Source of the DNA: Sphingomonas sp. Y38-1Y
GTDB taxonomy: Bacteria > Pseudomonadota > Alphaproteobacteria > Sphingomonadales > Sphingomonadaceae
Direction: 5' to 3'
Assembly (NCBI RefSeq): GCF_032391395.1
Contig: NZ_CP135916.1
Span: 1,488,001 to 1,552,000 of the forward strand
DNA length: 64,000 nt
Shown: positions 1 to 64,000 of the stretch, in pieces
How positions within the stretch are numbered: position 1 is the first letter of the stretch
How the letters are laid out: each line of letters begins with the position of its first letter
Translations under genes and position numbers: made by a program
The notes under the pieces: generated by a model
What the model saw: only the letters and a program-made list of their open reading frames with translations
Told to the model about the DNA's origin: nothing
Databases searched by the model: none

Positions 1-579
1 GGCCTTGGTGTAGAAGCGCGAGAAATGCTCGCCGACGATTTCCTCGGCGCGATAGCCCTTGATCGCCTCCGCGCCCGAATTCCAGTTGGTCACCCGTCCG
101 TCGGGATCGAGCATGTAGATCGCATAATCGCGTACGCCTTGGATGAGCACGCGAAACCGCTGCTCGCTCTCGCGCAGCGCCAACTCCGCCTCGCGCCGTT
201 CGGTGATGTCGCGGGTGATCTTGGCGAAGCCGATCAGCGCGCCCGCATCGTCGCGGACGGCATCGATGACGACATGCGTCCAGAAACGGCTGCCGTCCTT
301 GCGCACGCGCCAGCCCTCGGCCTCGAACTTGCCTTCTGCCGCTGCCGTCGCGAGCGCGCGGGCGGGAAGGCCGGACGCGCGATCCTCGTCGGTATAGAAG
401 CGGGAAAAATGCTGACCGACGATTTCGTCCGCGGTGTAGCCCTTGAACCGCTGCGCGCCCGGATTCCAGCTCGCGACGATGCCGTCGGGTTCGAGCAGGT
501 AGATCGCATAATCCTGGACCGCATTGAGAAGCAGTCGGAGGCGTGACTCCTCGCTCAACGCCATCAATCGACCCGCCAT
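1..579 (-). CDS. PAS-domain sensor protein, N-terminal part (cut by window start)
   Basis: Reading leftward from ATG 579, 193 codons stay open to the window edge. They encode two successive PAS domains of the same type, roughly residues 15-130 and 142 onward, joined by the typical PAC end TRDITERREAEL. Both repeats carry DYAIY, a Glu/Asp-Pro-Asp-Gly turn, WN-x-GA, KGY and HFSRFYT. Proteins starting with two such PAS domains are usually sensor histidine kinases or diguanylate cyclases, whose catalytic part would lie outside the window, so output and ligand are unknown. There is no membrane segment, which suggests a cytosolic sensor. An in-frame ATG at 564 is an alternative start; an AAGGG-like site lies about 13 bases before ATG 579. 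Confidence 0.8.
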   Translation of the reverse strand, partial: MAGRLMALSEESRLRLLLNAVQDYAIYLLEPDGIVASWNPGAQRFKGYTADEIVGQHFSRFYTDEDRASGLPARALATAAAEGKFEAEGWRVRKDGSRFWTHVVIDAVRDDAGALIGFAKITRDITERREAELALRESEQRFRVLIQGVRDYAIYMLDPDGRVTNWNSGAEAIKGYRAEEIVGEHFSRFYTKA

Positions 580-765
580 AGGCGCGGCAATTCCCTTCTA
601 TCACCCCGTTCAACGACCGCATCTCTCGCACAAGCGGCGGTGAGGATCGATGATCCATGTAAGAAATTGCCTGTGCTGCGCAGTGAGCCGCATCAAAGAT
701 CCAGTAAGTAGCTATAAAATATCAGGAAAAGGAACGCGCAGCGCAGCATCGGGTTGATCGCCGGT

Positions 766-954
766 ATGTCGGCGGAGGCGCGGATGGCGAATGATGGCAG
801 GTTCGGAGCGCCGGTGGCGATCGCGGCGGGCGCGTTGATCGCCGGGATCTGGATCGTCAGCGCGGTGCGGCAGCCCGCGCTCGACCGGCGCACGCGTGAG
901 CGGCTGGGGCGGACGGCGGCGGTGCCCGACGCTTCGACGATCCGTATCGGCTGA
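766..954 (+). CDS. Small single-pass membrane protein, unknown function
   Basis: The ORF encodes 62 residues from ATG 766, with a possible TTG start at 754. Residues 15-34 form one hydrophobic segment and the tail is basic and Arg-rich. I do not recognise a family. The main support is position: its TGA (952-954) overlaps the ATG of the metallo-hydrolase by one base (TGATG), an arrangement typical of translational coupling. It could equally be a chance ORF in high-GC DNA. Confidence 0.4.
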   Translation: MSAEARMANDGRFGAPVAIAAGALIAGIWIVSAVRQPALDRRTRERLGRTAAVPDASTIRIG

Positions 955-1784
955 TGCGCATTCATCACCTCAATTGCGGTACCTGCTGCCCGGTCGGCGG
1001 GCGGCTGTTCGACGGACAGACCGACGCGGCGCTGGCGCATCTCGTCTGCCACTGCCTGCTGATCGAGAGCGAGGCGGGACTGGTGCTGATCGACACCGGC
1101 TATGGCCTGCGGGAAGTCGACGCGCCGCGGCCGCGCCTCTCCCCCTTCTTCCTGGCGCTCAACAATCCGCAGCTTCGACGCGAGGAGACCGCGGTCGAAC
1201 AGGTCCGACGGCTCGGGTTCGATACCGCCGACGTCCGGCACATCGTCATCACGCATCTCGATTTCGACCATGCCGGCGGGATCGAGGACTTTCCCAACGC
1301 CGCCGTCCACCTGACCGCGCGCGAGAAGGAGGTCGCCGATGCGCGCGCGGGCGGGGCCTTCGTGGGCACGCGCCGCTATCGCCCCTGCCAGTGGGACGAG
1401 GCGGAGAACTGGCGGTTGTATCCGCTCGGCGGCGGCGAGCGCTGGTTCGGGTTCGATGCGGTACGCGATTTGGAAGGATTGCCGCCCGAGATCCTGCTGA
1501 TCCCGCTCGCAGGACACACCTGGGGCCATGCGGGGGTCGCGATCGATACGCCCGATGGCTGGCTGCTCTACGCCGGTGACGCCTATTTCTTTCATGGCGA
1601 GGTGGGGCCGGGTCCCTACCGCTGCCCGCCCGGCCTTCGCGGCTATCAGACGCTGATGGAGGTCGACCGCGCCGCGCGGCTCGCCAATCAGAGGCGGCTG
1701 CGTGCGCTCTCGCGCGAACATGCGGGCGAGGTGCGGATGTTCTGCGCCCATGACGCGACCGAGTTCGCGCTGCTCGCCACCTGA
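954..1784 (+). CDS. MBL-fold metallo-hydrolase
   Basis: This 276-residue protein has the metallo-beta-lactamase fold: an N-terminal strand followed by LIDTGYG, the metal motif TH-L-D-F-DHAGG (H101, D103, D105, H106), a second metal His in AGHTWGH, the bridging Asp in YAGDAYF and a C-terminal CAHD. The second His of the canonical HxHxDH motif is Asp here; variants of this kind occur in lactonase/glyoxalase-like members. The substrate is unknown; hydrolysis of a lactone or thioester is the general expectation. The protein has no signal peptide and is probably cytosolic. It overlaps a small upstream membrane ORF by one base and is followed after 24 bases by the DUF892 gene. Confidence 0.85.
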   Translation: MRIHHLNCGTCCPVGGRLFDGQTDAALAHLVCHCLLIESEAGLVLIDTGYGLREVDAPRPRLSPFFLALNNPQLRREETAVEQVRRLGFDTADVRHIVITHLDFDHAGGIEDFPNAAVHLTAREKEVADARAGGAFVGTRRYRPCQWDEAENWRLYPLGGGERWFGFDAVRDLEGLPPEILLIPLAGHTWGHAGVAIDTPDGWLLYAGDAYFFHGEVGPGPYRCPPGLRGYQTLMEVDRAARLANQRRLRALSREHAGEVRMFCAHDATEFALLAT

Positions 1785-1808
1785 CCCGAACTCCGAAGGA
1801 GACGAACC

Positions 1809-2330
1809 ATGGCCAGTCCCGAAAACGCCGCTCTCGACCTCTACATCACCGGTCTGCGCAACGCGCATGCCGTCGAGAAGCAGGCGCTGTCGATCATGAC
1901 GCCGCAGGTCGAGCGGATCGAGAACTATCCCGAGGTCGCCGACCGCCTGCGCGCGCATATGGACGAGACGCATGGGCAGATCGCGCGGCTGGACGAGATC
2001 CTCGCGCAGTTCGACACGAGCAACTCGGCGTTGAAGGACATCGCGCTCAGCATGTCCGGCGGCATGGCGGCAATCACGCACAGCGCCGCGGGCGACGAGA
2101 TCCTGAAGAACAGCTTCGCCAACTATGCCTTCGAGCATTTCGAGATCGCGGCGTATTCGTCGCTGCTGACGCTGGCCGACGACAATGGCTTCCATGGCGC
2201 GGCGGCGCTGCGCCAGTCGCTGTCGGAGGAACAGGCGATGGCCGAATGGATCGAGAAGTCGCTGCCGCTGGTGACGCGGCGCTATGCCGAGCTTTACGCC
2301 ACATCGGGACAGATGGCGGCGAAGGTCTGA
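1809..2330 (+). CDS. DUF892 / YciE-YciF-like ferritin-like protein
   Basis: The 173-residue, entirely helical protein matches the YciE/YciF (DUF892) ferritin-like family: a first helix with DLYITGLRNAHAVEKQAL, and later ENYPEV-x-DRL, HxxETxGQ, a central FANYAFEHFEIAAY helix and a final EEQAMAEW helix. The Glu and His residues on these helices are the expected di-iron ligands. Family members are induced by stationary-phase or osmotic/oxidative stress, but their reaction is not settled. A GAAGGAG-type site at 1796-1802 fits the ATG at 1809. It follows the metallo-hydrolase closely and may share its transcript. Confidence 0.85.
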   Translation: MASPENAALDLYITGLRNAHAVEKQALSIMTPQVERIENYPEVADRLRAHMDETHGQIARLDEILAQFDTSNSALKDIALSMSGGMAAITHSAAGDEILKNSFANYAFEHFEIAAYSSLLTLADDNGFHGAAALRQSLSEEQAMAEWIEKSLPLVTRRYAELYATSGQMAAKV

Positions 2331-2407
2331 TCCTCCATCCTGCTCGCGAACGCGGGGGTGGACGAAAGGCGGTTCACCCCCGCGCCAATCCCCCCTAGGA
2401 TCGCCGG

Positions 2408-3928
2408 ATGGAGGGGCGTTCGATCATCGTCGTCGGCGGCGGCACGTCGGGTTGGCTGACCGCCGCCTATCTCGCTCGCGCGTTCGAGGGACGCGTGAGC
2501 ATCACGCTGCTCGAAAGCCCCGGTATCGGCATCATCGGCGTGGGCGAGGGTGCGTTTCCGACGATCCGCGAGACGCTGCGCTACATCGGCATCGACGAGG
2601 CGCGGTTCGTGCGCCAGGCAGGGGCGACCTTCAAGCAGGGGGTGCGCTTCGACGACTGGCTGCACGCGCCCGCGGGCAAGCGCCGCCACCGCTATCTCCA
2701 CCCGTTCGAGCCGCCCTTTCACGGCGGCGAGGCGAGCCTCGTTCCCTATTGGCTGCTGAAGGATGCGGACAACCGCCCGCCCTTTGCCGAGGCGATGACG
2801 ATCCAGAACCGGGTCGCCGAAGCGGCGCGCGGTCCCAAGCGGCCGGGCGAGGGCGAGTATGACGGTCCGCTCGCCTATGCCTATCATTTCGACGCCCATC
2901 GGCTGGCCGACCTGCTCCGCACGCGCGCGATCGAGCTTGGCGTGCGGCATCTGGAGGGCGTGCTCACCGGCGTGGAGCCCGACGGCGCGGGCGGCATCGC
3001 CCGCATCCACAGCGACGCGCACGGGGCGCTGGCCGCGGACCTGTTCGTCGACTGTTCGGGCTTTCGCGCCGAGTTGATCGGACGGACGCTCGGCGCCTCG
3101 TTCCGCTCGGCCAAGGCGCATCTGTTCACCGATCGGGCGCTCGCCTGCAAGATCCCCTATGACCACCCCGACGCGCCGATCGAGAGCGTGACGACCGCGA
3201 CTGCGCATGAAGGCGGCTGGATCTGGGACATCGGGTTGCAGGGGGCGCGGGGCCTCGGCTGCGTCTTTTCGAGCGCGCATGTATCCGACGGGCGCGCGGC
3301 CGAGATTCTTCGCGGCTATGTCGGTCATGATCGCTTCAATGCGCGGATCATCCCGTTCGAGCCCGGCTATCGCGAGACGCAATGGGTCGGCAACTGCGTC
3401 GCCGTCGGCTTGTCGGGCGGGTTCCTGGAGCCGCTCGAATCAACCGGCATCGTCCTGATCGAAGCGGCGGCGGCGATGATCGCCGAGCTGTTCCCGTTTG
3501 GCGGGCCGATCGATGCGCCTGCGGCCCGCTTCAACACGTTGATGACCGCGCGCTATGCGGCGATCACCAACTTCCTCAAGCTCCATTACTGCCTGTCCCG
3601 GCGCGACGAGCCGTTCTGGCGCGACAATGTCGCCGCCGCATCGATCCCCGACGCGCTGGCGACGCTGTTGGCGCAATGGCGGCACCGTCCGCCCAGCCGC
3701 TTCGACTTCACCGTCGATGTCGAGAGCTTCGCCTGGTTCAACTATCAGTACGTCCTCTACGGCATGGAGTTCGAGACCGACCTGTCGGGCGCGCGCGACC
3801 GGTTCGGCGACGCCGAGCGCGCCGAACGTTGGTTCGAGCGTATCCGCGGCTTCGGCCGGCAGGCGGTGGCGGACTTGCCGGAGCACCGCGCGCTGGTGCG
3901 GCAGCTCGAAGGCGGCGTGTCGGCATAG
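2408..3928 (+). CDS. Flavin-dependent tryptophan-halogenase-family protein
   Basis: At 506 residues this has the length and order of the PrnA/RebH family. The FAD-binding glycine motif GGGTSGW spans residues 10-16. G-x-GEG-x-FPTI follows at about 44-53. Lys76 sits in TFKQG, where the catalytic Lys79 of PrnA lies, and EPLESTG (341-347) carries a Glu matching PrnA Glu346. The WxWxIP motif is WIWDIG (271-276), with Gly in place of Pro. The family uses FADH2, oxygen and halide to make hypohalous acid that halogenates an aromatic substrate. No flavin reductase, TonB receptor or SapC-type partner lies next to it, so the substrate is unknown and free tryptophan should not be assumed. The ribosome-binding site before ATG 2408 is weak. 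Confidence 0.88.
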   Translation: MEGRSIIVVGGGTSGWLTAAYLARAFEGRVSITLLESPGIGIIGVGEGAFPTIRETLRYIGIDEARFVRQAGATFKQGVRFDDWLHAPAGKRRHRYLHPFEPPFHGGEASLVPYWLLKDADNRPPFAEAMTIQNRVAEAARGPKRPGEGEYDGPLAYAYHFDAHRLADLLRTRAIELGVRHLEGVLTGVEPDGAGGIARIHSDAHGALAADLFVDCSGFRAELIGRTLGASFRSAKAHLFTDRALACKIPYDHPDAPIESVTTATAHEGGWIWDIGLQGARGLGCVFSSAHVSDGRAAEILRGYVGHDRFNARIIPFEPGYRETQWVGNCVAVGLSGGFLEPLESTGIVLIEAAAAMIAELFPFGGPIDAPAARFNTLMTARYAAITNFLKLHYCLSRRDEPFWRDNVAAASIPDALATLLAQWRHRPPSRFDFTVDVESFAWFNYQYVLYGMEFETDLSGARDRFGDAERAERWFERIRGFGRQAVADLPEHRALVRQLEGGVSA

Positions 3929-3971
3929 GCCGCGACTTGCCCCGATGCGCTGCCCGCCCTAGCGCTCCGCC

Positions 3972-4598
3972 ATGACCCCGCCTTCCTTCGATCCCGGGCC
4001 GATCCTCGTTTGGCTCGATGGCTTCGGCATCGCGATGTTCGCGGCGTCTGGCGCGATCGCGGCGGCGCGGGCGCGCCAGACGTTCGTGACCGCCGCCTTC
4101 TTCGCACTCGTGACGGGCGTGGGGGGCGGGACGTTGCGCGACCTGCTGATCGGCGCGCCCGTCTTCTGGGTGGTCGATCCGTGGATGGCGCTGATCGTGC
4201 TCGGCGCGTCGCTCGTCATCTGGGTCACGCCGGAGCGGTGGTGGGCGGGGCAGGGGCTCGACTGGCTCGATGCGATCGGACTGGCGTCCTATGCCGTGTT
4301 CGGCGCGGCGAAGGCGTTCGGGCTGGGCGTGCCGCCGGTGCCCGCGTTTCTGATGGGGATCGTGACCGCGTGCGTCGGCGGCATCATCCGCGACGTGCTG
4401 GCGGGCGAGCCGTCGATCCTGATGCGGCCGGAGCTCTACGTCACGGCCGCGGCGCTCGCCTCGGCCTTGTATGTCGGGCTTCGGCTCGCAGGCTTTCAGG
4501 GGTTCGGCGTCAGCCTGATCGCCGCCAGCGCCGGCTTCACGCTGCGGGCGATGGCGATCCGCTACAAGCTCGGCCTGCCCACCTATCGCGGCTATTAG
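3972..4598 (+). CDS. Trimeric intracellular cation channel (TRIC/UPF0126, YicG-like) family protein
   Basis: This 208-residue inner-membrane protein has about seven hydrophobic helices and the internal duplication of bacterial TRIC/UPF0126 proteins. Each half carries the signature glycine-rich bend followed by Arg-Asp: GVGGGTLRD in the first half and CVGGIIRD in the second. Bacterial relatives form potassium-permeable homotrimers; the physiological role in bacteria is unclear. Its stop codon TAG (4596-4598) interlocks with the stop of the convergent DUF2490 gene. Confidence 0.9.
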   Translation: MTPPSFDPGPILVWLDGFGIAMFAASGAIAAARARQTFVTAAFFALVTGVGGGTLRDLLIGAPVFWVVDPWMALIVLGASLVIWVTPERWWAGQGLDWLDAIGLASYAVFGAAKAFGLGVPPVPAFLMGIVTACVGGIIRDVLAGEPSILMRPELYVTAAALASALYVGLRLAGFQGFGVSLIAASAGFTLRAMAIRYKLGLPTYRGY

Positions 4599-5263
4599 AG
4601 CGCGAGGAACACCGCGACGTTGGCGATGTGGTTGCTGCGGTTCTCGCCGGCGCGGAACACCGTCTGGTTGAGATAGCCGGGTTCGATGCGCAGCTTGGGG
4701 GCGAGCGGCAGGCCGACGCCGACGAAGTTGCGCCACTGGTCGACGCCGCTGCGCGAGCCCCAGGCCGTGTCGTTGAGGTTGAAGAACCCCTCGGTATAGG
4801 CGACCGCCTGGACACGGCCCTCGTCGGCGATCGGCGCCTGAAGGCGGACGAACTGGCGCAGGCGCCAACCGGTGTCCTCACGCCCCTCGATCATCCGCTG
4901 TTCCAGCCGGGTGCGGCTGATGACCAGCGGCGCGCCGCTGCCGGTGCGCAGGCCCACGAACTGGACCTGCTGCCACACGCGGTGCTCGGTCGTGGCGGTC
5001 CCGAGCTCGGGATCGGTGCGGACAAAGGCATAGCCGATGACGGCATGGGCATCGCGCGCGACGCGTGCGCCGATCGCCGGGCGGATCAGCGTCTGGACGC
5101 CGCCGCCGAAATCATCGGTCAGCCGGACCTGACCCTCGGCCCAGACGAACAGGTCGCCCTTGACCGCGCCGTTGGCGGTGAAGGCGCCCCAGCCCTGGAC
5201 GTCGTCCTCGGCCATGGCGGGGGTGGCGGCGAGCGCGGCGGCAATCAACAACAGGGAACGCAT
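4595..5263 (-). CDS. DUF2490 outer-membrane-type protein
   Basis: The 222-residue protein starts with a clear Sec signal peptide ending AMA before EDDVQ. The rest alternates short polar and aromatic stretches (for example GDLFVWAEGQVRLTDD and TEGFFNLNDTAWG) as expected for a beta-barrel, and matches the DUF2490 family in length and in its final strand ending in hydrophobic residues (VAVFLAL). Its function is not known; location in the outer membrane is inferred from the barrel pattern. It overlaps the convergent TRIC-type gene by four bases at their stop codons. Confidence 0.8.
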   Translation of the reverse strand: MRSLLLIAAALAATPAMAEDDVQGWGAFTANGAVKGDLFVWAEGQVRLTDDFGGGVQTLIRPAIGARVARDAHAVIGYAFVRTDPELGTATTEHRVWQQVQFVGLRTGSGAPLVISRTRLEQRMIEGREDTGWRLRQFVRLQAPIADEGRVQAVAYTEGFFNLNDTAWGSRSGVDQWRNFVGVGLPLAPKLRIEPGYLNQTVFRAGENRSNHIANVAVFLAL

Positions 5264-5302
5264 GGCCCCTCTTGGCGAAGGGGGGACAAGCGGGCAACCC
5301 CG

Positions 5303-5866
5303 TCAGTCGCGGACCAGGCCGACCTCGCTGAACGGGCGAACCTCGCGCGGCGGGCTCGCCGCCTCGGCCAGCTCGCATTGCCAGAAGCCGATGTCGATCC
5401 AGCGACCGAACTTGTACCCGGCCTCGCGGATCACGCCCGCGCGGCGGAAGCCGACCTGCTCGTGGAGCTTGATCGAGGCGTCGTTGGGCAGCGCGATCGC
5501 GCCGATCGCATGGACGAAGCCCTGCGCACGGAGCGTGTCGAGCAGCGCCTCATAGAGGAGGCGTCCGACGCCGCGCTGCTGCGCATCGCCCGCAAGGTAG
5601 ATCGAGGTCTCGACCGTCCAGTGATAGGCGGGGCGATCGCGGAAGCGGCCGGCATAGGCATAGCCGACGACGCCGCTGCTCACCCCGTCGCCGTTGGTCG
5701 CGACGAGCCACGGATAGAAGCCGTCGCTCGATCCCATGCGGCTGCGCATGGCGCGCGCGTCGGGCGCCTCGTTCTCGAAGCTGACGGTGCCCGACAGCAC
5801 GAACGGCGCATAGATGGCGGCGATCGCGGCGGCGTCGGCAGCTTCGGCGGGGCGGATCGCGATCAT
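5303..5866 (-). CDS. GNAT-family N-acetyltransferase (phosphinothricin-acetyltransferase-like)
   Basis: The 187-residue protein starts IRPAEAADAAAIAAIY, continues with VSFENEAP, has the acetyl-CoA loop QQRGVGRLLYEALL (motif A, Q/R-x-x-G-x-G/A) and ends with LHEQVGFRRAG and a GRWIDIGFWQ block. That order is typical of Pat/Bar-like acetyltransferases, which acetylate the amino group of glutamate analogues such as phosphinothricin or methionine sulfone. Native substrates are often unknown. The ATG at 5866 overlaps the TGA of sppA (ATGA), so the two are probably translated together; the start is chosen on that basis. Confidence 0.88.
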   Translation of the reverse strand: MIAIRPAEAADAAAIAAIYAPFVLSGTVSFENEAPDARAMRSRMGSSDGFYPWLVATNGDGVSSGVVGYAYAGRFRDRPAYHWTVETSIYLAGDAQQRGVGRLLYEALLDTLRAQGFVHAIGAIALPNDASIKLHEQVGFRRAGVIREAGYKFGRWIDIGFWQCELAEAASPPREVRPFSEVGLVRD

Positions 5867-7755
5867 GGCAGCGCGCGCCCGATCATGAGCTCGGCGAGCG
5901 CCCGGTCGGCGGCGGTGGGCGTCGCAGGCGCGAAGCCGGAGCACTCCAGGCAGCGGGCCTGGACCGACTGGCCGCCGAGCAGGCGGCGCACGTCGCCGAG
6001 CGCCTGGCCCAGCCGCGCGCGGCGGTCGGCGGTGACGCGTGCGAACAGGTCGCCGCCGATCCGCGACTCCTCCGAGCCCTTGTCGCGATCACGCTCCTGC
6101 TGCCACGCCTCGGCAAGCTGCGCGGCCCAGCTCGGCTCCTTGTCGAGATAGACGGGGCGGACCTTGGCGGGGTCGAGCTTGGCGCGGCGCGCCGCCTCGG
6201 CGATCGCGTCGGCCAGACCCCCGAAGCGATCGACCAGCCCGATCTGGCGCGCGGTGCCGCCGTCCCAGACGCGACCCTGGCCGATCTCGTCGACGCGCGC
6301 CGGCGCCAGCTTGCGCGAGGCGGCGACCACGCCGACGAAGCGGCGGTAGATGTCCTCGATCGATCCTTGCAGGATCGCATCGAACGCCGGGGTGGTGCCG
6401 CCGAACACGTCGGGCTGCCCGGACAGCGGCGTCGTGCGAACGCCGTCGCTGGTCACGCCGATCTTGGACAGCGCGTTCTCGAACGTGGGGATGATGCCGA
6501 ACACGCCGATCGAGCCGGTGATGGTGTTGGGCTCGGCGAAGATCAGGTCGGCGGGAGTCGAGACCCAGTACCCACCCGAAGCGGCAAGGCCGCTCATCGA
6601 GACGATGACGGGCAGACCCTGCGCCTTGGCCTGGAGGATCGCCTGACGGATCTTCTCCGACGCCAGCACCGACCCGCCGGGCGAGTCGACGCGGACGACC
6701 AGTGCCTTGAGCTTCTTTTCGGCAAGGCCCTTCAGCACCAGGCGCGCGATCGTGTCGCCGCCCGCGGTGCCCGAGCCCGCCTCGCCATCGACGATCTCGC
6801 CGGCGACGGTCACGACGCCGATCGCGTCGCCCGACGTAGGCAGCGGGTTGGCGGAGAGATAGTCGGCGAGCTTGATCGTGTTGTAGCTGCCCGCGGGCTT
6901 GCCGGCCGGCGCGCCGGCGAGTTCGGCGACGCGCTTGCCGAACGCGATCTCGTCGCCGGTCTTGTCGATGATGCCCGCCTCGACATTGGCACGGCTGAGA
7001 TCGCCGCCGGCTGCCTGCACCATCTCGGCCGGGCGGTTGAGGAAGTCGGCGACGCGCGCCTTGGGGCGCGCCTTGGCCACCAGTTCCTGCCAGCGGCCCA
7101 GGATCGCGCCATAGAGCGCCTGGTTGGCGGCGCGCGCCTCCGGCGACTGGTCTGCGCGCAGGTAGGGCTCGACCGCCGACTTGTACGTGCCGACGCGATA
7201 GATGTGCGCGTTCACGCCCAGCTTGTCGATCAGCCCCTTGTAGTAGAGCTGCGATCCGCCCGGACCCATGAACGCGGTGCCGACCAGCGGGTGCGCCCAG
7301 ATCTCGCTGGCATTGGCGGCGATGAGATAGCCGGCATCGGTATAGCCGAGCGCATAGGCGAGGACGGGCTTGTTCGCGGCGCGAACGCGGCCCACCGCCT
7401 CGCCGACCTGAGCCACCACCGCGGGATAGCCGCCGGTGAAGCTGTCCATATCGAGCACGACCGCCTTCACCTTCGGATCGGTGCGGGCAAGGTCGAGCGC
7501 GCGGATCACGTCGCGCAGCCGGGTCTGCTTGGTGACCTGTCCGCCGGCCAAGCTCGCGAACGGGTCGGTCTCCTGCGGCTGTTCGACGAGCTGACCGTCC
7601 AGCGACACCACCAGCGCGCCGTTGCTGACGGTCGCGGGGTTGGGCCGCGCGGACAGAAGCGCGAACAGCGTGACGAAGAACAGAAGCATGAACAGGAGGA
7701 CCAGCGCGTCCTTCACGCCGACCAGCAACTTCCAGGCTGCACGCACCAGCTTCAC
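5863..7755 (-). CDS. sppA: Signal peptide peptidase SppA, 67K type
   Basis: This 630-residue protein is a long-form SppA, a membrane-anchored serine protease that degrades signal peptides after their release. Residues about 10-36 form the single N-terminal membrane anchor. It contains two related S49 domains. The catalytic Lys is K192 in RVGTYKSAVEP of the first domain and the Ser is S393 in GLAASGGYW of the second. The 201-residue separation equals that of the E. coli Lys209/Ser409 pair within one residue. The start is GTG 7755, preceded by AAGGAG at 7765-7770; longer in-frame readings lack such a site. It overlaps the acetyltransferase start by four bases. Confidence 0.95.
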   Translation of the reverse strand: MKLVRAAWKLLVGVKDALVLLFMLLFFVTLFALLSARPNPATVSNGALVVSLDGQLVEQPQETDPFASLAGGQVTKQTRLRDVIRALDLARTDPKVKAVVLDMDSFTGGYPAVVAQVGEAVGRVRAANKPVLAYALGYTDAGYLIAANASEIWAHPLVGTAFMGPGGSQLYYKGLIDKLGVNAHIYRVGTYKSAVEPYLRADQSPEARAANQALYGAILGRWQELVAKARPKARVADFLNRPAEMVQAAGGDLSRANVEAGIIDKTGDEIAFGKRVAELAGAPAGKPAGSYNTIKLADYLSANPLPTSGDAIGVVTVAGEIVDGEAGSGTAGGDTIARLVLKGLAEKKLKALVVRVDSPGGSVLASEKIRQAILQAKAQGLPVIVSMSGLAASGGYWVSTPADLIFAEPNTITGSIGVFGIIPTFENALSKIGVTSDGVRTTPLSGQPDVFGGTTPAFDAILQGSIEDIYRRFVGVVAASRKLAPARVDEIGQGRVWDGGTARQIGLVDRFGGLADAIAEAARRAKLDPAKVRPVYLDKEPSWAAQLAEAWQQERDRDKGSEESRIGGDLFARVTADRRARLGQALGDVRRLLGGQSVQARCLECSGFAPATPTAADRALAELMIGRALP

Positions 7756-7860
7756 GTCGCAAAACTCCTTCGCATCGGCGCATCGCGCTAGAGCATCGCC
7801 GCGTGACAGGCAACGGCGTCTTGGGCGCGTAACACAGCGCAATTTAGATGCCCCGGGTTC

Positions 7861-7889
7861 TTGACGAAGCAACCCTGCCGGAACATATC
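7861..7889 (+). promoter_or_regulatory. Probable sigma-70-type promoter of groESL
   Basis: TTGACG at 7861-7866 and CATATC at 7884-7889 are separated by 17 bases, the optimal spacing. The CIRCE operator begins nine bases downstream, where the transcript would start. No transcript data were available. Confidence 0.6.
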
Positions 7890-7897
7890 CGCGACCG

Positions 7898-7924
7898 TTA
7901 GCACTCGGGGGAGCTGAGTGCTAA
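7898..7924 (+). promoter_or_regulatory. CIRCE operator (HrcA-binding site)
   Basis: TTAGCACTC (7898-7906) and GAGTGCTAA (7916-7924) form a perfect nine-base inverted repeat with a nine-base spacer, identical to the CIRCE consensus. HrcA binds such sites and represses chaperonin genes until heat stress titrates GroEL. It lies between the promoter and groES. Confidence 0.97.
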
Positions 7925-7955
7925 ACATGCTCACATCGCTTTGAGAGGAAGGCGC

Positions 7956-8246
7956 ATGAACTTTCGTCCGCTGCACGACCGCGTGCTGGTCCGCCGCGTC
8001 GAGGCCGAGGAAAAGACGGCTGGCGGCATCATCATCCCCGACACCGCCAAGGAAAAGCCCCAGGAGGGCGAGGTCGTGGCGGCCGGTGCCGGTGCCAAGA
8101 ACGACAAGGGCGAGATCAGCCCGCTGGACGTCAAGGCCGGCGACCGCATCCTGTTCGGCAAGTGGTCGGGCACCGAGGTCAAGGTGGGCGGCGAAGACCT
8201 GCTCATCATGAAGGAAAGCGACATCCTCGGCATCGTCGAGGCGTAA
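7956..8246 (+). CDS. groES: Co-chaperonin GroES
   Basis: The 96-residue protein is the GroES lid: [16 protein letters not shown] at the start, the mobile-loop region [18 protein letters not shown] that docks on GroEL, and the barrel end [14 protein letters not shown]. It works with GroEL in ATP-driven folding in the cytoplasm. The ATG at 7956 has a GAGAGGAAG site just upstream; an in-frame TTG at 7941 would add five residues with no homology. It is the first gene of groES-groEL, controlled by the CIRCE element at 7898-7924. Confidence 0.98.
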
Positions 8247-8283
8247 GTCCTTACTCCTTCTTCCTTCTTTCCAATTCAACTGA

Positions 8284-9931
<1,648 letters not shown>

Positions 9932-9933
<2 letters not shown>

Positions 9934-9974
9934 TTTCGGACCGGGGCAGCAAGCGCTGCCCCGGACACGAAATC
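9932..9974 (+). terminator. Hairpin immediately after groEL
   Basis: A perfect 10-bp stem (9941-9950 with 9955-9964, loop AAGC) sits inside an outer 7-bp stem GATTTCG/CGAAATC (9932-9938 with 9968-9974). There is no T tract, so it may be a 3' stabilising structure, or act together with the stronger terminator about 60 bases downstream. Confidence 0.55.
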
Positions 9975-10036
9975 GGAACGGACGGCGGGGCCAAGGCCCC
10001 GACCGACGGCGCGGCTCCGCTGCGCCGGTCCGCCAG

Positions 10037-10074
10037 AAAAAGGGGTCGGGGGTTCAAACCTCCGGCCCTTTTTT
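10037..10074. terminator. Bidirectional rho-independent terminator between groEL and glsA
   Basis: Positions 10037-10053 and 10058-10074 pair over 17 bp (two G-T wobbles) around loop TCAA. One arm begins with five A and the other ends with six T, so the structure can terminate both groESL and the convergent glsA. Confidence 0.88.
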
Positions 10075-10080
10075 CGTGCA

Positions 10081-10992
10081 TTACTCGACCGGCGGCCCGA
10101 ACACCGACCAGCCGGTCTTCGTCGTCAGCATCTCCAGCGCGCGCACGCCCAGGATCGAGTTGCCGTGCTGATCGAGGTTGGGCGACCACACCGCGATCGA
10201 CGCGCGTTCGGGCGCGATCGCCAGGATGCCGCCGCCGACGCCGCTCTTGGCGGGGAGGCCGACACGAACCGCAAAGTCACCCGATCCGTCATAGTGGCCG
10301 CAGGTCATCATGAGTGCGAGTACCGTCCGCCGCCGCGTCGCACATTGGTCCGCGGCCTCGTCGGCGCCGCCCAGCCGGGTGGCGGTGAGGAAGCGGCCGG
10401 CCAGTGCCAGCCCGGCGCAATCGACCGAGATCGCGCATTGCCGCCGATAGCCATCGAGCACCCGATCTAGGTCGCCGGTCAGGTTGTCGTGATGCTTCAT
10501 GAAGCTCAGCATCGCCATGTTGAGGTCGCCGCCTTCGCCGAGCACATCCTCGTTCAGTGAGACGGCCTCGGCGCCGATCTGATCGCGCACGCAGTCGACG
10601 ACACGGTCGCGATCGTCGCCGTCGGCGAGCAGCAGGTCGACGACCACCAGCGCGCCGGCGTTGATGAAGGGGTTGCGCGGGATGCCCCTGGTCCGCTCCA
10701 GATCGACCATCGAGTTGAACGGGTCGCCCGACGGTTCGCGCCCTACGCGCTTGAACACCGCGTCGCCATGGCGCTCGAGCGCGATGTCGAGCGCCAGTAC
10801 CTTGCTGATGCTCTGGATGGGGAAGCGGGTGCCGGCGTCGCCGGCGGTCAGCACCCGGTCGGGCAGCGCCACCGCGATGCCGAAGGGGCCGGGCGCCGCA
10901 TCCTCGTCCTTGGCGTCGGCGGCGCGTTCGATCTCGGCGGCGTTGGCCGCGATTTCGCGGGCGATGTCGTCAATGATGGTTTGAAGGTCCAT
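10081..10992 (-). CDS. glsA: Glutaminase A
   Basis: The 303-residue protein belongs to the serine-dependent beta-lactamase-like glutaminases that hydrolyse glutamine to glutamate and ammonia. The catalytic pair is S61 and K64 in QSISK. Other family blocks present are EPSGDPFNSM, RNPFINAGAL, SVDCAGLALAGRFLT and, near the end, PAKSGVGGGILA followed by LDQHGNSILG. The length is normal for GlsA. ATG 10992 is preferred to the adjacent GTG 10995. The gene converges on groESL and shares the terminator at 10037-10074. Confidence 0.95.
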   Translation of the reverse strand: MDLQTIIDDIAREIAANAAEIERAADAKDEDAAPGPFGIAVALPDRVLTAGDAGTRFPIQSISKVLALDIALERHGDAVFKRVGREPSGDPFNSMVDLERTRGIPRNPFINAGALVVVDLLLADGDDRDRVVDCVRDQIGAEAVSLNEDVLGEGGDLNMAMLSFMKHHDNLTGDLDRVLDGYRRQCAISVDCAGLALAGRFLTATRLGGADEAADQCATRRRTVLALMMTCGHYDGSGDFAVRVGLPAKSGVGGGILAIAPERASIAVWSPNLDQHGNSILGVRALEMLTTKTGWSVFGPPVE

Positions 10993-11044
10993 CACCGCCC
11001 AACGTGCGTTCCGCGCGGACGGGTCCGCCGGAACGCGGCGTTCG

Positions 11045-11968
11045 TCAGTATCTTACCCGCGTCACCTTGATCTTCTTCTTCTCTAGCGCGGCGATGACGC
11101 TGTCGCGGCCGGCGAGGTGACCCGCACCCACCGCGACGAACACCGTGCCGGGCTTGTCCATGCGCGCGTCGATCCAGTCGGCCCAGCGCTGGTTGCGGTC
11201 GGTCAGCAGGATCTTGGCGACCTCCGGCGTGTCGGTCAGCCCCTCGTTCATGATCGCGCCGAGCTTCTCCGGATCACCCGCGGCCCAGGCAGCGACCATG
11301 TTCTCGATCATCGGCTGGATGCGCGGCAGTTCGGCGACGGTTGAGTTGAGCAGCGCGATCTGCGCCGAGTCCGACATCGATTCGAAATAGCCGAGCTGCT
11401 GTTCGGCGGTCTCCAGCCCGGTGACGGTCTTGCGCGCGGTCTTGGCGGCGGCGGTGATCTGCGCTTCGGCACCCTGCGCCGGATCGTAGCCGAGCTTGAT
11501 GAGCGGCAGCAGCGACAGGTTGGTGGAGGCGAACCACGGATCGGTACGGTCGAACACGTTGGCGGGCAGGCCGAGGTCGGACAGCGCCTTCAGGTACGCC
11601 GCCTTCTTGTCGGGTGCGAGCTTGTCGGGAAGGGCGGGGCCGCTGGTCGTGATCGCCAGCCGCTGGATCAGGCTCTGCATCGCCTGCGGGTCGGGCATCA
11701 CCATTTCCAGCACGACCTCGTCGCTGGCGTCGAAGGCGCTGCGCACACCCTCGTCGAACCAGCTGAGACCGGGCTTGAGCACGTGGATGGTGCCGAACAG
11801 ATAGATCGTCGTGTCGTCATCGCGAACGACCCACAGCGCCGGGTCGGCATCGACGGTGGCGGCGGGCGCGGGCTGTGGTGCGGGTTGCGGCGCGGTCTGC
11901 GCGGACAGGCTCATCGGCGAGGCCGCGAGGCCCAGGGCAATCAGCAGCTTCTTCAGACGTGTCGGCAC
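11045..11968 (-). CDS. TraB/GumN-family protein, exported
   Basis: The 307-residue protein begins with a Sec signal peptide (LLIALGLAASPMSLSA) and a Pro/Ala-rich linker. The TraB/GumN domain follows: WVVRDDDTTIYLFGTIHVLKPG at the start (GTxH motif), a conserved Glu in DEVVLEM, and a final VGAGHLAGRDSVIAAL. The family is related to the TIKI metalloproteases, in which the GTxH His and Glu residues bind metal, but bacterial members are uncharacterised apart from GumN in xanthan clusters. The start is taken as GTG 11968 because GAGAGG lies six bases upstream; a TTG at 11974 would be too close to it. Confidence 0.88.
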   Translation of the reverse strand: MPTRLKKLLIALGLAASPMSLSAQTAPQPAPQPAPAATVDADPALWVVRDDDTTIYLFGTIHVLKPGLSWFDEGVRSAFDASDEVVLEMVMPDPQAMQSLIQRLAITTSGPALPDKLAPDKKAAYLKALSDLGLPANVFDRTDPWFASTNLSLLPLIKLGYDPAQGAEAQITAAAKTARKTVTGLETAEQQLGYFESMSDSAQIALLNSTVAELPRIQPMIENMVAAWAAGDPEKLGAIMNEGLTDTPEVAKILLTDRNQRWADWIDARMDKPGTVFVAVGAGHLAGRDSVIAALEKKKIKVTRVRY

Positions 11969-12033
11969 CGGCAACCTCTCTTCGCGACGAGGGTGCTGGA
12001 TAGCCGGTTCGCGCGCGTTTGCCAGTGGCTAAC

Positions 12034-12073
12034 CGGCGCTTGCCGAGGGGGCGAATCATCTCGGCAAGCGCCG
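12034..12073. repeat. Perfect 14-bp inverted repeat
   Basis: CGGCGCTTGCCGAG (12034-12047) and its exact complement (12060-12073) surround a 12-base loop, between the upstream end of the GumN-like gene and the 3' end of the RDD gene. There is no T tract. It could be a terminator for the RDD operon, a protein-binding site or an RNA stem. Confidence 0.6.
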
Positions 12074-12185
12074 CGGGGCGTTCCGGGGGTGAATCGGACG
12101 CGCCCCGTATCTTCGCGAGTGCAGCAAAAAGGCTGGCGGCGCTAGGGGGGATCGCTCATCGGCCCGGCGCATGCGACGAAGCCAT

Positions 12186-13037
12186 TCAGGCTGCGTCGAA
12201 CTTGTCGCGCTTGCGCTGACCGAACAGCAGCCGCCGCTCCAGATGGCGGCGCAGCGCCCGGTAATAGGCATCGAGAAACGCACGGTCGCCGGGCACGTCG
12301 TAACGCCCAAGCTTGGCGCGGATCGTGTCGGCGACGGCGGCCATCGCCGCGGCATCGTCGCGACGAAGCACGTCCTCCAGCCGATGCAGCTCGTACTGGC
12401 CATAGACTTCCAGCTCCTCGGCCGAGAAGTCGATGGCGTGCGCCGCCTCGCCGCGCATCAGGTCGCTGCCGATCTTGCGCCGCTCCGCCTCGATCACCCA
12501 GGTGCCCGCGATCAGGTCACCGGCACGAAGGCGGTCGCGGTTGAACAGCGGGAAGAACAGGAAGATCGCGGTCCAGGCGAGGCCGAACCCCGCGGTCCAC
12601 TGGTCGGCTAGCCCGCGCGACCCCGAAAAAGCAAGGAAGGTGAGCGGCAGGAACACCTCGATCTCGCGCATCAGGTTGCGCGCGACGATCGCGCCGCCGG
12701 TCAGCCGGCCGCCGTCGCGCGCGACGACGCGCAGCTTCATCACGCGCTTGCCCAGCGTCGCCGCACGGCCGCCGCTCTCACCCAGGATGAAGTAGAAATT
12801 GCGCAGGAAGAAGAAGCCGAGCAGCCAGAGGATCAGCATGACGTTGCCGATCGAGCCGCCGAAGCCGGTGTGAAAGGCGAGCAGCGCCAGCGTCACCCCG
12901 ATCAGGATGCCGAGCATCAGCAGCGCGTCGATGATGAACGCACCCGCGCGCGCGCCGGCACCCGCCAGGCGCAGGTTGAGCGCAACGCCCTCCGGCGTCA
13001 CCAGCCGGCGGCCGAGTCCGACCTTAACGCGCGCCAA
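12186..13037 (-). CDS. RDD-family membrane protein, last gene of MoxR operon
   Basis: After VTPEGVALNLRLAGAGARAGAFIIDALL, the RDD signature at the start of helix 1 with R and D placed as in the family, come two further hydrophobic segments and TLGKRVMKLRVVARDG. The C-terminal third is soluble and charged. RDD proteins are small integral membrane proteins of uncertain, possibly transport-related, function. The start is uncertain: TTG 13037, preceded by a run of G, overlaps the SpoIIM-like gene by 14 bases; GTG 13001 is the alternative. Linkage to SpoIIM, DUF58 and MoxR genes is a conserved arrangement whose role is not established. Confidence 0.85.
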   Translation of the reverse strand: MARVKVGLGRRLVTPEGVALNLRLAGAGARAGAFIIDALLMLGILIGVTLALLAFHTGFGGSIGNVMLILWLLGFFFLRNFYFILGESGGRAATLGKRVMKLRVVARDGGRLTGGAIVARNLMREIEVFLPLTFLAFSGSRGLADQWTAGFGLAWTAIFLFFPLFNRDRLRAGDLIAGTWVIEAERRKIGSDLMRGEAAHAIDFSAEELEVYGQYELHRLEDVLRRDDAAAMAAVADTIRAKLGRYDVPGDRAFLDAYYRALRRHLERRLLFGQRKRDKFDAA

Positions 13038-14025
13038 GCCGGCGGCCCCCCAAGGCGAAATAGGTGGTCCAGAGTGCCAGCATCGCTGCCGCGACGGCAA
13101 AGCGCGCATCGTCGGTGCGGATGAGCTGTCGCCCGAACCCTTCGAGCAAGCCCGCAACCAGCAGCATGATGACGACGCCGATCATCACGATCGCCGCCCG
13201 CTCACCGGCATGGCGCGCCGCGGTCAGGCGGCTGCGTGGCCCGGGAAAGGCGACGGCGCGGCCGATGTGGAAGCCGGCCGCCGCCGACAGGATGATCGCA
13301 GTGAGCTCGGTCGTGCCGTGGATCATCAGCCAGCCGGTCAGCCCCCAACCGAGCCCCTTGGGAACATAGACGGCATAGAAGGCGCCGAGCAGCGCGCCAT
13401 TGGAGGCAAGCAGCAGCATCGTCGGCACGCCGAATGCGAAGCCGAGCGCGAAGACGAGGATCGAGATCTGCGCATTGTGGGTGAACAGCGCGGTCGCGAA
13501 GATCTCCAGCCCGCCCTGACCGGGCGCGTCGTAGAGCGTGCCGCGCAGGAACTGGACGCCCGCCTGCGGATTGCGGCCGTTGGCCAGGCCCGGCGGCACG
13601 ATCGCGTCGAACCAGCCCGGATCGGCCAGGATCAGCGCATAGCCTGCCGCCGCCGAGGCCATGAACAGCGCGAATGCGAGCAGCAGCTCCGGCACGATCC
13701 CGCGCACCGCAGCGGGCCAACCCTGCCGGAAGAAGCCAACGACCTGACGCCCCCAGGGCTCGCGCGCCGAATAGAGGAGGAAATAGGCGCGGGTCGACAA
13801 TTGCTCGAGATAGCCGATCAGGTCGGCATCCAGCGACGTCTCACGCGCGATCGATAGGGCCGACAGCGTTGCGCGATAGAGACGCGGCAGCTCGACCAGC
13901 TCAGCCTCCGACAGGCGGCGGACCGATCCCTTCTCGACACGCTTGAGCAGCGATTCGAGCCGCGCCCAGTCGCTCTCGCGCTCGGCGCGGAAATGGTCGG
14001 GGGTGAAGATCGCCTGGCTCGCCAT
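13024..14025 (-). CDS. Stage II sporulation protein M-like (SpoIIM/DUF95) membrane protein
   Basis: The 333-residue protein has a charged helical N-terminal third followed by about six membrane segments, including FALFMASAAAGYALIL and FALGFAFGVPTMLLLASNGALLGA, and the family motif HGTTELTAI. SpoIIM in Bacillus acts in engulfment with peptidoglycan hydrolases; relatives in Gram-negative MoxR clusters have no defined role and nothing here suggests sporulation. ATG 14025 overlaps the TGA of the DUF58 gene by one base (TGATG), preceded by an in-frame GTG at 14028. Confidence 0.88.
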   Translation of the reverse strand: MASQAIFTPDHFRAERESDWARLESLLKRVEKGSVRRLSEAELVELPRLYRATLSALSIARETSLDADLIGYLEQLSTRAYFLLYSAREPWGRQVVGFFRQGWPAAVRGIVPELLLAFALFMASAAAGYALILADPGWFDAIVPPGLANGRNPQAGVQFLRGTLYDAPGQGGLEIFATALFTHNAQISILVFALGFAFGVPTMLLLASNGALLGAFYAVYVPKGLGWGLTGWLMIHGTTELTAIILSAAAGFHIGRAVAFPGPRSRLTAARHAGERAAIVMIGVVIMLLVAGLLEGFGRQLIRTDDARFAVAAAMLALWTTYFALGGRRLGAR

Positions 14026-15269
14026 CACGGCCGCTCCCGCAGCGAGAGATAGCGTTCGACGAGCGCGAGCGGCGCGGCGTCGGGCGCAGCCTCGATCACA
14101 TCGATGCCCTGACGCTTCAATCGCTCGACGACGATCCTGCGCTCGCGCAGCAGACCGTGCGCGACATTGGCGCGGGTGACGTCGTCGGCGCTGGCCGGGC
14201 GGGCGTCGGCGAACTGCATCAGCTCGGTATCGTGGAACAGCATGAACAGCAGGCGATGGCGCCGCAGCAGCCGCCCCGCGGCGGCGAGCATCAGCTCGGC
14301 GGCGGTCGGGTCGGGAAACTCGGTGAACAGGACGATCAGCGACCGCCGGTCGAGCCGCTGGTCGAGCAAGGTGAGGGCGAGCGTAAAATTGGTCTCGTCG
14401 CTGCCATAATCGATGTCGGCGGCGTGAGCGTGGAGCCGCGCAAACGCCGAGCCGCCGCCCAGGCTGCCCGAATCGACGCGGGGGCGGGCGTCGAAGGCGA
14501 ACAGGCGGGCGCGGTCACCGGACTTCAGCGCGACGAACGCCGCCAGCAGCGCCGCCGAGACCGCGCGGTCAACGCGCGGCACGCCGTCGACCGGCTCCGC
14601 CATCGATCGTCCGCAATCGACGGCGAGGACGATGGGGTTGTCGCGCTCCGTGCGGTATTCGCGGGCGAGCAGCGAGAGGTGGCGGGCAGACGCCTTCCAG
14701 TCGATCGTGCGGCGGGCCATGCCCGGCTGGAAGCCGGTTAGCGCCTGGAACTCCTGACCCTCGCCCGCCTCGACGCGCATCCGCTGACCGAATTGCGGCG
14801 CGGTGAGGTGCTGGCGCATCGCCGCTTCGCGTACGCCGGCGATGTCGGGGGTGACGCGGACCGCGATGTCGGCGGTGCGCGCGCGCTGCCATGCGCCAAG
14901 GCCCAGCGGACCGCGTGCGCGTGCCCAGAGCCGGCCGATCCGCGCGGTACCGCGGCGGACGGCGCGGTAGCACAGGGGGCTCTCCTCGACGAGCGGGTCG
15001 CTGACGTCGGCGGCGAAGTCGAGCTTGGCGCCGGCGATCTGCGGGCGGATTTGCACTTCGGTGCCGACGGGCACGGCGCCGGGCACCGCCACCTCCAGCG
15101 GACCGCGCACGCCCGAGGCGAGCATGCCGTCGATCAGCACCATCAGCGCGACGCCCAGCGCCCACAGCACCGCGATCGCCCAGCCGCCCGGCGCGACGAC
15201 GCCGAGCGCCAGCGCGGCGGGCGCCGCGACCAGCGCCAGCATCGCCGCACGGGGCGTGGGCACGATCAA
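14025..15269 (-). CDS. DUF58 domain protein (VWA-like) of MoxR operon
   Basis: The 414-residue protein has two N-terminal membrane helices (about 8-50). DUF58 follows with the hallmark TIDWKASARH, then a von Willebrand A-like fold with a degenerate metal site (VLAVDCGRSM, in place of DxSxS) and LIVLFTEF. DUF58 proteins accompany MoxR ATPases and are thought to be clients or adaptors in assembling other proteins. The start is TTG 15269, which overlaps the stop of the MoxR gene as TTGA and gives the usual N-terminus MIVPTPRA. Confidence 0.9.
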   Translation of the reverse strand: MIVPTPRAAMLALVAAPAALALGVVAPGGWAIAVLWALGVALMVLIDGMLASGVRGPLEVAVPGAVPVGTEVQIRPQIAGAKLDFAADVSDPLVEESPLCYRAVRRGTARIGRLWARARGPLGLGAWQRARTADIAVRVTPDIAGVREAAMRQHLTAPQFGQRMRVEAGEGQEFQALTGFQPGMARRTIDWKASARHLSLLAREYRTERDNPIVLAVDCGRSMAEPVDGVPRVDRAVSAALLAAFVALKSGDRARLFAFDARPRVDSGSLGGGSAFARLHAHAADIDYGSDETNFTLALTLLDQRLDRRSLIVLFTEFPDPTAAELMLAAAGRLLRRHRLLFMLFHDTELMQFADARPASADDVTRANVAHGLLRERRIVVERLKRQGIDVIEAAPDAAPLALVERYLSLRERP

Positions 15270-16222
15270 CGCGGCGCCTCGACGCTCTCGATCAGCTCGG
15301 CGACGACCTGATCGACGCGGCGGCCGTCGATCTCGGCGGCGGGGGACAGGATCAGGCGGTGGCGAAGCAGGGGGGCGGCGAGCGCCTTGACGTCGTCGGG
15401 GATGACATAGTCGCGCCCGTCGAGCGCCGCGGCGGCGCGCGCGGCACTGGCGAGCGCGGAGGCAGCGCGGGGGCTGGCGCCGCTTGCCAGGTCGCCATGC
15501 GCGCGGGTCGCGCGGACCAGCGCGACGACATAGTCGATGATCGGCTCGACCAGCCCGACACCCCGCACCGTCTCGATCGCGGCGGCCAGCGCGGCGGCGT
15601 CGGCGACCTGGGCCACGCCCTGTTCGGCGGCGCGCGGCACGCCGCCCGCGGCGCCGTACTGCCCGACGATCGCCCGCTCGGCGGCTTCGCTCGGATAATC
15701 GATATCGATCTTGAACAGGAAGCGGTCGAGCTGCGCCTCCGGCAGCGGATAGACGCCCTGCTGCTCGATCGGGTTCTGCGTCGCGACGACGGTGAAGCGG
15801 TCGGACAGCCGCTCGGTCCGCCCGTCGAGCGTGATCGCGCGCTCCTGCATCGCCTCGAGCAGCGCGGCCTGCGTCTTGGGCGGGGTGCGGTTGATTTCGT
15901 CGGCGAGCAGCAGCTCGCAGAACACCGGCCCCTTGGTGAGGGCAAAGGCGCTGGTCTGGAAGTTGAACAGGTTGGCGCCGACGATGTCGCCGGGCATCAG
16001 GTCGGGGGTGAACTGGATGCGCCCGAAATCGAGGCCGAGCGTCCGCGCGAAGCTTTGTGCGAGCAGCGTCTTGGCGGTGCCCGGCGGCCCTTCGAGCAGG
16101 ACGTGCCCGCCCGACAGCAGGGCGACGAGCAGCAGGCGCACCGTCGGCGACTGGTCGACCACCGCCTTTGCCACTTCGCCGTCGATCGCGCGGCCAAGTG
16201 CCGCCACTTCGTCGAGGGTCAT
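15266..16222 (-). CDS. MoxR-family AAA+ ATPase
   Basis: The 318-residue ATPase carries Walker A GPPGTAKT, Walker B LLADEINR, the sensor-1 region FTVVATQNPIEQQGVYPLPEAQLDRFLFK and an all-helical lid domain with sensor 2. MoxR proteins act as chaperone-like ATPases that activate or insert cofactors into partner complexes, together with VWA-domain proteins. Its ATG at 16222 overlaps the preceding stop (ATGA), and the following DUF58 gene starts on its stop codon. The client in this organism is unknown. Confidence 0.95.
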   Translation of the reverse strand: MTLDEVAALGRAIDGEVAKAVVDQSPTVRLLLVALLSGGHVLLEGPPGTAKTLLAQSFARTLGLDFGRIQFTPDLMPGDIVGANLFNFQTSAFALTKGPVFCELLLADEINRTPPKTQAALLEAMQERAITLDGRTERLSDRFTVVATQNPIEQQGVYPLPEAQLDRFLFKIDIDYPSEAAERAIVGQYGAAGGVPRAAEQGVAQVADAAALAAAIETVRGVGLVEPIIDYVVALVRATRAHGDLASGASPRAASALASAARAAAALDGRDYVIPDDVKALAAPLLRHRLILSPAAEIDGRRVDQVVAELIESVEAPR

Positions 16223-17397
16223 GCCTTCTCCTTGGTAAAATCGTCGAGCGCCGCGGCGGCGGCAGCCAAAGTCGTGTCGTCGTGCGCGTCGGCGGCGGCG
16301 CGGTACCGCTCGGCAAAGCCGGGCCGCCGCGCCTCCAGCCAGTCGGTCAGCGCCGCGCCGGTCAGCCCCGCCGGTGCATGCAGCCGCGTGCCCAGCCGCT
16401 CGGCACGCATGGCGGCGAACCGCTCGCCGCCCGCGCTCGACCGACCCGCGCGGCGGGTGAGCATGATAATCGTCTCGATCAGCGCCGCCTTGCCGAACGG
16501 GATCGCGCGCGCGTCGCGGCGCGGCGGGCCGAAGCGCGCGGCGCTCGCCCAGCCGGCTAGAATCGCGGCCGCGAGCAGCGCGATCGTCACCGCGACGAAG
16601 GGCGGCGTCAGCATCAGCTTGACAAGGTTGCGGTCGCCCGCGCGGTAATGGAGCGTCAGGTCGAAGGCGACGGCGTCGAGCTGATCGTCGTTCATCGCCT
16701 TGATCGCGGCGACGATCGCGCGCGCATTGCGCGGATCGCGCAGGCCGTAATTGTTGGCGAGGTCGGGATCGGCGAGGAGCCAGACTTTCTGAGACGGAAG
16801 CTTGCCCAGGATCGCGCCCCGGCCGGTCACACTAATCCACGGTTCGACACCCTTGGCGATCACCTGTGGCTGCTCGATCGGGGCGAGCGGCCAGCCGGGC
16901 GCCACCGGACGGCGGACCTGCGATCCGTCGCGATTGACCTCGAGCTGACCGACCTGGCTGAGCATCGTGTCCAGCGTCAGCACGCCCATGTCGCCCTGCA
17001 CACGCCGCTCGCGAGTCGGCGAGAAGCCATCTCGCTCGGTCTGCCATTTGGGCAGGATGATGAGCAGCGGCTTCGCATCGCGGCGCCTGACCAGGTCTGC
17101 GAGGTCGGCGGGCCGGGTTTGCGCGTCGGGCGTGGCGATCACCAGCGTGTCGGAAGTGAGGGCGTCGTTGTCGCGGGCCAGGGTCACGGTCGTGCCGGGC
17201 AACTTGGCGAGAAGGTCGTGGAGCGCCTGGAACCCCGTCGCGCCCTTGGCCGTGGCGCCGGGCACGCGCGTCATGCGTTGTTCGATCTCCTGACCGAATC
17301 CCACCATCACGAGGAGCGCGAGCAGCAGCACCGCGCCGAGCCCGGCAAGGATCACGCCGCCGCGCGTCGTGAAGGGAGTGGGATTGCCGTCGCTCAA
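16219..17397 (-). CDS. DUF4350 domain membrane protein of MoxR operon
   Basis: The 392-residue protein has a membrane helix near residues 12-33 (VILAGLGAVLLLALLVMVGFG), then a DUF4350-type alpha/beta domain (GFQALHDLLAKL, DTLVIATPDA, PLLIILPKW, KVWLLADPDLANNYGL), and a second helix near 285-305 before a soluble tail. The fold resembles the substrate-binding parts of Gld/ABC-associated proteins, but its role is unknown. The start is inferred as TTG 17397, overlapping the stop of the upstream DUF4129 gene by four bases (TTGA); this removes a long spurious N-terminus. Confidence 0.85.
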   Translation of the reverse strand: MSDGNPTPFTTRGGVILAGLGAVLLLALLVMVGFGQEIEQRMTRVPGATAKGATGFQALHDLLAKLPGTTVTLARDNDALTSDTLVIATPDAQTRPADLADLVRRRDAKPLLIILPKWQTERDGFSPTRERRVQGDMGVLTLDTMLSQVGQLEVNRDGSQVRRPVAPGWPLAPIEQPQVIAKGVEPWISVTGRGAILGKLPSQKVWLLADPDLANNYGLRDPRNARAIVAAIKAMNDDQLDAVAFDLTLHYRAGDRNLVKLMLTPPFVAVTIALLAAAILAGWASAARFGPPRRDARAIPFGKAALIETIIMLTRRAGRSSAGGERFAAMRAERLGTRLHAPAGLTGAALTDWLEARRPGFAERYRAAADAHDDTTLAAAAAALDDFTKEKA

Positions 17398-18014
17398 AGC
17401 GCGAACGCTCGATAGGCGTCGCGCGCCGTTTGCCAATCCTCGGGCCCGAGCGGGCGGGCGGCAAAGATGCCGCGTTCGGTCAGCGCCACCAAGCGGGAGA
17501 AGACGCCGCGCGCCGCAGCCGGGATCGCCGGGACGCCGGCGATGTCGCGCGCGGTCAGCGAGGGGCGGACGAGGCCCGCGCGCCACGCCTCGATATCCTC
17601 GATCGACCGGTGGAGGAGAAGCTGGACCGCCGCCTCGAACCGGCCAGCAGCCGCCAGCGCCTCCGCCTCCGCGAGGAGCGCGCGGGCAGCGGCCTGGGTG
17701 GGCTGCCATGCCGGCTCCGCCTCGCTCGGGCGGCGGGCGAGGCGGTTCCGCAGCCAGTCGCGGATGGGCGCGAAGAAGCTGGCCACCAGCACGATCAGGA
17801 TGAGCGCGACCAGCACCCAGAACACGCCCTGCCAGAACGGGCCCAGCGCACGAAAGAAACGGTCGATGCCCGCCGCAAGCGAGCGCATCCATTCGGGCGT
17901 CTGCTGCTCCGCCTCGACCACGCGCCAGGGAAAGTCGAACTGGATCGAGGGATCGGCGCGCACCGCCTTGTGCGCGGCGTCGACGGCGTCGGTGTCGATC
18001 GTCGTCGCTGGCAC
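17394..18014 (-). CDS. DUF4129 domain membrane protein, first gene of MoxR operon
   Basis: The 206-residue protein has one membrane helix at about residues 63-82 (VFWVLVALILIVLVASFFA) and a C-terminal DUF4129 domain (ARALLAEAEALAAAGRFEAAVQLLLHRSIEDIEA ... TARDI), which elsewhere occurs at the end of transglutaminase-like membrane proteins. It opens the six-gene leftward operon, starting at GTG 18014 after a G-rich stretch. The roughly 100-base gap to the divergent gene at 18114 must hold both promoters. Confidence 0.82.
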   Translation of the reverse strand: MPATTIDTDAVDAAHKAVRADPSIQFDFPWRVVEAEQQTPEWMRSLAAGIDRFFRALGPFWQGVFWVLVALILIVLVASFFAPIRDWLRNRLARRPSEAEPAWQPTQAAARALLAEAEALAAAGRFEAAVQLLLHRSIEDIEAWRAGLVRPSLTARDIAGVPAIPAAARGVFSRLVALTERGIFAARPLGPEDWQTARDAYRAFAL

Positions 18015-18113
18015 CCGTCACCCCCCAAAGCGTCCGCCGCAACCCAAGCAATTCGGTCGTTTACACGCAAGCCGTTTCGATCCACCTTTTGTCCAAGAAC
18101 AAAGGGGTTTCGC

Positions 18114-18911
18114 GTGTTTTCGGTCGTTGGCCTGACCTTCCTGCTGATCGCGGGCGTGTTTGCGGGTGCCATCGTCATGGCACTGCGCGGCGGCGCGGGG
18201 TTCGAGCTGTCGCGCGTGATCGGCGATGCGGGGACGGCGATCGGCCGGGCGCCGCTAATCTTTGCGGGCCTGGGCGTGGCGGCGACCGGCGTGCCGGGCC
18301 TTCTCGCCGTGTTGGGGGCGGTCGGTTCACCCGATCTGCCGATGCTGGCGACGTGGCCGACCGCATTCGGTCTCGGCCTCATCGCCTTCGCCTGGTACCA
18401 GCTTTGCACGATGGCGATGGTCGTCGCGACGCTGGAAGCGCTGGACGGCCGGGTGCGGATCGCCACCGTGCTGGCCCGGTCGTTGCCGGTCGTGCCGCAG
18501 GCGATGCTGACAAGCGTGCTCTACTGGGCGGCGGTATTCGCGGGCTTCGTGTTCTTCGTCGTGCCCGGCGCGATCCTCGCCTGCGTTTGGATGCTCGTGC
18601 TGCCGGTGTTGGCGGAGGAGCGGCCGTCGCCGTTTGCCGTATTCGGCCGCGCGGCGCGATTGAGCCGCGGCGTACGCTGGCAGCTGTTCCTGCTTGCGGC
18701 GATCGGCTTCGTGTTCGGCACGGTGGTGCAGGGGCTGCTGGGCGGGCTGGCGGCGCTGCTGGGCGGCGGCTGGATGTCGCAGGCGGCGTTCGTGCTTCTA
18801 AGCTCGCTCTTGTCGGTACTGCCGCCCGCGCTCGTCGCCAGCGCCTATCGCCAGCGCGTGGCCGCGATCGAGGGCCCTCGACGCCGCGAGCTCGAGGAAA
18901 TATTCGCGTGA
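18114..18911 (+). CDS. Polytopic membrane protein (YciC / DUF7847-like)
   Basis: The 265-residue protein has about six membrane segments. The block VVPGAILACVWMLVLPVLAEE followed by FGRAARLSRGVRWQLFLL resembles the YciC family of inner-membrane proteins, in which Pro-Gly in the third helix and a conserved Glu before a short amphipathic helix recur. Its function is unknown. The start GTG 18114 has AAAGGGG eight bases upstream. It is divergent from the MoxR operon and about 30 bases before the amidohydrolase pair, with which it may be co-transcribed. Confidence 0.78.
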   Translation: MFSVVGLTFLLIAGVFAGAIVMALRGGAGFELSRVIGDAGTAIGRAPLIFAGLGVAATGVPGLLAVLGAVGSPDLPMLATWPTAFGLGLIAFAWYQLCTMAMVVATLEALDGRVRIATVLARSLPVVPQAMLTSVLYWAAVFAGFVFFVVPGAILACVWMLVLPVLAEERPSPFAVFGRAARLSRGVRWQLFLLAAIGFVFGTVVQGLLGGLAALLGGGWMSQAAFVLLSSLLSVLPPALVASAYRQRVAAIEGPRRRELEEIFA

Positions 18912-18943
18912 TAACAACGATATCGAAGATCAGGGAGATACCA

Positions 18944-20356
18944 GTGAAGCGAACATTGCTGCTCGGCGCCGCCGCGGCGCTGCTGGCGGGTTGCGCCGCG
19001 CAAGGGGGCGGGGAGACCAAGTCGGCCTCGACCAAGGCGCCGGGACCGGGCCTCAACAAGGGCTATTCGCACGACCCGTTCCCATCAACCTATCGCGCCT
19101 ATCCCGGCCGGCCGACGCTCATCACCAACGTGACCGTGCTCGATGGCGAGGGCGGGCGGATCGAGGGCGGGCAGGTGTTGTTCCGCGACGGCAGGATCGT
19201 CGCCGTCGGCCAGACCCTGGACCCCGCGGGCGCCGATGTCATCGATGGCCAGGGCAAGTGGGTGACGCCCGGCGTCATCGACATTCACAGCCATCTCGGC
19301 GACTATCCCAGCCCCGGCGTCGACGCGCATTCGGACGGCAACGAGGCCACTGCGCCGATCACGGCCGAGGTTTGGGCGGAGCATTCGGTCTGGCCGCAGG
19401 ACCCCGGCTTCAGCCGCGCGCTCGCTAATGGCGGCGTGACGACGCTGCAGATCCTGCCCGGCTCCGCCAACCTGATGGGCGGGCGGTCGGTCGTGCTCAA
19501 GAACGTCTATGCCCGGACGATGCAGGGGATGAAGTTCCCCGGCGCGCCCTATGGCCTCAAGATGGCGTGCGGCGAGAACCCCAAGCGCGTCTATGGCGGC
19601 AAGGGGCGGATGCCCTCGACCCGGATGGGCAATGTCGCGGTCAACCGCGCGACCTGGGCCAAGGCGGCCGACTATCGCCGCAAGTGGGACAAATATGAGA
19701 ATGACGGCGGCGATGCGCCGACGCGCGACATTCAGCTCGATACGCTGCGCGGCGTGCTGTCGGGCGAGATCCTGGTCCACAACCACTGCTATCGCGCCGA
19801 CGAGATGGCCATCGTCATGGATATGGCCAAGGAGTTCGGATACCAGGTCTCGACCTTTCACCACGCGGTCGAGAGCTACAAGATCGCCGACTTGCTGAAG
19901 GCGAACAACGTCTGCTCAGCGGTTTGGGCCGACTGGTACGGCTTCAAGATGGAAAGCTATGACGCGGTGAACGAAAACCTCGCGATCCTCGACAAGGAGG
20001 GCGCGTGCGTCATGATCCATTCGGACGACGCCAACGGCATCCAGCGGCTGAACCAGGAAGTGGCCAAGGCGATGGCGGCGGGCCGGCGCGCGGGGATGGA
20101 GATCAGCCCCGAGCATGCCTGGACCTGGCTGTCGCTCAATCCCGCCCGCGCCCTCGGCATCGCCGACCGGACGGGGAGCCTCAAGCCCGGCAAGATGGCC
20201 GACGTGGTGCTTTGGAACGGCAATCCCTTCAGCGTCTACACCCGGCCCGAGCGCGTGTGGGTCGACGGCGCGCTGATGTACGACATGAACAATCCCAAGC
20301 TGCGCCCGGTGTCCGACTTCGAGCTCGGCCAGCCCGGCGAAGGAGACGTGAAGTGA
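18944..20356 (+). CDS. Amidohydrolase-family lipoprotein
   Basis: The 470-residue protein starts at GTG 18944 (AGGGAGA upstream) with a lipoprotein signal peptide whose lipobox is LAGC, so it is probably anchored in the periplasm. The metal-dependent amidohydrolase domain begins TLITNVTVLDGEGG. PGVIDIHSH supplies H115 and H117. Further metal ligands are expected in HNHCYRADE and STFHH and the Asp in IHSDDA. It ends with ARALGIADRTGSLKPGKMADVVLW, typical of imidazolonepropionase/prolidase-like amidohydrolases. The substrate is probably a peptide or cyclic amide, but not determinable. The next gene is a paralogue overlapping by one base. Confidence 0.9.
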   Translation: MKRTLLLGAAAALLAGCAAQGGGETKSASTKAPGPGLNKGYSHDPFPSTYRAYPGRPTLITNVTVLDGEGGRIEGGQVLFRDGRIVAVGQTLDPAGADVIDGQGKWVTPGVIDIHSHLGDYPSPGVDAHSDGNEATAPITAEVWAEHSVWPQDPGFSRALANGGVTTLQILPGSANLMGGRSVVLKNVYARTMQGMKFPGAPYGLKMACGENPKRVYGGKGRMPSTRMGNVAVNRATWAKAADYRRKWDKYENDGGDAPTRDIQLDTLRGVLSGEILVHNHCYRADEMAIVMDMAKEFGYQVSTFHHAVESYKIADLLKANNVCSAVWADWYGFKMESYDAVNENLAILDKEGACVMIHSDDANGIQRLNQEVAKAMAAGRRAGMEISPEHAWTWLSLNPARALGIADRTGSLKPGKMADVVLWNGNPFSVYTRPERVWVDGALMYDMNNPKLRPVSDFELGQPGEGDVK

Positions 20357-21663
20357 TGCGCGGCCTGAAAGCAATTGCGGTGCTGATGGCGAGCGCCGCC
20401 GCGCTGCCAGCCGCCGCGCAGGACGTGGTCATCACCAATGCCAAGGTCGTCGTCGGCGACGGGTCGGAGCCGATCGAGGGCGGCACCGTGGTCATCCGCG
20501 GCGGGCGCGTCGTCTCGGCGGGCCGCGGCGGCGCGGCGCCGGCGGGCGCGCGAACGATTGATGCGGGCGGGCGCTGGGTGACGCCGGGCATCGTCGCGGG
20601 CTTCACGCGAATGGGCGTGGTCGAGGTCGACGGCGTTCGCGATACCGACGACTCCTCGGCCGCAAATTCGGTCTTCAACGCCGCGCTCGACATCGCGCCG
20701 GCGGTCAATCCGAAGGCGAGCCCGATCGCGATCAACCGGGCGGAGGGGATCACCCGCGCCGTCGTCGCGCCGGCGGCGCGCGGGTCGATCTTTGCCGGCC
20801 AAGGTGCGGTCATCGACCTGGGCGCGGACATGGACGCGCTGACCCGGCCGCGCGCCTTTCAGTTCATGGAATGGGGCGAGACCGGCGCGCAGCGTGCCGG
20901 CGGCAGCCGCGCGGCGGCGATGACGACCCTGCGCAATGCGCTGTTCGAGGCGCAGGCCTATCGCCGCAATCCGTCATCCTATGAGGATCGCGGCAAGGAC
21001 GCGCTGCTGACGCGCGCCGATGCGGCGGCGTTGGTGCCGGTGCTGGCGGGGCAGATGCCACTCCTCATCCATGTCGAGCGGGCGTCGGACATCCTGACGC
21101 TCATCGAGCTCAAGCGCGAGTTCGCCGCGCTCAAGATCGTGCTCGTCGGTGCGACCGAAGGCTGGACGGTGGCGCGAGAGATCGCGGCGGCGGGCATGCC
21201 CGTCATCGCCTCGGCGCTGGCTGACCTGCCGATCAGCTTCGAGCAGCTCGCCGCCACCCAGTCGAACATCGGCCGCCTTCGCGCGGCGGGCGTGACCGTC
21301 GGCATCGGGTCGATCAACGACGACGAAGCGCGGCAGGCGCGGCTGGTGAAGCAATATGCCGGCAACCTGGTGGCGCTGTCCAAGGTGCCGGGCGCCGCTG
21401 GCCTCACCTGGGGTCAGGCGTTCGCGACGATCAGTTCGCTACCGGCCGAAGCGATCGGCATGGGGGGCGAGATCGGCTCGCTTCGCCCGGGACGCCACGG
21501 CGACGTGGTGATCTGGGACGGCGATCCGCTGGAGATCGGGTCGGCGGCGACGTCGGTGTTCGTCGACGGGGTCGAGCAGCCGCTCGTCAACCGCCAGACG
21601 AGACTTCGCGACCGCTATCTTGACCCCAAGGAGGGAACGATGCCCAAGGCCTATCAGTATTAG
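20356..21663 (+). CDS. Amidohydrolase-like exported protein lacking the metal HxH
   Basis: The 435-residue protein has a Sec signal peptide ending AAA before QDVV, then the amidohydrolase frame TNAKVVVGDGSEPIEGG and a C-terminal GSLRPGRHGDVVIWDGDPLE. In PGIVAGFTRMG the two metal-binding His of its partner are Phe83 and Arg85, and no HNH- or FHH-type block follows. It is therefore probably not a conventional metal-dependent hydrolase, and may be a structural partner of the upstream enzyme. ATG 20356 overlaps the partner's TGA (TGATG). Confidence 0.87.
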   Translation: MRGLKAIAVLMASAAALPAAAQDVVITNAKVVVGDGSEPIEGGTVVIRGGRVVSAGRGGAAPAGARTIDAGGRWVTPGIVAGFTRMGVVEVDGVRDTDDSSAANSVFNAALDIAPAVNPKASPIAINRAEGITRAVVAPAARGSIFAGQGAVIDLGADMDALTRPRAFQFMEWGETGAQRAGGSRAAAMTTLRNALFEAQAYRRNPSSYEDRGKDALLTRADAAALVPVLAGQMPLLIHVERASDILTLIELKREFAALKIVLVGATEGWTVAREIAAAGMPVIASALADLPISFEQLAATQSNIGRLRAAGVTVGIGSINDDEARQARLVKQYAGNLVALSKVPGAAGLTWGQAFATISSLPAEAIGMGGEIGSLRPGRHGDVVIWDGDPLEIGSAATSVFVDGVEQPLVNRQTRLRDRYLDPKEGTMPKAYQY

Positions 21664-21782
21664 GTCGAGCGCCTATATGGGACCGGAACGGGCGCTCCAA
21701 TTGACGGCGCGCCCGTCCGGTAAGGCGAGTTTGATGGTGAAGGGCGATTGCATTGGTTGAAGCGGCGGGTTGCTATGCGGCG

Positions 21783-22430
21783 ATGCGCGCGCGGGTCGGG
21801 CCGGGACGGCCGCGCGACCCGGCCAAGAACGATGCGATCGTCGCCGCCGCGCGCGACAGCTTTCTGGAAAAGGGTTTCCACGCCTCGACGATCGAGGACA
21901 TCGCCGCGCGCGCCAGCGTGTCGAAGGTGACGCTCTACAACCGGTTCGGCGACAAGGAAGCGTTGTTCGACGCGATGGTCCGCGGCGAGGTCGCGCGGAT
22001 GGACGCGCTGTTCGCACTGACCCCGGACGGTGAGCCGACGCTGGTCGAGCGGCTGACGCAGATTGGCACGGCGATGCTGGAGCTGATGTTCGAACCCGAT
22101 CACGTCCGCTTCGACCGGCTGATCGCCGGCGAGATCGCGCAAAGCCCCAAGCTTGCCCGTCGGTTCTTCGACGCGGCGCCCGGCCAGTGCCAGCAGGCGC
22201 TCGCCGCGATCCTGGAGGATGCGGCGCGGCGCGGCGAGATCGTGGTCGACGATCCCAAATGCGCGGCGGAGGACCTGGTCGCGCTGTGGAAGGGGTTCTG
22301 CGACTTCAAGCTCAAGCTGGGCCTGATCGACCCGCCGTCGCCAGAGGCGATCGTCGCGCGCGCGGCGCGCGGGACGCAGGTATTCTTGCGGGCCTATGCG
22401 CCTGGCAGCGGTGATGGAGGCGATCGATGA
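21783..22430 (+). CDS. TetR/AcrR-family transcriptional regulator
   Basis: The 215-residue protein starts MRARVGPGRPRDP, followed by the TetR helix-turn-helix (about residues 18-63): AARDSFLEKGFHASTIEDIAARASVSKVTLYNRFGDKEALF. The C-terminal helical domain resembles the AcrR-like type with a TetR_C_7-like region. It probably represses itself or neighbouring genes on binding a small ligand; the target is unknown. ATG 21783 is preferred to TTG 21753. The next gene, a small lipoprotein, starts on its stop codon and may be co-regulated. Confidence 0.92.
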   Translation: MRARVGPGRPRDPAKNDAIVAAARDSFLEKGFHASTIEDIAARASVSKVTLYNRFGDKEALFDAMVRGEVARMDALFALTPDGEPTLVERLTQIGTAMLELMFEPDHVRFDRLIAGEIAQSPKLARRFFDAAPGQCQQALAAILEDAARRGEIVVDDPKCAAEDLVALWKGFCDFKLKLGLIDPPSPEAIVARAARGTQVFLRAYAPGSGDGGDR

Positions 22431-22771
22431 TGCGGGCAGTGCTGATGCTGGCAGGGCTGGGGCTGTTGTCGGCGTGCGGCGGCGGTGCCAGCGCGCCGGC
22501 ACCCGCGGTCAACGAGACGACGACGAACGAGGCCGCGCTCAACTATCAGGCGGCGGTGCTCGACTTGTCGCCCGGCCAGCGGAACGTCGTGATGATCCGC
22601 GCAATCCAGGATGCCGGCATCACCTGCAACCATGTGACCGAAAGCGCACCGGCCAAGGGCGAGGGGCTGACGTTCCGCGCCAAGTGCGACGACGGCGCGA
22701 GCCACGTCGTGTCGATCGCCGCCGACGGGAATGCCAAGGTCATCAGCGCGGGTTCGGCGCCGAAGCGGTAA
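22427..22771 (+). CDS. Small lipoprotein, unknown function
   Basis: The 114-residue product has a lipoprotein signal peptide (MLAGLGLLSAC) with the modified Cys at residue 17, a low-complexity Ala/Pro linker and a compact domain with two Cys (ITCNHV, AKCDDG) that could form a disulfide in the periplasm. I do not recognise a family. ATG 22427 overlaps the TetR stop by four bases; a second in-frame ATG follows at 22430. Confidence 0.72.
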   Translation: MMRAVLMLAGLGLLSACGGGASAPAPAVNETTTNEAALNYQAAVLDLSPGQRNVVMIRAIQDAGITCNHVTESAPAKGEGLTFRAKCDDGASHVVSIAADGNAKVISAGSAPKR

Positions 22772-22853
22772 GATCGCTTGTTGTTAGTGGGGCGGAAGCA
22801 CAAGATGAACGGCGACTAGGATAGCGCCACACGACCGCTCAACAACGTCGCGC

Positions 22854-22886
22854 AAAAAAAAGGGGAAGGCCGAAGCCTTCCCCTTT
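22854..22886 (-). terminator. Rho-independent terminator of phoX
   Basis: A 12-bp perfect stem (22859-22870 with 22875-22886, tetraloop) is flanked on its left by a run of A. Read on the minus strand this is a stem followed by eight T, directly after the phoX stop at 22908. Confidence 0.9.
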
Positions 22887-22907
22887 CTCGTGTCCGGCGT
22901 CGGTCGA

Positions 22908-25382
22908 TCAGAGACCGATGATGCCGCCGTCGTTCTTGCGGATCACGACCACTGCCGAGCGGGGGCGCGTGGTCGCGGGCAGGGTGGTCGAGCCGCCCTG
23001 GCTGTCCGGCCACTTGCTGGTCGGCGCGGCGGGCGTGCCGTTCTCGCCCGGATGCTGGATGCCGACGAACAGCGTGCGGCCGTCGGGGGTCGAGTCAACG
23101 CCGGTGATCTCGCACTCGATCGGGCCGACCAGGAAGCGGCGCAGGTTGGTGCCCGGCGCCGCGCCGATGCGCGTCACGACCTGAGACGTCGTGCCGTCCG
23201 CGGCGGTGTTGGTGACCGTGCGCGTGCCGCCGTCGCCGACCCGGCCGGGGAAGGCCGCCAGCATCTGATTGTTGGTGACGTCGGTAAAGGCGCCGTCGTC
23301 GGTCTGGATCCACAAGAGCGGATTGACCTGGCCCGACGCGTTCGACGCGCGACCGAACCACAGGCCGTCGGGGCTGGACAGGTCGTTGTCGGCAGTCAGG
23401 CCCGACAGGTTGATGTTGGTGGCATCCAGGTCGGAACCGGCCGCGAACAGGTAGATATCCCAGGTGAACGCCGTCGCCTCGGTCGTGTCGCCGCTCTCAC
23501 GCAGGCGCAGGATGTGGCCATTGCGGTTGCCGCGCGAGGTGCTGGGCGGATCGATATACGCACGCGGGTTGGCCGCATCCGCGGTCGCCGCGGTGCGCGA
23601 CGAGTTGTTGGTGAGCGTCAGGTACATCTCGCCGTTCACCGGATTGACCGCGGTCCATTCCGGACGGTCCATCCGCGTCGCGCCCTGCACGTCGGCGGCA
23701 AGGCGGGCGTGCGTCAGCACGTCGGCCTGGTCGGCAAAGGCATAGGTCGCGTTGGTGCTGGTGACGTTGCCCTGGCCGAACACCAGCGGCAGCCACTGGC
23801 CCGAACCATCGGCATTGAACTTCGCGACGTAAAGCGTGCCGCTGTCCAGATACTTGTCGCCGATCGACAAGCGGTCGGTGGCAGTGGCATCGGCCGCGAC
23901 CCACGGCGTCGCCGACACGAACTTGTAGAGATACTCGTTCTGCGCGTCGTCGCCCATGTAGAAGGCAGGCTTGCGACCCGCGACGAATGGACCCGGCCAG
24001 CAACCCTCGTGGTTCATGCGGCCGAGCGCGGTGCGCTTCCGCGGCGCGCGGGCGCGGTCATAGGGGTCGATCTCGACCACCCAGCCATATTGGTTGGGCT
24101 CGTTGCGATAGTCGGCACTGGCCGACGAACCGGTCGCCTGCGCATCCCACTTGCGGAAGATAGTGCTGCTCGCGTCCGACGGCGTGACGCTGGCCCAGGC
24201 ATAGTTGCCGTTGGCGTTGGTGACGCCGTAGCGGCTGAGCGCGGTCACTTCCTTGGCGGTGCGGCGGGCATTGTCCGCAGCAGGGGGGCGGCGGAAATAG
24301 CCGGCCCAATTCTCTTCGCAGGTCAGCAGCGTCGCCCAGGGCGTCGCGCCGTTCGCGCAATTATTGATCGTGCCGCGGCCCGCGGTCGCATCGGCCGAAT
24401 AGGCGGTGACGAGCAGCGCGTTGCCGCGCGCCGGGCCGCGGATCTCGGTCGGCGTGTTGGGAGTGACGCGGCGGTTGAAGGTGCTGTCCTGGACGACCGC
24501 CCAGCCGCCGGTGCCCTGGACGAGCTCGACCGCGGAGACGCCGTGCGCCTCGATCTCCTTGATCGCCTCGCCCTCGGGGCGCGGACCCGACGACACGTTG
24601 GTCGGGCCGTTGGCGTGGAGATACTGGACGTTCAGGTTCTCGTGGTTCTGCATCAGCACGCCGCGCACGCTGCTGGTGTCGTCACGCGCGCCCGACGAGT
24701 TGAGGCCGAAATAGTAGAGCGCATCGCCATGGTCGCCGATGCGGTTGGCGAAGTTGGTGTCGGTGCCGTCGTTCTTGTACGCGGCAACGTCCTTGGCGAT
24801 CGGGTCGCCCAGCTTGGTCAGCACGCCGAGCGAATAGCCGGTGGGAACGGTGACGACGTCGAGCTTGTTCTTGGCGACGGCGGTGAAGCCGAGCGCGGCG
24901 GGGGTGACGGTGACCGTCGTCTCGGCCGAGGCCTGGAGCCCGCCCTGATCGGTCGCGACATAGCGAAAGACGAGCGGGGTCGAGGTCGAGACCGCCGGCG
25001 CGGTGAAGGTCGCGCTTGCGGTGTTGGCGCCGGTCAGCGTGACCGTGGGGCCCGACACCTGCGTCCAGGCCGAGGTGACGATGCCGCCGTCATCGGTAAC
25101 GGTGCTGGTCAGCGTGACGGTACGGCCCGAGGAGGACGAACCGCTGGAGCCCGCGGTCACGACCGGCGGGGCGTTGCCGTCGCCATCGTCGTTGCTGTCG
25201 TCGCAGGCGGCGAGCACGGAGCCGCCGAACACCGCGATCGCCGCGGCCGACACGCCGCCCTTCAGCGTCTTGCGACGGGTATAGCGCGCGTCCACCAACT
25301 CGTTGAGCGACAGGTTGTTGGTGCGATTGGTGTCGATGTCGCCGTCGGTGTAACCCGACTCGAGTTCAAGCATGTCACTCAT
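22908..25382 (-). CDS. phoX: PhoX-family alkaline phosphatase with extra Ig/PKD-like domain
   Basis: This 824-residue protein has a twin-arginine signal (RR at residues 36-37 in TRRKTLKGG) ending in LAAC, so it is probably a Tat-exported lipoprotein with Cys60. Residues about 75-165 form an immunoglobulin/PKD-like domain (GRTVTLTSTVTDDGG ... SAWTQVSGP). The PhoX/DUF839 beta-propeller follows, with RGVLMQNHEN, LTCEENW, GRMNHEG and YMGDDAQNEY blocks. PhoX enzymes use iron and calcium to release phosphate from many phosphoesters outside the cytoplasm. ATG 25382 is chosen because GGGGAA lies eight bases before it; ATG 25397 is the alternative. A possible Pho box lies about 115 bases upstream. Confidence 0.93.
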   Translation of the reverse strand: MSDMLELESGYTDGDIDTNRTNNLSLNELVDARYTRRKTLKGGVSAAAIAVFGGSVLAACDDSNDDGDGNAPPVVTAGSSGSSSSGRTVTLTSTVTDDGGIVTSAWTQVSGPTVTLTGANTASATFTAPAVSTSTPLVFRYVATDQGGLQASAETTVTVTPAALGFTAVAKNKLDVVTVPTGYSLGVLTKLGDPIAKDVAAYKNDGTDTNFANRIGDHGDALYYFGLNSSGARDDTSSVRGVLMQNHENLNVQYLHANGPTNVSSGPRPEGEAIKEIEAHGVSAVELVQGTGGWAVVQDSTFNRRVTPNTPTEIRGPARGNALLVTAYSADATAGRGTINNCANGATPWATLLTCEENWAGYFRRPPAADNARRTAKEVTALSRYGVTNANGNYAWASVTPSDASSTIFRKWDAQATGSSASADYRNEPNQYGWVVEIDPYDRARAPRKRTALGRMNHEGCWPGPFVAGRKPAFYMGDDAQNEYLYKFVSATPWVAADATATDRLSIGDKYLDSGTLYVAKFNADGSGQWLPLVFGQGNVTSTNATYAFADQADVLTHARLAADVQGATRMDRPEWTAVNPVNGEMYLTLTNNSSRTAATADAANPRAYIDPPSTSRGNRNGHILRLRESGDTTEATAFTWDIYLFAAGSDLDATNINLSGLTADNDLSSPDGLWFGRASNASGQVNPLLWIQTDDGAFTDVTNNQMLAAFPGRVGDGGTRTVTNTAADGTTSQVVTRIGAAPGTNLRRFLVGPIECEITGVDSTPDGRTLFVGIQHPGENGTPAAPTSKWPDSQGGSTTLPATTRPRSAVVVIRKNDGGIIGL

Positions 25383-25496
25383 GTATCGATTCCCCATAGC
25401 GTCCTGACGGGCAGGCAAGCCCCCGGTCCCCTGTTCCCTCTGGCGGTGCCAGCTTACGCGCGCATGCACAATGCGTGACTGTTCGGCGTCGTTCGT

Positions 25497-25514
25497 GTGA
25501 CGCGTTTACGACAG
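25497..25514 (-). promoter_or_regulatory. Possible Pho box upstream of phoX
   Basis: On the minus strand CTGTCGT-AAAC-GCGTCAC resembles the PhoB-binding pattern of two CTGTCAT-like repeats 11 bases apart. The first repeat matches 6 of 7 positions and the second 4, and a further CAGTCAC occurs two turns downstream. It is weak on sequence alone but well placed for a PhoX gene. Confidence 0.33.
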
Positions 25515-25562
25515 TGACGGAGACGCTGGTCTGAACCCGTGAACCGTAATAGGCGCGCGCCG

Positions 25563-26060
25563 ATGGAGCCCGAGAAACTGCCCCGCGCCGACCCGGCGCC
25601 AAGCCTGGCCGACCGGCTGGGAACGGCGGCGCGGCGCGGTGAGGACACGGGCCGGCAGGGTGCGCGCATCGGCTGGCTGCTGGCGGTGCTGCTGCCGGCG
25701 GGGCCGGTACTGACGATGCTGGGCGCGGACTGGTTGGCGGTGCGCGAGCGGGCGGCGGCGGCGGTGCAGACCGGCGGGGAGGCGAGCCGGGCGGAGCGGC
25801 ACTCGCTCGCGCGGCTGGGCGGATCGGGCTTCGCGCCGGTCCTCGACGGCGTCGTGCGGGTGTTGGCGGCCGAGGATCGACTCGCCTCGCTGGCGGTGGT
25901 GCGCGACGAAGAGGGCGAGCGGCTGGGCGCCGAGATCGCCACTGCCGATCCCGATCGCCTGCGCGCCTCGCTCGCCCGGGCTGGCGCCGGCCGGTTTCGC
26001 GTCACCGGCGAGCGGCGAGGTGAGGGCGTGCTGATCGTCTCGGTGGAGGGACGGCCGTGA
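25563..26060 (+). CDS. GspL/PilN-like inner-membrane protein (accessory set)
   Basis: The 165-residue protein has a short cytoplasmic N-terminus, one membrane helix (about residues 38-58: GWLLAVLLPAGPVLTMLGADWL) and a small C-terminal alpha/beta domain (DGVVRVLAAEDRLASLAVVRD ... ADPDRLRASL ... GEGVLIVSVEG). It resembles the periplasmic end of GspL/PilN, without the actin-like cytoplasmic part. It is the first of three overlapping genes whose products look like L-, M- and C/P-type inner-membrane platform parts. GTG 25539 is an alternative start. The assignment is by pattern and context only. Confidence 0.6.
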   Translation: MEPEKLPRADPAPSLADRLGTAARRGEDTGRQGARIGWLLAVLLPAGPVLTMLGADWLAVRERAAAAVQTGGEASRAERHSLARLGGSGFAPVLDGVVRVLAAEDRLASLAVVRDEEGERLGAEIATADPDRLRASLARAGAGRFRVTGERRGEGVLIVSVEGRP

Positions 26061-26509
26061 CGCGCGCGGCGCTGATCGGCGGCGGGGTCGGCGCGGCGCT
26101 CGCGGCATTGGCGTGGCCGTCGGCGCGGGCGTCGCTTGATCGGCTCGATGCGGTTCGCGCAGGGGTGGCGGAGGACCGCGCTCAGGCGGCGCCGGTCGAT
26201 ACGGTACCGAATGCGGCGTGGCGGTTGCGCGCGGGATCGGCGCCGTCGGCGCTCGCGTCCGTCGCGCAGCGGGTGCGGCAGGCAGCGTCGGGCAACGGGG
26301 TTCTGGTCGAGCGAGAGGCGGCCGCTGACCCGATCGGGCCGGGCGTCGCGCAGATCGACCTGACCCTGTCGGGGCCGGAAAAGGCGGTGCTCGCGATCGC
26401 CGATCGCGTCGAACGGGAGGGGGCGGGCGCGCGCTGGCAGTCGTGGCGGCTCCAGCCGGCGCCGGGCGGTGTGCGGCTAAGCGGTAGCGTCGCGGTCGCG
26501 TGGCGATGA
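26057..26509 (+). CDS. GspM/PilO-like protein (accessory set)
   Basis: The 150-residue protein has an N-terminal membrane helix (ALIGGGVGAALAALAW), a short coiled stretch and a ferredoxin-like domain (SALASVAQRVRQAASGNGVLVERE ... AQIDLTLSGPEKAVLAIADRVE ... WQSWRLQPAPGGVRLSGSVAVAW), the order and size of GspM subtype b and PilO. Such proteins link the inner-membrane platform to the periplasmic pseudopilus or pilus. Its start overlaps the preceding stop by four bases and its stop overlaps the next start (ATGA). Confidence 0.65.
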   Translation: MTRAALIGGGVGAALAALAWPSARASLDRLDAVRAGVAEDRAQAAPVDTVPNAAWRLRAGSAPSALASVAQRVRQAASGNGVLVEREAAADPIGPGVAQIDLTLSGPEKAVLAIADRVEREGAGARWQSWRLQPAPGGVRLSGSVAVAWR

Positions 26510-26898
26510 AGCGACTCGCCATCCTGCTGGTGGTGATCGCGCTGGGGTTGCCGGCGTTGTTGCTCGGCACGCGAATGGGCGGCGCGGCCGACGTCATGGT
26601 CGAGCCCGCGGAGCCGATCGAGTTTCGCACCCCGCCGCCGCTCGCCGCGGCGCTGGAGCGGCCTTTGTTCGAGGGCGAGGGCGCCGCACCGCTCCCCGCC
26701 GATGCGCCCGAGTTGATCGGCATCGCCGGCCGGCTCGATCGCGATGCGGTGGCGATGGTGCGCGGGCGTGACGGCACGGTGCGGACATTGAAGCCGGGCG
26801 AAGGGATCGACGGCTGGCAGCTGCGCAGCCTGGCCATCGACGCGGCCTATTTCACGCGTGGCGGGCAGTCGGCGCGCGTCGCGATGCCGGGCGAATAG
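26506..26898 (+). CDS. GspC/GspN/PilP-like periplasmic protein (accessory set)
   Basis: The 130-residue protein has an N-terminal membrane anchor (LAILLVVIALGLPALLLGTRM) and a short periplasmic domain with the pattern ERPLFEGEG ... PELIGIAGRLDRDAVAMVRGRDGTVRTLKPGEGIDGWQLRSL. This resembles the homology region of GspC or the PilP/GspN-type proteins that touch the secretin. It lies just before the convergent hibernation-factor genes and shares the secretion locus, so it probably works with GspD. ATG 26506 overlaps the preceding stop. Confidence 0.6.
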   Translation: MKRLAILLVVIALGLPALLLGTRMGGAADVMVEPAEPIEFRTPPPLAAALERPLFEGEGAAPLPADAPELIGIAGRLDRDAVAMVRGRDGTVRTLKPGEGIDGWQLRSLAIDAAYFTRGGQSARVAMPGE

Positions 26899-26938
26899 CC
26901 GCTCCGCGGCGACATGGATGCCGCCGCGGAGCGGGTTT

Positions 26939-27256
26939 TCAGCGTACCTTGTCCTGCTTGGCGAACCGGCGGTCGAGAAGATCGACCGCCTTGCGCAGCG
27001 CGCCGCTCACTGCGGTATCGGCATCGGCACCGCTGTCGGTGGTGGCGAGCGGCTGTCCGCCCGCCGGGCGCAGCTCGACGCTCGCCTCGATCCCGCGGCC
27101 GCCATTGCGATGGCCGTCGACATCGCGAACATGCACTTCGGCGCGGGTGAGGCGATCGGCGAAGCGAGTGAGCCGCGAGCGCAGCCTATCCTCGATCTGC
27201 GCGGCGATGTCAGCGGTGCCTTCGACACGCTTTCCGGTGTTGACCTGGACCAGCAT
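26939..27256 (-). CDS. HPF/RaiA-type ribosome hibernation protein, short form
   Basis: The 105-residue protein fits the S30AE domain: an initial VQVNTGKRVEG strand, then a helix AAQIEDRLRSRLTRFADRLTRAEVHVRDVDG, a strand IEASVELRPAGGQPLATTDSGADADTAVSGALRKAVDLLDRRF. Proteins of this fold bind the 30S decoding centre in stationary phase, protecting or pairing ribosomes. It lacks the C-terminal dimerisation domain of long HPF. ATG 27256 overlaps the stop of the small upstream ORF by one base. Confidence 0.75.
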   Translation of the reverse strand: MLVQVNTGKRVEGTADIAAQIEDRLRSRLTRFADRLTRAEVHVRDVDGHRNGGRGIEASVELRPAGGQPLATTDSGADADTAVSGALRKAVDLLDRRFAKQDKVR

Positions 27257-27465
27257 CAGCGCGTCCTCCGGCTACGCTCGAGGACGGGGCGGTGCCCTTC
27301 CGCATCGAAGGCACCCGATGGCGGTTGATCCTCGAACGGGATCGACCGGATGCCCTGATCGGCATGGTCGTCGTTTTCGGGATGATGCGGGCTGTCGGCG
27401 TTCGCCTGCTTGAGGCGCAGCGCCTCTTCGGTCAGGGCACGCTGATCGCGCGGTTCGGTCGCCAT
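27256..27465 (-). CDS. Small charged hydrophilic protein, unknown
   Basis: The 69-residue product starts at ATG 27465 with GGAG eight bases upstream. It is rich in His, Asp, Glu and Arg, has no hydrophobic segment and is probably disordered. No family is recognised. It is coupled to the hibernation-factor-like gene by a TGATG overlap, which suggests a joint stress or stationary-phase function. A longer in-frame reading from 27522 has no good ribosome-binding site. Confidence 0.55.
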   Translation of the reverse strand: MATEPRDQRALTEEALRLKQANADSPHHPENDDHADQGIRSIPFEDQPPSGAFDAEGHRPVLERSRRTR

Positions 27466-27558
27466 GAGGGGTCTCCTTTCCGGCGGCATCGATCGACGGT
27501 GATCGGCCTTCACATGGGTCAATGCGTGAAGGCGCTGATGTCTCCCGACTTTCTCGAC

Positions 27559-29643
27559 CTAGTAGATCCCGTCGATCTCCACGGTCAGGCGCGGCGCGGG
27601 CGGGTTGAGGAGGAGGCTGTTGCGATCGGCGAGGCCCGCCTCGATCCCGCGCAGTCGCTGATAGCGCTCGGCGGCGGCGGCGGCGGTGGCGTCGGGATCG
27701 CGCAGGATCGTCGGCTTGAGAAAGATGAACAGCGTTCGCTTCTGGCGCTGCTCCTGGCGCGACTTGAACAGCTCGCCGACCAGCGGGATGTCGCCGAGGA
27801 TCGGCACCTGGCTGCGCGCGCGGATATAATCGTCGTTGATGAGCCCGCCGAGCACGATCGTGCGGCCGTTGTCAGCCAGCACCGTCGTGTTGATCGCACG
27901 GCGATTGGTGATGAGGTCGGCCGCCTGGTTGAGCTGCGTCGTCGCGATCGTCGAGGCTTCCTGGCTTACCTCCAGCCGGATCGTGTCGCCCGCGTTGACG
28001 CGCGGCAGGACGCGGAGGGTAATGCCCACGTCCTTGCGCTCGATCGAGGTATAGGGCGCGGCGCCATTGTTGTTGGTGAGCACCGATCCGGTCACGAACG
28101 GCACTTCCTGCGCCACCACGAACTCACCCACCTTGTTGTCGAGCACCGTCACCGATGGCGTCGAGAGCAGGTTTGCCTTGGTCGAGGTGCCGAGCGCCTG
28201 GACGAGAATCGAGAAGTCGTTGCCGAACGCGATATTGCCGGTCAGGCCGCCGGTCAGTAGCGCACCTGCGGGCACGCCTAAGGTCTGGAGGATCGTCCCC
28301 AGCGACACCCCTGCGCCCGGCGAACCGAAGCTGGTCGCCACTCCCTCAACCTGGTCGAGCACGGTGCCCGCGCTGCCGATCTGCACCGCCAGCCGCTCGG
28401 CCTCGTCGCCGGTGATCTCGGCGATCGCGGCTTCCAGCAGCACCTGCGGACGGCGGACGTCGAGGTCGGCAATCAGCGTGTCCATCCCCGCCATCGCGCT
28501 CGGCGTGCCGCGCACGACGATGGCGTTGATGTCGGGGGCAGGCTGGACGGTAAGGTCGGGGGTGGAAAAGCCCTGCGGCGTCGCCTCGCGCTCGTTCTGG
28601 CCGACCGTCGAGATGGTCGAGCCGCCACCGGCGCTGCCGCCGTTCAGGCCGCCAACGGCGCCCAGCGCCTGCTGGTTGCTCTGGTTGACCAGGCCGGCGA
28701 GCGCCGCGGTCGGGCTGCGATTGGCGTTGGTGCCGAGGCCGCCGCGCGTGCCGCGCGACTGAAGGCTTCGCGCGACGGGGTTGGTCGCTTCCGCTTCCTG
28801 GCCCAGCACGCCGCGCATCACCTCCGTCACGCTTTCGGCATCGGCATAGTTGAGGCGGAAGACGCGGGTGATCGGCGTCGCGCCGCCCGGCGTGTCGAGC
28901 GACAGCGCGATCCGGCGCGCCTCCGCCACCGCCGAAGGGGTGCCGCGCACGACGACGACGTTGCTGCGCGGATCGCCCGCGACACGCGCGCCGCCCGCTT
29001 CGCGTTCGCCGAGCACCTGGCCGATCGCGGCGGCGACGTCCGCCGCCGAGCCGTTGCGCAAGGGGATGGTCGCGAAGCTCTGGCCGCCGCCGCCATCCAG
29101 GTTGCGCATCAGCGCCTCGATCCGACGGACATTGTCGGCATAGTCGGTGACGACAATCGCGTTGGGACTGGCGAGCGGCTCAACCGAGCCGAAGCTGGCG
29201 ACCAGCGGCCGCGCGATCCGCGCCGCCTCGCCCGCGGGCACGTTCGACAGGCGGATCATCCGCGTGGTCAGTTCCTGGCCGGACGCGGAGCGGCGGACGC
29301 CGCCGTCGCGCACCGCATTGGCCGCGGGCACGATCCGCCACGCGCGGCCCGAACGCACCGCGGCAAAGCCATTGGCGCGCAGCACCGACTGGAAAAGCTC
29401 CCAAACGCCGTCGGGCGACAGCGGCTGGGCCGAGGTGACGGTGACGACGCCCTTGACCGCTGGATCCAGGATCAGCGTGCGGCCGGTCAGGCGCGAAATC
29501 TGGTCGGCGACATCGGCGATCTCGACCCCGCGCATGTTGACGACGATGTCGCCCGGCGCCTCCTGTGCGGACAGCGCGATCGGCTGCGCGGCGGTGGCGA
29601 CGAGCGCGCAGGCGAGTAGGGTGCGGCGGAAAGCGTGGTTCAC
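27559..29643 (-). CDS. gspD: Type II secretion secretin GspD
   Basis: The 694-residue protein starts at GTG 29643 (AGAGAAG upstream) with a signal peptide ending LSA before QEAPG. N0 (DIVVNMRGVEIADVADQISRLTGRTLILDP) and the repeated N1-N3 domains follow, including the N3 insertion rich in Gly, Asn and Gln near residues 300-345. The secretin domain has VPFVTGS and GGLINDDYIRARSQVPILGDIPLVGELF. It forms the outer-membrane channel of the type II system. It ends the leftward gspG-H-I-C-D operon, 10 bases after gspC. Confidence 0.96.
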   Translation of the reverse strand: MNHAFRRTLLACALVATAAQPIALSAQEAPGDIVVNMRGVEIADVADQISRLTGRTLILDPAVKGVVTVTSAQPLSPDGVWELFQSVLRANGFAAVRSGRAWRIVPAANAVRDGGVRRSASGQELTTRMIRLSNVPAGEAARIARPLVASFGSVEPLASPNAIVVTDYADNVRRIEALMRNLDGGGGQSFATIPLRNGSAADVAAAIGQVLGEREAGGARVAGDPRSNVVVVRGTPSAVAEARRIALSLDTPGGATPITRVFRLNYADAESVTEVMRGVLGQEAEATNPVARSLQSRGTRGGLGTNANRSPTAALAGLVNQSNQQALGAVGGLNGGSAGGGSTISTVGQNEREATPQGFSTPDLTVQPAPDINAIVVRGTPSAMAGMDTLIADLDVRRPQVLLEAAIAEITGDEAERLAVQIGSAGTVLDQVEGVATSFGSPGAGVSLGTILQTLGVPAGALLTGGLTGNIAFGNDFSILVQALGTSTKANLLSTPSVTVLDNKVGEFVVAQEVPFVTGSVLTNNNGAAPYTSIERKDVGITLRVLPRVNAGDTIRLEVSQEASTIATTQLNQAADLITNRRAINTTVLADNGRTIVLGGLINDDYIRARSQVPILGDIPLVGELFKSRQEQRQKRTLFIFLKPTILRDPDATAAAAAERYQRLRGIEAGLADRNSLLLNPPAPRLTVEIDGIY

Positions 29644-29653
29644 GGATACTTCT

Positions 29654-30334
29654 CTAGCGTAGCGGGACGGTGAGCGTCATCGGCTTGCCGTCGCGAAGAA
29701 CCTGAAGTTGCGCCGAGCCGCTGGCCTGCGCCGCGGCGAACGCGGCCTGGTCGGCGGCACCGCGGCCGAGCGCCTGGCCGTTGACCGACTGGACAACGTC
29801 GCCCGGTCGCATCCCCGGCAGCGAGCCGCTGCCGATGCGATAGCCGCCATCGGTCGGCGTCGCATCAAGCCGCTGGAGCAGCGCGGCCGGATCGGGGAAG
29901 GCGAGGAACTCGACACGGCCGGCATTGTCGAGGAGGATGCGGTCGCGCTGGATCGACTGGATGGTCGCACCGCCGAGCGCCTCGCCGACGCGGACGGCGC
30001 GCGCGGTGCCGCCCGCCTCGCTGACATAGGCGACGGCGAAGCTCTGCGGGATCGCGAAGACCACGCCCTTCAGCACCAGCTGGATCGAGGTCGGGACTGC
30101 CTGTTCGGTCTGGGCCGCGCGGCCGAACGGGCTCCAGGCGAGCGCGGGCGATAGGTCCGGCGGCGGCACCGGGCGGCTGCCCGATGGAACGGTGATCGCG
30201 CCCTGCCCGGCATGACCCGCCAGCCGCCAGGTCAGGCCGGCGAGCGCGAACGCGACCGACACCACCATCACGCCCGTCACGAGATCGAGCGCAATTCGCT
30301 GTTGCCGGGGATTGAGGTCGAGCGCGCGCTTCAT
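29654..30334 (-). CDS. gspC: Type II secretion protein GspC with PDZ domain
   Basis: The 226-residue protein has a short cytoplasmic start, a membrane helix (about residues 16-38: LVTGVMVVSVAFALAGLTW) and a Pro-rich linker. The homology region LAWSPFGRA ... QLVLKGVVFA ... YVSEAGGTARAVRVGEAL binds GspD, and a C-terminal PDZ domain (GMRPGDVVQSVNGQALG) completes it. GspC couples the inner-membrane platform to the secretin. ATG 30334 overlaps the gspI stop (ATGA). gspC is not first in the cluster as in most systems. Confidence 0.93.
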   Translation of the reverse strand: MKRALDLNPRQQRIALDLVTGVMVVSVAFALAGLTWRLAGHAGQGAITVPSGSRPVPPPDLSPALAWSPFGRAAQTEQAVPTSIQLVLKGVVFAIPQSFAVAYVSEAGGTARAVRVGEALGGATIQSIQRDRILLDNAGRVEFLAFPDPAALLQRLDATPTDGGYRIGSGSLPGMRPGDVVQSVNGQALGRGAADQAAFAAAQASGSAQLQVLRDGKPMTLTVPLR

Positions 30335-30891
30335 GCGCCTTCTGCGTCCACGAAACCGTCGAGCGATGCAAGCGGCGAGGCCTGCCGGGCGCCGCTTTCG
30401 AACACGTCGATGCGCACGCGGCGGATGGCGGGATCGTCGGTCGCGCGCTCGGCGACGGCGATGCGCCAGCGGCGGCCCATCATCTCGACCTCGTTCGCGC
30501 CGTCGATCCGCGCCTCGATCTCGGCGAGGCGGTTCTCGGCGACCCACATCGCCGCTTGCCGCCCCTCCATCGCGCGGGTCGAGTCGATGTGCGTTTCGAC
30601 GGTGCGGACCAGCCCGACGGTGGCGATGGCGAGGATCGCGAGCGCGACGAGCGCCTCGATGAGGGAGAAGCCGGCGGTTGCGTCGTTCGGGGCACGTCCT
30701 TCGACAGGCTCAGGACGAACGGAGTGGGTGGGCCCCGAGCCCCCTCCATCGTTCGTCCTGAGCCTGTCGAAGGACGTGCCAAGAGCGATGCGGCGTGTGG
30801 CTGAACCACCCCCGTTCGTCCTGAGCTTGTCGAAGGACGTGTCCAAAACGCTGCGCCCAGTTTGGGGCCGAGGGAGAACGCGCACCCTCAT
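30331..30891 (-). CDS. gspI: Minor pseudopilin GspI with a repeat-extended leader
   Basis: The mature part (residues 75-186) is a normal GspI: cleavage site G74-F75, SLIEALVALAILAI with Glu at +5, then VRTVETHIDSTRAMEGRQAAMWVAENRLAEIEA. The only plausible start is ATG 30891, which overlaps the gspH stop (ATGA); between it and the cleavage site the frame runs through three copies of a 30-bp repeat (30691-30844). The predicted leader is therefore 74 residues, against roughly 6-25 usual, and includes FDKLRTN and FDRLRTN from translated repeats. GspI is a tip pseudopilin; whether this leader is inserted and cleaved correctly is unknown. Confidence 0.9.
   Translation of the reverse strand: MRVRVLPRPQTGRSVLDTSFDKLRTNGGGSATRRIALGTSFDRLRTNDGGGSGPTHSVRPEPVEGRAPNDATAGFSLIEALVALAILAIATVGLVRTVETHIDSTRAMEGRQAAMWVAENRLAEIEARIDGANEVEMMGRRWRIAVAERATDDPAIRRVRIDVFESGARQASPLASLDGFVDAEGA
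30691..30844. repeat. Three copies of a 30-bp sphingomonad-type repeat inside gspI
   Basis: The motif GTTCGTCCTGAGC(C/T)TGTC followed by GAAGGACGTG occurs at 30751-30780 and, with one C-to-T change, at 30814-30844. It lies in the opposite direction at 30691-30720. The first two form a perfect 30-bp inverted repeat around a 30-base spacer. All three lie within the gspI leader region. From memory, similar elements are frequent in sphingomonad genomes. Confidence 0.9.
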
Positions 30892-31571
30892 GTTCCCGGC
30901 ACCACGCGGGCGGTGAGGCCGTCATAGGCGACGCTGACCGACTGGCCGCGCTCGGCGATGACAGCGATCAGCGGCTTGCCCGACCCCTCGGGGCCGAGCA
31001 CGACCGGCGGCTTGGCCGACAGCCGCATCGTCATGCCGCCGGGGAGCGGATGAAAGCCGAGCGCGTCGCCGCCCACCGGCTGCCACGTCTGGCCGTCGAA
31101 GCGCGCGAAGCCGTAGCCGGTCTTCTCAGCGGTGAAGGCGACGAGGGCGTCGCCGAGCATCGCGTCGTCGGCAGCGGCCTGAAGCCGTTCGGCAAGCCGC
31201 TGCGCCTCGCTCTGTACGGACGGCGCGCGAGTGGCGGCGCCGATTCCGAGCGTGACCGCACCGGCCGCGACCGCAATGATCGCGAGGACGATCAGCATCT
31301 CGATCAGGGTCATGCCGGATTGCCCCCCGGCCGACGCGCCACCGTGCTCCCGCGAAGGCGGGAGCCCAGGGCCAAGCAGGACCGGCCGCCATTGCGCTCT
31401 TGACCCAAGGCTCCCGCCTTCGCGGGAGCACGGGACCTTTCCTGCATGATCGTCACCCCGGACTTGTTCCGGGGTCCACCGGACCGCAAGTGCCGCGGCG
31501 GCCGGGTACGCGGCAAGGTGGACCCCGGAACAGGTCCGGGGTGACGAAGAAGGACGAGATGGGAGGCTCAC
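30888..31571 (-). CDS. gspH: Pseudopilin GspH with a repeat-extended or disrupted leader
   Basis: The mature sequence starts after Gly86: MTLIEMLIVLAIIAVAAGAV with Glu at +5, then SEAQRLAERLQAAADDAMLGDALVAF and a beta-rich globular end, as in GspH. The only ATG/GTG/TTG start in this frame upstream of the cleavage site is GTG 31571, giving an 86-residue leader encoded across two palindromic repeats (31342-31433 and 31451-31546). An ATG overlapping the gspG stop (31608) reads only 11 codons before a stop in another frame and may be the relic of the original start. The gene may thus be functional with a long leader or impaired. It overlaps gspI by four bases. Confidence 0.82.
   Translation of the reverse strand: MSLPSRPSSSPRTCSGVHLAAYPAAAALAVRWTPEQVRGDDHAGKVPCSREGGSLGSRAQWRPVLLGPGLPPSREHGGASAGGQSGMTLIEMLIVLAIIAVAAGAVTLGIGAATRAPSVQSEAQRLAERLQAAADDAMLGDALVAFTAEKTGYGFARFDGQTWQPVGGDALGFHPLPGGMTMRLSAKPPVVLGPEGSGKPLIAVIAERGQSVSVAYDGLTARVVPGT
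31342..31433. repeat. Palindromic repeat with perfect 25-bp arms, in gspH leader
   Basis: Arms at 31342-31366 and 31409-31433 are exact reverse complements (core CTCCCGCGAAGGCGGGAG) separated by 42 bases. A diverged relative lies at 56498-56627. There is no transposase nearby; it looks like a non-autonomous REP/MITE-type element. Confidence 0.88.
31451..31546. repeat. Palindromic GTCACCCCGGA-type repeat, in gspH leader
   Basis: Two 30-base arms (31451-31480 and 31517-31546) pair with a single mismatch that still allows G-U. The same element recurs between gspE and gspF (35130-35224) and, more diverged, at 54253-54338. It lies 18 bases from the 25-bp-arm element. Confidence 0.88.
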
Positions 31572-31607
31572 GTCAGTGCCGCTGGCAAAGCGCGACCGCG
31601 CGCCGCA

Positions 31608-32084
31608 TCACTTCTTGCCGTCGAGGTCCGCGTCTAGGCCCTCGCCGCCCGGCTTGCCGTCTTTGCCCAGCGACTTGAGCGTGAAGGTGCCGCCCTCCGC
31701 GCTATACTGATAGGGATTGCCCCAGGGGTCCGCCGGCACTTCGCCGAGATAGCCGTCGCCCGACCAGTTCGACGGGATCGGCGGGGTCGAGGGTTTTTCG
31801 GCCAGCGCCTTCAGCCCCTGCGCCGTCGTCGGATAGTCGCCATTGTCGAGGCGGTACATCTTGAGCGCGGCGGAGATGGTGCGGATGTCGGTGTTGGCGA
31901 CGGTCACCCGCGCCTCGTCCGGGCGGCCGATGACGTTGGGGACGATCAGCGCGGCGACGAGCGCGATGATCGCCAGCACCACGATCATCTCGACGAGCGT
32001 CAGGCCCGCTTCGGTGTCCCGTGGAAGACGCGATTGCGCGGCGTCGTCGCGGCTGTCATGAAACTGTTTCAAAAGGATGTGCAT
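31608..32084 (-). CDS. gspG: Major pseudopilin GspG
   Basis: The 158-residue protein has a 27-residue leader ending EAG, then LTLVEMIVVLAIIALVAALIVPNV with Glu at +5. The globular domain of the major pseudopilin follows: TDIRTISAALKMYRLDNGDYPTTAQGLKAL, WSGDGYLGEVPADPWGNPYQY and a calcium-loop-like end with Asp residues (GLDADLDG). GspG polymerises into the periplasmic pseudopilus. It is the first gene of the leftward operon; its ATG (32084) lies about 10 bases from the opposing gspL start. Confidence 0.95.
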   Translation of the reverse strand: MHILLKQFHDSRDDAAQSRLPRDTEAGLTLVEMIVVLAIIALVAALIVPNVIGRPDEARVTVANTDIRTISAALKMYRLDNGDYPTTAQGLKALAEKPSTPPIPSNWSGDGYLGEVPADPWGNPYQYSAEGGTFTLKSLGKDGKPGGEGLDADLDGKK

Positions 32085-32093
32085 CGCCGCCCC

Positions 32094-33170
32094 ATGCGTC
32101 GCCAGAATGAAAGCAATGTGACAGCCGGCTCGGAGCCATCCTCGCTCATCATAGACGAGGCGGGCGGCGCGGCAACCATGCTGGTGCCGGGCGAGGCGGT
32201 GCGGCTGCTCGCCGTCGACCTGCCGCTGCCGAGCCGGGCCAAGCGACTGGAAGCCTTGCCCTTTGCCGTCGAGGAGCTGATCGCCGATCCGCTCGACGCG
32301 GTGCACCTGGCGCTCGGGTCCGAACTGTCGCCGCGCCGCTTCCTGGTCGGCGTGGTCCGCCATGCGCAGATGCAGGCTTGGATCGAGGAAGCCGCGCTCG
32401 CCGGTCATCCCGACGCCGCCTTCGTCCCCGACGCGCTCGCGCTGCCCCGGCCGGACGCGGGCGAGTGGGCGGTCGAGCTTGGCGAGACGCGCGCGGTGGT
32501 GCGGACTGGCGACGGTACTGGCTTTGCGATGCCCGCGCCGATGATCGCTGCGGCGTGGGAAGCCGCGGGACGCCCGCCGATCCGCAACTATGGCGCCCCT
32601 TTGCCTGAGGCGATGGCCGCGCTCCCTGCCGAGCTCGGCGAGCTGTCGCTGGCGCGGCGCATCGCGGAGCCGGCGCTCGATCTGCGTCAGGGCATTTACG
32701 GCCGCCGGCGGGCGGCGTCGCTGCCCGGCTGGGGACGGCGGCTGTTCTGGGTGGGGGCGATCGGGCTGACTGCGCATGTCGGCATCGCCGCCGCCGATAC
32801 GATGATGCTGCGCGCGATCGCCGACCGGCGCGAGGACGATACGCGAATGCTTGTGGCCACGGCCTCGCCCGGAACGCCAACGACTGGCGACGACCTTGCC
32901 GGCACGGTCGCCGACTTGCTGCCCGAACCCAAGCGATACAGCGCGTTCCTGCCGCTATTGTCGCGCGTTTCGGCGACACTGGCGCCGCTCAACGGCCAGA
33001 TGGCGGTGCGGGGCATCGGCTTTCGCGGCGACGCGCTGATGGTCGATCTGGAGCCGCTGCAACCGGGCTTGGCCGGGCGGCTGAGCGGGGCGATCAGCGA
33101 CGCGCGCCTGTCGGGCGAGGTCACGACGCTGCCGAACGGCACGCTCCGCCTGACCGCGAGGGGTGCATGA
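32094..33170 (+). CDS. gspL: Type II secretion platform protein GspL
   Basis: The roughly 358-residue protein has a cytoplasmic actin-like domain (RLLAVDLPLPSRAKRLEALPFAVEELIADPLDAVHLALG), which binds the GspE ATPase, then a membrane helix near residues 220-240 (LFWVGAIGLTAHVGIAAADTMM) and a periplasmic ferredoxin-like end (FLPLLSRVSATLAPLNGQMAVRGIGFRGDALMVDLE). The start is uncertain: ATG 32094 or GTG 32118; either leaves almost no intergenic DNA before the divergent gspG, so promoters must lie inside coding sequence. It overlaps gspM by four bases. Confidence 0.9.
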   Translation: MRRQNESNVTAGSEPSSLIIDEAGGAATMLVPGEAVRLLAVDLPLPSRAKRLEALPFAVEELIADPLDAVHLALGSELSPRRFLVGVVRHAQMQAWIEEAALAGHPDAAFVPDALALPRPDAGEWAVELGETRAVVRTGDGTGFAMPAPMIAAAWEAAGRPPIRNYGAPLPEAMAALPAELGELSLARRIAEPALDLRQGIYGRRRAASLPGWGRRLFWVGAIGLTAHVGIAAADTMMLRAIADRREDDTRMLVATASPGTPTTGDDLAGTVADLLPEPKRYSAFLPLLSRVSATLAPLNGQMAVRGIGFRGDALMVDLEPLQPGLAGRLSGAISDARLSGEVTTLPNGTLRLTARGA

Positions 33171-33661
33171 GGATCGAGCTTCGCGACCCCCGGCTCGACG
33201 CCGCGATCGCCCGGTTCGAGGGCTGGTGGGCGACGCTCAGCCAGCGCGAGCGCGTGCTGCTGACGGTGCTGGGACTGCTGATCGCGGGCGCGGCGCTGGT
33301 CTATGGCGTAATCAAGCCGCTCCAGGCCGCACGGGCGGAGGCGCGCGCCGACATCCGCACCTATGAGACGCTGTCCGCGCGCATCCGCGCCGTGGGCAAG
33401 CTCCAGCCGCAGACCGCGCAGCGCCGCACCGGCAGCCCGGTGGAGATCGTCCAGGCAGCGGCGCAGGCACAGGCGCTGTCGGTCGCGGTCGAGCCGCAGG
33501 GCGGGGGCGTGCGTGCGGTCGTGAGCGAGGGTGACTACGCAAAGGTCGTCGGCTGGCTCGCCGACCTCAGCCGGTCCTCAACGCTGGCGGTCACGTCGGC
33601 GCGGATCGTTCGGCGGCCGAACGCGGGCATGGTCGAGGCGCAAGTGAGCTTCGCGCCATGA
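33167..33661 (+). CDS. gspM: Type II secretion platform protein GspM
   Basis: The 164-residue protein has a helix WWATLSQRERVLLTVLGLLIAGAALVYGVIKPL leading into the membrane, the standard GspM start with SxRE. A coiled region and a ferredoxin-like domain (SPVEIVQAAAQAQALSVAVEPQGGGVRAVV ... KVVGWLADLSRS) follow. GspM dimerises and partners GspL. It overlaps gspL and gspE by four bases each. Confidence 0.92.
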   Translation: MRIELRDPRLDAAIARFEGWWATLSQRERVLLTVLGLLIAGAALVYGVIKPLQAARAEARADIRTYETLSARIRAVGKLQPQTAQRRTGSPVEIVQAAAQAQALSVAVEPQGGGVRAVVSEGDYAKVVGWLADLSRSSTLAVTSARIVRRPNAGMVEAQVSFAP

Positions 33662-35115
33662 CCGCGATGCTCCCCTATAGCTTCGCGCGCCGGCACGGCG
33701 TGGTGCTCCGCGAGAGCCCGGACGGTGCCGAATGTGTCCACCGCGCCGGCGTCGGCCTAGACGCACTGATTGAGGTGCAGCGGATCGCGCCGGCCGCGCG
33801 GCTGGTGCCGGTGGCGGACGAGGCGTTCGATGCGGCGCTCGGTGCCTCGTACGGCGACCGCGCGGCACAGGCGGCGGACTTCGAGATCGACGGCACCGAC
33901 CTTGCCGCACTGGCCGACTCCGCCGCGGCGGTCGACGATCTGCTCGACACCCGCGACGATTCGCCCGTCATCCGCCTCATCAACGCGTTGCTGCTCGAGG
34001 CGATCAAGGAGGGCGCGTCCGACGTTCACGTCGAGACGCAGGAAAAGCGGCTCGTCGTGCGCTTCCGCATCGACGGCGTGCTGCGCGACGTGGTCGAGCC
34101 GCAGCGCGCGCTCGCGCCGCTCCTCGTCAGCCGCATCAAGGTGATGGCCAAGCTCGACATCGCGGAGAAGCGCGTGCCGCAGGATGGCCGCGTGACGCTG
34201 CGCGTCGGCGGTCACGATGTCGACGCGCGCGTCTCGACGATCCCGACCCAGCATGGCGAGCGCGTGGTGATGCGATTGCTGGAGCGCGGGTCGATGACGC
34301 TCGACCTCGGCTCGCTGGGCATGAGCGAGCGCGATCGCACCGTTTTCACGCGGCTGCTGGAGCGGCCCCACGGCATCCTCCTCGTCACCGGGCCGACCGG
34401 GTCCGGCAAGACGACGACGCTCTATACGGCGCTCACCCGGCTCAACGACCGGCGGCGCAACGTCATGACGGTCGAGGACCCGATCGAGTATGAGCTGTCG
34501 GGCATTGCCCAGACGCAGGTCAATCCGCGCACCGACATGACGTTCGCGCGCGGGCTGCGCGCGATCCTTCGCCAGGATCCCGACGTCATCATGGTGGGCG
34601 AGATCCGCGACCAGGAGACGGCGCAGGTCGCGGTGCGATCGGCGATGACGGGGCATTTCGTCCTCTCGACTCTCCACACCAATTCGGCGGTGGGATCGGT
34701 GACGCGGCTGATCGACATGGGTGTCGAGCGCTATCTGCTCGCGCCGATGGTGGTCGGGTTGTGTGCGCAGCGGCTGGTGCGGCGGCTGTGCCAGACGTGC
34801 CGGCGCGAGGAAGTGGTGAGCGAGGGCGACGTGGCGATGGTCGGCGGCGGCCTTCGCGTTGGCGAGCCGATCTGGCGCGCCGAGGGATGCGATGCCTGCC
34901 ACGGCGACGGTTATCGCGGGCGGGCCGGCCTGTACGAGGTGGTGGCGATCGACGACCGCTTTCAGGCGATGATCCATGATGGCGCATCGGAGGCGGAACT
35001 CGAGCGGCATGCGCGGGCTGAGAACCCGTCGCTGCTGGACGACGGCATCGCCAAGCTGCGCGCAGGCCTGACGACGGTGGAGGAGGTCGCGCGGGTGACG
35101 CGCGAGGAGGCGTGA
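33658..35115 (+). CDS. gspE: Type II secretion ATPase GspE
   Basis: The 485-residue ATPase has an N-terminal GspL-binding region and then the core: Walker A GPTGSGKTT with K251, the Asp box MTVEDPIEYEL, Walker B DPDVIMVGEIRDQETA and the His box HFVLSTLHTNSA. The C-terminal zinc-binding Cys set CQTC ... CDACHGDGYRGRAGLYE is also present. It powers pseudopilus assembly from the cytoplasmic face. The gene starts on the gspM stop; about 125 bases containing a palindromic repeat separate it from gspF. Confidence 0.97.
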   Translation: MTAMLPYSFARRHGVVLRESPDGAECVHRAGVGLDALIEVQRIAPAARLVPVADEAFDAALGASYGDRAAQAADFEIDGTDLAALADSAAAVDDLLDTRDDSPVIRLINALLLEAIKEGASDVHVETQEKRLVVRFRIDGVLRDVVEPQRALAPLLVSRIKVMAKLDIAEKRVPQDGRVTLRVGGHDVDARVSTIPTQHGERVVMRLLERGSMTLDLGSLGMSERDRTVFTRLLERPHGILLVTGPTGSGKTTTLYTALTRLNDRRRNVMTVEDPIEYELSGIAQTQVNPRTDMTFARGLRAILRQDPDVIMVGEIRDQETAQVAVRSAMTGHFVLSTLHTNSAVGSVTRLIDMGVERYLLAPMVVGLCAQRLVRRLCQTCRREEVVSEGDVAMVGGGLRVGEPIWRAEGCDACHGDGYRGRAGLYEVVAIDDRFQAMIHDGASEAELERHARAENPSLLDDGIAKLRAGLTTVEEVARVTREEA

Positions 35116-35129
35116 CCTTGCATCTTCAT

Positions 35130-35224
35130 CGTCACCCCGGACTTGTTCCGGGGTCCACCGGCCCGCGTACCCAGCGGCGGCTTGGCTGGCGGCACGGTGG
35201 ACCCCGGGACAAGTCCGGGGTGAC
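35130..35224. repeat. Palindromic GTCACCCCGGA-type repeat between gspE and gspF
   Basis: The first arm (35130-35159) is identical to the arm at 31451-31480; the second (35196-35224) pairs with it nearly perfectly across a 36-base centre. As RNA it would form a long hairpin between the two genes and could reduce expression of gspF or stabilise the upstream message. Confidence 0.9.
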
Positions 35225-35239
35225 AGTTAGGGGGATCGC

Positions 35240-36466
35240 ATGACCGCCTACGCGTATCGCGCCGCCACTCGCGAAGGGACCGCGCGCAAGGGGATCATCG
35301 AGGCGTCGTCGCCCGCCGCCGCCCGTGCACTGCTGCGCGAGCAGGCGCTGCTGCCGCTGTCGGTCGAGCCCGCCAACGACGCGGGGCCCGCGGTCGGCGG
35401 GATCAAGCTGCCGTCGCTGCGCCGTCGCGGACTGTCGGCGCGCCAGCTCGCGACGGTCACGCGGCAGATCTCGACGCTGATCGGCTCCGACATCACCATC
35501 GAGGAATCGCTCCGCCTCGTCGCGCAGCAGTCGGAGGTGCCGGCGGTGACCGCGCTGCTGACCGACGTGCGCGGCGCGATCCTTGACGGGCGCAGCTTCG
35601 CCGCGGCGCTGGGGCTGCACCCCAAGGCCTTCCCCGAATTCTATCGCGCCTCCGTCGCGGCGGGCGAGCAATCGGGGCGGCTGGCCAGCGTGCTCGACCA
35701 CCTCGCCGTCTTCGTCGAAAACCGGCAGGCGAACGGGCAGAAGCTCCAGCTGGCTCTCCTCTATCCCGCGCTGCTCGCCACCGTCAGTTTCGGCATGATG
35801 GTGCTGCTGATGGTCTATGTCGTGCCCGACATCGTCCGCGTGTTCGTGTCGCGCGGCGCCGAGCTGCCCTTCCTCACCCGCGCATTGATCGCGGTGAGCG
35901 CATTCATCCAGAATTATGGCCTCTACGTCCTGATCGCCGCTGCCGCCGCGTTCCTGCTCTATGGCCGCTGGGCGCGCGTCCCCGCCAATCGCCTCCGCGT
36001 CCACCGCTTCTTCAACGAGAACCGGCCGTTCGCGCGGTTCAGCCGGCAGTTCAACGCCGCGCGCTTCGCCGGCAGTCTGGCGACGCTCGTCGAGAGCGCG
36101 GTGCCGCTGGTCGAGGCGCTTCAGGCCGCTGCGGCGGTCACGCCCAACCTGTTCGTCCGCGACAAGGCGCTGCACATCGCCGCGCGGGTGCGCGAGGGGA
36201 TCAGCCTGCGCGCGGCGATGGCGGAGAGCGGCGTGTTTCCCTCGATGCTCGTCGCGATCGTCGCCTCTGGCGAATCGAGCGGCCGCCTCGCCCCCGCGCT
36301 CGGCCGCGCGTCGGGGGAGTTGGAGCGCGAGCTCGACGCGCTGGTCGCGACGTTGGTCGCGCTGGTCGAGCCGATGGTGCTGCTGCTGATGGGCGGGCTG
36401 GTGCTGATGATGGTGCTGGCGATCCTCTTGCCGATCATCAACCTCAACAACCTGGTGCAGATCTAG
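35240..36466 (+). CDS. gspF: Type II secretion inner-membrane protein GspF
   Basis: The 408-residue protein starts AYAYRAATREGTARKGIIEA, carries two related helical cytoplasmic domains (RQLATVTRQISTLIGSDITIEESLRLVAQQ and FNAARFAGSLATLVESAVPLVEALQAAA) and three membrane segments, ending in LLLMGGLVLMMVLAILLPIINLN. This is the canonical GspF/PilC layout at normal length. It forms the platform rotor or core. Its TAG stop interlocks with the stop of the convergent methyltransferase gene within CTAG. Confidence 0.97.
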   Translation: MTAYAYRAATREGTARKGIIEASSPAAARALLREQALLPLSVEPANDAGPAVGGIKLPSLRRRGLSARQLATVTRQISTLIGSDITIEESLRLVAQQSEVPAVTALLTDVRGAILDGRSFAAALGLHPKAFPEFYRASVAAGEQSGRLASVLDHLAVFVENRQANGQKLQLALLYPALLATVSFGMMVLLMVYVVPDIVRVFVSRGAELPFLTRALIAVSAFIQNYGLYVLIAAAAAFLLYGRWARVPANRLRVHRFFNENRPFARFSRQFNAARFAGSLATLVESAVPLVEALQAAAAVTPNLFVRDKALHIAARVREGISLRAAMAESGVFPSMLVAIVASGESSGRLAPALGRASGELERELDALVATLVALVEPMVLLLMGGLVLMMVLAILLPIINLNNLVQI

Positions 36467-37689
36467 CGCTTCACCAAGGTCACCTGCGCGACGGTGATGC
36501 CGCCGCCGCGGAAGCCGCCCTCGCAGTACATCAGGTAATAGCGCCACAGATTGCGGAACGCGGCGTCGAGGTCGGCGGGCAGGCGGCCCTCGGCATCGGC
36601 GCAGTCGAATGCCGCGCGCCAGCGGTGCAGCGTCTCGGCATAGTCGAGGCCGAACTCATGCCGGTCCCGCCAGTCGAGCCCTGCGCGATCGGCGATGGCG
36701 CGAAAGCGGCTCTCGGACAGCAGCATCCCGCCGGGAAAGACATAGCTCTGAATGAAGTCGACGTTGCGCGCGTAATTGTCGAAGATCGCATCGTCGATCG
36801 CGATATATTGGATCGCCGCGCGGCCGCCCGGCTTCAGCAACCGCGCGATCGCGCCGAGATAGTCGGGCCAGTAGCGCTCGCCCACCGCCTCGACCATCTC
36901 GATGCTGGCAATCGCGTCATAGGTGCCGGCCGCGTCGCGATAGTCGGTCAGCGACACCTCGACGCCGGGGAGCGCGCGCGAACGGACATGGTCGGCCTGT
37001 TCGGTCGATAGGGTGAGGCACTGGACCTGGCGCCCGGCATCGCTGGCGACGCGCGCGAACGATCCCCAGCCGCAGCCGATCTCGAGAATGCGGTTGCCCG
37101 CCCGCGTGTCGGTTCGATCCAGGATGGCGGTCAGCTTGCGATGCTGCGCCGTCTCGAGCGCTTCGCCCGGCGCCGCAAAGATCGCGCTCGAATAGGTGAG
37201 CGTCTCGTCCAGCCAGGCGGCGTAGAAGTCGTTGCCGAGGTCGTAGTGATAGGCGACGTTCGCCCGCGCCCCGTCGCGGTCGTTGCGGCGGGCGAGGTGC
37301 GCCAGCCGCCGCGCGATCCGCGACCAGGGCCGCGCGCGGGCCGTGTCGCCCAGGCCCTGGCGATTGGCGACGAACAGCTCGAACAGCGCGGTCGGATCGG
37401 GGCTCGCCCATTCGCCCGCAACCCATGCCTCGTACCAGCCCGCCGAACCGCCGGTCGCGAGCCGGTAGAGCGCGCGCCACGATCGAAGGTCGACCACCGC
37501 CGCCGCGCCGGGGGCGCGCCCGCCCAGCCGGCGGAATCCGCCGCCAGGCAGCGTCGCGTCGAGCGACCCTGTCGCCAGCCCGCGGTCGATCCGGTCGAGC
37601 AGCGCGGCGAACAGCCGGTCGACGCCCGCCCATACGCGCCCGCGCACCTCGCCCGTCCGCCGTCCCCGATTGCGTAGCATTCCGCTCAT
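36463..37689 (-). CDS. Cyclopropane-fatty-acyl-phospholipid synthase family methyltransferase
   Basis: The 408-residue protein matches the CFA synthase family: an N-terminal lipid-binding domain, then ANVAYHYDLGNDFYAAWLDETLTYSSAIF, the SAM-binding motif ILEIGCGWGSFA and the downstream block YVFPGGML. Such enzymes add a methylene or methyl group to unsaturated membrane fatty acids. ATG 37689 is preferred because AAGGGAG lies five bases upstream. It follows the photolyase gene by 36 bases; similar photolyase-CFA pairs are known in light- or singlet-oxygen-responsive clusters, which would suit this arrangement, though no regulator is adjacent. Confidence 0.92.
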   Translation of the reverse strand: MSGMLRNRGRRTGEVRGRVWAGVDRLFAALLDRIDRGLATGSLDATLPGGGFRRLGGRAPGAAAVVDLRSWRALYRLATGGSAGWYEAWVAGEWASPDPTALFELFVANRQGLGDTARARPWSRIARRLAHLARRNDRDGARANVAYHYDLGNDFYAAWLDETLTYSSAIFAAPGEALETAQHRKLTAILDRTDTRAGNRILEIGCGWGSFARVASDAGRQVQCLTLSTEQADHVRSRALPGVEVSLTDYRDAAGTYDAIASIEMVEAVGERYWPDYLGAIARLLKPGGRAAIQYIAIDDAIFDNYARNVDFIQSYVFPGGMLLSESRFRAIADRAGLDWRDRHEFGLDYAETLHRWRAAFDCADAEGRLPADLDAAFRNLWRYYLMYCEGGFRGGGITVAQVTLVKR

Positions 37690-37725
37690 CGCCGCTCCCT
37701 TGGGCAGGGGCGCGGCGAAGCGCAA

Positions 37726-39096
37726 TCACTTCATTTGCTTCGCCGCGGCGAGCGCCCGCTCGCGCGCCTCGCGATGGCCGATGATCTTGGCGGGATAGTC
37801 GCGCGGGCGGCAGCCGGCTTCGTCGGGATCGTGGATCGCCGCGTCGCCCAGCGCCTTCAGCTCCGGCACCCATTCGCGGATATAGTCGGCAGCGTCGAAC
37901 TTCGCCGACTGGGTGAGCGGCGCCATGATCCGCACGAACATGTTCGAATCGACCCCCGACCCGGCGGTCCACTGCCAGTTGACCGCGTTCGACCCGTAAT
38001 CGGCGTCGACCAGGCAGTCCCAGAACCAGCGCTCCCCCTCTCGCCAGTCGATCAGCAGATGCTTGATGAGGAAGCTCGCCGTAATCATCCGCACGCGGTT
38101 GTGCATCCAGCCCGTCGTCCAGAGCTGGCGCATGCCCGCATCGACGATCGGGTAGCCGGTTTGGCCGCGCTGCCAGGCGCGCAGGTCCGCCGCCACGCCC
38201 TTGCCGCCTCGCCACGGAAGCTTGTCGAAGCTCTCCCGCGCGTTCTTCGTCGCGTAATCCGGGAATTGCAGGATGACGTTCTGCGCGAAGTCGCGCCAGG
38301 CGAGTTCGGACAGGAAGGTGTCGACCGATCCGCCGGCATCCTCTGTCCTGTGCCACGCCTGTGCCGCCGAGATCTCGCCGAAATGCAGGTGCGGCGACAG
38401 GCGCGAGCTGCCCTCGATCGAGGGGAGGTTGCGTTCGGCGTCATAGGCGTCGGCGTGGCGGCGAAAGGCGTCGAGGCGCTTGTGCGCGCCGGCCTCGCCC
38501 GGCTGCCACTCGGCAAAGCCGCCGGCCCAGTCGGGCTTGGTCGGGAGCAGCGACCAGTCGGCGAGCTTGTCCGACGTCGGCCATTTGGCGGGGGCGGGGA
38601 TGCTGCGCGGCCGGGGCGTCGGGTGGGGCGGCGGCATGTGCTGGCGGAGCGCCCGCCAGAAGGGGGTGTAGATGCGGAACGGCTTGCCGCTGCCCGTCGT
38701 GACCGATCCGGGGCGGGCTAGGTAATTACCGTCGTGGCAGCAGAGCTCCAGCGACTTGGCGACGGCGCGCTCGGCATTGCGCCACCAGGGTTCGTAGTGG
38801 CGGATACAGTGGACGCGGGCGGCGCCGGTCTCTTCGGCGAGCTTGGCGAGCACCTCCGCCGATTTGCCACGCCGCAGGATCAGCCGCGATCCCTTGTGCT
38901 TTAGGTCGGCGGCGAGGCTTTCGAGGCTGTGGTGGAGCCACCAGCGCGAGGCGCCGCCCATCGCGTGATGCTTGGGCGCGTCGTCGTCGAGAATATAGAC
39001 GGGGATGACCGGCCCGTCCTCGCACGCCGCGGCGAGCGCGGGCTGGTCGGCGAGGCGCAGGTCGCGGCGGAACCAGACGATGACGGGATCGGGCAT
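37726..39096 (-). CDS. phrB: Deoxyribodipyrimidine photolyase
   Basis: The 456-residue protein is a class I CPD photolyase: VIVWFRRDLRLADQPAL at the start of the antenna domain, then the FAD domain with SPHLHFGEIS, LAWRDFAQNVI, WQRGQTGYPIVDAGMRQLWTTGWMHNRVRMI and the terminal DADYGSNAVNWQWTAGSG. Light-excited FADH- splits pyrimidine dimers in DNA. The Trp residues for electron transfer are present in the expected blocks. It probably shares a transcript with the CFA-like gene. Confidence 0.96.
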   Translation of the reverse strand: MPDPVIVWFRRDLRLADQPALAAACEDGPVIPVYILDDDAPKHHAMGGASRWWLHHSLESLAADLKHKGSRLILRRGKSAEVLAKLAEETGAARVHCIRHYEPWWRNAERAVAKSLELCCHDGNYLARPGSVTTGSGKPFRIYTPFWRALRQHMPPPHPTPRPRSIPAPAKWPTSDKLADWSLLPTKPDWAGGFAEWQPGEAGAHKRLDAFRRHADAYDAERNLPSIEGSSRLSPHLHFGEISAAQAWHRTEDAGGSVDTFLSELAWRDFAQNVILQFPDYATKNARESFDKLPWRGGKGVAADLRAWQRGQTGYPIVDAGMRQLWTTGWMHNRVRMITASFLIKHLLIDWREGERWFWDCLVDADYGSNAVNWQWTAGSGVDSNMFVRIMAPLTQSAKFDAADYIREWVPELKALGDAAIHDPDEAGCRPRDYPAKIIGHREARERALAAAKQMK

Positions 39097-39135
39097 GCTG
39101 GCCTTTCGTAACGTCCAGGGGCGACGCCCCGCCCG

Positions 39136-40077
39136 CTAAACCGTTCCGCCGGCCGCCCCAGCTGGCCCAAGGGCGGTATCGCCGAGCATCGCGGCGCCCA
39201 GCGTCAGGATCGAGGCCACATGACGCTGCGCCACCTCCAGCGCGTCCTCGCCATAGCCGCCGCCGAGCGCACTCGCGACCGGCAGGCCGCGGGCGCGCGC
39301 GAGGCGGGCGATCAGCCGCTCGCGCTCCGCCAGCCCGCCCAGCGTCAGCGACAGGCGGCCGAGCCGGTCGCCGACGAACGGGTCGACGCCCGCCTGATAG
39401 AGGATGAGGTCGGGGCCGAAATCGTCCAGCAGCGGCACGAGCGTGGCCGCCAGCGTCGCCAGATACTCGTCGTCACCGACCCCGTCCGGCAGCGGCACGT
39501 CGAGCGTCGATCGTGCCTTTCGCGCGGGGAAGTTCTTCTCGGCATGGATCGAATAGGTGGCGATGTCGGGCCGCCCGGCGGTGAGCGCAGCGGTGCCGTC
39601 GCCCTGATGGACGTCGCAATCGACGATCAGCACGCGGCCGACCGTCCCTTCCTCGACCAGCCGGATGGCGGCGATGGCGAGGTCGTTGAACACGCAATAG
39701 CCCGCGCCCGTGTCCGCCAGCGCATGGTGGCTGCCCCCGGCGGTGTTCGCGGCATAGCCCCTGTCCATTGCCAGCCGCGCGGCGAGATAGGTGCCGCCCG
39801 GCACCGCCTGTGACCGCGCCGCGACCGCGGGCGTGACGGGGAAACCGATGCGCCGCTGCTTTACCGAGGGCACGCGTGCCTCGATCACTTCGGCGACGTA
39901 ATCGGGATCGTGCGCCGCCTCCAGCCACCGGCGCGGCATCGGCTCGGGCGCGTGCCAGTCGAGCGCGGCGCCGCTTTGGCGCAGCAGGTCGCGGACCAGG
40001 CCGTTCTTGTTCCACTGATAGGTGCTGCGCGCGGGCGCCGGCGCGACATAATCGGGATGATGGACAATCGGGATCAC
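39136..40077 (-). CDS. Histone-deacetylase-fold family protein
   Basis: The 313-residue protein starts at GTG 40077 and has the arginase/deacetylase fold with GGSHHA (the two catalytic His), CVFNDLAIAAI, the zinc ligands in VDCDVHQGDGT, SIHAEKNFP and a second Asp ligand in YQAGVDP. The family deacetylates acyl-lysine or polyamines (acetylpolyamine amidohydrolase, AcuC); the substrate here is unknown. It is divergent from rppH with 54 bases between starts, and 39 bases upstream of the photolyase gene on the same strand. Confidence 0.92.
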   Translation of the reverse strand: MIPIVHHPDYVAPAPARSTYQWNKNGLVRDLLRQSGAALDWHAPEPMPRRWLEAAHDPDYVAEVIEARVPSVKQRRIGFPVTPAVAARSQAVPGGTYLAARLAMDRGYAANTAGGSHHALADTGAGYCVFNDLAIAAIRLVEEGTVGRVLIVDCDVHQGDGTAALTAGRPDIATYSIHAEKNFPARKARSTLDVPLPDGVGDDEYLATLAATLVPLLDDFGPDLILYQAGVDPFVGDRLGRLSLTLGGLAERERLIARLARARGLPVASALGGGYGEDALEVAQRHVASILTLGAAMLGDTALGPAGAAGGTV

Positions 40078-40131
40078 GCATCCCTAGTTAGGGGCCTGCC
40101 CGCCCCCGCGCCAATCCCGGAGCCCGCCGCC

Positions 40132-40632
40132 ATGTCCGCCTATGCCGATCTTCCCTATCGCCCCTGCGCCGGCGTGATGCTGCTCAATGCCCAGGGCGAG
40201 GTGTTTGTCGGCCAGCGGCTCGATTCGGTGCTGGAGGCGTGGCAGATGCCGCAGGGCGGGATCGATCCGGGCGAGGATGCGCTGGAAGCGGCAGTCCGCG
40301 AACTGGGCGAGGAAGCGGGGATCGCCCCCGACAAGGTCGAGCTGGTGGCGGAAGCGGGGGAGGAACTCACCTACGACCTGCCCGACGACCTGATCGGTAA
40401 GGTGTGGAAGGGCAAGTGGCGGGGGCAGCGCCAGCGCTGGTTCCTGTTCCGCTTCCTGGGCACCGACGACGACGTCAACATCCAGACCGCCGAGCCCGAG
40501 TTTCGCGCCTGGCGCTGGGTCGCCCCGGCCGAGCTTCCCGAGCTGATCGTCCCGTTCAAGCGCGAGCTCTATGCGCGGCTGCTCGAGATCTTCGGCGAAG
40601 TGCTCCGCGCGCACGACGGGCGGGTTCGCTGA
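40132..40632 (+). CDS. rppH: RNA pyrophosphohydrolase RppH (Nudix)
   Basis: The 166-residue protein starts YRPCAGVMLLNAQGEVFVGQRLD, has WQMPQGGIDPGE and the full Nudix box GGIDPGEDALEAAVRELGEEAGI, then YDLPDDLIGKVWKGKWRGQRQRWFLFRF, a block specific to RppH/NudH. It removes pyrophosphate from mRNA 5' ends to start RNase E decay (or cleaves dinucleoside polyphosphates). Length is normal. ATG 40132 is the first start consistent with the conserved N-terminus. Confidence 0.96.
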   Translation: MSAYADLPYRPCAGVMLLNAQGEVFVGQRLDSVLEAWQMPQGGIDPGEDALEAAVRELGEEAGIAPDKVELVAEAGEELTYDLPDDLIGKVWKGKWRGQRQRWFLFRFLGTDDDVNIQTAEPEFRAWRWVAPAELPELIVPFKRELYARLLEIFGEVLRAHDGRVR

Positions 40633-40691
40633 TCGAACCGGCTTGCCCTAGCGTCATCCTGTCGCCGCTTTTTGTCGGATAAAGGACGAAG

Positions 40692-41606
40692 ATGCCGCTG
40701 TTGCAGTCCTTTCCCCTTGTTGCGGTCGCGATCGTGTCGGGTGATGATCCGATCAACCAGGCGCAGCCGGTGACGATTCCGGTCGAACTCAAGGCGATGC
40801 TCGATGCCGCGATCGCCAGCGGCAACGAGGGCGAGGTCGATACGCTCGTCAAATATGCCAATGAGGTGAAGATCCCGGCCGCGCCCGCGATGTCTCGGAT
40901 CGCCCAGGCGTGGAAGAACGACCGCTATGCCTCGGCGCAGAAGCGGCTGCGGGAGGCCGACTTCCTGTCGCTCATCAAGGGACGAGCGGAGGTCGCCGCG
41001 TTCCAGACGAGCGGCAATTCGGACAATATCGGCGTGTCGGGCAAGCTGGAGGTCACGCGCGAGGGGCTGCGCTGGCGCCACAAATGGATGGCGCAGGCCG
41101 ATTACCAGGAAAGCTTCGGCATCGTCTCGCGTGAGCGTTACGTCGCCGCTTACGAGCCCAACTACAAGGTCGACGACCGCCTCTATTTCTATGGCGCGGC
41201 GCAGTTCGAGGCGGACCGGTTCCTGGGATACACCAGTCGTTACTCGGCGTCAGTCGGTGCCGGTTACACGCCGATCAAGCGGACGGGCATGTCGCTGGAG
41301 GTCGAATTGGGGCCGGCGTTCCGGCGCACCGACTTCATCGACCAGACGCTGGAGAACAACATCGCCGCGCGTGGGTCGATCGACTTCGATTGGCAGCTGA
41401 CGCCCAGCCTGACGCTCCGCCAGGATGCGTCGGCCTATCTGCAAAGCGCCAACAGCACGGTGTCGAGCGTCACCGCCTTGAGCGCCAGGGTGCTGGGGCC
41501 GCTACAGATGCAGTTCTCCTATGTCGTGCAATATGAATCGGCACCGCCGGTCGGCCGGGTCAGCACCGACACGACCAGCCGCGCGTCGGTCGTCTATGCG
41601 TTCTGA
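40692..41606 (+). CDS. DUF481 outer-membrane protein
   Basis: The 304-residue protein has a short, possibly signal-like, hydrophobic start and a helical region to about residue 85. DUF481 follows: GRAEVAAFQTSGNSDNIGVSGKLEVTREGLRWRHKWMAQADYQ and alternating strands ending in a C-terminal Phe (SRASVVYAF), the outer-membrane barrel signature. The function of the family (E. coli YdiY) is unknown. It lies before the HTH-TPR membrane protein, separated by a terminator-like hairpin. Confidence 0.85.
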   Translation: MPLLQSFPLVAVAIVSGDDPINQAQPVTIPVELKAMLDAAIASGNEGEVDTLVKYANEVKIPAAPAMSRIAQAWKNDRYASAQKRLREADFLSLIKGRAEVAAFQTSGNSDNIGVSGKLEVTREGLRWRHKWMAQADYQESFGIVSRERYVAAYEPNYKVDDRLYFYGAAQFEADRFLGYTSRYSASVGAGYTPIKRTGMSLEVELGPAFRRTDFIDQTLENNIAARGSIDFDWQLTPSLTLRQDASAYLQSANSTVSSVTALSARVLGPLQMQFSYVVQYESAPPVGRVSTDTTSRASVVYAF

Positions 41607-41620
41607 TGAAGTAACATCGG

Positions 41621-41647
41621 AAACCGGCCACGAAGATTGGCGGTTTT
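41621..41647 (+). terminator. Probable terminator after the DUF481 gene
   Basis: AAACCGGCCA and TGGCGGTTT pair with one bulged G around a seven-base loop and end in four T, 15 bases after the stop codon. Confidence 0.65.
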
Positions 41648-41720
41648 GACCCGCTTTCACTGCTGACGTCCACTTTCCATCTGCTATTGCACTGGTAAAC
41701 TATCGGTTCAGGGGCGTTCG

Positions 41721-43091
41721 ATGTCGAGTTCTGATCTTGCCAAAGCAAGGCGTCTCGACGGTTGGAAGTCTATCGCCGCCTATTTCAACCGCGACCGTAC
41801 GACGGTGATGCGCTGGGCGCGCGAACGGGCATTGCCCGTTCGGCGGCTGCCCGGCGGGAAGCAGGGATCGGTCTTCGCGTTCGAGGACGAGCTTGCCGCC
41901 TGGGCGCTCCAGCAGGGGGATGCGGAGCCGGACGTGGTCGCGCCTGCGCCGCCGACCGATCCCGAGCCGGAAGTCGATGCGCCTGCGCCGCCGCCTGCGC
42001 CCCCGGTCCGGCGAATGCGAGGGCGGACGCCGATCGCGCTGGCGGGCGCGGTGGTGGCGGTCGCGGTCGTTGCCGGGGTGGTGCTCTGGCGTGATCCGGC
42101 GCCCGCGGCGCTGGCGATGCCGCGTGATCCTGCCGTCGCCAGCACCTATGTCGCCGCGCGCGACGCCTGGGCACGGCGGACGCCCGAGGATCTGAACCAC
42201 GCGATCAAGCTCTACCAGCAGGTGATCGCGCGCGATCCGGGCTTTGCGCCGGCGCATGCCGGGCTCGCCGAGGCGTGGCTGATCCTCCACGAATATGGCA
42301 GCCTGGACGAGCCGACCGCCTTTCGCCGCGCGCGGGCGGCGGCGGAGGCGGCGCTGGCGATCGATCCGGAGCTGCCGGCCGCGAACCGGGCGATGGGCTT
42401 CATCGACTATTGGTGGTCGGGCGATGCCGATCGGGCGCTCTCACGGTTTCAGCGCGCGATCGACCATGATCCGCGCGATTGGCAGACGCATTTCTGGCTG
42501 GCCAATGTGCTTGCCTATATGGGCCGTGACGCGGGTGCCCAGCAGCAGTACGAGATGGCGCGGCTGTTGTCGCCCGGTTCGCGGGTGATCGATGTCGAGC
42601 AGGCATGCTCGCACTGGCTGGCCGGGCGCGACACGCTCGCGATCGCCCAGCTGACCACGCTTGCGCAGGCGATGCCGGGCGATGCGACGATCCAGACCTG
42701 CCTGTCCTGGGCTCGGATCGGGCAGGGCGACATCGCCGGCTATGCCCGGGCGGTGCGCGAGCGGGCGCGGCTGCGCGGCGACCCGCAGCTGCTCGAACGG
42801 TCGGCGGCACTGGACGCGGCCGTGGCGAGCGACCCGGCGCGCGCGATCGCGGTCGTCATCGCCCAGGCGCGGGAGGAAATCGCGGCCGGCGCCCGACGGC
42901 AGCGGGAGGCGCCAGCCTTCTTCGCGTCGTCGATGGGGGATCGTGCGTCGCTGCTTGCGTTGCTGACCGAGGCAGTCGATCTGGGCGAGCGCTGGTCGAC
43001 CCGGCCGCTCACCCGGCGCATCGCCGCGCGCTGGCAGGGCGACGCGGCCATCATGGCGCTGCTCCGCCGAGTCATGGTGACCGACGCGTAG
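41721..43091 (+). CDS. Membrane-tethered HTH protein with periplasmic TPR domain
   Basis: The 456-residue protein has three parts. Residues 11-60 are a MerR/excisionase-like winged helix (LDGWKSIAAYFNRDRTTVMRWARE ... AFEDELAAWA). Residues 70-96 are a Pro/Ala-rich linker and 104-123 a single membrane helix. The remainder, probably periplasmic, contains TPR-like helical repeats (AIKLYQQVIARDPGFAPAHAGLAEAW, AEAALAIDPELPAANRAMGFIDYWW, ALSRFQRAIDHDPRDWQTHFWLAN). This is the layout of one-component CadC-like regulators that sense outside and bind DNA inside. Target genes are unknown; DUF481 upstream is a candidate only by proximity. Confidence 0.85.
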   Translation: MSSSDLAKARRLDGWKSIAAYFNRDRTTVMRWARERALPVRRLPGGKQGSVFAFEDELAAWALQQGDAEPDVVAPAPPTDPEPEVDAPAPPPAPPVRRMRGRTPIALAGAVVAVAVVAGVVLWRDPAPAALAMPRDPAVASTYVAARDAWARRTPEDLNHAIKLYQQVIARDPGFAPAHAGLAEAWLILHEYGSLDEPTAFRRARAAAEAALAIDPELPAANRAMGFIDYWWSGDADRALSRFQRAIDHDPRDWQTHFWLANVLAYMGRDAGAQQQYEMARLLSPGSRVIDVEQACSHWLAGRDTLAIAQLTTLAQAMPGDATIQTCLSWARIGQGDIAGYARAVRERARLRGDPQLLERSAALDAAVASDPARAIAVVIAQAREEIAAGARRQREAPAFFASSMGDRASLLALLTEAVDLGERWSTRPLTRRIAARWQGDAAIMALLRRVMVTDA

Positions 43092-43275
43092 TTCCCTCAC
43101 CAACCGGCCGAACCGCGCGATTCCGCCGATTGCCGCAATTTGCAACACGGGCCGCGACCGCACTCTGCGGCATAGCTTGCGCGAGCAGTGAGGCGCGGGG
43201 GCGCGCCGAAACGGCTTTCCGCGGGCCTGTGCTTCGCCTTCTGACCGGGGGGAGAAGGAAGAAGCCGCCAGCGGT

Positions 43276-43364
43276 GCGGCCCGGACGAGGGGTGACGTCC
43301 GGGCCGCCACCCACATCGGACAACGAAAAAGGGCGGCCCGGCTTTCACCGGACCGCCCTTTTTC
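43276..43364. terminator. Two hairpins between the HTH-TPR gene and acnA; second is a bidirectional terminator
   Basis: The first is a perfect 12-bp stem (43276-43287 with 43296-43307). The second pairs 43325-43336 with 43353-43364 over 12 bp; one arm starts with GAAAAA and the other ends in TTTTTC, so it can terminate both the rightward gene and leftward acnA, whose stop is 16 bases away. Nothing else is visible in 43092-43379. Confidence 0.85.
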
Positions 43365-43379
43365 TCACGTCCTTACCCC

Positions 43380-46049
<2,670 letters not shown>

Positions 46050-46237
46050 TCAAAGCCTTCCCGGTCTGTCCGGTCGCGGCGGGGAGGCGGCAGGAAGGCC
46101 GCGCGGGCGCGCCCGGCGATGTTGCGAATGCGAAGATTCGTGGGGCGCCTTAGCAAGGGGCGGGAGGGGGAAGGGGGCCGCTATCGACTTCGCGATCGGG
46201 GCATAAGCGGACCGTCCCGGTCCCTGCGGCAACGGCG

Positions 46238-46831
46238 TCAGGTCACCCGCATCAACTGCGAGGGAAACGGCGCGGCGAGCGTCAGCGCGTCCGCCACCGG
46301 TGCGGTCAGCCACGTCGCCTCATCCTCGGCTGCGAGCAGGACGGGCATCGCCTTGGGATGGATCGGCGCGACGAGCGGGTTGGGGTCGGTGGTGAGGAAC
46401 GCCATCAGCGGCCCCTCCGGCCCCGGTCGCCACACGCCGGCGAAGCTGGTGATCGCTTGCGTCGGCACGTCGAACCATCGCGCGGTCTTGGCGCCCGCGG
46501 CGCCCTCCCACTCGCAGAAGTCGGTGAAGGGCACGAGGCAGCGGCGCGCCGGATCGCCGAGCGCGCGGCGCCAGAAAAGCGAGCCATAGTTGCGGACGTT
46601 GGTCACCGCCTTCTGGGTCGGCTGGCCGCTCTTGCCGGTGACGGTGATCGGAAAGCCCCAGCGCATCGGCGTCAGCCGCCGTTCGCCGCCGACCTCGTGC
46701 ACCGTCCAGGCGAGATATTTGGGGAAGAGTTCGGGCGGCGGCAGCTGGAGGTCGGGCGGGTAGGGCACCCGGACGCCGTATCGCTGGGCGAGCTCGGCCT
46801 GGGCGGCGCTCATGCGATAGCGGTTGCACAT
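46238..46831 (-). CDS. SOS response-associated peptidase, YedK/HMCES family
   Basis: The 197-residue protein starts MCNRY; after Met removal Cys2 is the residue that forms a thiazolidine cross-link with abasic sites in single-stranded DNA. Other family motifs are PKYLAWTV, MRWGFP, NVRNYGSLFWR, RCLVPFTDFCEWE and the catalytic His in PIHPKAMPVLL. It protects abasic sites at replication forks. It starts three bases after the stop of the methyltransferase gene, so the two are probably co-transcribed. No SOS box was recognised. Confidence 0.95.
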   Translation of the reverse strand: MCNRYRMSAAQAELAQRYGVRVPYPPDLQLPPPELFPKYLAWTVHEVGGERRLTPMRWGFPITVTGKSGQPTQKAVTNVRNYGSLFWRRALGDPARRCLVPFTDFCEWEGAAGAKTARWFDVPTQAITSFAGVWRPGPEGPLMAFLTTDPNPLVAPIHPKAMPVLLAAEDEATWLTAPVADALTLAAPFPSQLMRVT

Positions 46832-46834
46832 CGG

Positions 46835-47689
46835 CTAGGCGTCCGGACCGCCCGGTTTGAGCGCCGCCGCCAGGCTCGCCGTGGCGCTGCCGCGACGGGC
46901 GGGCTTGGGCTGGCTGGGATCGGGTGCCCAGCCGGTGAGGAAGACGATCTGGAAGCGCTCGGTCACGCGGCCGTCGGCATCGGCGCGCGCGGCGAACGCC
47001 TCGGCCGCGCGGGCGAGCGCGGGGCGGGTGAGCGGCGGCGTGCCCTTTAAGAGGTTGGTCGCCGCCATGCCGCGCAGATCCTCGATCAGGCGTCCAAGGC
47101 CCGCATAGCGGACGGCGAGCGGCTCGATATCGGCGACGGGCAAGGTGAGGCCGGCGCGTACGAGCAGGTCGCCCGCCGACCTCACGTCTATCTGCGGGTG
47201 GACGCGCGCGACGGCCCGCGGCGCCTCCCCCTCCAGCAGCGCGGCGCGCAGGACGGGAAGGCTGCCCGCGCCGACGAACGCACCGAGGAACAGCCCGTCG
47301 GGCCGCAGCACGCGCCGGGCGAGCGCCAGCGCGCCGGGCACGTCGTTGACCTGGTCGAGCACGCCGGCGGTGACGACGCAGTCGAAGCTGGCATCGGCGA
47401 AAGGCAGGCGATCCTCGTCCCCCTGCACGCCGCCCGCGCCCTTGGCAAAGGCAAAGCCGGCGTCGAGCCGCGCGACGCGAGCGCCGGGCGGGGGCATGAA
47501 GGCGCCGTCGAAGCAGCCAATGTCGAGAAAATCGGTGAGCGGTCGCTTCACCCCCTCCAGCCGCTCCATGATGCCATCGAGCATCGCGGCGCGAAGGAAG
47601 TCGTGGCCGGCATAGCCCGATGCGGCGCGGTCGCGGCGAAGGCGCCGGGCGCTTCGCGAGAAGGGTTCGGGGGGCGGGGAGCTCGCCAT
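46835..47689 (-). CDS. SAM-dependent methyltransferase (BioC/NDUFAF5-like)
   Basis: The 284-residue protein starts EPFSRSARRLRRDRAA, then FLDIGCFDGAF (SAM motif I, with Phe replacing the usual second Gly region), LPFADASFDCVVTAGVLDQVNDVPGALALARRVLRPDGLFLGAF and a C-terminal region that resembles the class of the mitochondrial complex I assembly factor NDUFAF5, also called BioC-like. It may hydroxylate or methylate a protein or small molecule. The ATG is 44 bases from the divergent comF start. Confidence 0.85.
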   Translation of the reverse strand: MASSPPPEPFSRSARRLRRDRAASGYAGHDFLRAAMLDGIMERLEGVKRPLTDFLDIGCFDGAFMPPPGARVARLDAGFAFAKGAGGVQGDEDRLPFADASFDCVVTAGVLDQVNDVPGALALARRVLRPDGLFLGAFVGAGSLPVLRAALLEGEAPRAVARVHPQIDVRSAGDLLVRAGLTLPVADIEPLAVRYAGLGRLIEDLRGMAATNLLKGTPPLTRPALARAAEAFAARADADGRVTERFQIVFLTGWAPDPSQPKPARRGSATASLAAALKPGGPDA

Positions 47690-47733
47690 CGCGGGCGCTT
47701 GTGCGCCGGGCGGCGGCCCCGCACAAGGGGGCG

Positions 47734-48390
47734 GTGAGGGGGATTGTCGCCAGGAAGATCGTCGCCAAGGTGGCCCACGCGCTCGTCGACTATGCGCTGC
47801 CGCCGCGATGCCCGGCCTGCGCTGCGGTGACGGGCGAGATGCACCGTTTCTGCGCCGGATGCTGGCAGCGGCTCGACTTCCTGCCGGTGGAGGATGCGCG
47901 CGTGCGGGCGGCGGTCGCCTATGGCCCGGTCGCACGAGACGTGCTGCTCAAGCTCAAATACGCGCGGCGGCTGGGGCATGCCGAGCCGGTGGCGGCGGCG
48001 ATGCGGCGGCTGATGCCGGCGGGTGCCGAGCTGATCGTGCCGGTGCCGCTGGCGCGCGGGCGGCTCTGGTCGCGCGGCTATAACCAGGCGGCGCTGATCG
48101 CCGGCGCGCTGGGGCGCGGCGCGGGGGTGCCGTTCAGGCACGAGCTGTTGGTGCGGACGCGCGCGACGCCGGTGCTGCGCGGGCTGGGGCCGGGCGAGCG
48201 TCGATGGGCGGTCGCGGGCGCCTTTGCGGTGCGGGATGCAACCGCCATTGCGGGGCGGCACGTCGTCCTGGTCGACGACGTGTTCACGACGGGCGCGACG
48301 TCGGAGGGGTGCGTCGCCGTGCTCGAGCGCGCGGGCGCTCGCGTCACCACGCTCGTCTTTGCGCGCGTGATCGCGGGCGAGGACGATTGA
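47734..48390 (+). CDS. comF: ComF-family phosphoribosyltransferase-like protein
   Basis: The 218-residue protein has an N-terminal zinc finger (PPRCPACAAV ... FCAGCW) and a phosphoribosyltransferase domain with LKYARRLGHAEPVAAAM, PVPLARGRLWSRGYNQAALIA and the PRPP loop VVLVDDVFTTGAT. ComF proteins are linked to DNA uptake in competent bacteria and interact with replication/repair factors; function in non-competent species is unclear. The start is GTG 47734. It leads the comF-grxC-nitrilase-DUF1178 series. Confidence 0.92.
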   Translation: MRGIVARKIVAKVAHALVDYALPPRCPACAAVTGEMHRFCAGCWQRLDFLPVEDARVRAAVAYGPVARDVLLKLKYARRLGHAEPVAAAMRRLMPAGAELIVPVPLARGRLWSRGYNQAALIAGALGRGAGVPFRHELLVRTRATPVLRGLGPGERRWAVAGAFAVRDATAIAGRHVVLVDDVFTTGATSEGCVAVLERAGARVTTLVFARVIAGEDD

Positions 48391-48421
48391 CAAGCGCGCT
48401 CGCGCTTTCCACCTCAACCCG

Positions 48422-48679
48422 ATGGCGCAGATCGAAATCTATACCAAGGCATGGTGTCCCTATTGCACCCGCGCAAAGCGGCTGCTGGGCGACAAGGGCG
48501 TCTCCTACGAGGAGTTCGACATCACCATGGGCGGGCCGAAGCGCGCGGAGATGATCGACCGCGCGGGCGGCCGGACCACGGTGCCGCAGATCTTCATCGA
48601 CGGGCATCATGTCGGCGGTTCCGACGATCTCGCCGCGCTGGAGCGTGAAGGGCGGCTGGACGCGCTTCTGAACGCGTGA
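48422..48679 (+). CDS. grxC: Glutaredoxin 3
   Basis: The 85-residue protein has IEIYTKAWCPYCTRAKRLL with the dithiol active site CPYC, the TVPQIFIDG cis-Pro loop and GGSDDLAALE for glutathione binding. It reduces disulfides with glutathione in the cytosol. The next gene starts on its stop codon (GTGA). Confidence 0.97.
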   Translation: MAQIEIYTKAWCPYCTRAKRLLGDKGVSYEEFDITMGGPKRAEMIDRAGGRTTVPQIFIDGHHVGGSDDLAALEREGRLDALLNA

Positions 48680-49497
48680 GGATTGCGCTTCTTCAGATGA
48701 GTGGCGGCATCGACCCGGCCGCGAACGGCCGGGTTGTCGTCGAGGCGATCGAGGCGGCGGCAGCGGGCGGGGCGGCGATGCTGTTCACGCCCGAAATGTC
48801 GAACCTGATCGACCGCGATCGCGCGCGGGCGGGCGCCAGTATCGTCGCCGAGGATGCCGACCCTGTCCTGGCAGCGGTGCGAGCGGCTGCGGCGGCGCAT
48901 GGCGTCTGGGTGCATCTGGGATCGCTGGCGATCCGTCGTCCCGACGGGCGCTTCGCCAATCGCGCCTTCGTCATCGACGATACGGGCGCGATCCGCGCAC
49001 GGTACGACAAGCTTCATTTGTTCGACGTCGACATGGGCGGCGGCGATCGCTGGCGCGAATCGGCGGTCTATGCAGCCGGCGAGGAAGCCGCGGTGGTGGC
49101 GACGCCCGCGGGTCGGCTGGGCCTGTCGATCTGTTACGACCTGCGCTTCCCGGCGCTCTATCAGGCATTGAGCGCTGCGGGCGCCGAGCTGCTGGCGGTG
49201 CCGGCGGCGTTCACGCGGCCGACCGGGGCGGCGCACTGGCAGGTGCTGCTTCGTGCGCGGGCGATCGAGAATGCGTGCTTCGTCGTCGCCGCGGCGCAGA
49301 CGGGCGAGCATCAGGACGGCCGCGAAACTTATGGCAGGTCGCTGGTGGTGGACCCCTGGGGCGAGGTGCTGCTCGATATGGACGAGGCGCCCGGGCTAGG
49401 CTTTGCCGAGATCGACCGCGATCGCCTGGGCGAGGCGCGGCGGCGGGTGCCCGTGCTCGATCATCGCCGCACCATCCCGCCGGTGGCGGCGTCGTGA
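48676..49497 (+). CDS. Carbon-nitrogen hydrolase (Nit1/omega-amidase-like)
   Basis: The 273-residue protein has the nitrilase-superfamily triad E40 (FTPEMSN), K112 (YDKLHLFDVDM) and C153 (LSICYDLRFP), with VPAAFTRPTGAAHWQVLLRARAIEN typical of the Nit1 branch. Nit1 enzymes deaminate glutathione damaged at its amino-nitrogen side, which fits the position after a glutaredoxin gene; omega-amidase is the alternative. It starts at GTG 48676 overlapping grxC and its stop overlaps the DUF1178 start. Confidence 0.92.
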   Translation: MRIALLQMSGGIDPAANGRVVVEAIEAAAAGGAAMLFTPEMSNLIDRDRARAGASIVAEDADPVLAAVRAAAAAHGVWVHLGSLAIRRPDGRFANRAFVIDDTGAIRARYDKLHLFDVDMGGGDRWRESAVYAAGEEAAVVATPAGRLGLSICYDLRFPALYQALSAAGAELLAVPAAFTRPTGAAHWQVLLRARAIENACFVVAAAQTGEHQDGRETYGRSLVVDPWGEVLLDMDEAPGLGFAEIDRDRLGEARRRVPVLDHRRTIPPVAAS

Positions 49498-49949
49498 TCG
49501 TCTTCGACCTGCGCTGCGGGACGGGCCATGTGTTCGAGGCGTGGTTCGGCTCGTCCGCCGCCTATGAGGAACAGCGCGCCGGCGGGCTGGTCGAATGCCC
49601 GATGTGCGGTGATCGCGGTGTCGAGAAGGCGGTGATGGCGCCCAATGTCGGCGCCAAGGGCAATCAGCGCAGCGCAGTGCCGGCGCCCGCACCGTCCGAG
49701 ACCCCGTCGCCCGAAGCGATCAAGGCCGCGCTCGCCGCGATGGCGGCGGCGCAGGCCAAGGCGCTGGAAACCTCGCAATGGGTCGGCGCCGCCTTCGTCG
49801 ACAAGGCGCGCGCGATGCATCTGGGCGATGCGCCTCAGGCACCGATCCACGGCCAGGCGACGCTCGCCGACGCCAAGGCGCTGGTGGAGGAAGGCGTGGC
49901 GATCGCGCCCCTGCCGTTCCCCGTCGTTCCGCCCGAGACGCGCAATTGA
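49494..49949 (+). CDS. DUF1178 family protein
   Basis: The 151-residue protein starts at GTG 49494: IVFDLRCGTGHVFEAWFGS, then QRAGGLVECPMCGDRGVEKAVMAP. The single early Cys plus CPMCG could bind zinc, as in other small zinc-ribbon proteins. The C-terminal half has a helix (EAIKAALAAMAAAQAKALETSQWVGAAF). It matches the uncharacterised DUF1178 family, commonly found after nitrilase and glutaredoxin genes in alphaproteobacteria. Confidence 0.9.
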   Translation: MIVFDLRCGTGHVFEAWFGSSAAYEEQRAGGLVECPMCGDRGVEKAVMAPNVGAKGNQRSAVPAPAPSETPSPEAIKAALAAMAAAQAKALETSQWVGAAFVDKARAMHLGDAPQAPIHGQATLADAKALVEEGVAIAPLPFPVVPPETRN

Positions 49950-49983
49950 TTCCACCGGCGCCCTGCCATAGGGCTTGGGCCGT

Positions 49984-50060
49984 GCCCCGATAGCTCAGCA
50001 GGACAGAGCAACGGTTTCCTAAACCGCAGGTCGGGAGTTCGAGTCTCTCTCGGGGCACCA
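49984..50060 (+). tRNA. tRNA-Arg (anticodon CCT)
   Basis: The 77-base cloverleaf has acceptor arms GCCCCGA and TCGGGGC, a D-arm TAGCTCAGCAGGACAGAGCA, an anticodon loop TTCCTAA with CCT at 50018-50020 (reads AGG), a T-loop GTTCGAGTC and an encoded CCA end. It lies between the DUF1178 gene and the cytochrome gene, 33 bases after the former. Confidence 0.97.
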
Positions 50061-50081
50061 ACCCGCTATTCTTCGAAGAGC

Positions 50082-51362
50082 CTACGGATTGGCGGGCACC
50101 GGCGCGTCCACGGCTCGTACCGGCGCGGTGCCGAGCGAGCGGCTGGCATAGAAGAGCGACACCGCCTCGATCTCCTTGTCGGTCATCCGGGCGGCGACGG
50201 CGGGCATCGGGTTGGCCGGAATGTCGCCGCCGCGCACGCCCGAGCGATAGAGGCGAAGCTGGTCGCGCAGGTAGAGCGGATACTGACCGTCGAGACCGGG
50301 ATACGCCCGCGCGGCGGCGGCGGTGATGCCGTGGCAGCTGGCGCAGGCCCCCACCTGGCGATCGGGGAGCCCTTGCGAGGCGATGCGCTCGCCCAGCGCC
50401 AGCACCGCGGGTGTCGCGCGGACTTTGGCCCCGCCGACCTTCGGCTGCGACGAATAGTAGCTTGCCAGGCCGGCGATCTGGTCGGGGGTGAGTTGGACGG
50501 CGACGTTCTGCATGATGCCGCTCTGGCGAACGCCGGTGCGATAGAGGTCGAGCTGCCGGACGATCTGGTTGCGGTTCAGGAGCGCGATGTTCGGGATGCC
50601 GCCGCTTGCGCGCGATCGGCCGTCGGTGCCGTGACAGGCGACGCAGCTCTTGCCGATCTCGGCAATCTCCGAGCTGTGGCCGAAGCCCAGCGCCGGGGTC
50701 GAGAAGTTGACCGCCGCCTCCGCGGTCTGGGTGCCGCCGATGACATAGGGTTGCGGCCGGAAATCGCCCGGCGGCAACGCGGGCGGCGCGCCGGTTGCCC
50801 GCTTCATCGCGCCGAGCGTGATGCTGCGATACTGCTCGTAGTTCATCGACTTCATCGCGCGGAGGAAGGCGACCATCGCCCAGACCTCGTCGTCGCGATC
50901 GCCGGCGGGCCAGGCGGGCATCGCGCTGTATTTGACGCCGTGCTTGACGATCCAGAACAGCTCCGACGGCGAATAGTCCTTGAGCGATCCCATCAGATAT
51001 TGCGGCTGCGGGCGCATCGACATGGCGATCGGGTTCTGGCCCATGCCCGGCGCGCCGTGGCAGTTCGAGCAGACCCGGTCGTAATGCGTCGCCCCCTTCT
51101 CGATCAGCGCGGCGCTGTTGATCTCGGCCGGGGGCTGGAGATTGCGCGAGTGGAACGCGACGGATCGCTGGAACGCGAAGTGCAGGAAGCTCGCCCAACC
51201 CTGCGGATGCGGCGTCGATGCCGCCAGGTTGAGGACGCCGGTCATCGCCAGGAGCATCGCACCGATCAGGCCGACCAGGCCCATGGTGCCGATCGGGACG
51301 AGCCAGTGGCGGATCTTCCGCGGGAAGAACTCACGCCAGATGCCTCGTCTGAGGTCACTCAC
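50082..51362 (-). CDS. Membrane-anchored triheme cytochrome c
   Basis: The 426-residue protein starts at GTG 51362 with a membrane helix (about residues 20-46: WLVPIGTMGLVGLIGAMLLAMTG) and three c-type haem sites: CSNCH from residue 98, CVACH from 240 and CASCH from 340. Each is followed by a cytochrome-c fold with a Met ligand region (for example SAMPAWPAGDRDDEVWAMVAFLRAM). It would face the periplasm. Triheme cytochromes of this sort serve as electron acceptors for membrane dehydrogenases such as alcohol or aldehyde dehydrogenase subunits; no dehydrogenase gene lies next to it. It is followed by the tRNA on the opposite strand. Confidence 0.92.
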   Translation of the reverse strand: MSDLRRGIWREFFPRKIRHWLVPIGTMGLVGLIGAMLLAMTGVLNLAASTPHPQGWASFLHFAFQRSVAFHSRNLQPPAEINSAALIEKGATHYDRVCSNCHGAPGMGQNPIAMSMRPQPQYLMGSLKDYSPSELFWIVKHGVKYSAMPAWPAGDRDDEVWAMVAFLRAMKSMNYEQYRSITLGAMKRATGAPPALPPGDFRPQPYVIGGTQTAEAAVNFSTPALGFGHSSEIAEIGKSCVACHGTDGRSRASGGIPNIALLNRNQIVRQLDLYRTGVRQSGIMQNVAVQLTPDQIAGLASYYSSQPKVGGAKVRATPAVLALGERIASQGLPDRQVGACASCHGITAAAARAYPGLDGQYPLYLRDQLRLYRSGVRGGDIPANPMPAVAARMTDKEIEAVSLFYASRSLGTAPVRAVDAPVPANP

Positions 51363-51545
51363 GGCTTGATGTTCATCAATGACATGGCTTGTCGCGAACC
51401 GGCGAATTGCATGCCGGTTCCGTCCCTGCCGCCGCCGGGATGCGAATGTCCGCAAACGTCCCTAATCGGGCGCGAGCTGACGACGCCGCATTGGCTTCAT
51501 CGATCGAGGCTGTAGGCTGGAGATCCGGTTGGTTCGAGGTCGCCC

Positions 51546-51770
51546 GTGAAAAACGTCCTGATCGCTACCCGAGTGCTAGTCATGCTCACATTGCTGTTCC
51601 TGCCGGCCATCGCGGTCCTGCTGGCGGTCGCGTTCCTCAGCGGGTCGACACGCTGGTTCGGGTTCATCGGGCTGCCGGCCGTCCTGCTGAACCTGGTCGT
51701 CGTCCTCGCCAGGCGTGACAAGATCTGGGCGTGGACTGGATCCGTCGCGGAGAGGCACGCGCGGCCCTGA
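51546..51770 (+). CDS. Small two-helix membrane protein, unknown
   Basis: The 74-residue ORF starts at GTG 51546 and has two hydrophobic segments (about 8-31 and 38-54) and a basic end. No family is recognised. It lies between the cytochrome and the SDR gene. Support is the membrane pattern alone. Confidence 0.5.
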   Translation: MKNVLIATRVLVMLTLLFLPAIAVLLAVAFLSGSTRWFGFIGLPAVLLNLVVVLARRDKIWAWTGSVAERHARP

Positions 51771-51834
51771 TGGCAGGGAACGCATAAGCGCCTGATTCGC
51801 TTTGCCTTTGGAGTTTTTCCGAAGGAGACGGCGC

Positions 51835-52605
51835 ATGGGCGGACTGGCAGTCATCACGGGCGCATCGAGCGGCATCGGGCGCGAACTGGCGAAGATCGCC
51901 GCGCGCGAGGGCTATGAACTGATCCTCGTCGCGGACGAGCCGCAGATCGACGCGGCGGCGGGCGAACTGCGCGGCACGGGCGCCAAGGTCGAGGCGGTCG
52001 AGGCCGATCTCGCGACGTTCGAAGGCAACGACCGGCTGCTCGCGGCGGTCGGCGGGCGACCGATCGACATCCTGATCGCCAATGCCGGCCGCGGGCTCGG
52101 CCACGCGTTCGTCGAGCAGTCGCCGGAGGAGTGGCGCCGCGTCATCGATACCAACGTGACCGGCACCACCTATCTTCTGCAAAAGGCGGCGCAGGCGATG
52201 GCGGCGCGCGGCGAGGGGCGCATCCTCATCACCGGGTCGATCGCGGGGCTGATTCCCGGCAGCTATCAGGCGGTCTATAACGGCACCAAGGCGTATCTCG
52301 ACAGCTTCGCCTATGCGCTGCGCGAGGAGCTGTCCGACACCGGCGTCGAGGTGACGGTGCTGATGCCCGGGCCAACGGACACCCGCTTCTTCGAGCGGGC
52401 CAAGATGCTCGACACGCCGGTGGGCAAGGACGACAGCAAGGAAGATCCCGCGCTCACCGCCGAAAACGGCTGGAAGGCGATGATGAACGGGTCGGCGCAC
52501 GTCGTGTCGGGCGCCAAGAACAAGGTCGAGGCGGCACTGTCGCACGTCATCCCGGACAGCGTGCTCGCGCGCCGGCACACGTCGATGGCCAAGCCGGAGG
52601 AATAA
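51835..52605 (+). CDS. Short-chain dehydrogenase/reductase
   Basis: The 256-residue protein is a classical SDR: TGASSGIG for NAD(P) binding near the N-terminus, NAGRG, and the active site S-x-Y-x-x-x-K with Y148 and K152 in VYNGTKAYLDSF. The strand after Gly-rich loop 2 carries ELILVADEP, where an Asp can favour NAD. The substrate is unknown. ATG 51835 has GAAGGAG seven bases upstream. The next gene starts 77 bases on. Confidence 0.95.
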   Translation: MGGLAVITGASSGIGRELAKIAAREGYELILVADEPQIDAAAGELRGTGAKVEAVEADLATFEGNDRLLAAVGGRPIDILIANAGRGLGHAFVEQSPEEWRRVIDTNVTGTTYLLQKAAQAMAARGEGRILITGSIAGLIPGSYQAVYNGTKAYLDSFAYALREELSDTGVEVTVLMPGPTDTRFFERAKMLDTPVGKDDSKEDPALTAENGWKAMMNGSAHVVSGAKNKVEAALSHVIPDSVLARRHTSMAKPEE

Positions 52606-52681
52606 GGCGCGCGCCCTTCCCCGCGATGGGGAGGCACCGGGCGGCCTTGCCGTCGGGGGCGCGTGCCGCCACATGGGTGGC

Positions 52682-53539
52682 ATGAACACGCTTCCGGTCG
52701 GCGAGGCCGTGCCGCTGAGCCCGCTGGTGACGCGCATCCTGGCGGGCAATGCCTCGCCCTACACCCATACCGGCACGCAGACGCATCTGGTGGGAAAGGA
52801 TACGCTCGCCGTCATCGATCCCGGTCCGGAGGACGAGGCGCATCTCGCCGCGCTACTCCGCGCCATTGCTGGCCGGCCGGTCGAGGCGATCGTCGTCACC
52901 CACACCCACCGCGACCACAGCCCGCTGGCGGCGCGGTTGCGCGAGGCGACGCGCGCGCCAGTCATCGGCTGCGCGCCGCTGACGATGGACGATGACGGCC
53001 CCCGCGCCGACGCGGCGTTCGACACCGACTACGCCCCCGATCGCGTGCTCGGCGATGGCGAGCGGATCGACGGGGCGGGGTGGACGCTTCAGGCGGTGGC
53101 GACGCCGGGGCACACCTCGAACCATCTCGCCTTTGCGTTGCCGGAGGAAGCGGCGCTGTTCAGCGGCGACCATGTCATGGGCTGGTCGACGAGTATCGTC
53201 TCGCCGCCCGATGGCGACATGGGCGACTATATGGCGAGCCTGGAGAAGCTGATCGGTCGCGAGGAGCGCGTCTATTATCCGGGGCATGGCGAGGCGGTGG
53301 ACAATCCGCAGCGGCTGGTGCGCGGGATGCTGGGCCATCGCAAGCAGCGCGAGGGTCAGATCGTGCGGCTGCTCGCGCGGGGTCCGTCCGACGTCCGCAC
53401 GATGGTCGACGCGATGTATGTCGGGCTGGATCAGCGGCTGAAGGGCGCGGCGGCGCGATCGGTGCTGGCGCACCTGTTCGACCTGCGGCGGCGCGGGCTG
53501 GCGACGGGCGAGGAGGGCGGCACATGGCACGCCGCATGA
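52682..53539 (+). CDS. MBL-fold metallo-hydrolase (LACTB2-like)
   Basis: The 285-residue protein has the canonical metal motif THTHRDH, GTQTHLVGKDTLAVIDPGP at the start, PGHTSNHLAF, SGDHVMGW and a C-terminal helical domain (RKQREGQIVRLLARGPSDVRTMVDAMY ... SVLAHLFDLRRRGLA). The last part is characteristic of LACTB2-type enzymes, for which an endoribonuclease activity is known in the mitochondrial protein. An in-frame ATG at 52673 is an alternative start. The DUF4230 gene overlaps its end by 16 bases. Confidence 0.9.
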   Translation: MNTLPVGEAVPLSPLVTRILAGNASPYTHTGTQTHLVGKDTLAVIDPGPEDEAHLAALLRAIAGRPVEAIVVTHTHRDHSPLAARLREATRAPVIGCAPLTMDDDGPRADAAFDTDYAPDRVLGDGERIDGAGWTLQAVATPGHTSNHLAFALPEEAALFSGDHVMGWSTSIVSPPDGDMGDYMASLEKLIGREERVYYPGHGEAVDNPQRLVRGMLGHRKQREGQIVRLLARGPSDVRTMVDAMYVGLDQRLKGAAARSVLAHLFDLRRRGLATGEEGGTWHAA

Positions 53540-54246
53540 GGCGCAGCGAACCCTGGCGGTTGATCGTCGCGATCGCGCTGTTGCTCGCGGTCGTCGGCGG
53601 GTTGCTGTACGCGTGGCAGGATTATCGCGACCGAGCGGTCGTGACCAAGCCCGCCGAGGCACCCGAAGGCCCTGCCGTCACACAGATCGTCACCGCGCGG
53701 ATGGCGGGGATGAGCCAGCTTCGCGTCGCGCGGCTGTCGGGCATCGTCCAGGCGGCGGCAACCGACACGCGCTGGGGTGGGCTGCTCAAGTCGGGTCGCG
53801 TCGCCAAGATGCCTTATTCGGTCGACTACACCGTCGACCTGTCGCGGCTGTCGACGCGCGACCTTCAATGGAACGAGGCGGAGCGGACGCTGATCGTCGA
53901 CGCGCCCGACATTGTCGCCGACCGCGCCAATGTCGACGAGGGGCAGGCGGTGGTGGTCGAGCGCAGCGGCACCTTCGTGACGCGCGGCGCGGGCGAGGCG
54001 CTGGGGACCCGCGTGTCGCGCGCCGCCGATCGTGCGGCGGTCCGGGAGGCGACGAGCCCCGAGCGGTTGGCGCAGGCGCGCGAACTCGCCCGCGGGGCGA
54101 TCGCGCGAACGCTCGCCGCACCGCTCAATGCCGCGGGTCAGCCGGATGCGCGCGTCGTCGTGACCTTCCCCGCCGAGCGCGGTCGCAGCGGTGCGCGCTG
54201 GGACCAGTCGCGCACCCCGGCCGAGGTGCTGGGGAACGGGCAATAG
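53524..54246 (+). CDS. DUF4230 domain membrane protein
   Basis: The 240-residue protein has one N-terminal membrane helix (WRLIVAIALLLAVVGGLLYAW) followed by a periplasmic DUF4230 domain (VTARMAGMSQLRVARLSG ... PYSVDYTVDLSRLSTRDLQWNEAERTLIVDAPDI). The function is unknown. It starts inside the end of the metallo-hydrolase gene, so the two are probably co-expressed. A palindromic repeat follows its stop. Confidence 0.8.
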   Translation: MARRMRRSEPWRLIVAIALLLAVVGGLLYAWQDYRDRAVVTKPAEAPEGPAVTQIVTARMAGMSQLRVARLSGIVQAAATDTRWGGLLKSGRVAKMPYSVDYTVDLSRLSTRDLQWNEAERTLIVDAPDIVADRANVDEGQAVVVERSGTFVTRGAGEALGTRVSRAADRAAVREATSPERLAQARELARGAIARTLAAPLNAAGQPDARVVVTFPAERGRSGARWDQSRTPAEVLGNGQ

Positions 54247-54252
54247 AGAGCT

Positions 54253-54338
54253 CGTCACCTCGGACTTGATCCGGGGTTCTGCTTCTTGACTATCGGCAGG
54301 AAGAAGAAGCGGGATCCCGGCTCAAGGCCGGGATGACG
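54253..54338. repeat. Palindromic GTCACC-type repeat, diverged copy
   Basis: CGTCACCTCGGACTTGATCC at 54253-54272 and the complementary end CCCGGCTCAAGGCCGGGATGACG at 54316-54338 form a long imperfect palindrome; internal GCTTCTT and AAGAAGC also pair. It belongs to the same family as the elements at 31451-31546 and 35130-35224. Confidence 0.75.
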
Positions 54339-54447
54339 ATAGAGGTAGCGCTCGGCCAACTTCGCCGCCAATCGTAAATCGTCGGCGCATCGATCCACCA
54401 TCTATGGTAATGCGTTCCTCCATCGGGCTTTGCGGGGAGCTTGGGGG

Positions 54448-55251
54448 ATGGGGACGACTTTCGGGAACACGGCGCGGCGGTCGCGCGGCGACGATCGTTT
54501 CTTCGCGATCAGTTCGCTGGTCATGGCGGCGACGGTGGTCGGTGGCTTTTCGACGCAGCTGGCGATGGGGCGATCGAGCTTCGGCGCGCCGCCGCTCATC
54601 CATGTTCATGCCGTCGTCTTCATGGGCTGGGTCGCGATCTATGTCGTGCAGACCTGGCTGGCGGCGACGGGCGAGCGCGCGCTGCACCGGCGGCTCGGCT
54701 GGGTGGCGGCGGTCTGGGCGGCAGCGATGGTGGTGATGGGGATCGCCGTCACGATCGGGATGGCGCGGCGGGGCATGACGCCGTTCTTCTTCCAGCCCGC
54801 CTATTTCGTCGTGATGAACACGCTGTCCGTGCTGTTCTTCGCCGGGCTGACGATTGCGGCCATCGTGCGGCGGCGGCAGCCGGGATGGCACAAGCGCCTG
54901 CATTATTGCGGCATGGCGGTGCTGCTCGCCCCCGCCTTTGGTCGACTGCTGCCGATGCCGCTCCTGATCCCGCATGCGGGCGAGGCGGTGTTCGCGGCAT
55001 TGATGCTGTTCCCGCTGGCGGGCGTGATCGCCGATCGGCGGCGAAGCGGGCGCGTCCATCCGGCCTGGGGCGCGGGGATCGTCACGCTCATCGCGATGCA
55101 AGTCGCGATCAACGCGCTGGCGTTCGGCGGGCCGGGCGCGGCGTTCCACCGGGCGATCGCGTCGGGCACGCCGGGGGCGGCGCTCGATCCGCTCGCCTTT
55201 CCGCCGCCGCCCGGCGCTCCCTTGATTACCGGGCGCGCTGCGGCCATGTGA
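54448..55251 (+). CDS. Polytopic membrane protein, unknown function
   Basis: The 267-residue protein has about seven hydrophobic segments and the block PLIHVHAVVFMGWVAIYVVQTWLAATGERALHRRLGWVAA, with paired His in the second helix and another His in the following loop, and LHYCGMAVLLAPAFGRLLPMPL. The regularly placed His suggest haem or metal binding, but I cannot assign a family. ATG 54448 has GGGAGC upstream. nadA follows 33 bases after its stop, possibly in one transcript. Confidence 0.72.
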   Translation: MGTTFGNTARRSRGDDRFFAISSLVMAATVVGGFSTQLAMGRSSFGAPPLIHVHAVVFMGWVAIYVVQTWLAATGERALHRRLGWVAAVWAAAMVVMGIAVTIGMARRGMTPFFFQPAYFVVMNTLSVLFFAGLTIAAIVRRRQPGWHKRLHYCGMAVLLAPAFGRLLPMPLLIPHAGEAVFAALMLFPLAGVIADRRRSGRVHPAWGAGIVTLIAMQVAINALAFGGPGAAFHRAIASGTPGAALDPLAFPPPPGAPLITGRAAAM

Positions 55252-55284
55252 CGCCCCGAACTTCCACGGGGTCAAGGGTACGGA

Positions 55285-56295
55285 ATGGACGCGCGCAACG
55301 GCATCGGCGGATCGCTTCAGGGCGTGGACCTTCTGGCGGAGATCGACCGGCTGAAGCGCGAGCGCAACGCCGTGATCCTCGCGCATTATTACCAGAAGCC
55401 CGAGATCCAGGACCTGGCGGACTTCGTCGGCGACAGCCTGGAGCTGAGCCGCAAGGCCGCGGCGACCGATGCCGACGTCATTGCCTTTTGCGGCGTCCGC
55501 TTCATGGCGGAGACGGCGAAGATCCTGAGCCCCGACAAGACCGTCATCCTGCCCGACATGGACGCCGGGTGCAGCCTGGAGGACAGCTGCCCGCCCGAGC
55601 AGTTCGCCGCGTTCCGCGCGCAGCATCCCGATCACATCGCGCTTACCTACATCAACAGCTCGATGGAGGTGAAGGCGCTCAGCGACATCATCGTCACCTC
55701 CTCCTCCGCCGAGAAGATCATCGCGCAGATCCCGGAGAGCCAGAAGATCATCTTCGGCCCGGACAAGCATCTGGGCGGCTATCTGGCGCGCAAGTTCAAC
55801 CGCGACATGCTGCTATGGCCGGGCGTTTGCATCGTCCACGAGGCGTTCAGCGAGACCGAGCTCCTGAAGCTCAAGGCCGAACATCCCGGTGCGCCGGTGG
55901 CGGCGCATCCCGAGTGCCCGGCGCACATCGTCGATCATTCGGACTATGTCGGCTCGACCAGCGGCATCCTCGACTATGCCAAGACGATGCCCGGCGACAC
56001 GCTGATCGTCGCGACCGAGCCGCACATCATTCATCAGATGCAGAAGGCGGTGCCGCACAAGCTGTTCATCGGGGCGCCCGGGGCGGACGGAAACTGCAAC
56101 TGCAACATCTGCCCGTACATGGCGATGAACACGCTGGAGAAGCTCTACGTCGCGCTCCGCGACCTGAGCCCGCGGATCGAGGTGGACGAGACGCTGCGGC
56201 TGAAGGCCAAGGCGAGCCTCGACCGCATGCTCGACATGGCATCGGCGAGCGTGGGGCAGGGCGATCTCGGCCCGGTCAAGGTCACCGGCGACTGA
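55285..56295 (+). CDS. nadA: Quinolinate synthase NadA
   Basis: The 336-residue protein is NadA, which condenses iminoaspartate with dihydroxyacetone phosphate to quinolinate for NAD synthesis using a [4Fe-4S] cluster. It has AVILAHYYQKPEIQDLADFVGDSLELSRKA, FCGVRFMAETAKIL, PDMDAGCSLEDSCPP, YINSSMEVKA, PECPAHIVDHSDYVGSTSGI and the C-terminal cluster ligand block NCNCNICPYM. The three Cys expected for the cluster are present. No nadB or nadC lies in the window. Confidence 0.97.
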   Translation: MDARNGIGGSLQGVDLLAEIDRLKRERNAVILAHYYQKPEIQDLADFVGDSLELSRKAAATDADVIAFCGVRFMAETAKILSPDKTVILPDMDAGCSLEDSCPPEQFAAFRAQHPDHIALTYINSSMEVKALSDIIVTSSSAEKIIAQIPESQKIIFGPDKHLGGYLARKFNRDMLLWPGVCIVHEAFSETELLKLKAEHPGAPVAAHPECPAHIVDHSDYVGSTSGILDYAKTMPGDTLIVATEPHIIHQMQKAVPHKLFIGAPGADGNCNCNICPYMAMNTLEKLYVALRDLSPRIEVDETLRLKAKASLDRMLDMASASVGQGDLGPVKVTGD

Positions 56296-56330
56296 GCGAG
56301 CGGCTACCTGCGCCGGTCCATGAGGGCGAG

Positions 56331-56492
56331 GTGTCGCTTCGCATCGGCGCGCGTGTGGTGGCGGGCGCGCGGGTGCGGATCACCAGCGGCGGCTTGCTCG
56401 CGATCGGCGCGATGACGGGGATGATCCTGCTGAGCAGCGCGGCGATCGTCGAGGCGGCGGGACGGGCTGCGGCAAGGAAGCGGTTGTCCTGA
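56331..56492 (+). CDS. Small single-helix membrane protein after nadA
   Basis: The 53-residue ORF starts at GTG 56331 (GAGGGCGAG upstream) 35 bases after nadA and has one hydrophobic segment (about 22-43: GLLAIGAMTGMILLSSAAIVEA) between basic ends. No family is recognised; a chance ORF cannot be excluded. Confidence 0.45.
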   Translation: MSLRIGARVVAGARVRITSGGLLAIGAMTGMILLSSAAIVEAAGRAAARKRLS

Positions 56493-56497
56493 GCTAT

Positions 56498-56627
56498 CGT
56501 GCTGCCGCGAAGGCGGGAGCCTTCGTCGAGCCTTGTACCCCGGCGAAGTCGGGTCCAGTTACGCGGCGCTGGTTGCGTTACACTTACGTCGGCTTTCCCA
56601 ACTAGGCCCCGGCCTCCGCCGGGGCAC
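56498..56627. repeat. Diverged palindromic repeat related to 31342-31433
   Basis: The left end CGTGCTGCCGCGAAGGCGGG matches the 25-bp arm of the element in gspH with one change; the right end (GGCCTCCGCCGGGGCAC at 56611-56627) is a decayed form of the other arm. It fills the gap between the nadA group and the histidine kinase. Confidence 0.5.
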
Positions 56628-56633
56628 AAGTGA

Positions 56634-58253
56634 TTATGACCGCACCAAGTCCCTGATCCGGGTCGCCAGCGCATCGATCGCGAACGGTTTGGTCAGCACC
56701 GCCATGCCGGGCTCCAGCTGCCCGTTGTTGAGCAGCGCGTTCTCCGCGAAGCCGGTGATGAAGAGGACGTGGAGATCGGGGCGCTTCGCGCGCGCGGCAT
56801 CGGCGAGCTGGCGGCCGTTCATGCCGCCGGGCAGGCCGACATCGGTGACGAGCAAATCGACCCGCGCGCCCGATTCGAGCACGCGCAGCCCCGTGCTGCC
56901 GTCGACCGCCTCGATCGCGGCATAGCCTAGGTCGTGGAGCACATCGACGATCAGCAACCGGACCGAGGGTTCGTCGTCGACCACCAGCACCGTCTCGCCC
57001 GCGCCCGCCGGCGTGCTGACGACCGGCTCCAGCGTCGGCAGTTCGGGCTCATCGTCGCCGTGATAGCGGGGGAGGTAGATGCACACCATCGTGCCCTGAT
57101 CGACCTCCGAATAGATCCGCACCTGTCCGCCCGATTGCTTGGCGAAGCCGTAGATCATCGAGAGGCCGAGGCCGGTGCCTTCGCCGATCGGCTTGGTGGT
57201 GAAGAAGGGATCGAACGCGCGCGCCTTGACCTCCGGCGTCATGCCGGTGCCGGTGTCGCTGACGCAGAGCGAGAGATACTGGCCCTCGGGCATGTCGAGC
57301 TGCCGGCTGGCGGCGGCGTCGATCCAGCGATTGCACGTCTCGATCGTGATCCGCCCACCCTCCGGCATCGCATCGCGTGCATTGATGCAGAGATTGAGGA
57401 GCGCGTTCTCGAGCTGCGAACCGTCGACGATCGCCGTCCACAGGCCGCCGGCCGCGACATTCTCGATCGCGATCGAGGGGCCGACGGTTCGCTGGATCAG
57501 CTCGATCATCCCCGCGACCAGCCGGTTGACGTTGACGGGCTTGGGCAGGAGCGTCTGGCGCCGGGCAAAGGCGAGCAAACGGTGCGTCAGCGCCGCCGCG
57601 CGCCGCGTTGCCCCTTGCGCGGTCAGTAGGTATTTCTCGACCTCGCTCAGCCGACCCTGATTGATCCGCATCTGGGACAGTTCGAGCGCGCCTGAAATGC
57701 CGGCGAGAAGATTGTTGAAATCGTGCGCCAGACCGCCGGTAAGCTGGCCGACCGCTTCCATCTTCTGCGACTGGCGCAGCGCCTCCTCGATCTGCGCGCG
57801 CTCCTCGACCGCGGCGGCAATGCGCGCCTCCAGCGTCTCGTTGAGGGAGCGGAGTTCGGCTTCGGCCCGGGCGCGATCGCTGACGTCCTTGAACAAGACG
57901 GCGACCTGTCGCAGCGATGCGGGTTCGAGGCGAAAGGACGAGACCTCGAGATAGCGGCCGGTCGCCACCAGTTCGCGCTGGAAGCGGATCGGCTCGCCGG
58001 TGTGCAGCACCTGACCATAGAGCTCGACCCAGCCGTCGGCCTCGTCGGGCACCATCTCGCGGACTTTCTGCCCGACGACGTTGGGGATGCCGGCGTTCCG
58101 CTCATAGGCAGGGTTGGCGAGCACATGGACATAGTCGCTCGCCGGGCCGTGCGGGCCATCGAGGAACTCGATGACGCAAAACCCCTCGTCCATCGTCTCG
58201 AACAACGCGCGGTATTGGTCGAGCTCAACCTGGGGTTGGGGCTGCGACATCAT
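56634..58253 (-). CDS. Hybrid PAS-histidine kinase-receiver protein
   Basis: The 539-residue cytosolic protein has one PAS domain (about 12-130, ending LFKDVSDRARAEAE), a short coiled coil, the HisKA domain with phospho-accepting H177 in GGLAHDFNNLL, and an HATPase domain (NLCINARDAMPEGG, SDTGTGMTPEV, TTKPIGEGTGLGLSM). A C-terminal receiver follows (LVVDDEPSVRLLIVDVL ... LLVTDVGLPGGMNG ... LTKPFAIDALATRI). The AHDFNN motif marks a family common in alphaproteobacteria. Signal and partner are unknown. ATG 58250 is an alternative start. Confidence 0.93.
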   Translation of the reverse strand: MMSQPQPQVELDQYRALFETMDEGFCVIEFLDGPHGPASDYVHVLANPAYERNAGIPNVVGQKVREMVPDEADGWVELYGQVLHTGEPIRFQRELVATGRYLEVSSFRLEPASLRQVAVLFKDVSDRARAEAELRSLNETLEARIAAAVEERAQIEEALRQSQKMEAVGQLTGGLAHDFNNLLAGISGALELSQMRINQGRLSEVEKYLLTAQGATRRAAALTHRLLAFARRQTLLPKPVNVNRLVAGMIELIQRTVGPSIAIENVAAGGLWTAIVDGSQLENALLNLCINARDAMPEGGRITIETCNRWIDAAASRQLDMPEGQYLSLCVSDTGTGMTPEVKARAFDPFFTTKPIGEGTGLGLSMIYGFAKQSGGQVRIYSEVDQGTMVCIYLPRYHGDDEPELPTLEPVVSTPAGAGETVLVVDDEPSVRLLIVDVLHDLGYAAIEAVDGSTGLRVLESGARVDLLVTDVGLPGGMNGRQLADAARAKRPDLHVLFITGFAENALLNNGQLEPGMAVLTKPFAIDALATRIRDLVRS

Positions 58254-58343
58254 CGGCGCGGATCCTGATGCATTGTCCTGACCTTATCCTGCATCAATCA
58301 AATCGGCGGTAGCGCATATGGTTTCGCGAGCAAGAAGAAATGG

Positions 58344-59528
58344 TCACACCGCGTCGTCATCCACCGCACGGACGGGCTGAACCTGTGGATAAGGCATGAC
58401 GAGCGTGCCGTCGGGGGCGGCGGTGAAGGTCGTCTGCGTCGGATAGGCGATCTCGATACCGTCGGCGTTGAAGCGACGCAGGATCTCGATGCCGATCGCG
58501 GTGCGCGCGTCGTAGAAGGCGACATAGTCGGGACCGGGACTGTCGAACTCGACCTCGAAGTCGAGGCTTGAGGCGCCGAAGCCGACGAAGCCCGCGCGGA
58601 TGAAGCTGCGCTCGTGCGCCTCGACAATCTCCTTGAGGATGCCGGGGATGCGGGCGAGGACTTCCGGTGCAGTCTGATAGGTGACGCCGATCGCGAACTT
58701 GGCGCGTCGGTGGCTGCGCTGCGTGTTGTTCTGGATTTCCTTGTCGAGCAGGTTCTTGTTCGAGATGATCCGCTCTTCGCCCTGGAAGCTGCGGATGCGT
58801 GTCGACTTGAGGCCGATCGCCTCGATACTGCCCTGTGTCGTGTCGTAGCTGATGCTGTCGCCCTTGCGGAACGGCTTGTCGAAGATGATCGACAGAGCGG
58901 CGAACAGGTCGGCGAAGATGCCCTGTGCGGCAAGACCGATGGCGATGCCACCGACGCCGAGACCGGCGACCAGGCCGGTCACGTTGACGCCCAGATTGTC
59001 CAGCACGACGATCAGCGCGATCGCGAACACGGCAAAGGTGACGAGCAGGCGGATGAGGCCGAGCGCGGTGCCCAGCGCCTCGCTGCCGCGGTGGTCGGTC
59101 CGCGTCCGCGCCTCGACCAGCCCCAGGATGACCTCCCGCACCCAGATCGCCGCCTGGAACACGGCGGCGATGGTGAAGAGGAAGTTGACCGTGGTGACGA
59201 TGCCCGCAGGGGCGTCCGCCACGCCGACCACGAGCTTGGCGGCGATCATCGTCATGAAGAAGCGGTTGGTGCGCGCGATCGCCCGGCCGAAGATGCCGGC
59301 CCAGCCGGTCACGACCGGCTGCCGCTCGCAATAGCGGCGGCCCCAGCGCTTGATCCAGTCGAGCGCCAGGACGATCAGCGCGGCGACGCCGATCGCGATG
59401 CCGATCTGCAGCCAATGCTCCCCGATCCATTCGACGCCGTCATGGACGAGGCTGTTGACCTGACGCTGCGCTGCGTCGGGGTCGAAGTCGAGGATGTCGG
59501 CGCTGTTGGCCGCGGCGGTGTTGCTCAT
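58344..59528 (-). CDS. MscS-family mechanosensitive ion channel
   Basis: The 394-residue protein has four to five membrane helices, the pore-lining helix VTGLVAGLGVGGIAIGLAAQGIFADLFAALSI, and the MscS beta domain with FDKPFRKGDSISYDTTQGSIEAIGLKSTRIRSFQGEERIISNKNLL. A C-terminal alpha-beta vestibule follows. It relieves osmotic down-shock at the inner membrane. It starts 13 bases after the topoisomerase gene ends, suggesting one transcript. Confidence 0.94.
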   Translation of the reverse strand: MSNTAAANSADILDFDPDAAQRQVNSLVHDGVEWIGEHWLQIGIAIGVAALIVLALDWIKRWGRRYCERQPVVTGWAGIFGRAIARTNRFFMTMIAAKLVVGVADAPAGIVTTVNFLFTIAAVFQAAIWVREVILGLVEARTRTDHRGSEALGTALGLIRLLVTFAVFAIALIVVLDNLGVNVTGLVAGLGVGGIAIGLAAQGIFADLFAALSIIFDKPFRKGDSISYDTTQGSIEAIGLKSTRIRSFQGEERIISNKNLLDKEIQNNTQRSHRRAKFAIGVTYQTAPEVLARIPGILKEIVEAHERSFIRAGFVGFGASSLDFEVEFDSPGPDYVAFYDARTAIGIEILRRFNADGIEIAYPTQTTFTAAPDGTLVMPYPQVQPVRAVDDDAV

Positions 59529-59541
59529 GGAAGCTCCGTCG

Positions 59542-60558
59542 TCACGCTGCCTTGGCAGGCGCGCCCTCTTCGTCGAGTTCGGCCAGGAAGGCGATCAGCC
59601 CGCGCTCGCCGCGCGTCAGGTGACGCGCCGCGCGCGGTAGCTTGAGCCGCTGCTTGAGTGCAAGCTGTGCCGCCTTGTCCTTGCCGAGTGCGACAAGGGC
59701 GGGGTGGACATAGCTTTTGCGGGCGATGGCGGGGGTGTTGCCAAGCGCCTCGACCACCGGCTCCAGCATCGTCTTGAGGCCGATCGGCTCGGGCGCGAGC
59801 GCCAGCGCCTCGAACGCGATCGCGCTCGCACCCCAAGTGCGGAAATGCTTGGCGGTGAACGGCGCGTCCATCGCCTCGCGAATATAGTCGTTGACGTCGC
59901 CGGAGGTCACCGGCCGCGCCTCGCCCGCATCGTCCAGATAGCCGAACAGGTGCTGGCCGGGCAGGTCTTGGCATTTCTTGACGAAGCGGATCAGCGAATT
60001 GTCGGTGATCGTCAGCACGCGCAGCTTGCCCGACTTGGCCTTGTACTGGAGGCGCAGGCGCGTGCCCGTCAGCTTAGCATGGCGGCGGCGAAGCGTCGTC
60101 GCGCCATAGCTCTTGTTGGTCTTGGCATAGCCCTCGTTCCCGACGCGCAACCGGCCGAGGTCGAGCAGGCGGACGACCGCGGCGATCGCGCGTTCGCGCG
60201 TCAGCTTGCGGGCGGCCAGGTCCTTCTCGACCCGCTTTCGCAGCCGGGGCAGCCGTTCGCCGAACTTTGCGCAGCCCGCATATTTCGCCGCCTCCTGCGC
60301 TTCGCGGAACTCGAGATGATAGCGGTACTGCTTGCGGCCCTTCTCGTCCCAGCCGACCGCCTGGATATGGCCGTTGGGATCGGGACAGAACCATGCATCG
60401 CGATAGGCGGGGGGCAGGCCGATCTTGTTCAGCCGGTCGATCTCGTCTCGATCGGTGATCCGCTCGCCATCCGCATTCCAATAACCCCAGCCGTGACGCA
60501 TCTTGCGGCGGGTAATCCCGGGCTGGCTGTCGTCGCAGTAGCGGATGGTGTCGGACAT
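59542..60558 (-). CDS. DNA topoisomerase IB (poxvirus-like)
   Basis: The 338-residue protein fits the bacterial topoisomerase IB family: N-terminal RKMRHGWGYWNADGERITDRDEIDRLNKIGLPPAYRDAWF, the catalytic-domain blocks LDLGRLRVGNEGYAKTNKSYGATTLRRRH and AKHFRTWGASAIAFEAL, and the nucleophilic Tyr in IARKSYVHPAL, with the preceding Arg and Lys residues. It relaxes supercoils by forming a 3'-phosphotyrosine. It is divergent from the PfpI-like gene. Confidence 0.95.
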   Translation of the reverse strand: MSDTIRYCDDSQPGITRRKMRHGWGYWNADGERITDRDEIDRLNKIGLPPAYRDAWFCPDPNGHIQAVGWDEKGRKQYRYHLEFREAQEAAKYAGCAKFGERLPRLRKRVEKDLAARKLTRERAIAAVVRLLDLGRLRVGNEGYAKTNKSYGATTLRRRHAKLTGTRLRLQYKAKSGKLRVLTITDNSLIRFVKKCQDLPGQHLFGYLDDAGEARPVTSGDVNDYIREAMDAPFTAKHFRTWGASAIAFEALALAPEPIGLKTMLEPVVEALGNTPAIARKSYVHPALVALGKDKAAQLALKQRLKLPRAARHLTRGERGLIAFLAELDEEGAPAKAA

Positions 60559-60704
60559 GGCGTGGCGAGGGAACTCAAGTCATTGGGGAAGCGGCGGTTC
60601 AATGCGTCTTCGTGCGCTTTCGTTCCGCGAGGCAAGGCGAGGAACCGGGAAGGGCGGGGCCGGGTTGAGCGCATCGAACCCCCAAGCATATGGAGTGCCC
60701 CCGA

Positions 60705-61259
60705 ATGGCCGACCTCAACGGAAGCCGCGTGCTGATCCTCGCCACCGACGGTTTCGAGCATGACGAGCTGTTCAAGCCGCGCCAGGCGTTGCTCGATGCC
60801 GGCGCCGAGGTGACGCTCGCCTCAATCAAGACCGACCCGATCCAGGGCGTGAAGAACGACAGCGACCCGACCGAGACGATCACCCCCGACATGACGCTCG
60901 ATCAGGTCGATCCCGATGATTACCACGCGCTGCTGCTGCCCGGCGGCGTCGGCAACCCCGACAAGATGCGGATGGAGGACAAGGCGATCGACATCGTCGA
61001 GGCCTTCATGGACGACGACAAGATCGTCGCGGCGATCTGTCACGCGCCGTGGCTGCTGGTGGAGGCTGACGTCGTCGACGGGCGCCGGGTGACGAGCTGG
61101 CCGTCGGTGCGCACCGACCTGGAAAATGCCGGCGGCGAGGTGGTTGACGAGGAAGTCGTGATCGACGGCAACCTCATCACCAGCCGCAAGCCCGACGACA
61201 TCCCCGCGTTCAACCAGGCGCTGATCGACGCGCTGGAACAGGTGGGCGCGGAGGCCTAA
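60705..61259 (+). CDS. DJ-1/PfpI-family (type 1 glutamine amidotransferase-like) protein
   Basis: The 184-residue protein starts SRVLILATDGFEHDELFKPRQALLDAGAEVTLAS, has LLLPGGVGNPD and the nucleophile elbow AAICHAPWLL with C112 followed by His113, matching the PfpI/YhbO/YraA branch (general stress proteins with protease, deglycase or glyoxalase activity claimed). Length and motifs are intact. ATG 60705 is preferred (GGAGT upstream); ATG 60690 is the alternative. Its stop interlocks with that of the convergent acyltransferase. Confidence 0.93.
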   Translation: MADLNGSRVLILATDGFEHDELFKPRQALLDAGAEVTLASIKTDPIQGVKNDSDPTETITPDMTLDQVDPDDYHALLLPGGVGNPDKMRMEDKAIDIVEAFMDDDKIVAAICHAPWLLVEADVVDGRRVTSWPSVRTDLENAGGEVVDEEVVIDGNLITSRKPDDIPAFNQALIDALEQVGAEA

Positions 61260-62329
61260 CGGAGCGCGGGGGTGCCGCTGGGTGCTCCCGCAACCCGCCG
61301 CCGATTGATCCAGGCCTGGGCGGGCATTTCGACGAAGCGATACAGGAACGCGGAGGCGGCGAGCACCATCGCCGCATAGAGCGCGATCAGCGGCCAGGGC
61401 ACCGGTCCGCCGGCCGACACGAAGGCGAGCTTGAACGCCTTCCACATCAGGAAATGCGCGAGATAGGTCGCATAGCTCCATTCGCCGAGACGGTGGAGGA
61501 TCGGATGGCCGAGCGATCGCGGGTCGGTGGTCGCGAGCGCGAGCAGAAGGCTCGCGAAGACCGTCGGGATCGCCGCGGTCTGAGGGAGCCAGCCGATGCT
61601 CCAGGCGATCGTTGCGGCGGTGGCCACGGCAATGGCGATCGGCGCGGCGCCTGAAAGGCGGCGCGACCAGAGCGCATGGACCAGCATCCCGATCGAGAAG
61701 CCGGCAAGGCAGCGGATCACGCCATGTCGCGCGATGTCGTGGCCGAGGTCGGTGGTGCCGCTCAGTGCGAAATAGCCGGCGAGCGCGGCGATCAGCGCCG
61801 CGATTGCGCCGATCAGCGCGACCGATGGCAGCCGCCGCGCCGGTATCGCCAGAACGATGGCGGGAAAGACCAGATAGGCAGCGAACTCTGCGGAGATCGA
61901 CCAGGCGGGATCGTTCCAGGCGAGCGCTGAGGTGAAGCCCCAATTCTGGATGAGCAGGAAGTGGAGCGGCAGCTCGGCGAACGGAAACTCGGTCTCGTCA
62001 TGTCGGCCCGTCGCCCAGAGCAACAGCGCCAGCACGACCCCGCCCGTCAGCACGACCGCGTGGAGCGGCCACACGCGGGCAAAGCGGCGGCGGAGGAAGC
62101 CCGGCACCGCTGCCCAGCCGCTCGCGCGGACGCGATCCCGCCACGCGAGCGCGATGACGAAGCCCGAGAGGACGAAGAAGAAGTCGACCGCCAGATAGCC
62201 ATGGTCCAGCACCGCCATGACCGGCGCGGGGACGGGCGGCAGCGACTCCCGGATATGATAGAAGACGACCAGCCACGCGGCGATCCCGCGCGCGCTGGTG
62301 AGGGCGCGAAGCTCGCCCGGCTTGCTCAC
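61256..62329 (-). CDS. Acyltransferase family 3 (OafA/YrhL-like) membrane protein
   Basis: The 357-residue protein has about ten membrane helices and the family-3 signature: ELRALTSARGIAAWLVVFYHIRE with the catalytic His, GYLAVDFFFVLSGFVIALAW, FLRRRFARVWPLH and WSISAEFAAYLVFP. Such proteins transfer acyl (often acetyl or succinyl) groups to exported sugars or lipids. The start is GTG 62329, overlapping the stop of a 43-residue upstream ORF (GTGA). Its stop interlocks with that of the PfpI-like gene. Confidence 0.92.
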   Translation of the reverse strand: MSKPGELRALTSARGIAAWLVVFYHIRESLPPVPAPVMAVLDHGYLAVDFFFVLSGFVIALAWRDRVRASGWAAVPGFLRRRFARVWPLHAVVLTGGVVLALLLWATGRHDETEFPFAELPLHFLLIQNWGFTSALAWNDPAWSISAEFAAYLVFPAIVLAIPARRLPSVALIGAIAALIAALAGYFALSGTTDLGHDIARHGVIRCLAGFSIGMLVHALWSRRLSGAAPIAIAVATAATIAWSIGWLPQTAAIPTVFASLLLALATTDPRSLGHPILHRLGEWSYATYLAHFLMWKAFKLAFVSAGGPVPWPLIALYAAMVLAASAFLYRFVEMPAQAWINRRRVAGAPSGTPALR

Positions 62330-62457
62330 GGATCGCGCCGCAGAAAACCCTTGCGCGCAGGCCCGCCCTCCCGGTCGAGATCGTCGCGCGACAGCAGGCG
62401 CCAGGCCGCAAGCAGCATCAGCCCGTGGGTCAGGAGGATGGAGAAGCCGTCGACCAT
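62326..62457 (-). CDS. 43-residue ORF coupled to the acyltransferase
   Basis: ATG 62457 (AAGGG upstream) opens 43 codons: one hydrophobic stretch near residues 5-19 (FSILLTHGLMLLAAW), then LLSRDDLDREGG and a basic end. The TGA stop overlaps the GTG start of the acyltransferase by four bases in the coupling arrangement. No family is recognised. Confidence 0.6.
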   Translation of the reverse strand: MVDGFSILLTHGLMLLAAWRLLSRDDLDREGGPARKGFLRRDP

Positions 62458-62501
62458 GTCGCCCTTCGCTAACCCAGCAGCGTTGATGCGTGGTTAAGGC
62501 G

Positions 62502-63653
62502 TCAGGCGTCGTCAGCAACGATGCCGTGCGCCTCGACCGCGCCGAGCAGCGCGGTGATCGCCGCGCGCTCGTCTTCGCCGATGTCGGGTCGCCAGACCTC
62601 GAACAACAGGACCACGCGGTCGCTGGTGCCGCGGTTCCATGCTTCGTGCTCGAAGCTGTCGTCGAAGATCAGGAGCTCGCCCTCGCGCCACTCGCGCGTG
62701 TCGGCGCCGACGCGAATGCCGCAGCCGGGCGGCACGATCAGCGGCAGGTGGCAGATCAGGCGCGTGTTGAAGACGCCGTGATGCGGGCGGATGTGCGTAC
62801 CGGGGCGGAGCCGCGAGAACAGCGCCATCGGTGACCGTGTTCCGATCGCCGGCTGCGGTGCCTGTGTCAGTGCCGCCATCGTCGCCGGACATTGGTCGGC
62901 ATGCACCGGATGGGGCTGCCCACCCTCGAACAGGTGCACCGCGCCCCAGGCGGGATCGTCGAGCAGGTGGTTGGCGGGCGCGGGCTGGTCCGGCGTCGAC
63001 GCGACATAGGGCGCGAACGGCTCGCCATCGGCGAGGAGCGCCATCAGCTCGTCGCGGATCGCCGCGGTTGCCGCCTCCACGCGCGGCGCCCAGTCGAACT
63101 CGGCGCGCTCGAAGAAGGCGCGTTGGGCGAGGCCGGGATAATAGAACATCGACGGCTGTTGCACATGGAGCTCACGCCGGCCGAGCAGCAGCTCGATCGC
63201 CTCGCCGACGCGCGGCGGCACGTTGCCGGCGGTCAGGCCCGCATCGGTCAGCGTCGCCTCCATCGTCTCCGCGAAGCGGCGCGACGCGTCGGCGGTGAAG
63301 CGCTGCGCCTCCTCCAGCGCCGGGTGCAGCGAGGCGTGTGGCGGCGTATGCGCGGCGGCGTTGAAGGCGGTGCGATAGAAGCGGACCGCGGTGCGATCGT
63401 CGCCCGCGCGCCGCGCCGACGCCGCGCGCGCCAGCAATGCGGGCAGGTGGCGGGGGCTGAGCGCCAGCGCGGCGGAGAGCGCCGCCTTCTCGCCTGCGGC
63501 ATCGCCCAGCCGCGCCTCGATCCCGGCGAGCATCGTCCAGCCATCGGCATCGGCGCCGGGCTCTGCCACGATCCGCCCGAGCATCGCCTTTGCGCCGACG
63601 AGGTCGCCGCCGCGGGCGAGGGACAAAGCGGAGGCGAGCGAATCGGTGACCAT
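62502..63653 (-). CDS. Aspartyl/asparaginyl beta-hydroxylase family protein with TPR region
   Basis: The 383-residue protein starts with a TPR-like helical region (about 5-115: [24 protein letters not shown] ... [41 protein letters not shown]). The C-terminal cupin domain has [21 protein letters not shown] with the metal His, [31 protein letters not shown] with the second His, and an Arg near the end ([13 protein letters not shown]) for 2-oxoglutarate. The family hydroxylates Asp or Asn side chains, or acts on lipids, using Fe(II). The target is unknown. Confidence 0.92.
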
Positions 63654-63766
63654 CGCCGCCGTTTAGAGCGCGGCGGCACGCGCACGGCAATCATCCGCGA
63701 TTGCGTCCGCCCGCCCGGCTTTGTAGTCACCCGCCCGACGCCCCGACCAGCCCGAGGACCCCGCCG

Positions 63767-64000
63767 ATGCAGAAGCTCTATCCCGATGCCGCCGCCGCAT
63801 TGGACGGCCTGCTCCATGACGGCATGACGATCTGTGCCGGCGGGTTTGGCCTGTGCGGCATTCCCGAGCGGCTGATCGACGCGATCCGCGACCACGGCGT
63901 CAAGGATCTGACGATCGCCAGCAACAATGCGGGCATCGACAACGAGGGCCTCGGCAAGCTTCTCCGCACGCGCCAGGTCAAGAAGATGATCTCGTCCTAT
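63767..64000 (+). CDS. scoA: Succinyl-CoA:3-ketoacid CoA-transferase subunit A (cut by window end)
   Basis: From ATG 63767, 78 codons stay open to the window edge: a helix start, then [49 protein letters not shown], the beginning of the alpha subunit of 3-oxoacid CoA-transferase, which activates acetoacetate with succinyl-CoA. The catalytic Glu is in subunit B, expected downstream of the window. Confidence 0.93.

Follow-up and report, generated by a model that had tools for sequence, protein, structure and literature searches.

Palindromic repeats in the prepilin leader of the minor pseudopilin GspI of Sphingomonas: apparent recurrent in-frame insertion

The window analysed here, a stretch of 64,000 nucleotides from Sphingomonas sp. 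Y38-1Y, contains a cluster of type II secretion genes in which gspG, gspI, gspC, gspD, gspL, gspM, gspE and gspF were recognized by Pfam matches, and gspH by an N_methyl match and its position (Table 1). The name gspH rests partly on position because the TIGR01708 score of its product (68.0 bits) is under the cut-off of 80. The gspI product matches PF02501 (57.2 bits; cut-off 25), PF07963 (26.8 bits; cut-off 21.2) and TIGR01707 (64.5 bits; cut-off 44.35) and carries the Gly-1/Phe+1/Glu+5 motif, which places it in the GspI family; it has gsp genes for neighbours, and the genome encodes a prepilin peptidase (C1:2785626; PF06750 and PF01478).

Table 1. Features of the gspH-gspI region (positions in the window)
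Feature	Positions	Strand	Details and basis
gspH	30888..31571	-	PF07963, 29.4 bits, and position
Second inverted-repeat pair in gspH leader, another family	31450..31547		arms 31450-31487 and 31510-31547; inverted-repeat search
Inverted-repeat pair in gspH leader	31342..31433		arms 31342-31376 and 31399-31433; inverted-repeat search
ATGA overlap of gspH stop and gspI start	30888..30891	-	read in sequence
gspI, type II secretion minor pseudopilin, 186 codons	30331..30891	-	PF02501, PF07963 and TIGR01707 matches
Prepilin leader, 74 residues, repeats inside	30670..30891	-	from ATG 30891 to cleavage Gly codon 30672-30670
REP copy	30814..30840	+	genome REP pattern search (1518814-1518840 on contig), 0 mismatches
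REP copy in one arm (30750-30780) of perfect 31-bp inverted repeat	30751..30777	+	REP pattern search
REP copy, opposite orientation, in other arm (30691-30721)	30694..30720 (about)	-	core 30696-30718; inverted-repeat search
Leader part next to cleavage site, NDATAG	30670..30687	-	compared with M[NK]EEG/F of relatives
Mature GspI, F+1 and E+5, intact	30331..30669	-	sequence, motif, selection

A preliminary description of this locus had pointed to three repeat copies lying in frame between ATG 30891 and the GspI cleavage site, and to a resulting leader of 74 residues whose ATG overlaps the gspH stop; the coordinates, the open reading frame and the position of the cleavage glycine bear this out, and the leader is far longer than the 6-26 aa described for prepilins (PMC4471445). 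The same description took this ATG for the only plausible start, which is too strict, since GTG (leader of 72 residues) and TTG (leader of 59 residues) codons are also in frame, but neither removes the repeats, and a database copy of the protein (P0001, 171 aa), which begins at the TTG, still includes them. Within 20 codons of the cleavage site, the window gene has no ATG, GTG or TTG and no CTG, ATT, ATC or ATA. The inverted repeat in the leader, previously given as 30 bp, is indeed perfect, its exact length being 31 bp.

The repeats are copies of a short palindrome that is abundant in this genome, as expected of REP and REPIN elements: with up to 3 mismatches allowed, the pattern has 184 matches in the 3.58 Mb genome (96 forward, 88 reverse) as against 0 for the reversed control, and the matches listed include numerous inverted pairs with a spacing of about 50 bp. 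The 23-nt REP core matches the window three times (up to 3 mismatches), versus 0.00 expected from 100 shuffles. The copy at about 30694-30720 is absent from the genome pattern listing and was seen in the sequence and in the inverted-repeat and core searches. The tetranucleotide CGTC, an unpaired tag at one end of REPs, is present in the repeat and, as read here, appears to fall in the stem. A RAYT (Y1 transposase, PF01797) was considered as the source of these REPs and dropped, as this one genome has no match to the profile (0/1), which matches 5 of 14 controls; a RAYT in the same genome is not known to be required of every REP family. In a crude coding-potential test, which by design is blind to N-terminal cases, none of 30 loci around perfect REP copies lay inside a coding frame running through; the 30 contain three pairs that overlap, and gspI itself is one of these pairs.

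Patterns derived from mature GspI only were used to scan one genome per species, and 80 loci were kept of 96 relatives. The window and L033 were added by hand, the latter chosen for its long leader, giving 82 loci (L032, L034-L038 and L040 seem to duplicate contigs already represented in the scan; L039, with a leader of 6 residues, and the weaker matches L041-L060 are outside these counts). At all but one of these loci (81/82), an NTG codon that overlaps the gspH stop begins a reading frame that continues, in phase and without a stop, into mature GspI. The overlap is ATGA at 45 of all 82 loci, GTGA at 33, CTGA at 3 and TTGA at 1, and at two loci (L074 and L083) the overlap uses a CTG codon with ATG immediately after it. 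The sole locus out of phase, L086, has a 5-residue start of its own after the gspH stop. Leaders at the in-phase loci range from 5 to 74 residues; 46 of the 81 are no longer than 18 residues and the other 35 have 21-74, with the phase kept and no stop codon in 35/35. Sphingomonas hankookensis and S. gei are among the relatives with a long leader. When the two hand-added loci are left aside, 79/80 loci are open and in phase, and so are 33/33 long leaders. The two other frames of the long leaders are open in 21/35 and 20/35 cases, and shuffled inserts average 18.2/35; in this GC-rich DNA, chance alone often leaves such frames open. The 35 long leaders are not independent, as inserts are shared among related species; single-linkage clustering of the inserts at the nucleotide level yields 11 clusters and, with one insert per cluster, the probability of the phase alone is (1/3)^11 = 5.6e-6. 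As a control, we used the gspI-gspC junction, which is coupled as well (ATGA 69, GTAA 10, GTGA 2); no leader-like insert was found there in 81/81 cases, GspC having 28-39 codons before a fixed motif (the incomplete L137 is excluded from the GspC count). The gspG-gspH gap is not a clean control because gspH often seems to own an overlapping start; its length modulo 3 is 2 at 53 of 79 loci, 1 at 19 and 0 at 7.

The comparison with close relatives that the preliminary description had proposed speaks against a long leader common to all of them: the four nearest in the tree (L061-L064, namely S. yantingensis, S. spermidinifaciens and two MAGs) share the ATGA overlap with the window, but a 5-residue leader, M[NK]EEG, follows it. 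In this tree, built from GspH, GspI and GspC, the state of the leader, long or short, changes 12 times, at least 10 of the changes being forced by starred branches, and the window has the only long leader in its clade of five. The long leader of the window is thus most simply seen as a gain on this lineage, although the tree alone cannot tell gain from loss. In 26/35 long leaders, the longest exact inverted repeat exceeds those of all 20 shuffles, and in 17/35 its arms are 15-34 nt long; no such inverted repeat was found in the 21-residue leader of L070. The repeats differ between loci. The inverted repeat in the leaders of L065 and L111 belongs to the CCGGACTTGTTCCGG family, a pattern with 100 matches in the L065 genome and 46 in that of L111, and the same palindrome is also found between gspG and gspH in the window and ahead of the GspJ gene of this genome. 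Repetition in the own genome was checked for two palindromes, the window REP and CCGGAC; the latter has matches in 13 of 14 genomes, with none in that of L067. Beyond the scan, a JGI protein from a 1,318-base contig (P0002; 88% identity, 82% of the query covered) has REP peptides in common with the window protein in a leader of 62 residues, another database protein (P0003) has a leader of 103 residues, and annotated starts give leaders of at least 21 residues in 51 of the 120 homologues listed of 587, a figure to which a long query contributes by favouring long matches. Apparently, then, hairpin repeats were inserted into the GspI leader in Sphingomonas several times and in frame, giving leaders far above the usual length.

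The mature part of GspI, noted before as intact, keeps F+1 and E+5 and is under purifying selection, with dN/dS of 0.18-0.22 when the window is compared with three near relatives. By contrast, pN/pS in long leaders is 0.47-1.62 (12 hand-chosen pairs, small counts). Acidic residues are kept beside the cleavage site, with the D+E fraction at 0.36 in the last six residues before Gly versus 0.06 in the rest of the leader, as would be expected if the repeats had entered behind the start codon and left a short stretch of the old leader next to Gly; NDATAG is probably such a remnant in the window.

A scenario that would account for these observations is that a group of REP palindromes inserted right after the gspI start codon, within a former leader of some 5-8 codons, with a length that kept the frame. 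Ribosomes finishing gspH would begin gspI at the ATGA and read on through the repeats, which would thereby form a cytoplasmic leader, and prepilin peptidase would cut after Gly74, releasing a normal mature pseudopilin. Tolerance of the long leader would follow from its remaining in the cytoplasm and being thrown away, provided that start codon, reading frame and the residues just before Gly are preserved. The repeats, the overlap, the frame with its openness in relatives, the intact and selected mature part and the peptidase gene can be read directly from the sequences; initiation at 30891, cleavage of the long precursor and working secretion are what we infer, and the reviewed range of 6-26 aa speaks against taking cleavage of a 74-residue leader for granted. 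With this proviso, we consider it very probable that the leader is a translated, in-frame REP array, started at the ATGA overlap and removed by prepilin peptidase, and for that reason tolerated. Of the three options raised in the preliminary description, a tolerated tail, another mode of starting and silencing, the first is accordingly favoured and the other two appear unlikely.

Conceivably, the hairpins are also kept for regulation, a possibility that adds to a tolerated leader and does not exclude it: a strong stem behind the coupled start might lower GspI output or alter mRNA decay and so set the dose of the minor pseudopilins. Indeed, the leader RNA is predicted to fold far more stably than shuffled sequences (mean z -6.77, 32/35 below -2), whereas equal lengths of the mature gene are not (-0.28, 2/35), 10 of the 14 long leaders in one clade retain a long helix, in which 5 of 47 pairs have changed on both sides, and the leader amino acids drift, as the pN/pS values above indicate. 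Palindromic repeats, however, fold wherever they are located, so that selection on the hairpin itself is no more than possible; covariation contributes little (-0.75 of -77.19 kcal/mol), more than half of the in-phase loci manage with the short leaders counted above, and three leaders are long but have no significant fold (L070, z +1.1; L122, -1.5; L096, -1.9). We therefore regard a regulatory role as possible but rather doubtful. In its most general and equally tentative form, this idea would be that palindromes in Sphingomonas have repeatedly landed in minor pseudopilin leaders and been exapted there, where the coding hairpin is selected as an RNA control of dose and the peptide drifts and is discarded.

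It appears far less likely that translation starts close to the cleavage site, leaving the repeats as an untranslated spacer, as suspected for many N-terminal REPs in PMC3733652. Apart from this precedent, an ATG, GTG or TTG within 20 residues of the site is available in 9/35 long leaders, and it is in only 9/35 that these codons are wholly absent past the first six. Nevertheless, the remaining 26/35 have none of them within 20 residues, the window gene lacks even near-cognate starts within that distance, and a spacer would have no need of the phase and openness kept in 35/35. A silenced and now decaying gspI, for which one could cite the size of the insertion, its strong predicted structure and its absence from the four nearest relatives, is similarly improbable given the intact frame, the purifying selection on the mature part, the domain matches in the other gsp genes of the window and the 34 other loci with the same kind of leader.

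The closest precedents are, by analogy, the Rickettsia palindromic elements and intragenic REPs. Rickettsia palindromic elements strike many unrelated genes (PMC10969869), and proteins with N-terminal RPE-1 are reported to be expressed (PMC3733652, PMC10969869). The likeness lies in palindromes situated in frame in protein genes, and the in-frame, stop-free insertion into an ORF that characterizes these elements is found here as well; the differences are that here different repeat families strike the same place, that the leader is expected to be cleaved and that the hosts are sphingomonads. The likeness concerns the mode of action, and we do not class the present repeats as members. The CGTC/GTAG REPs are high-copy palindromes, known from sphingomonads among others, some of which are located at ORF N-termini, as in gspI; intragenic REPs are known, but many N-terminal ones are held to be probably extragenic in PMC3733652, whereas the conservation of phase argues for translation in the present case. 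Neither "gsp" nor "pilin" has a match in the main text of that paper, the target-gene list of which is a separate additional file. As for class III signal peptides, the GspI leader resembles those of type IV prepilins in ending with Gly, followed by a hydrophobic stretch with E5, as a substrate of prepilin peptidase, and differs in length, even from type IVb prepilins with their about 15-30 aa (PMC4471445); leaders of 8-18 aa in the major pilins of S. sanguinis (PMC6497953) have been called very long (PMC10191384). In the titles and abstracts searched, a scope outside which most subscription papers lie, there is no report of translated repeats lengthening pseudopilin leaders.

The length of these leaders suggests that prepilin peptidase may accept cytoplasmic leaders several times beyond the reviewed range, and the natural series, from the shortest to the longest leader and on to the single database protein with 103 residues, can be used for testing leader tolerance. 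The prepilin leader emerges as a protein position where mobile repeats can enter at little cost. The phase test tells translated N-terminal repeats from misannotated ones, and the database start sites of many pseudopilins may need review.

The preliminary description covered a single gene, and the phenomenon is wider, as it recurs with different repeats in many Sphingomonas loci and extends in this genome to GspH and GspJ. In the window gspH, a single in-frame start precedes the cleavage site, GTG 31571, from which a leader of 86 residues, up to the G codon at 31316-31314, would read through two repeat families other than the gspI REP; residue +1 is itself an ATG and thus a possible start without a leader. 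In L061, L062 and L064, no GspH start lies nearer than 45-54 residues out, whereas L063 also has TTG codons at 22-31. The GspJ gene of this genome, at 257.8 kb, is in a second locus reached by the N_methyl search and was identified by PF11612 (34.7 bits; cut-off 28); a repeat pair follows one GTG, from which the leader would have 45 residues, but it may also begin at another GTG, 8 residues from the cleavage site. In G010, a palindrome is read through in a 36-residue GspJ leader, with alternative GTG codons at 13 and 10. Among 10 close loci out of a set of 30, GspJ could be read in 6, and the other 4 yielded no motif.

In this second locus (L143, about 256-259 kb on the contig), far from the main gsp cluster, gspJ and its preceding repeat pair are accompanied by an ORF that resembles gspK by eye and has no Pfam match; the T2SSK profile (PF03934) found no GspK. 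In L039 (G026), a small indel appears to break the second half of the gspH frame, which could be a sequencing error. A record titled Bacillus sp. 2B10 (L121) carries a Sphingomonas-type gsp locus and is therefore probably mislabelled or contaminated. Finally, at 25539-26898 of the window, beside a PhoX phosphatase gene, there are three small ORFs on the + strand with neither an NCBIfam match nor a Pfam match above cut-off, which by eye are similar to GspL, GspM and GspC and are, perhaps, a second, reduced secretion set.
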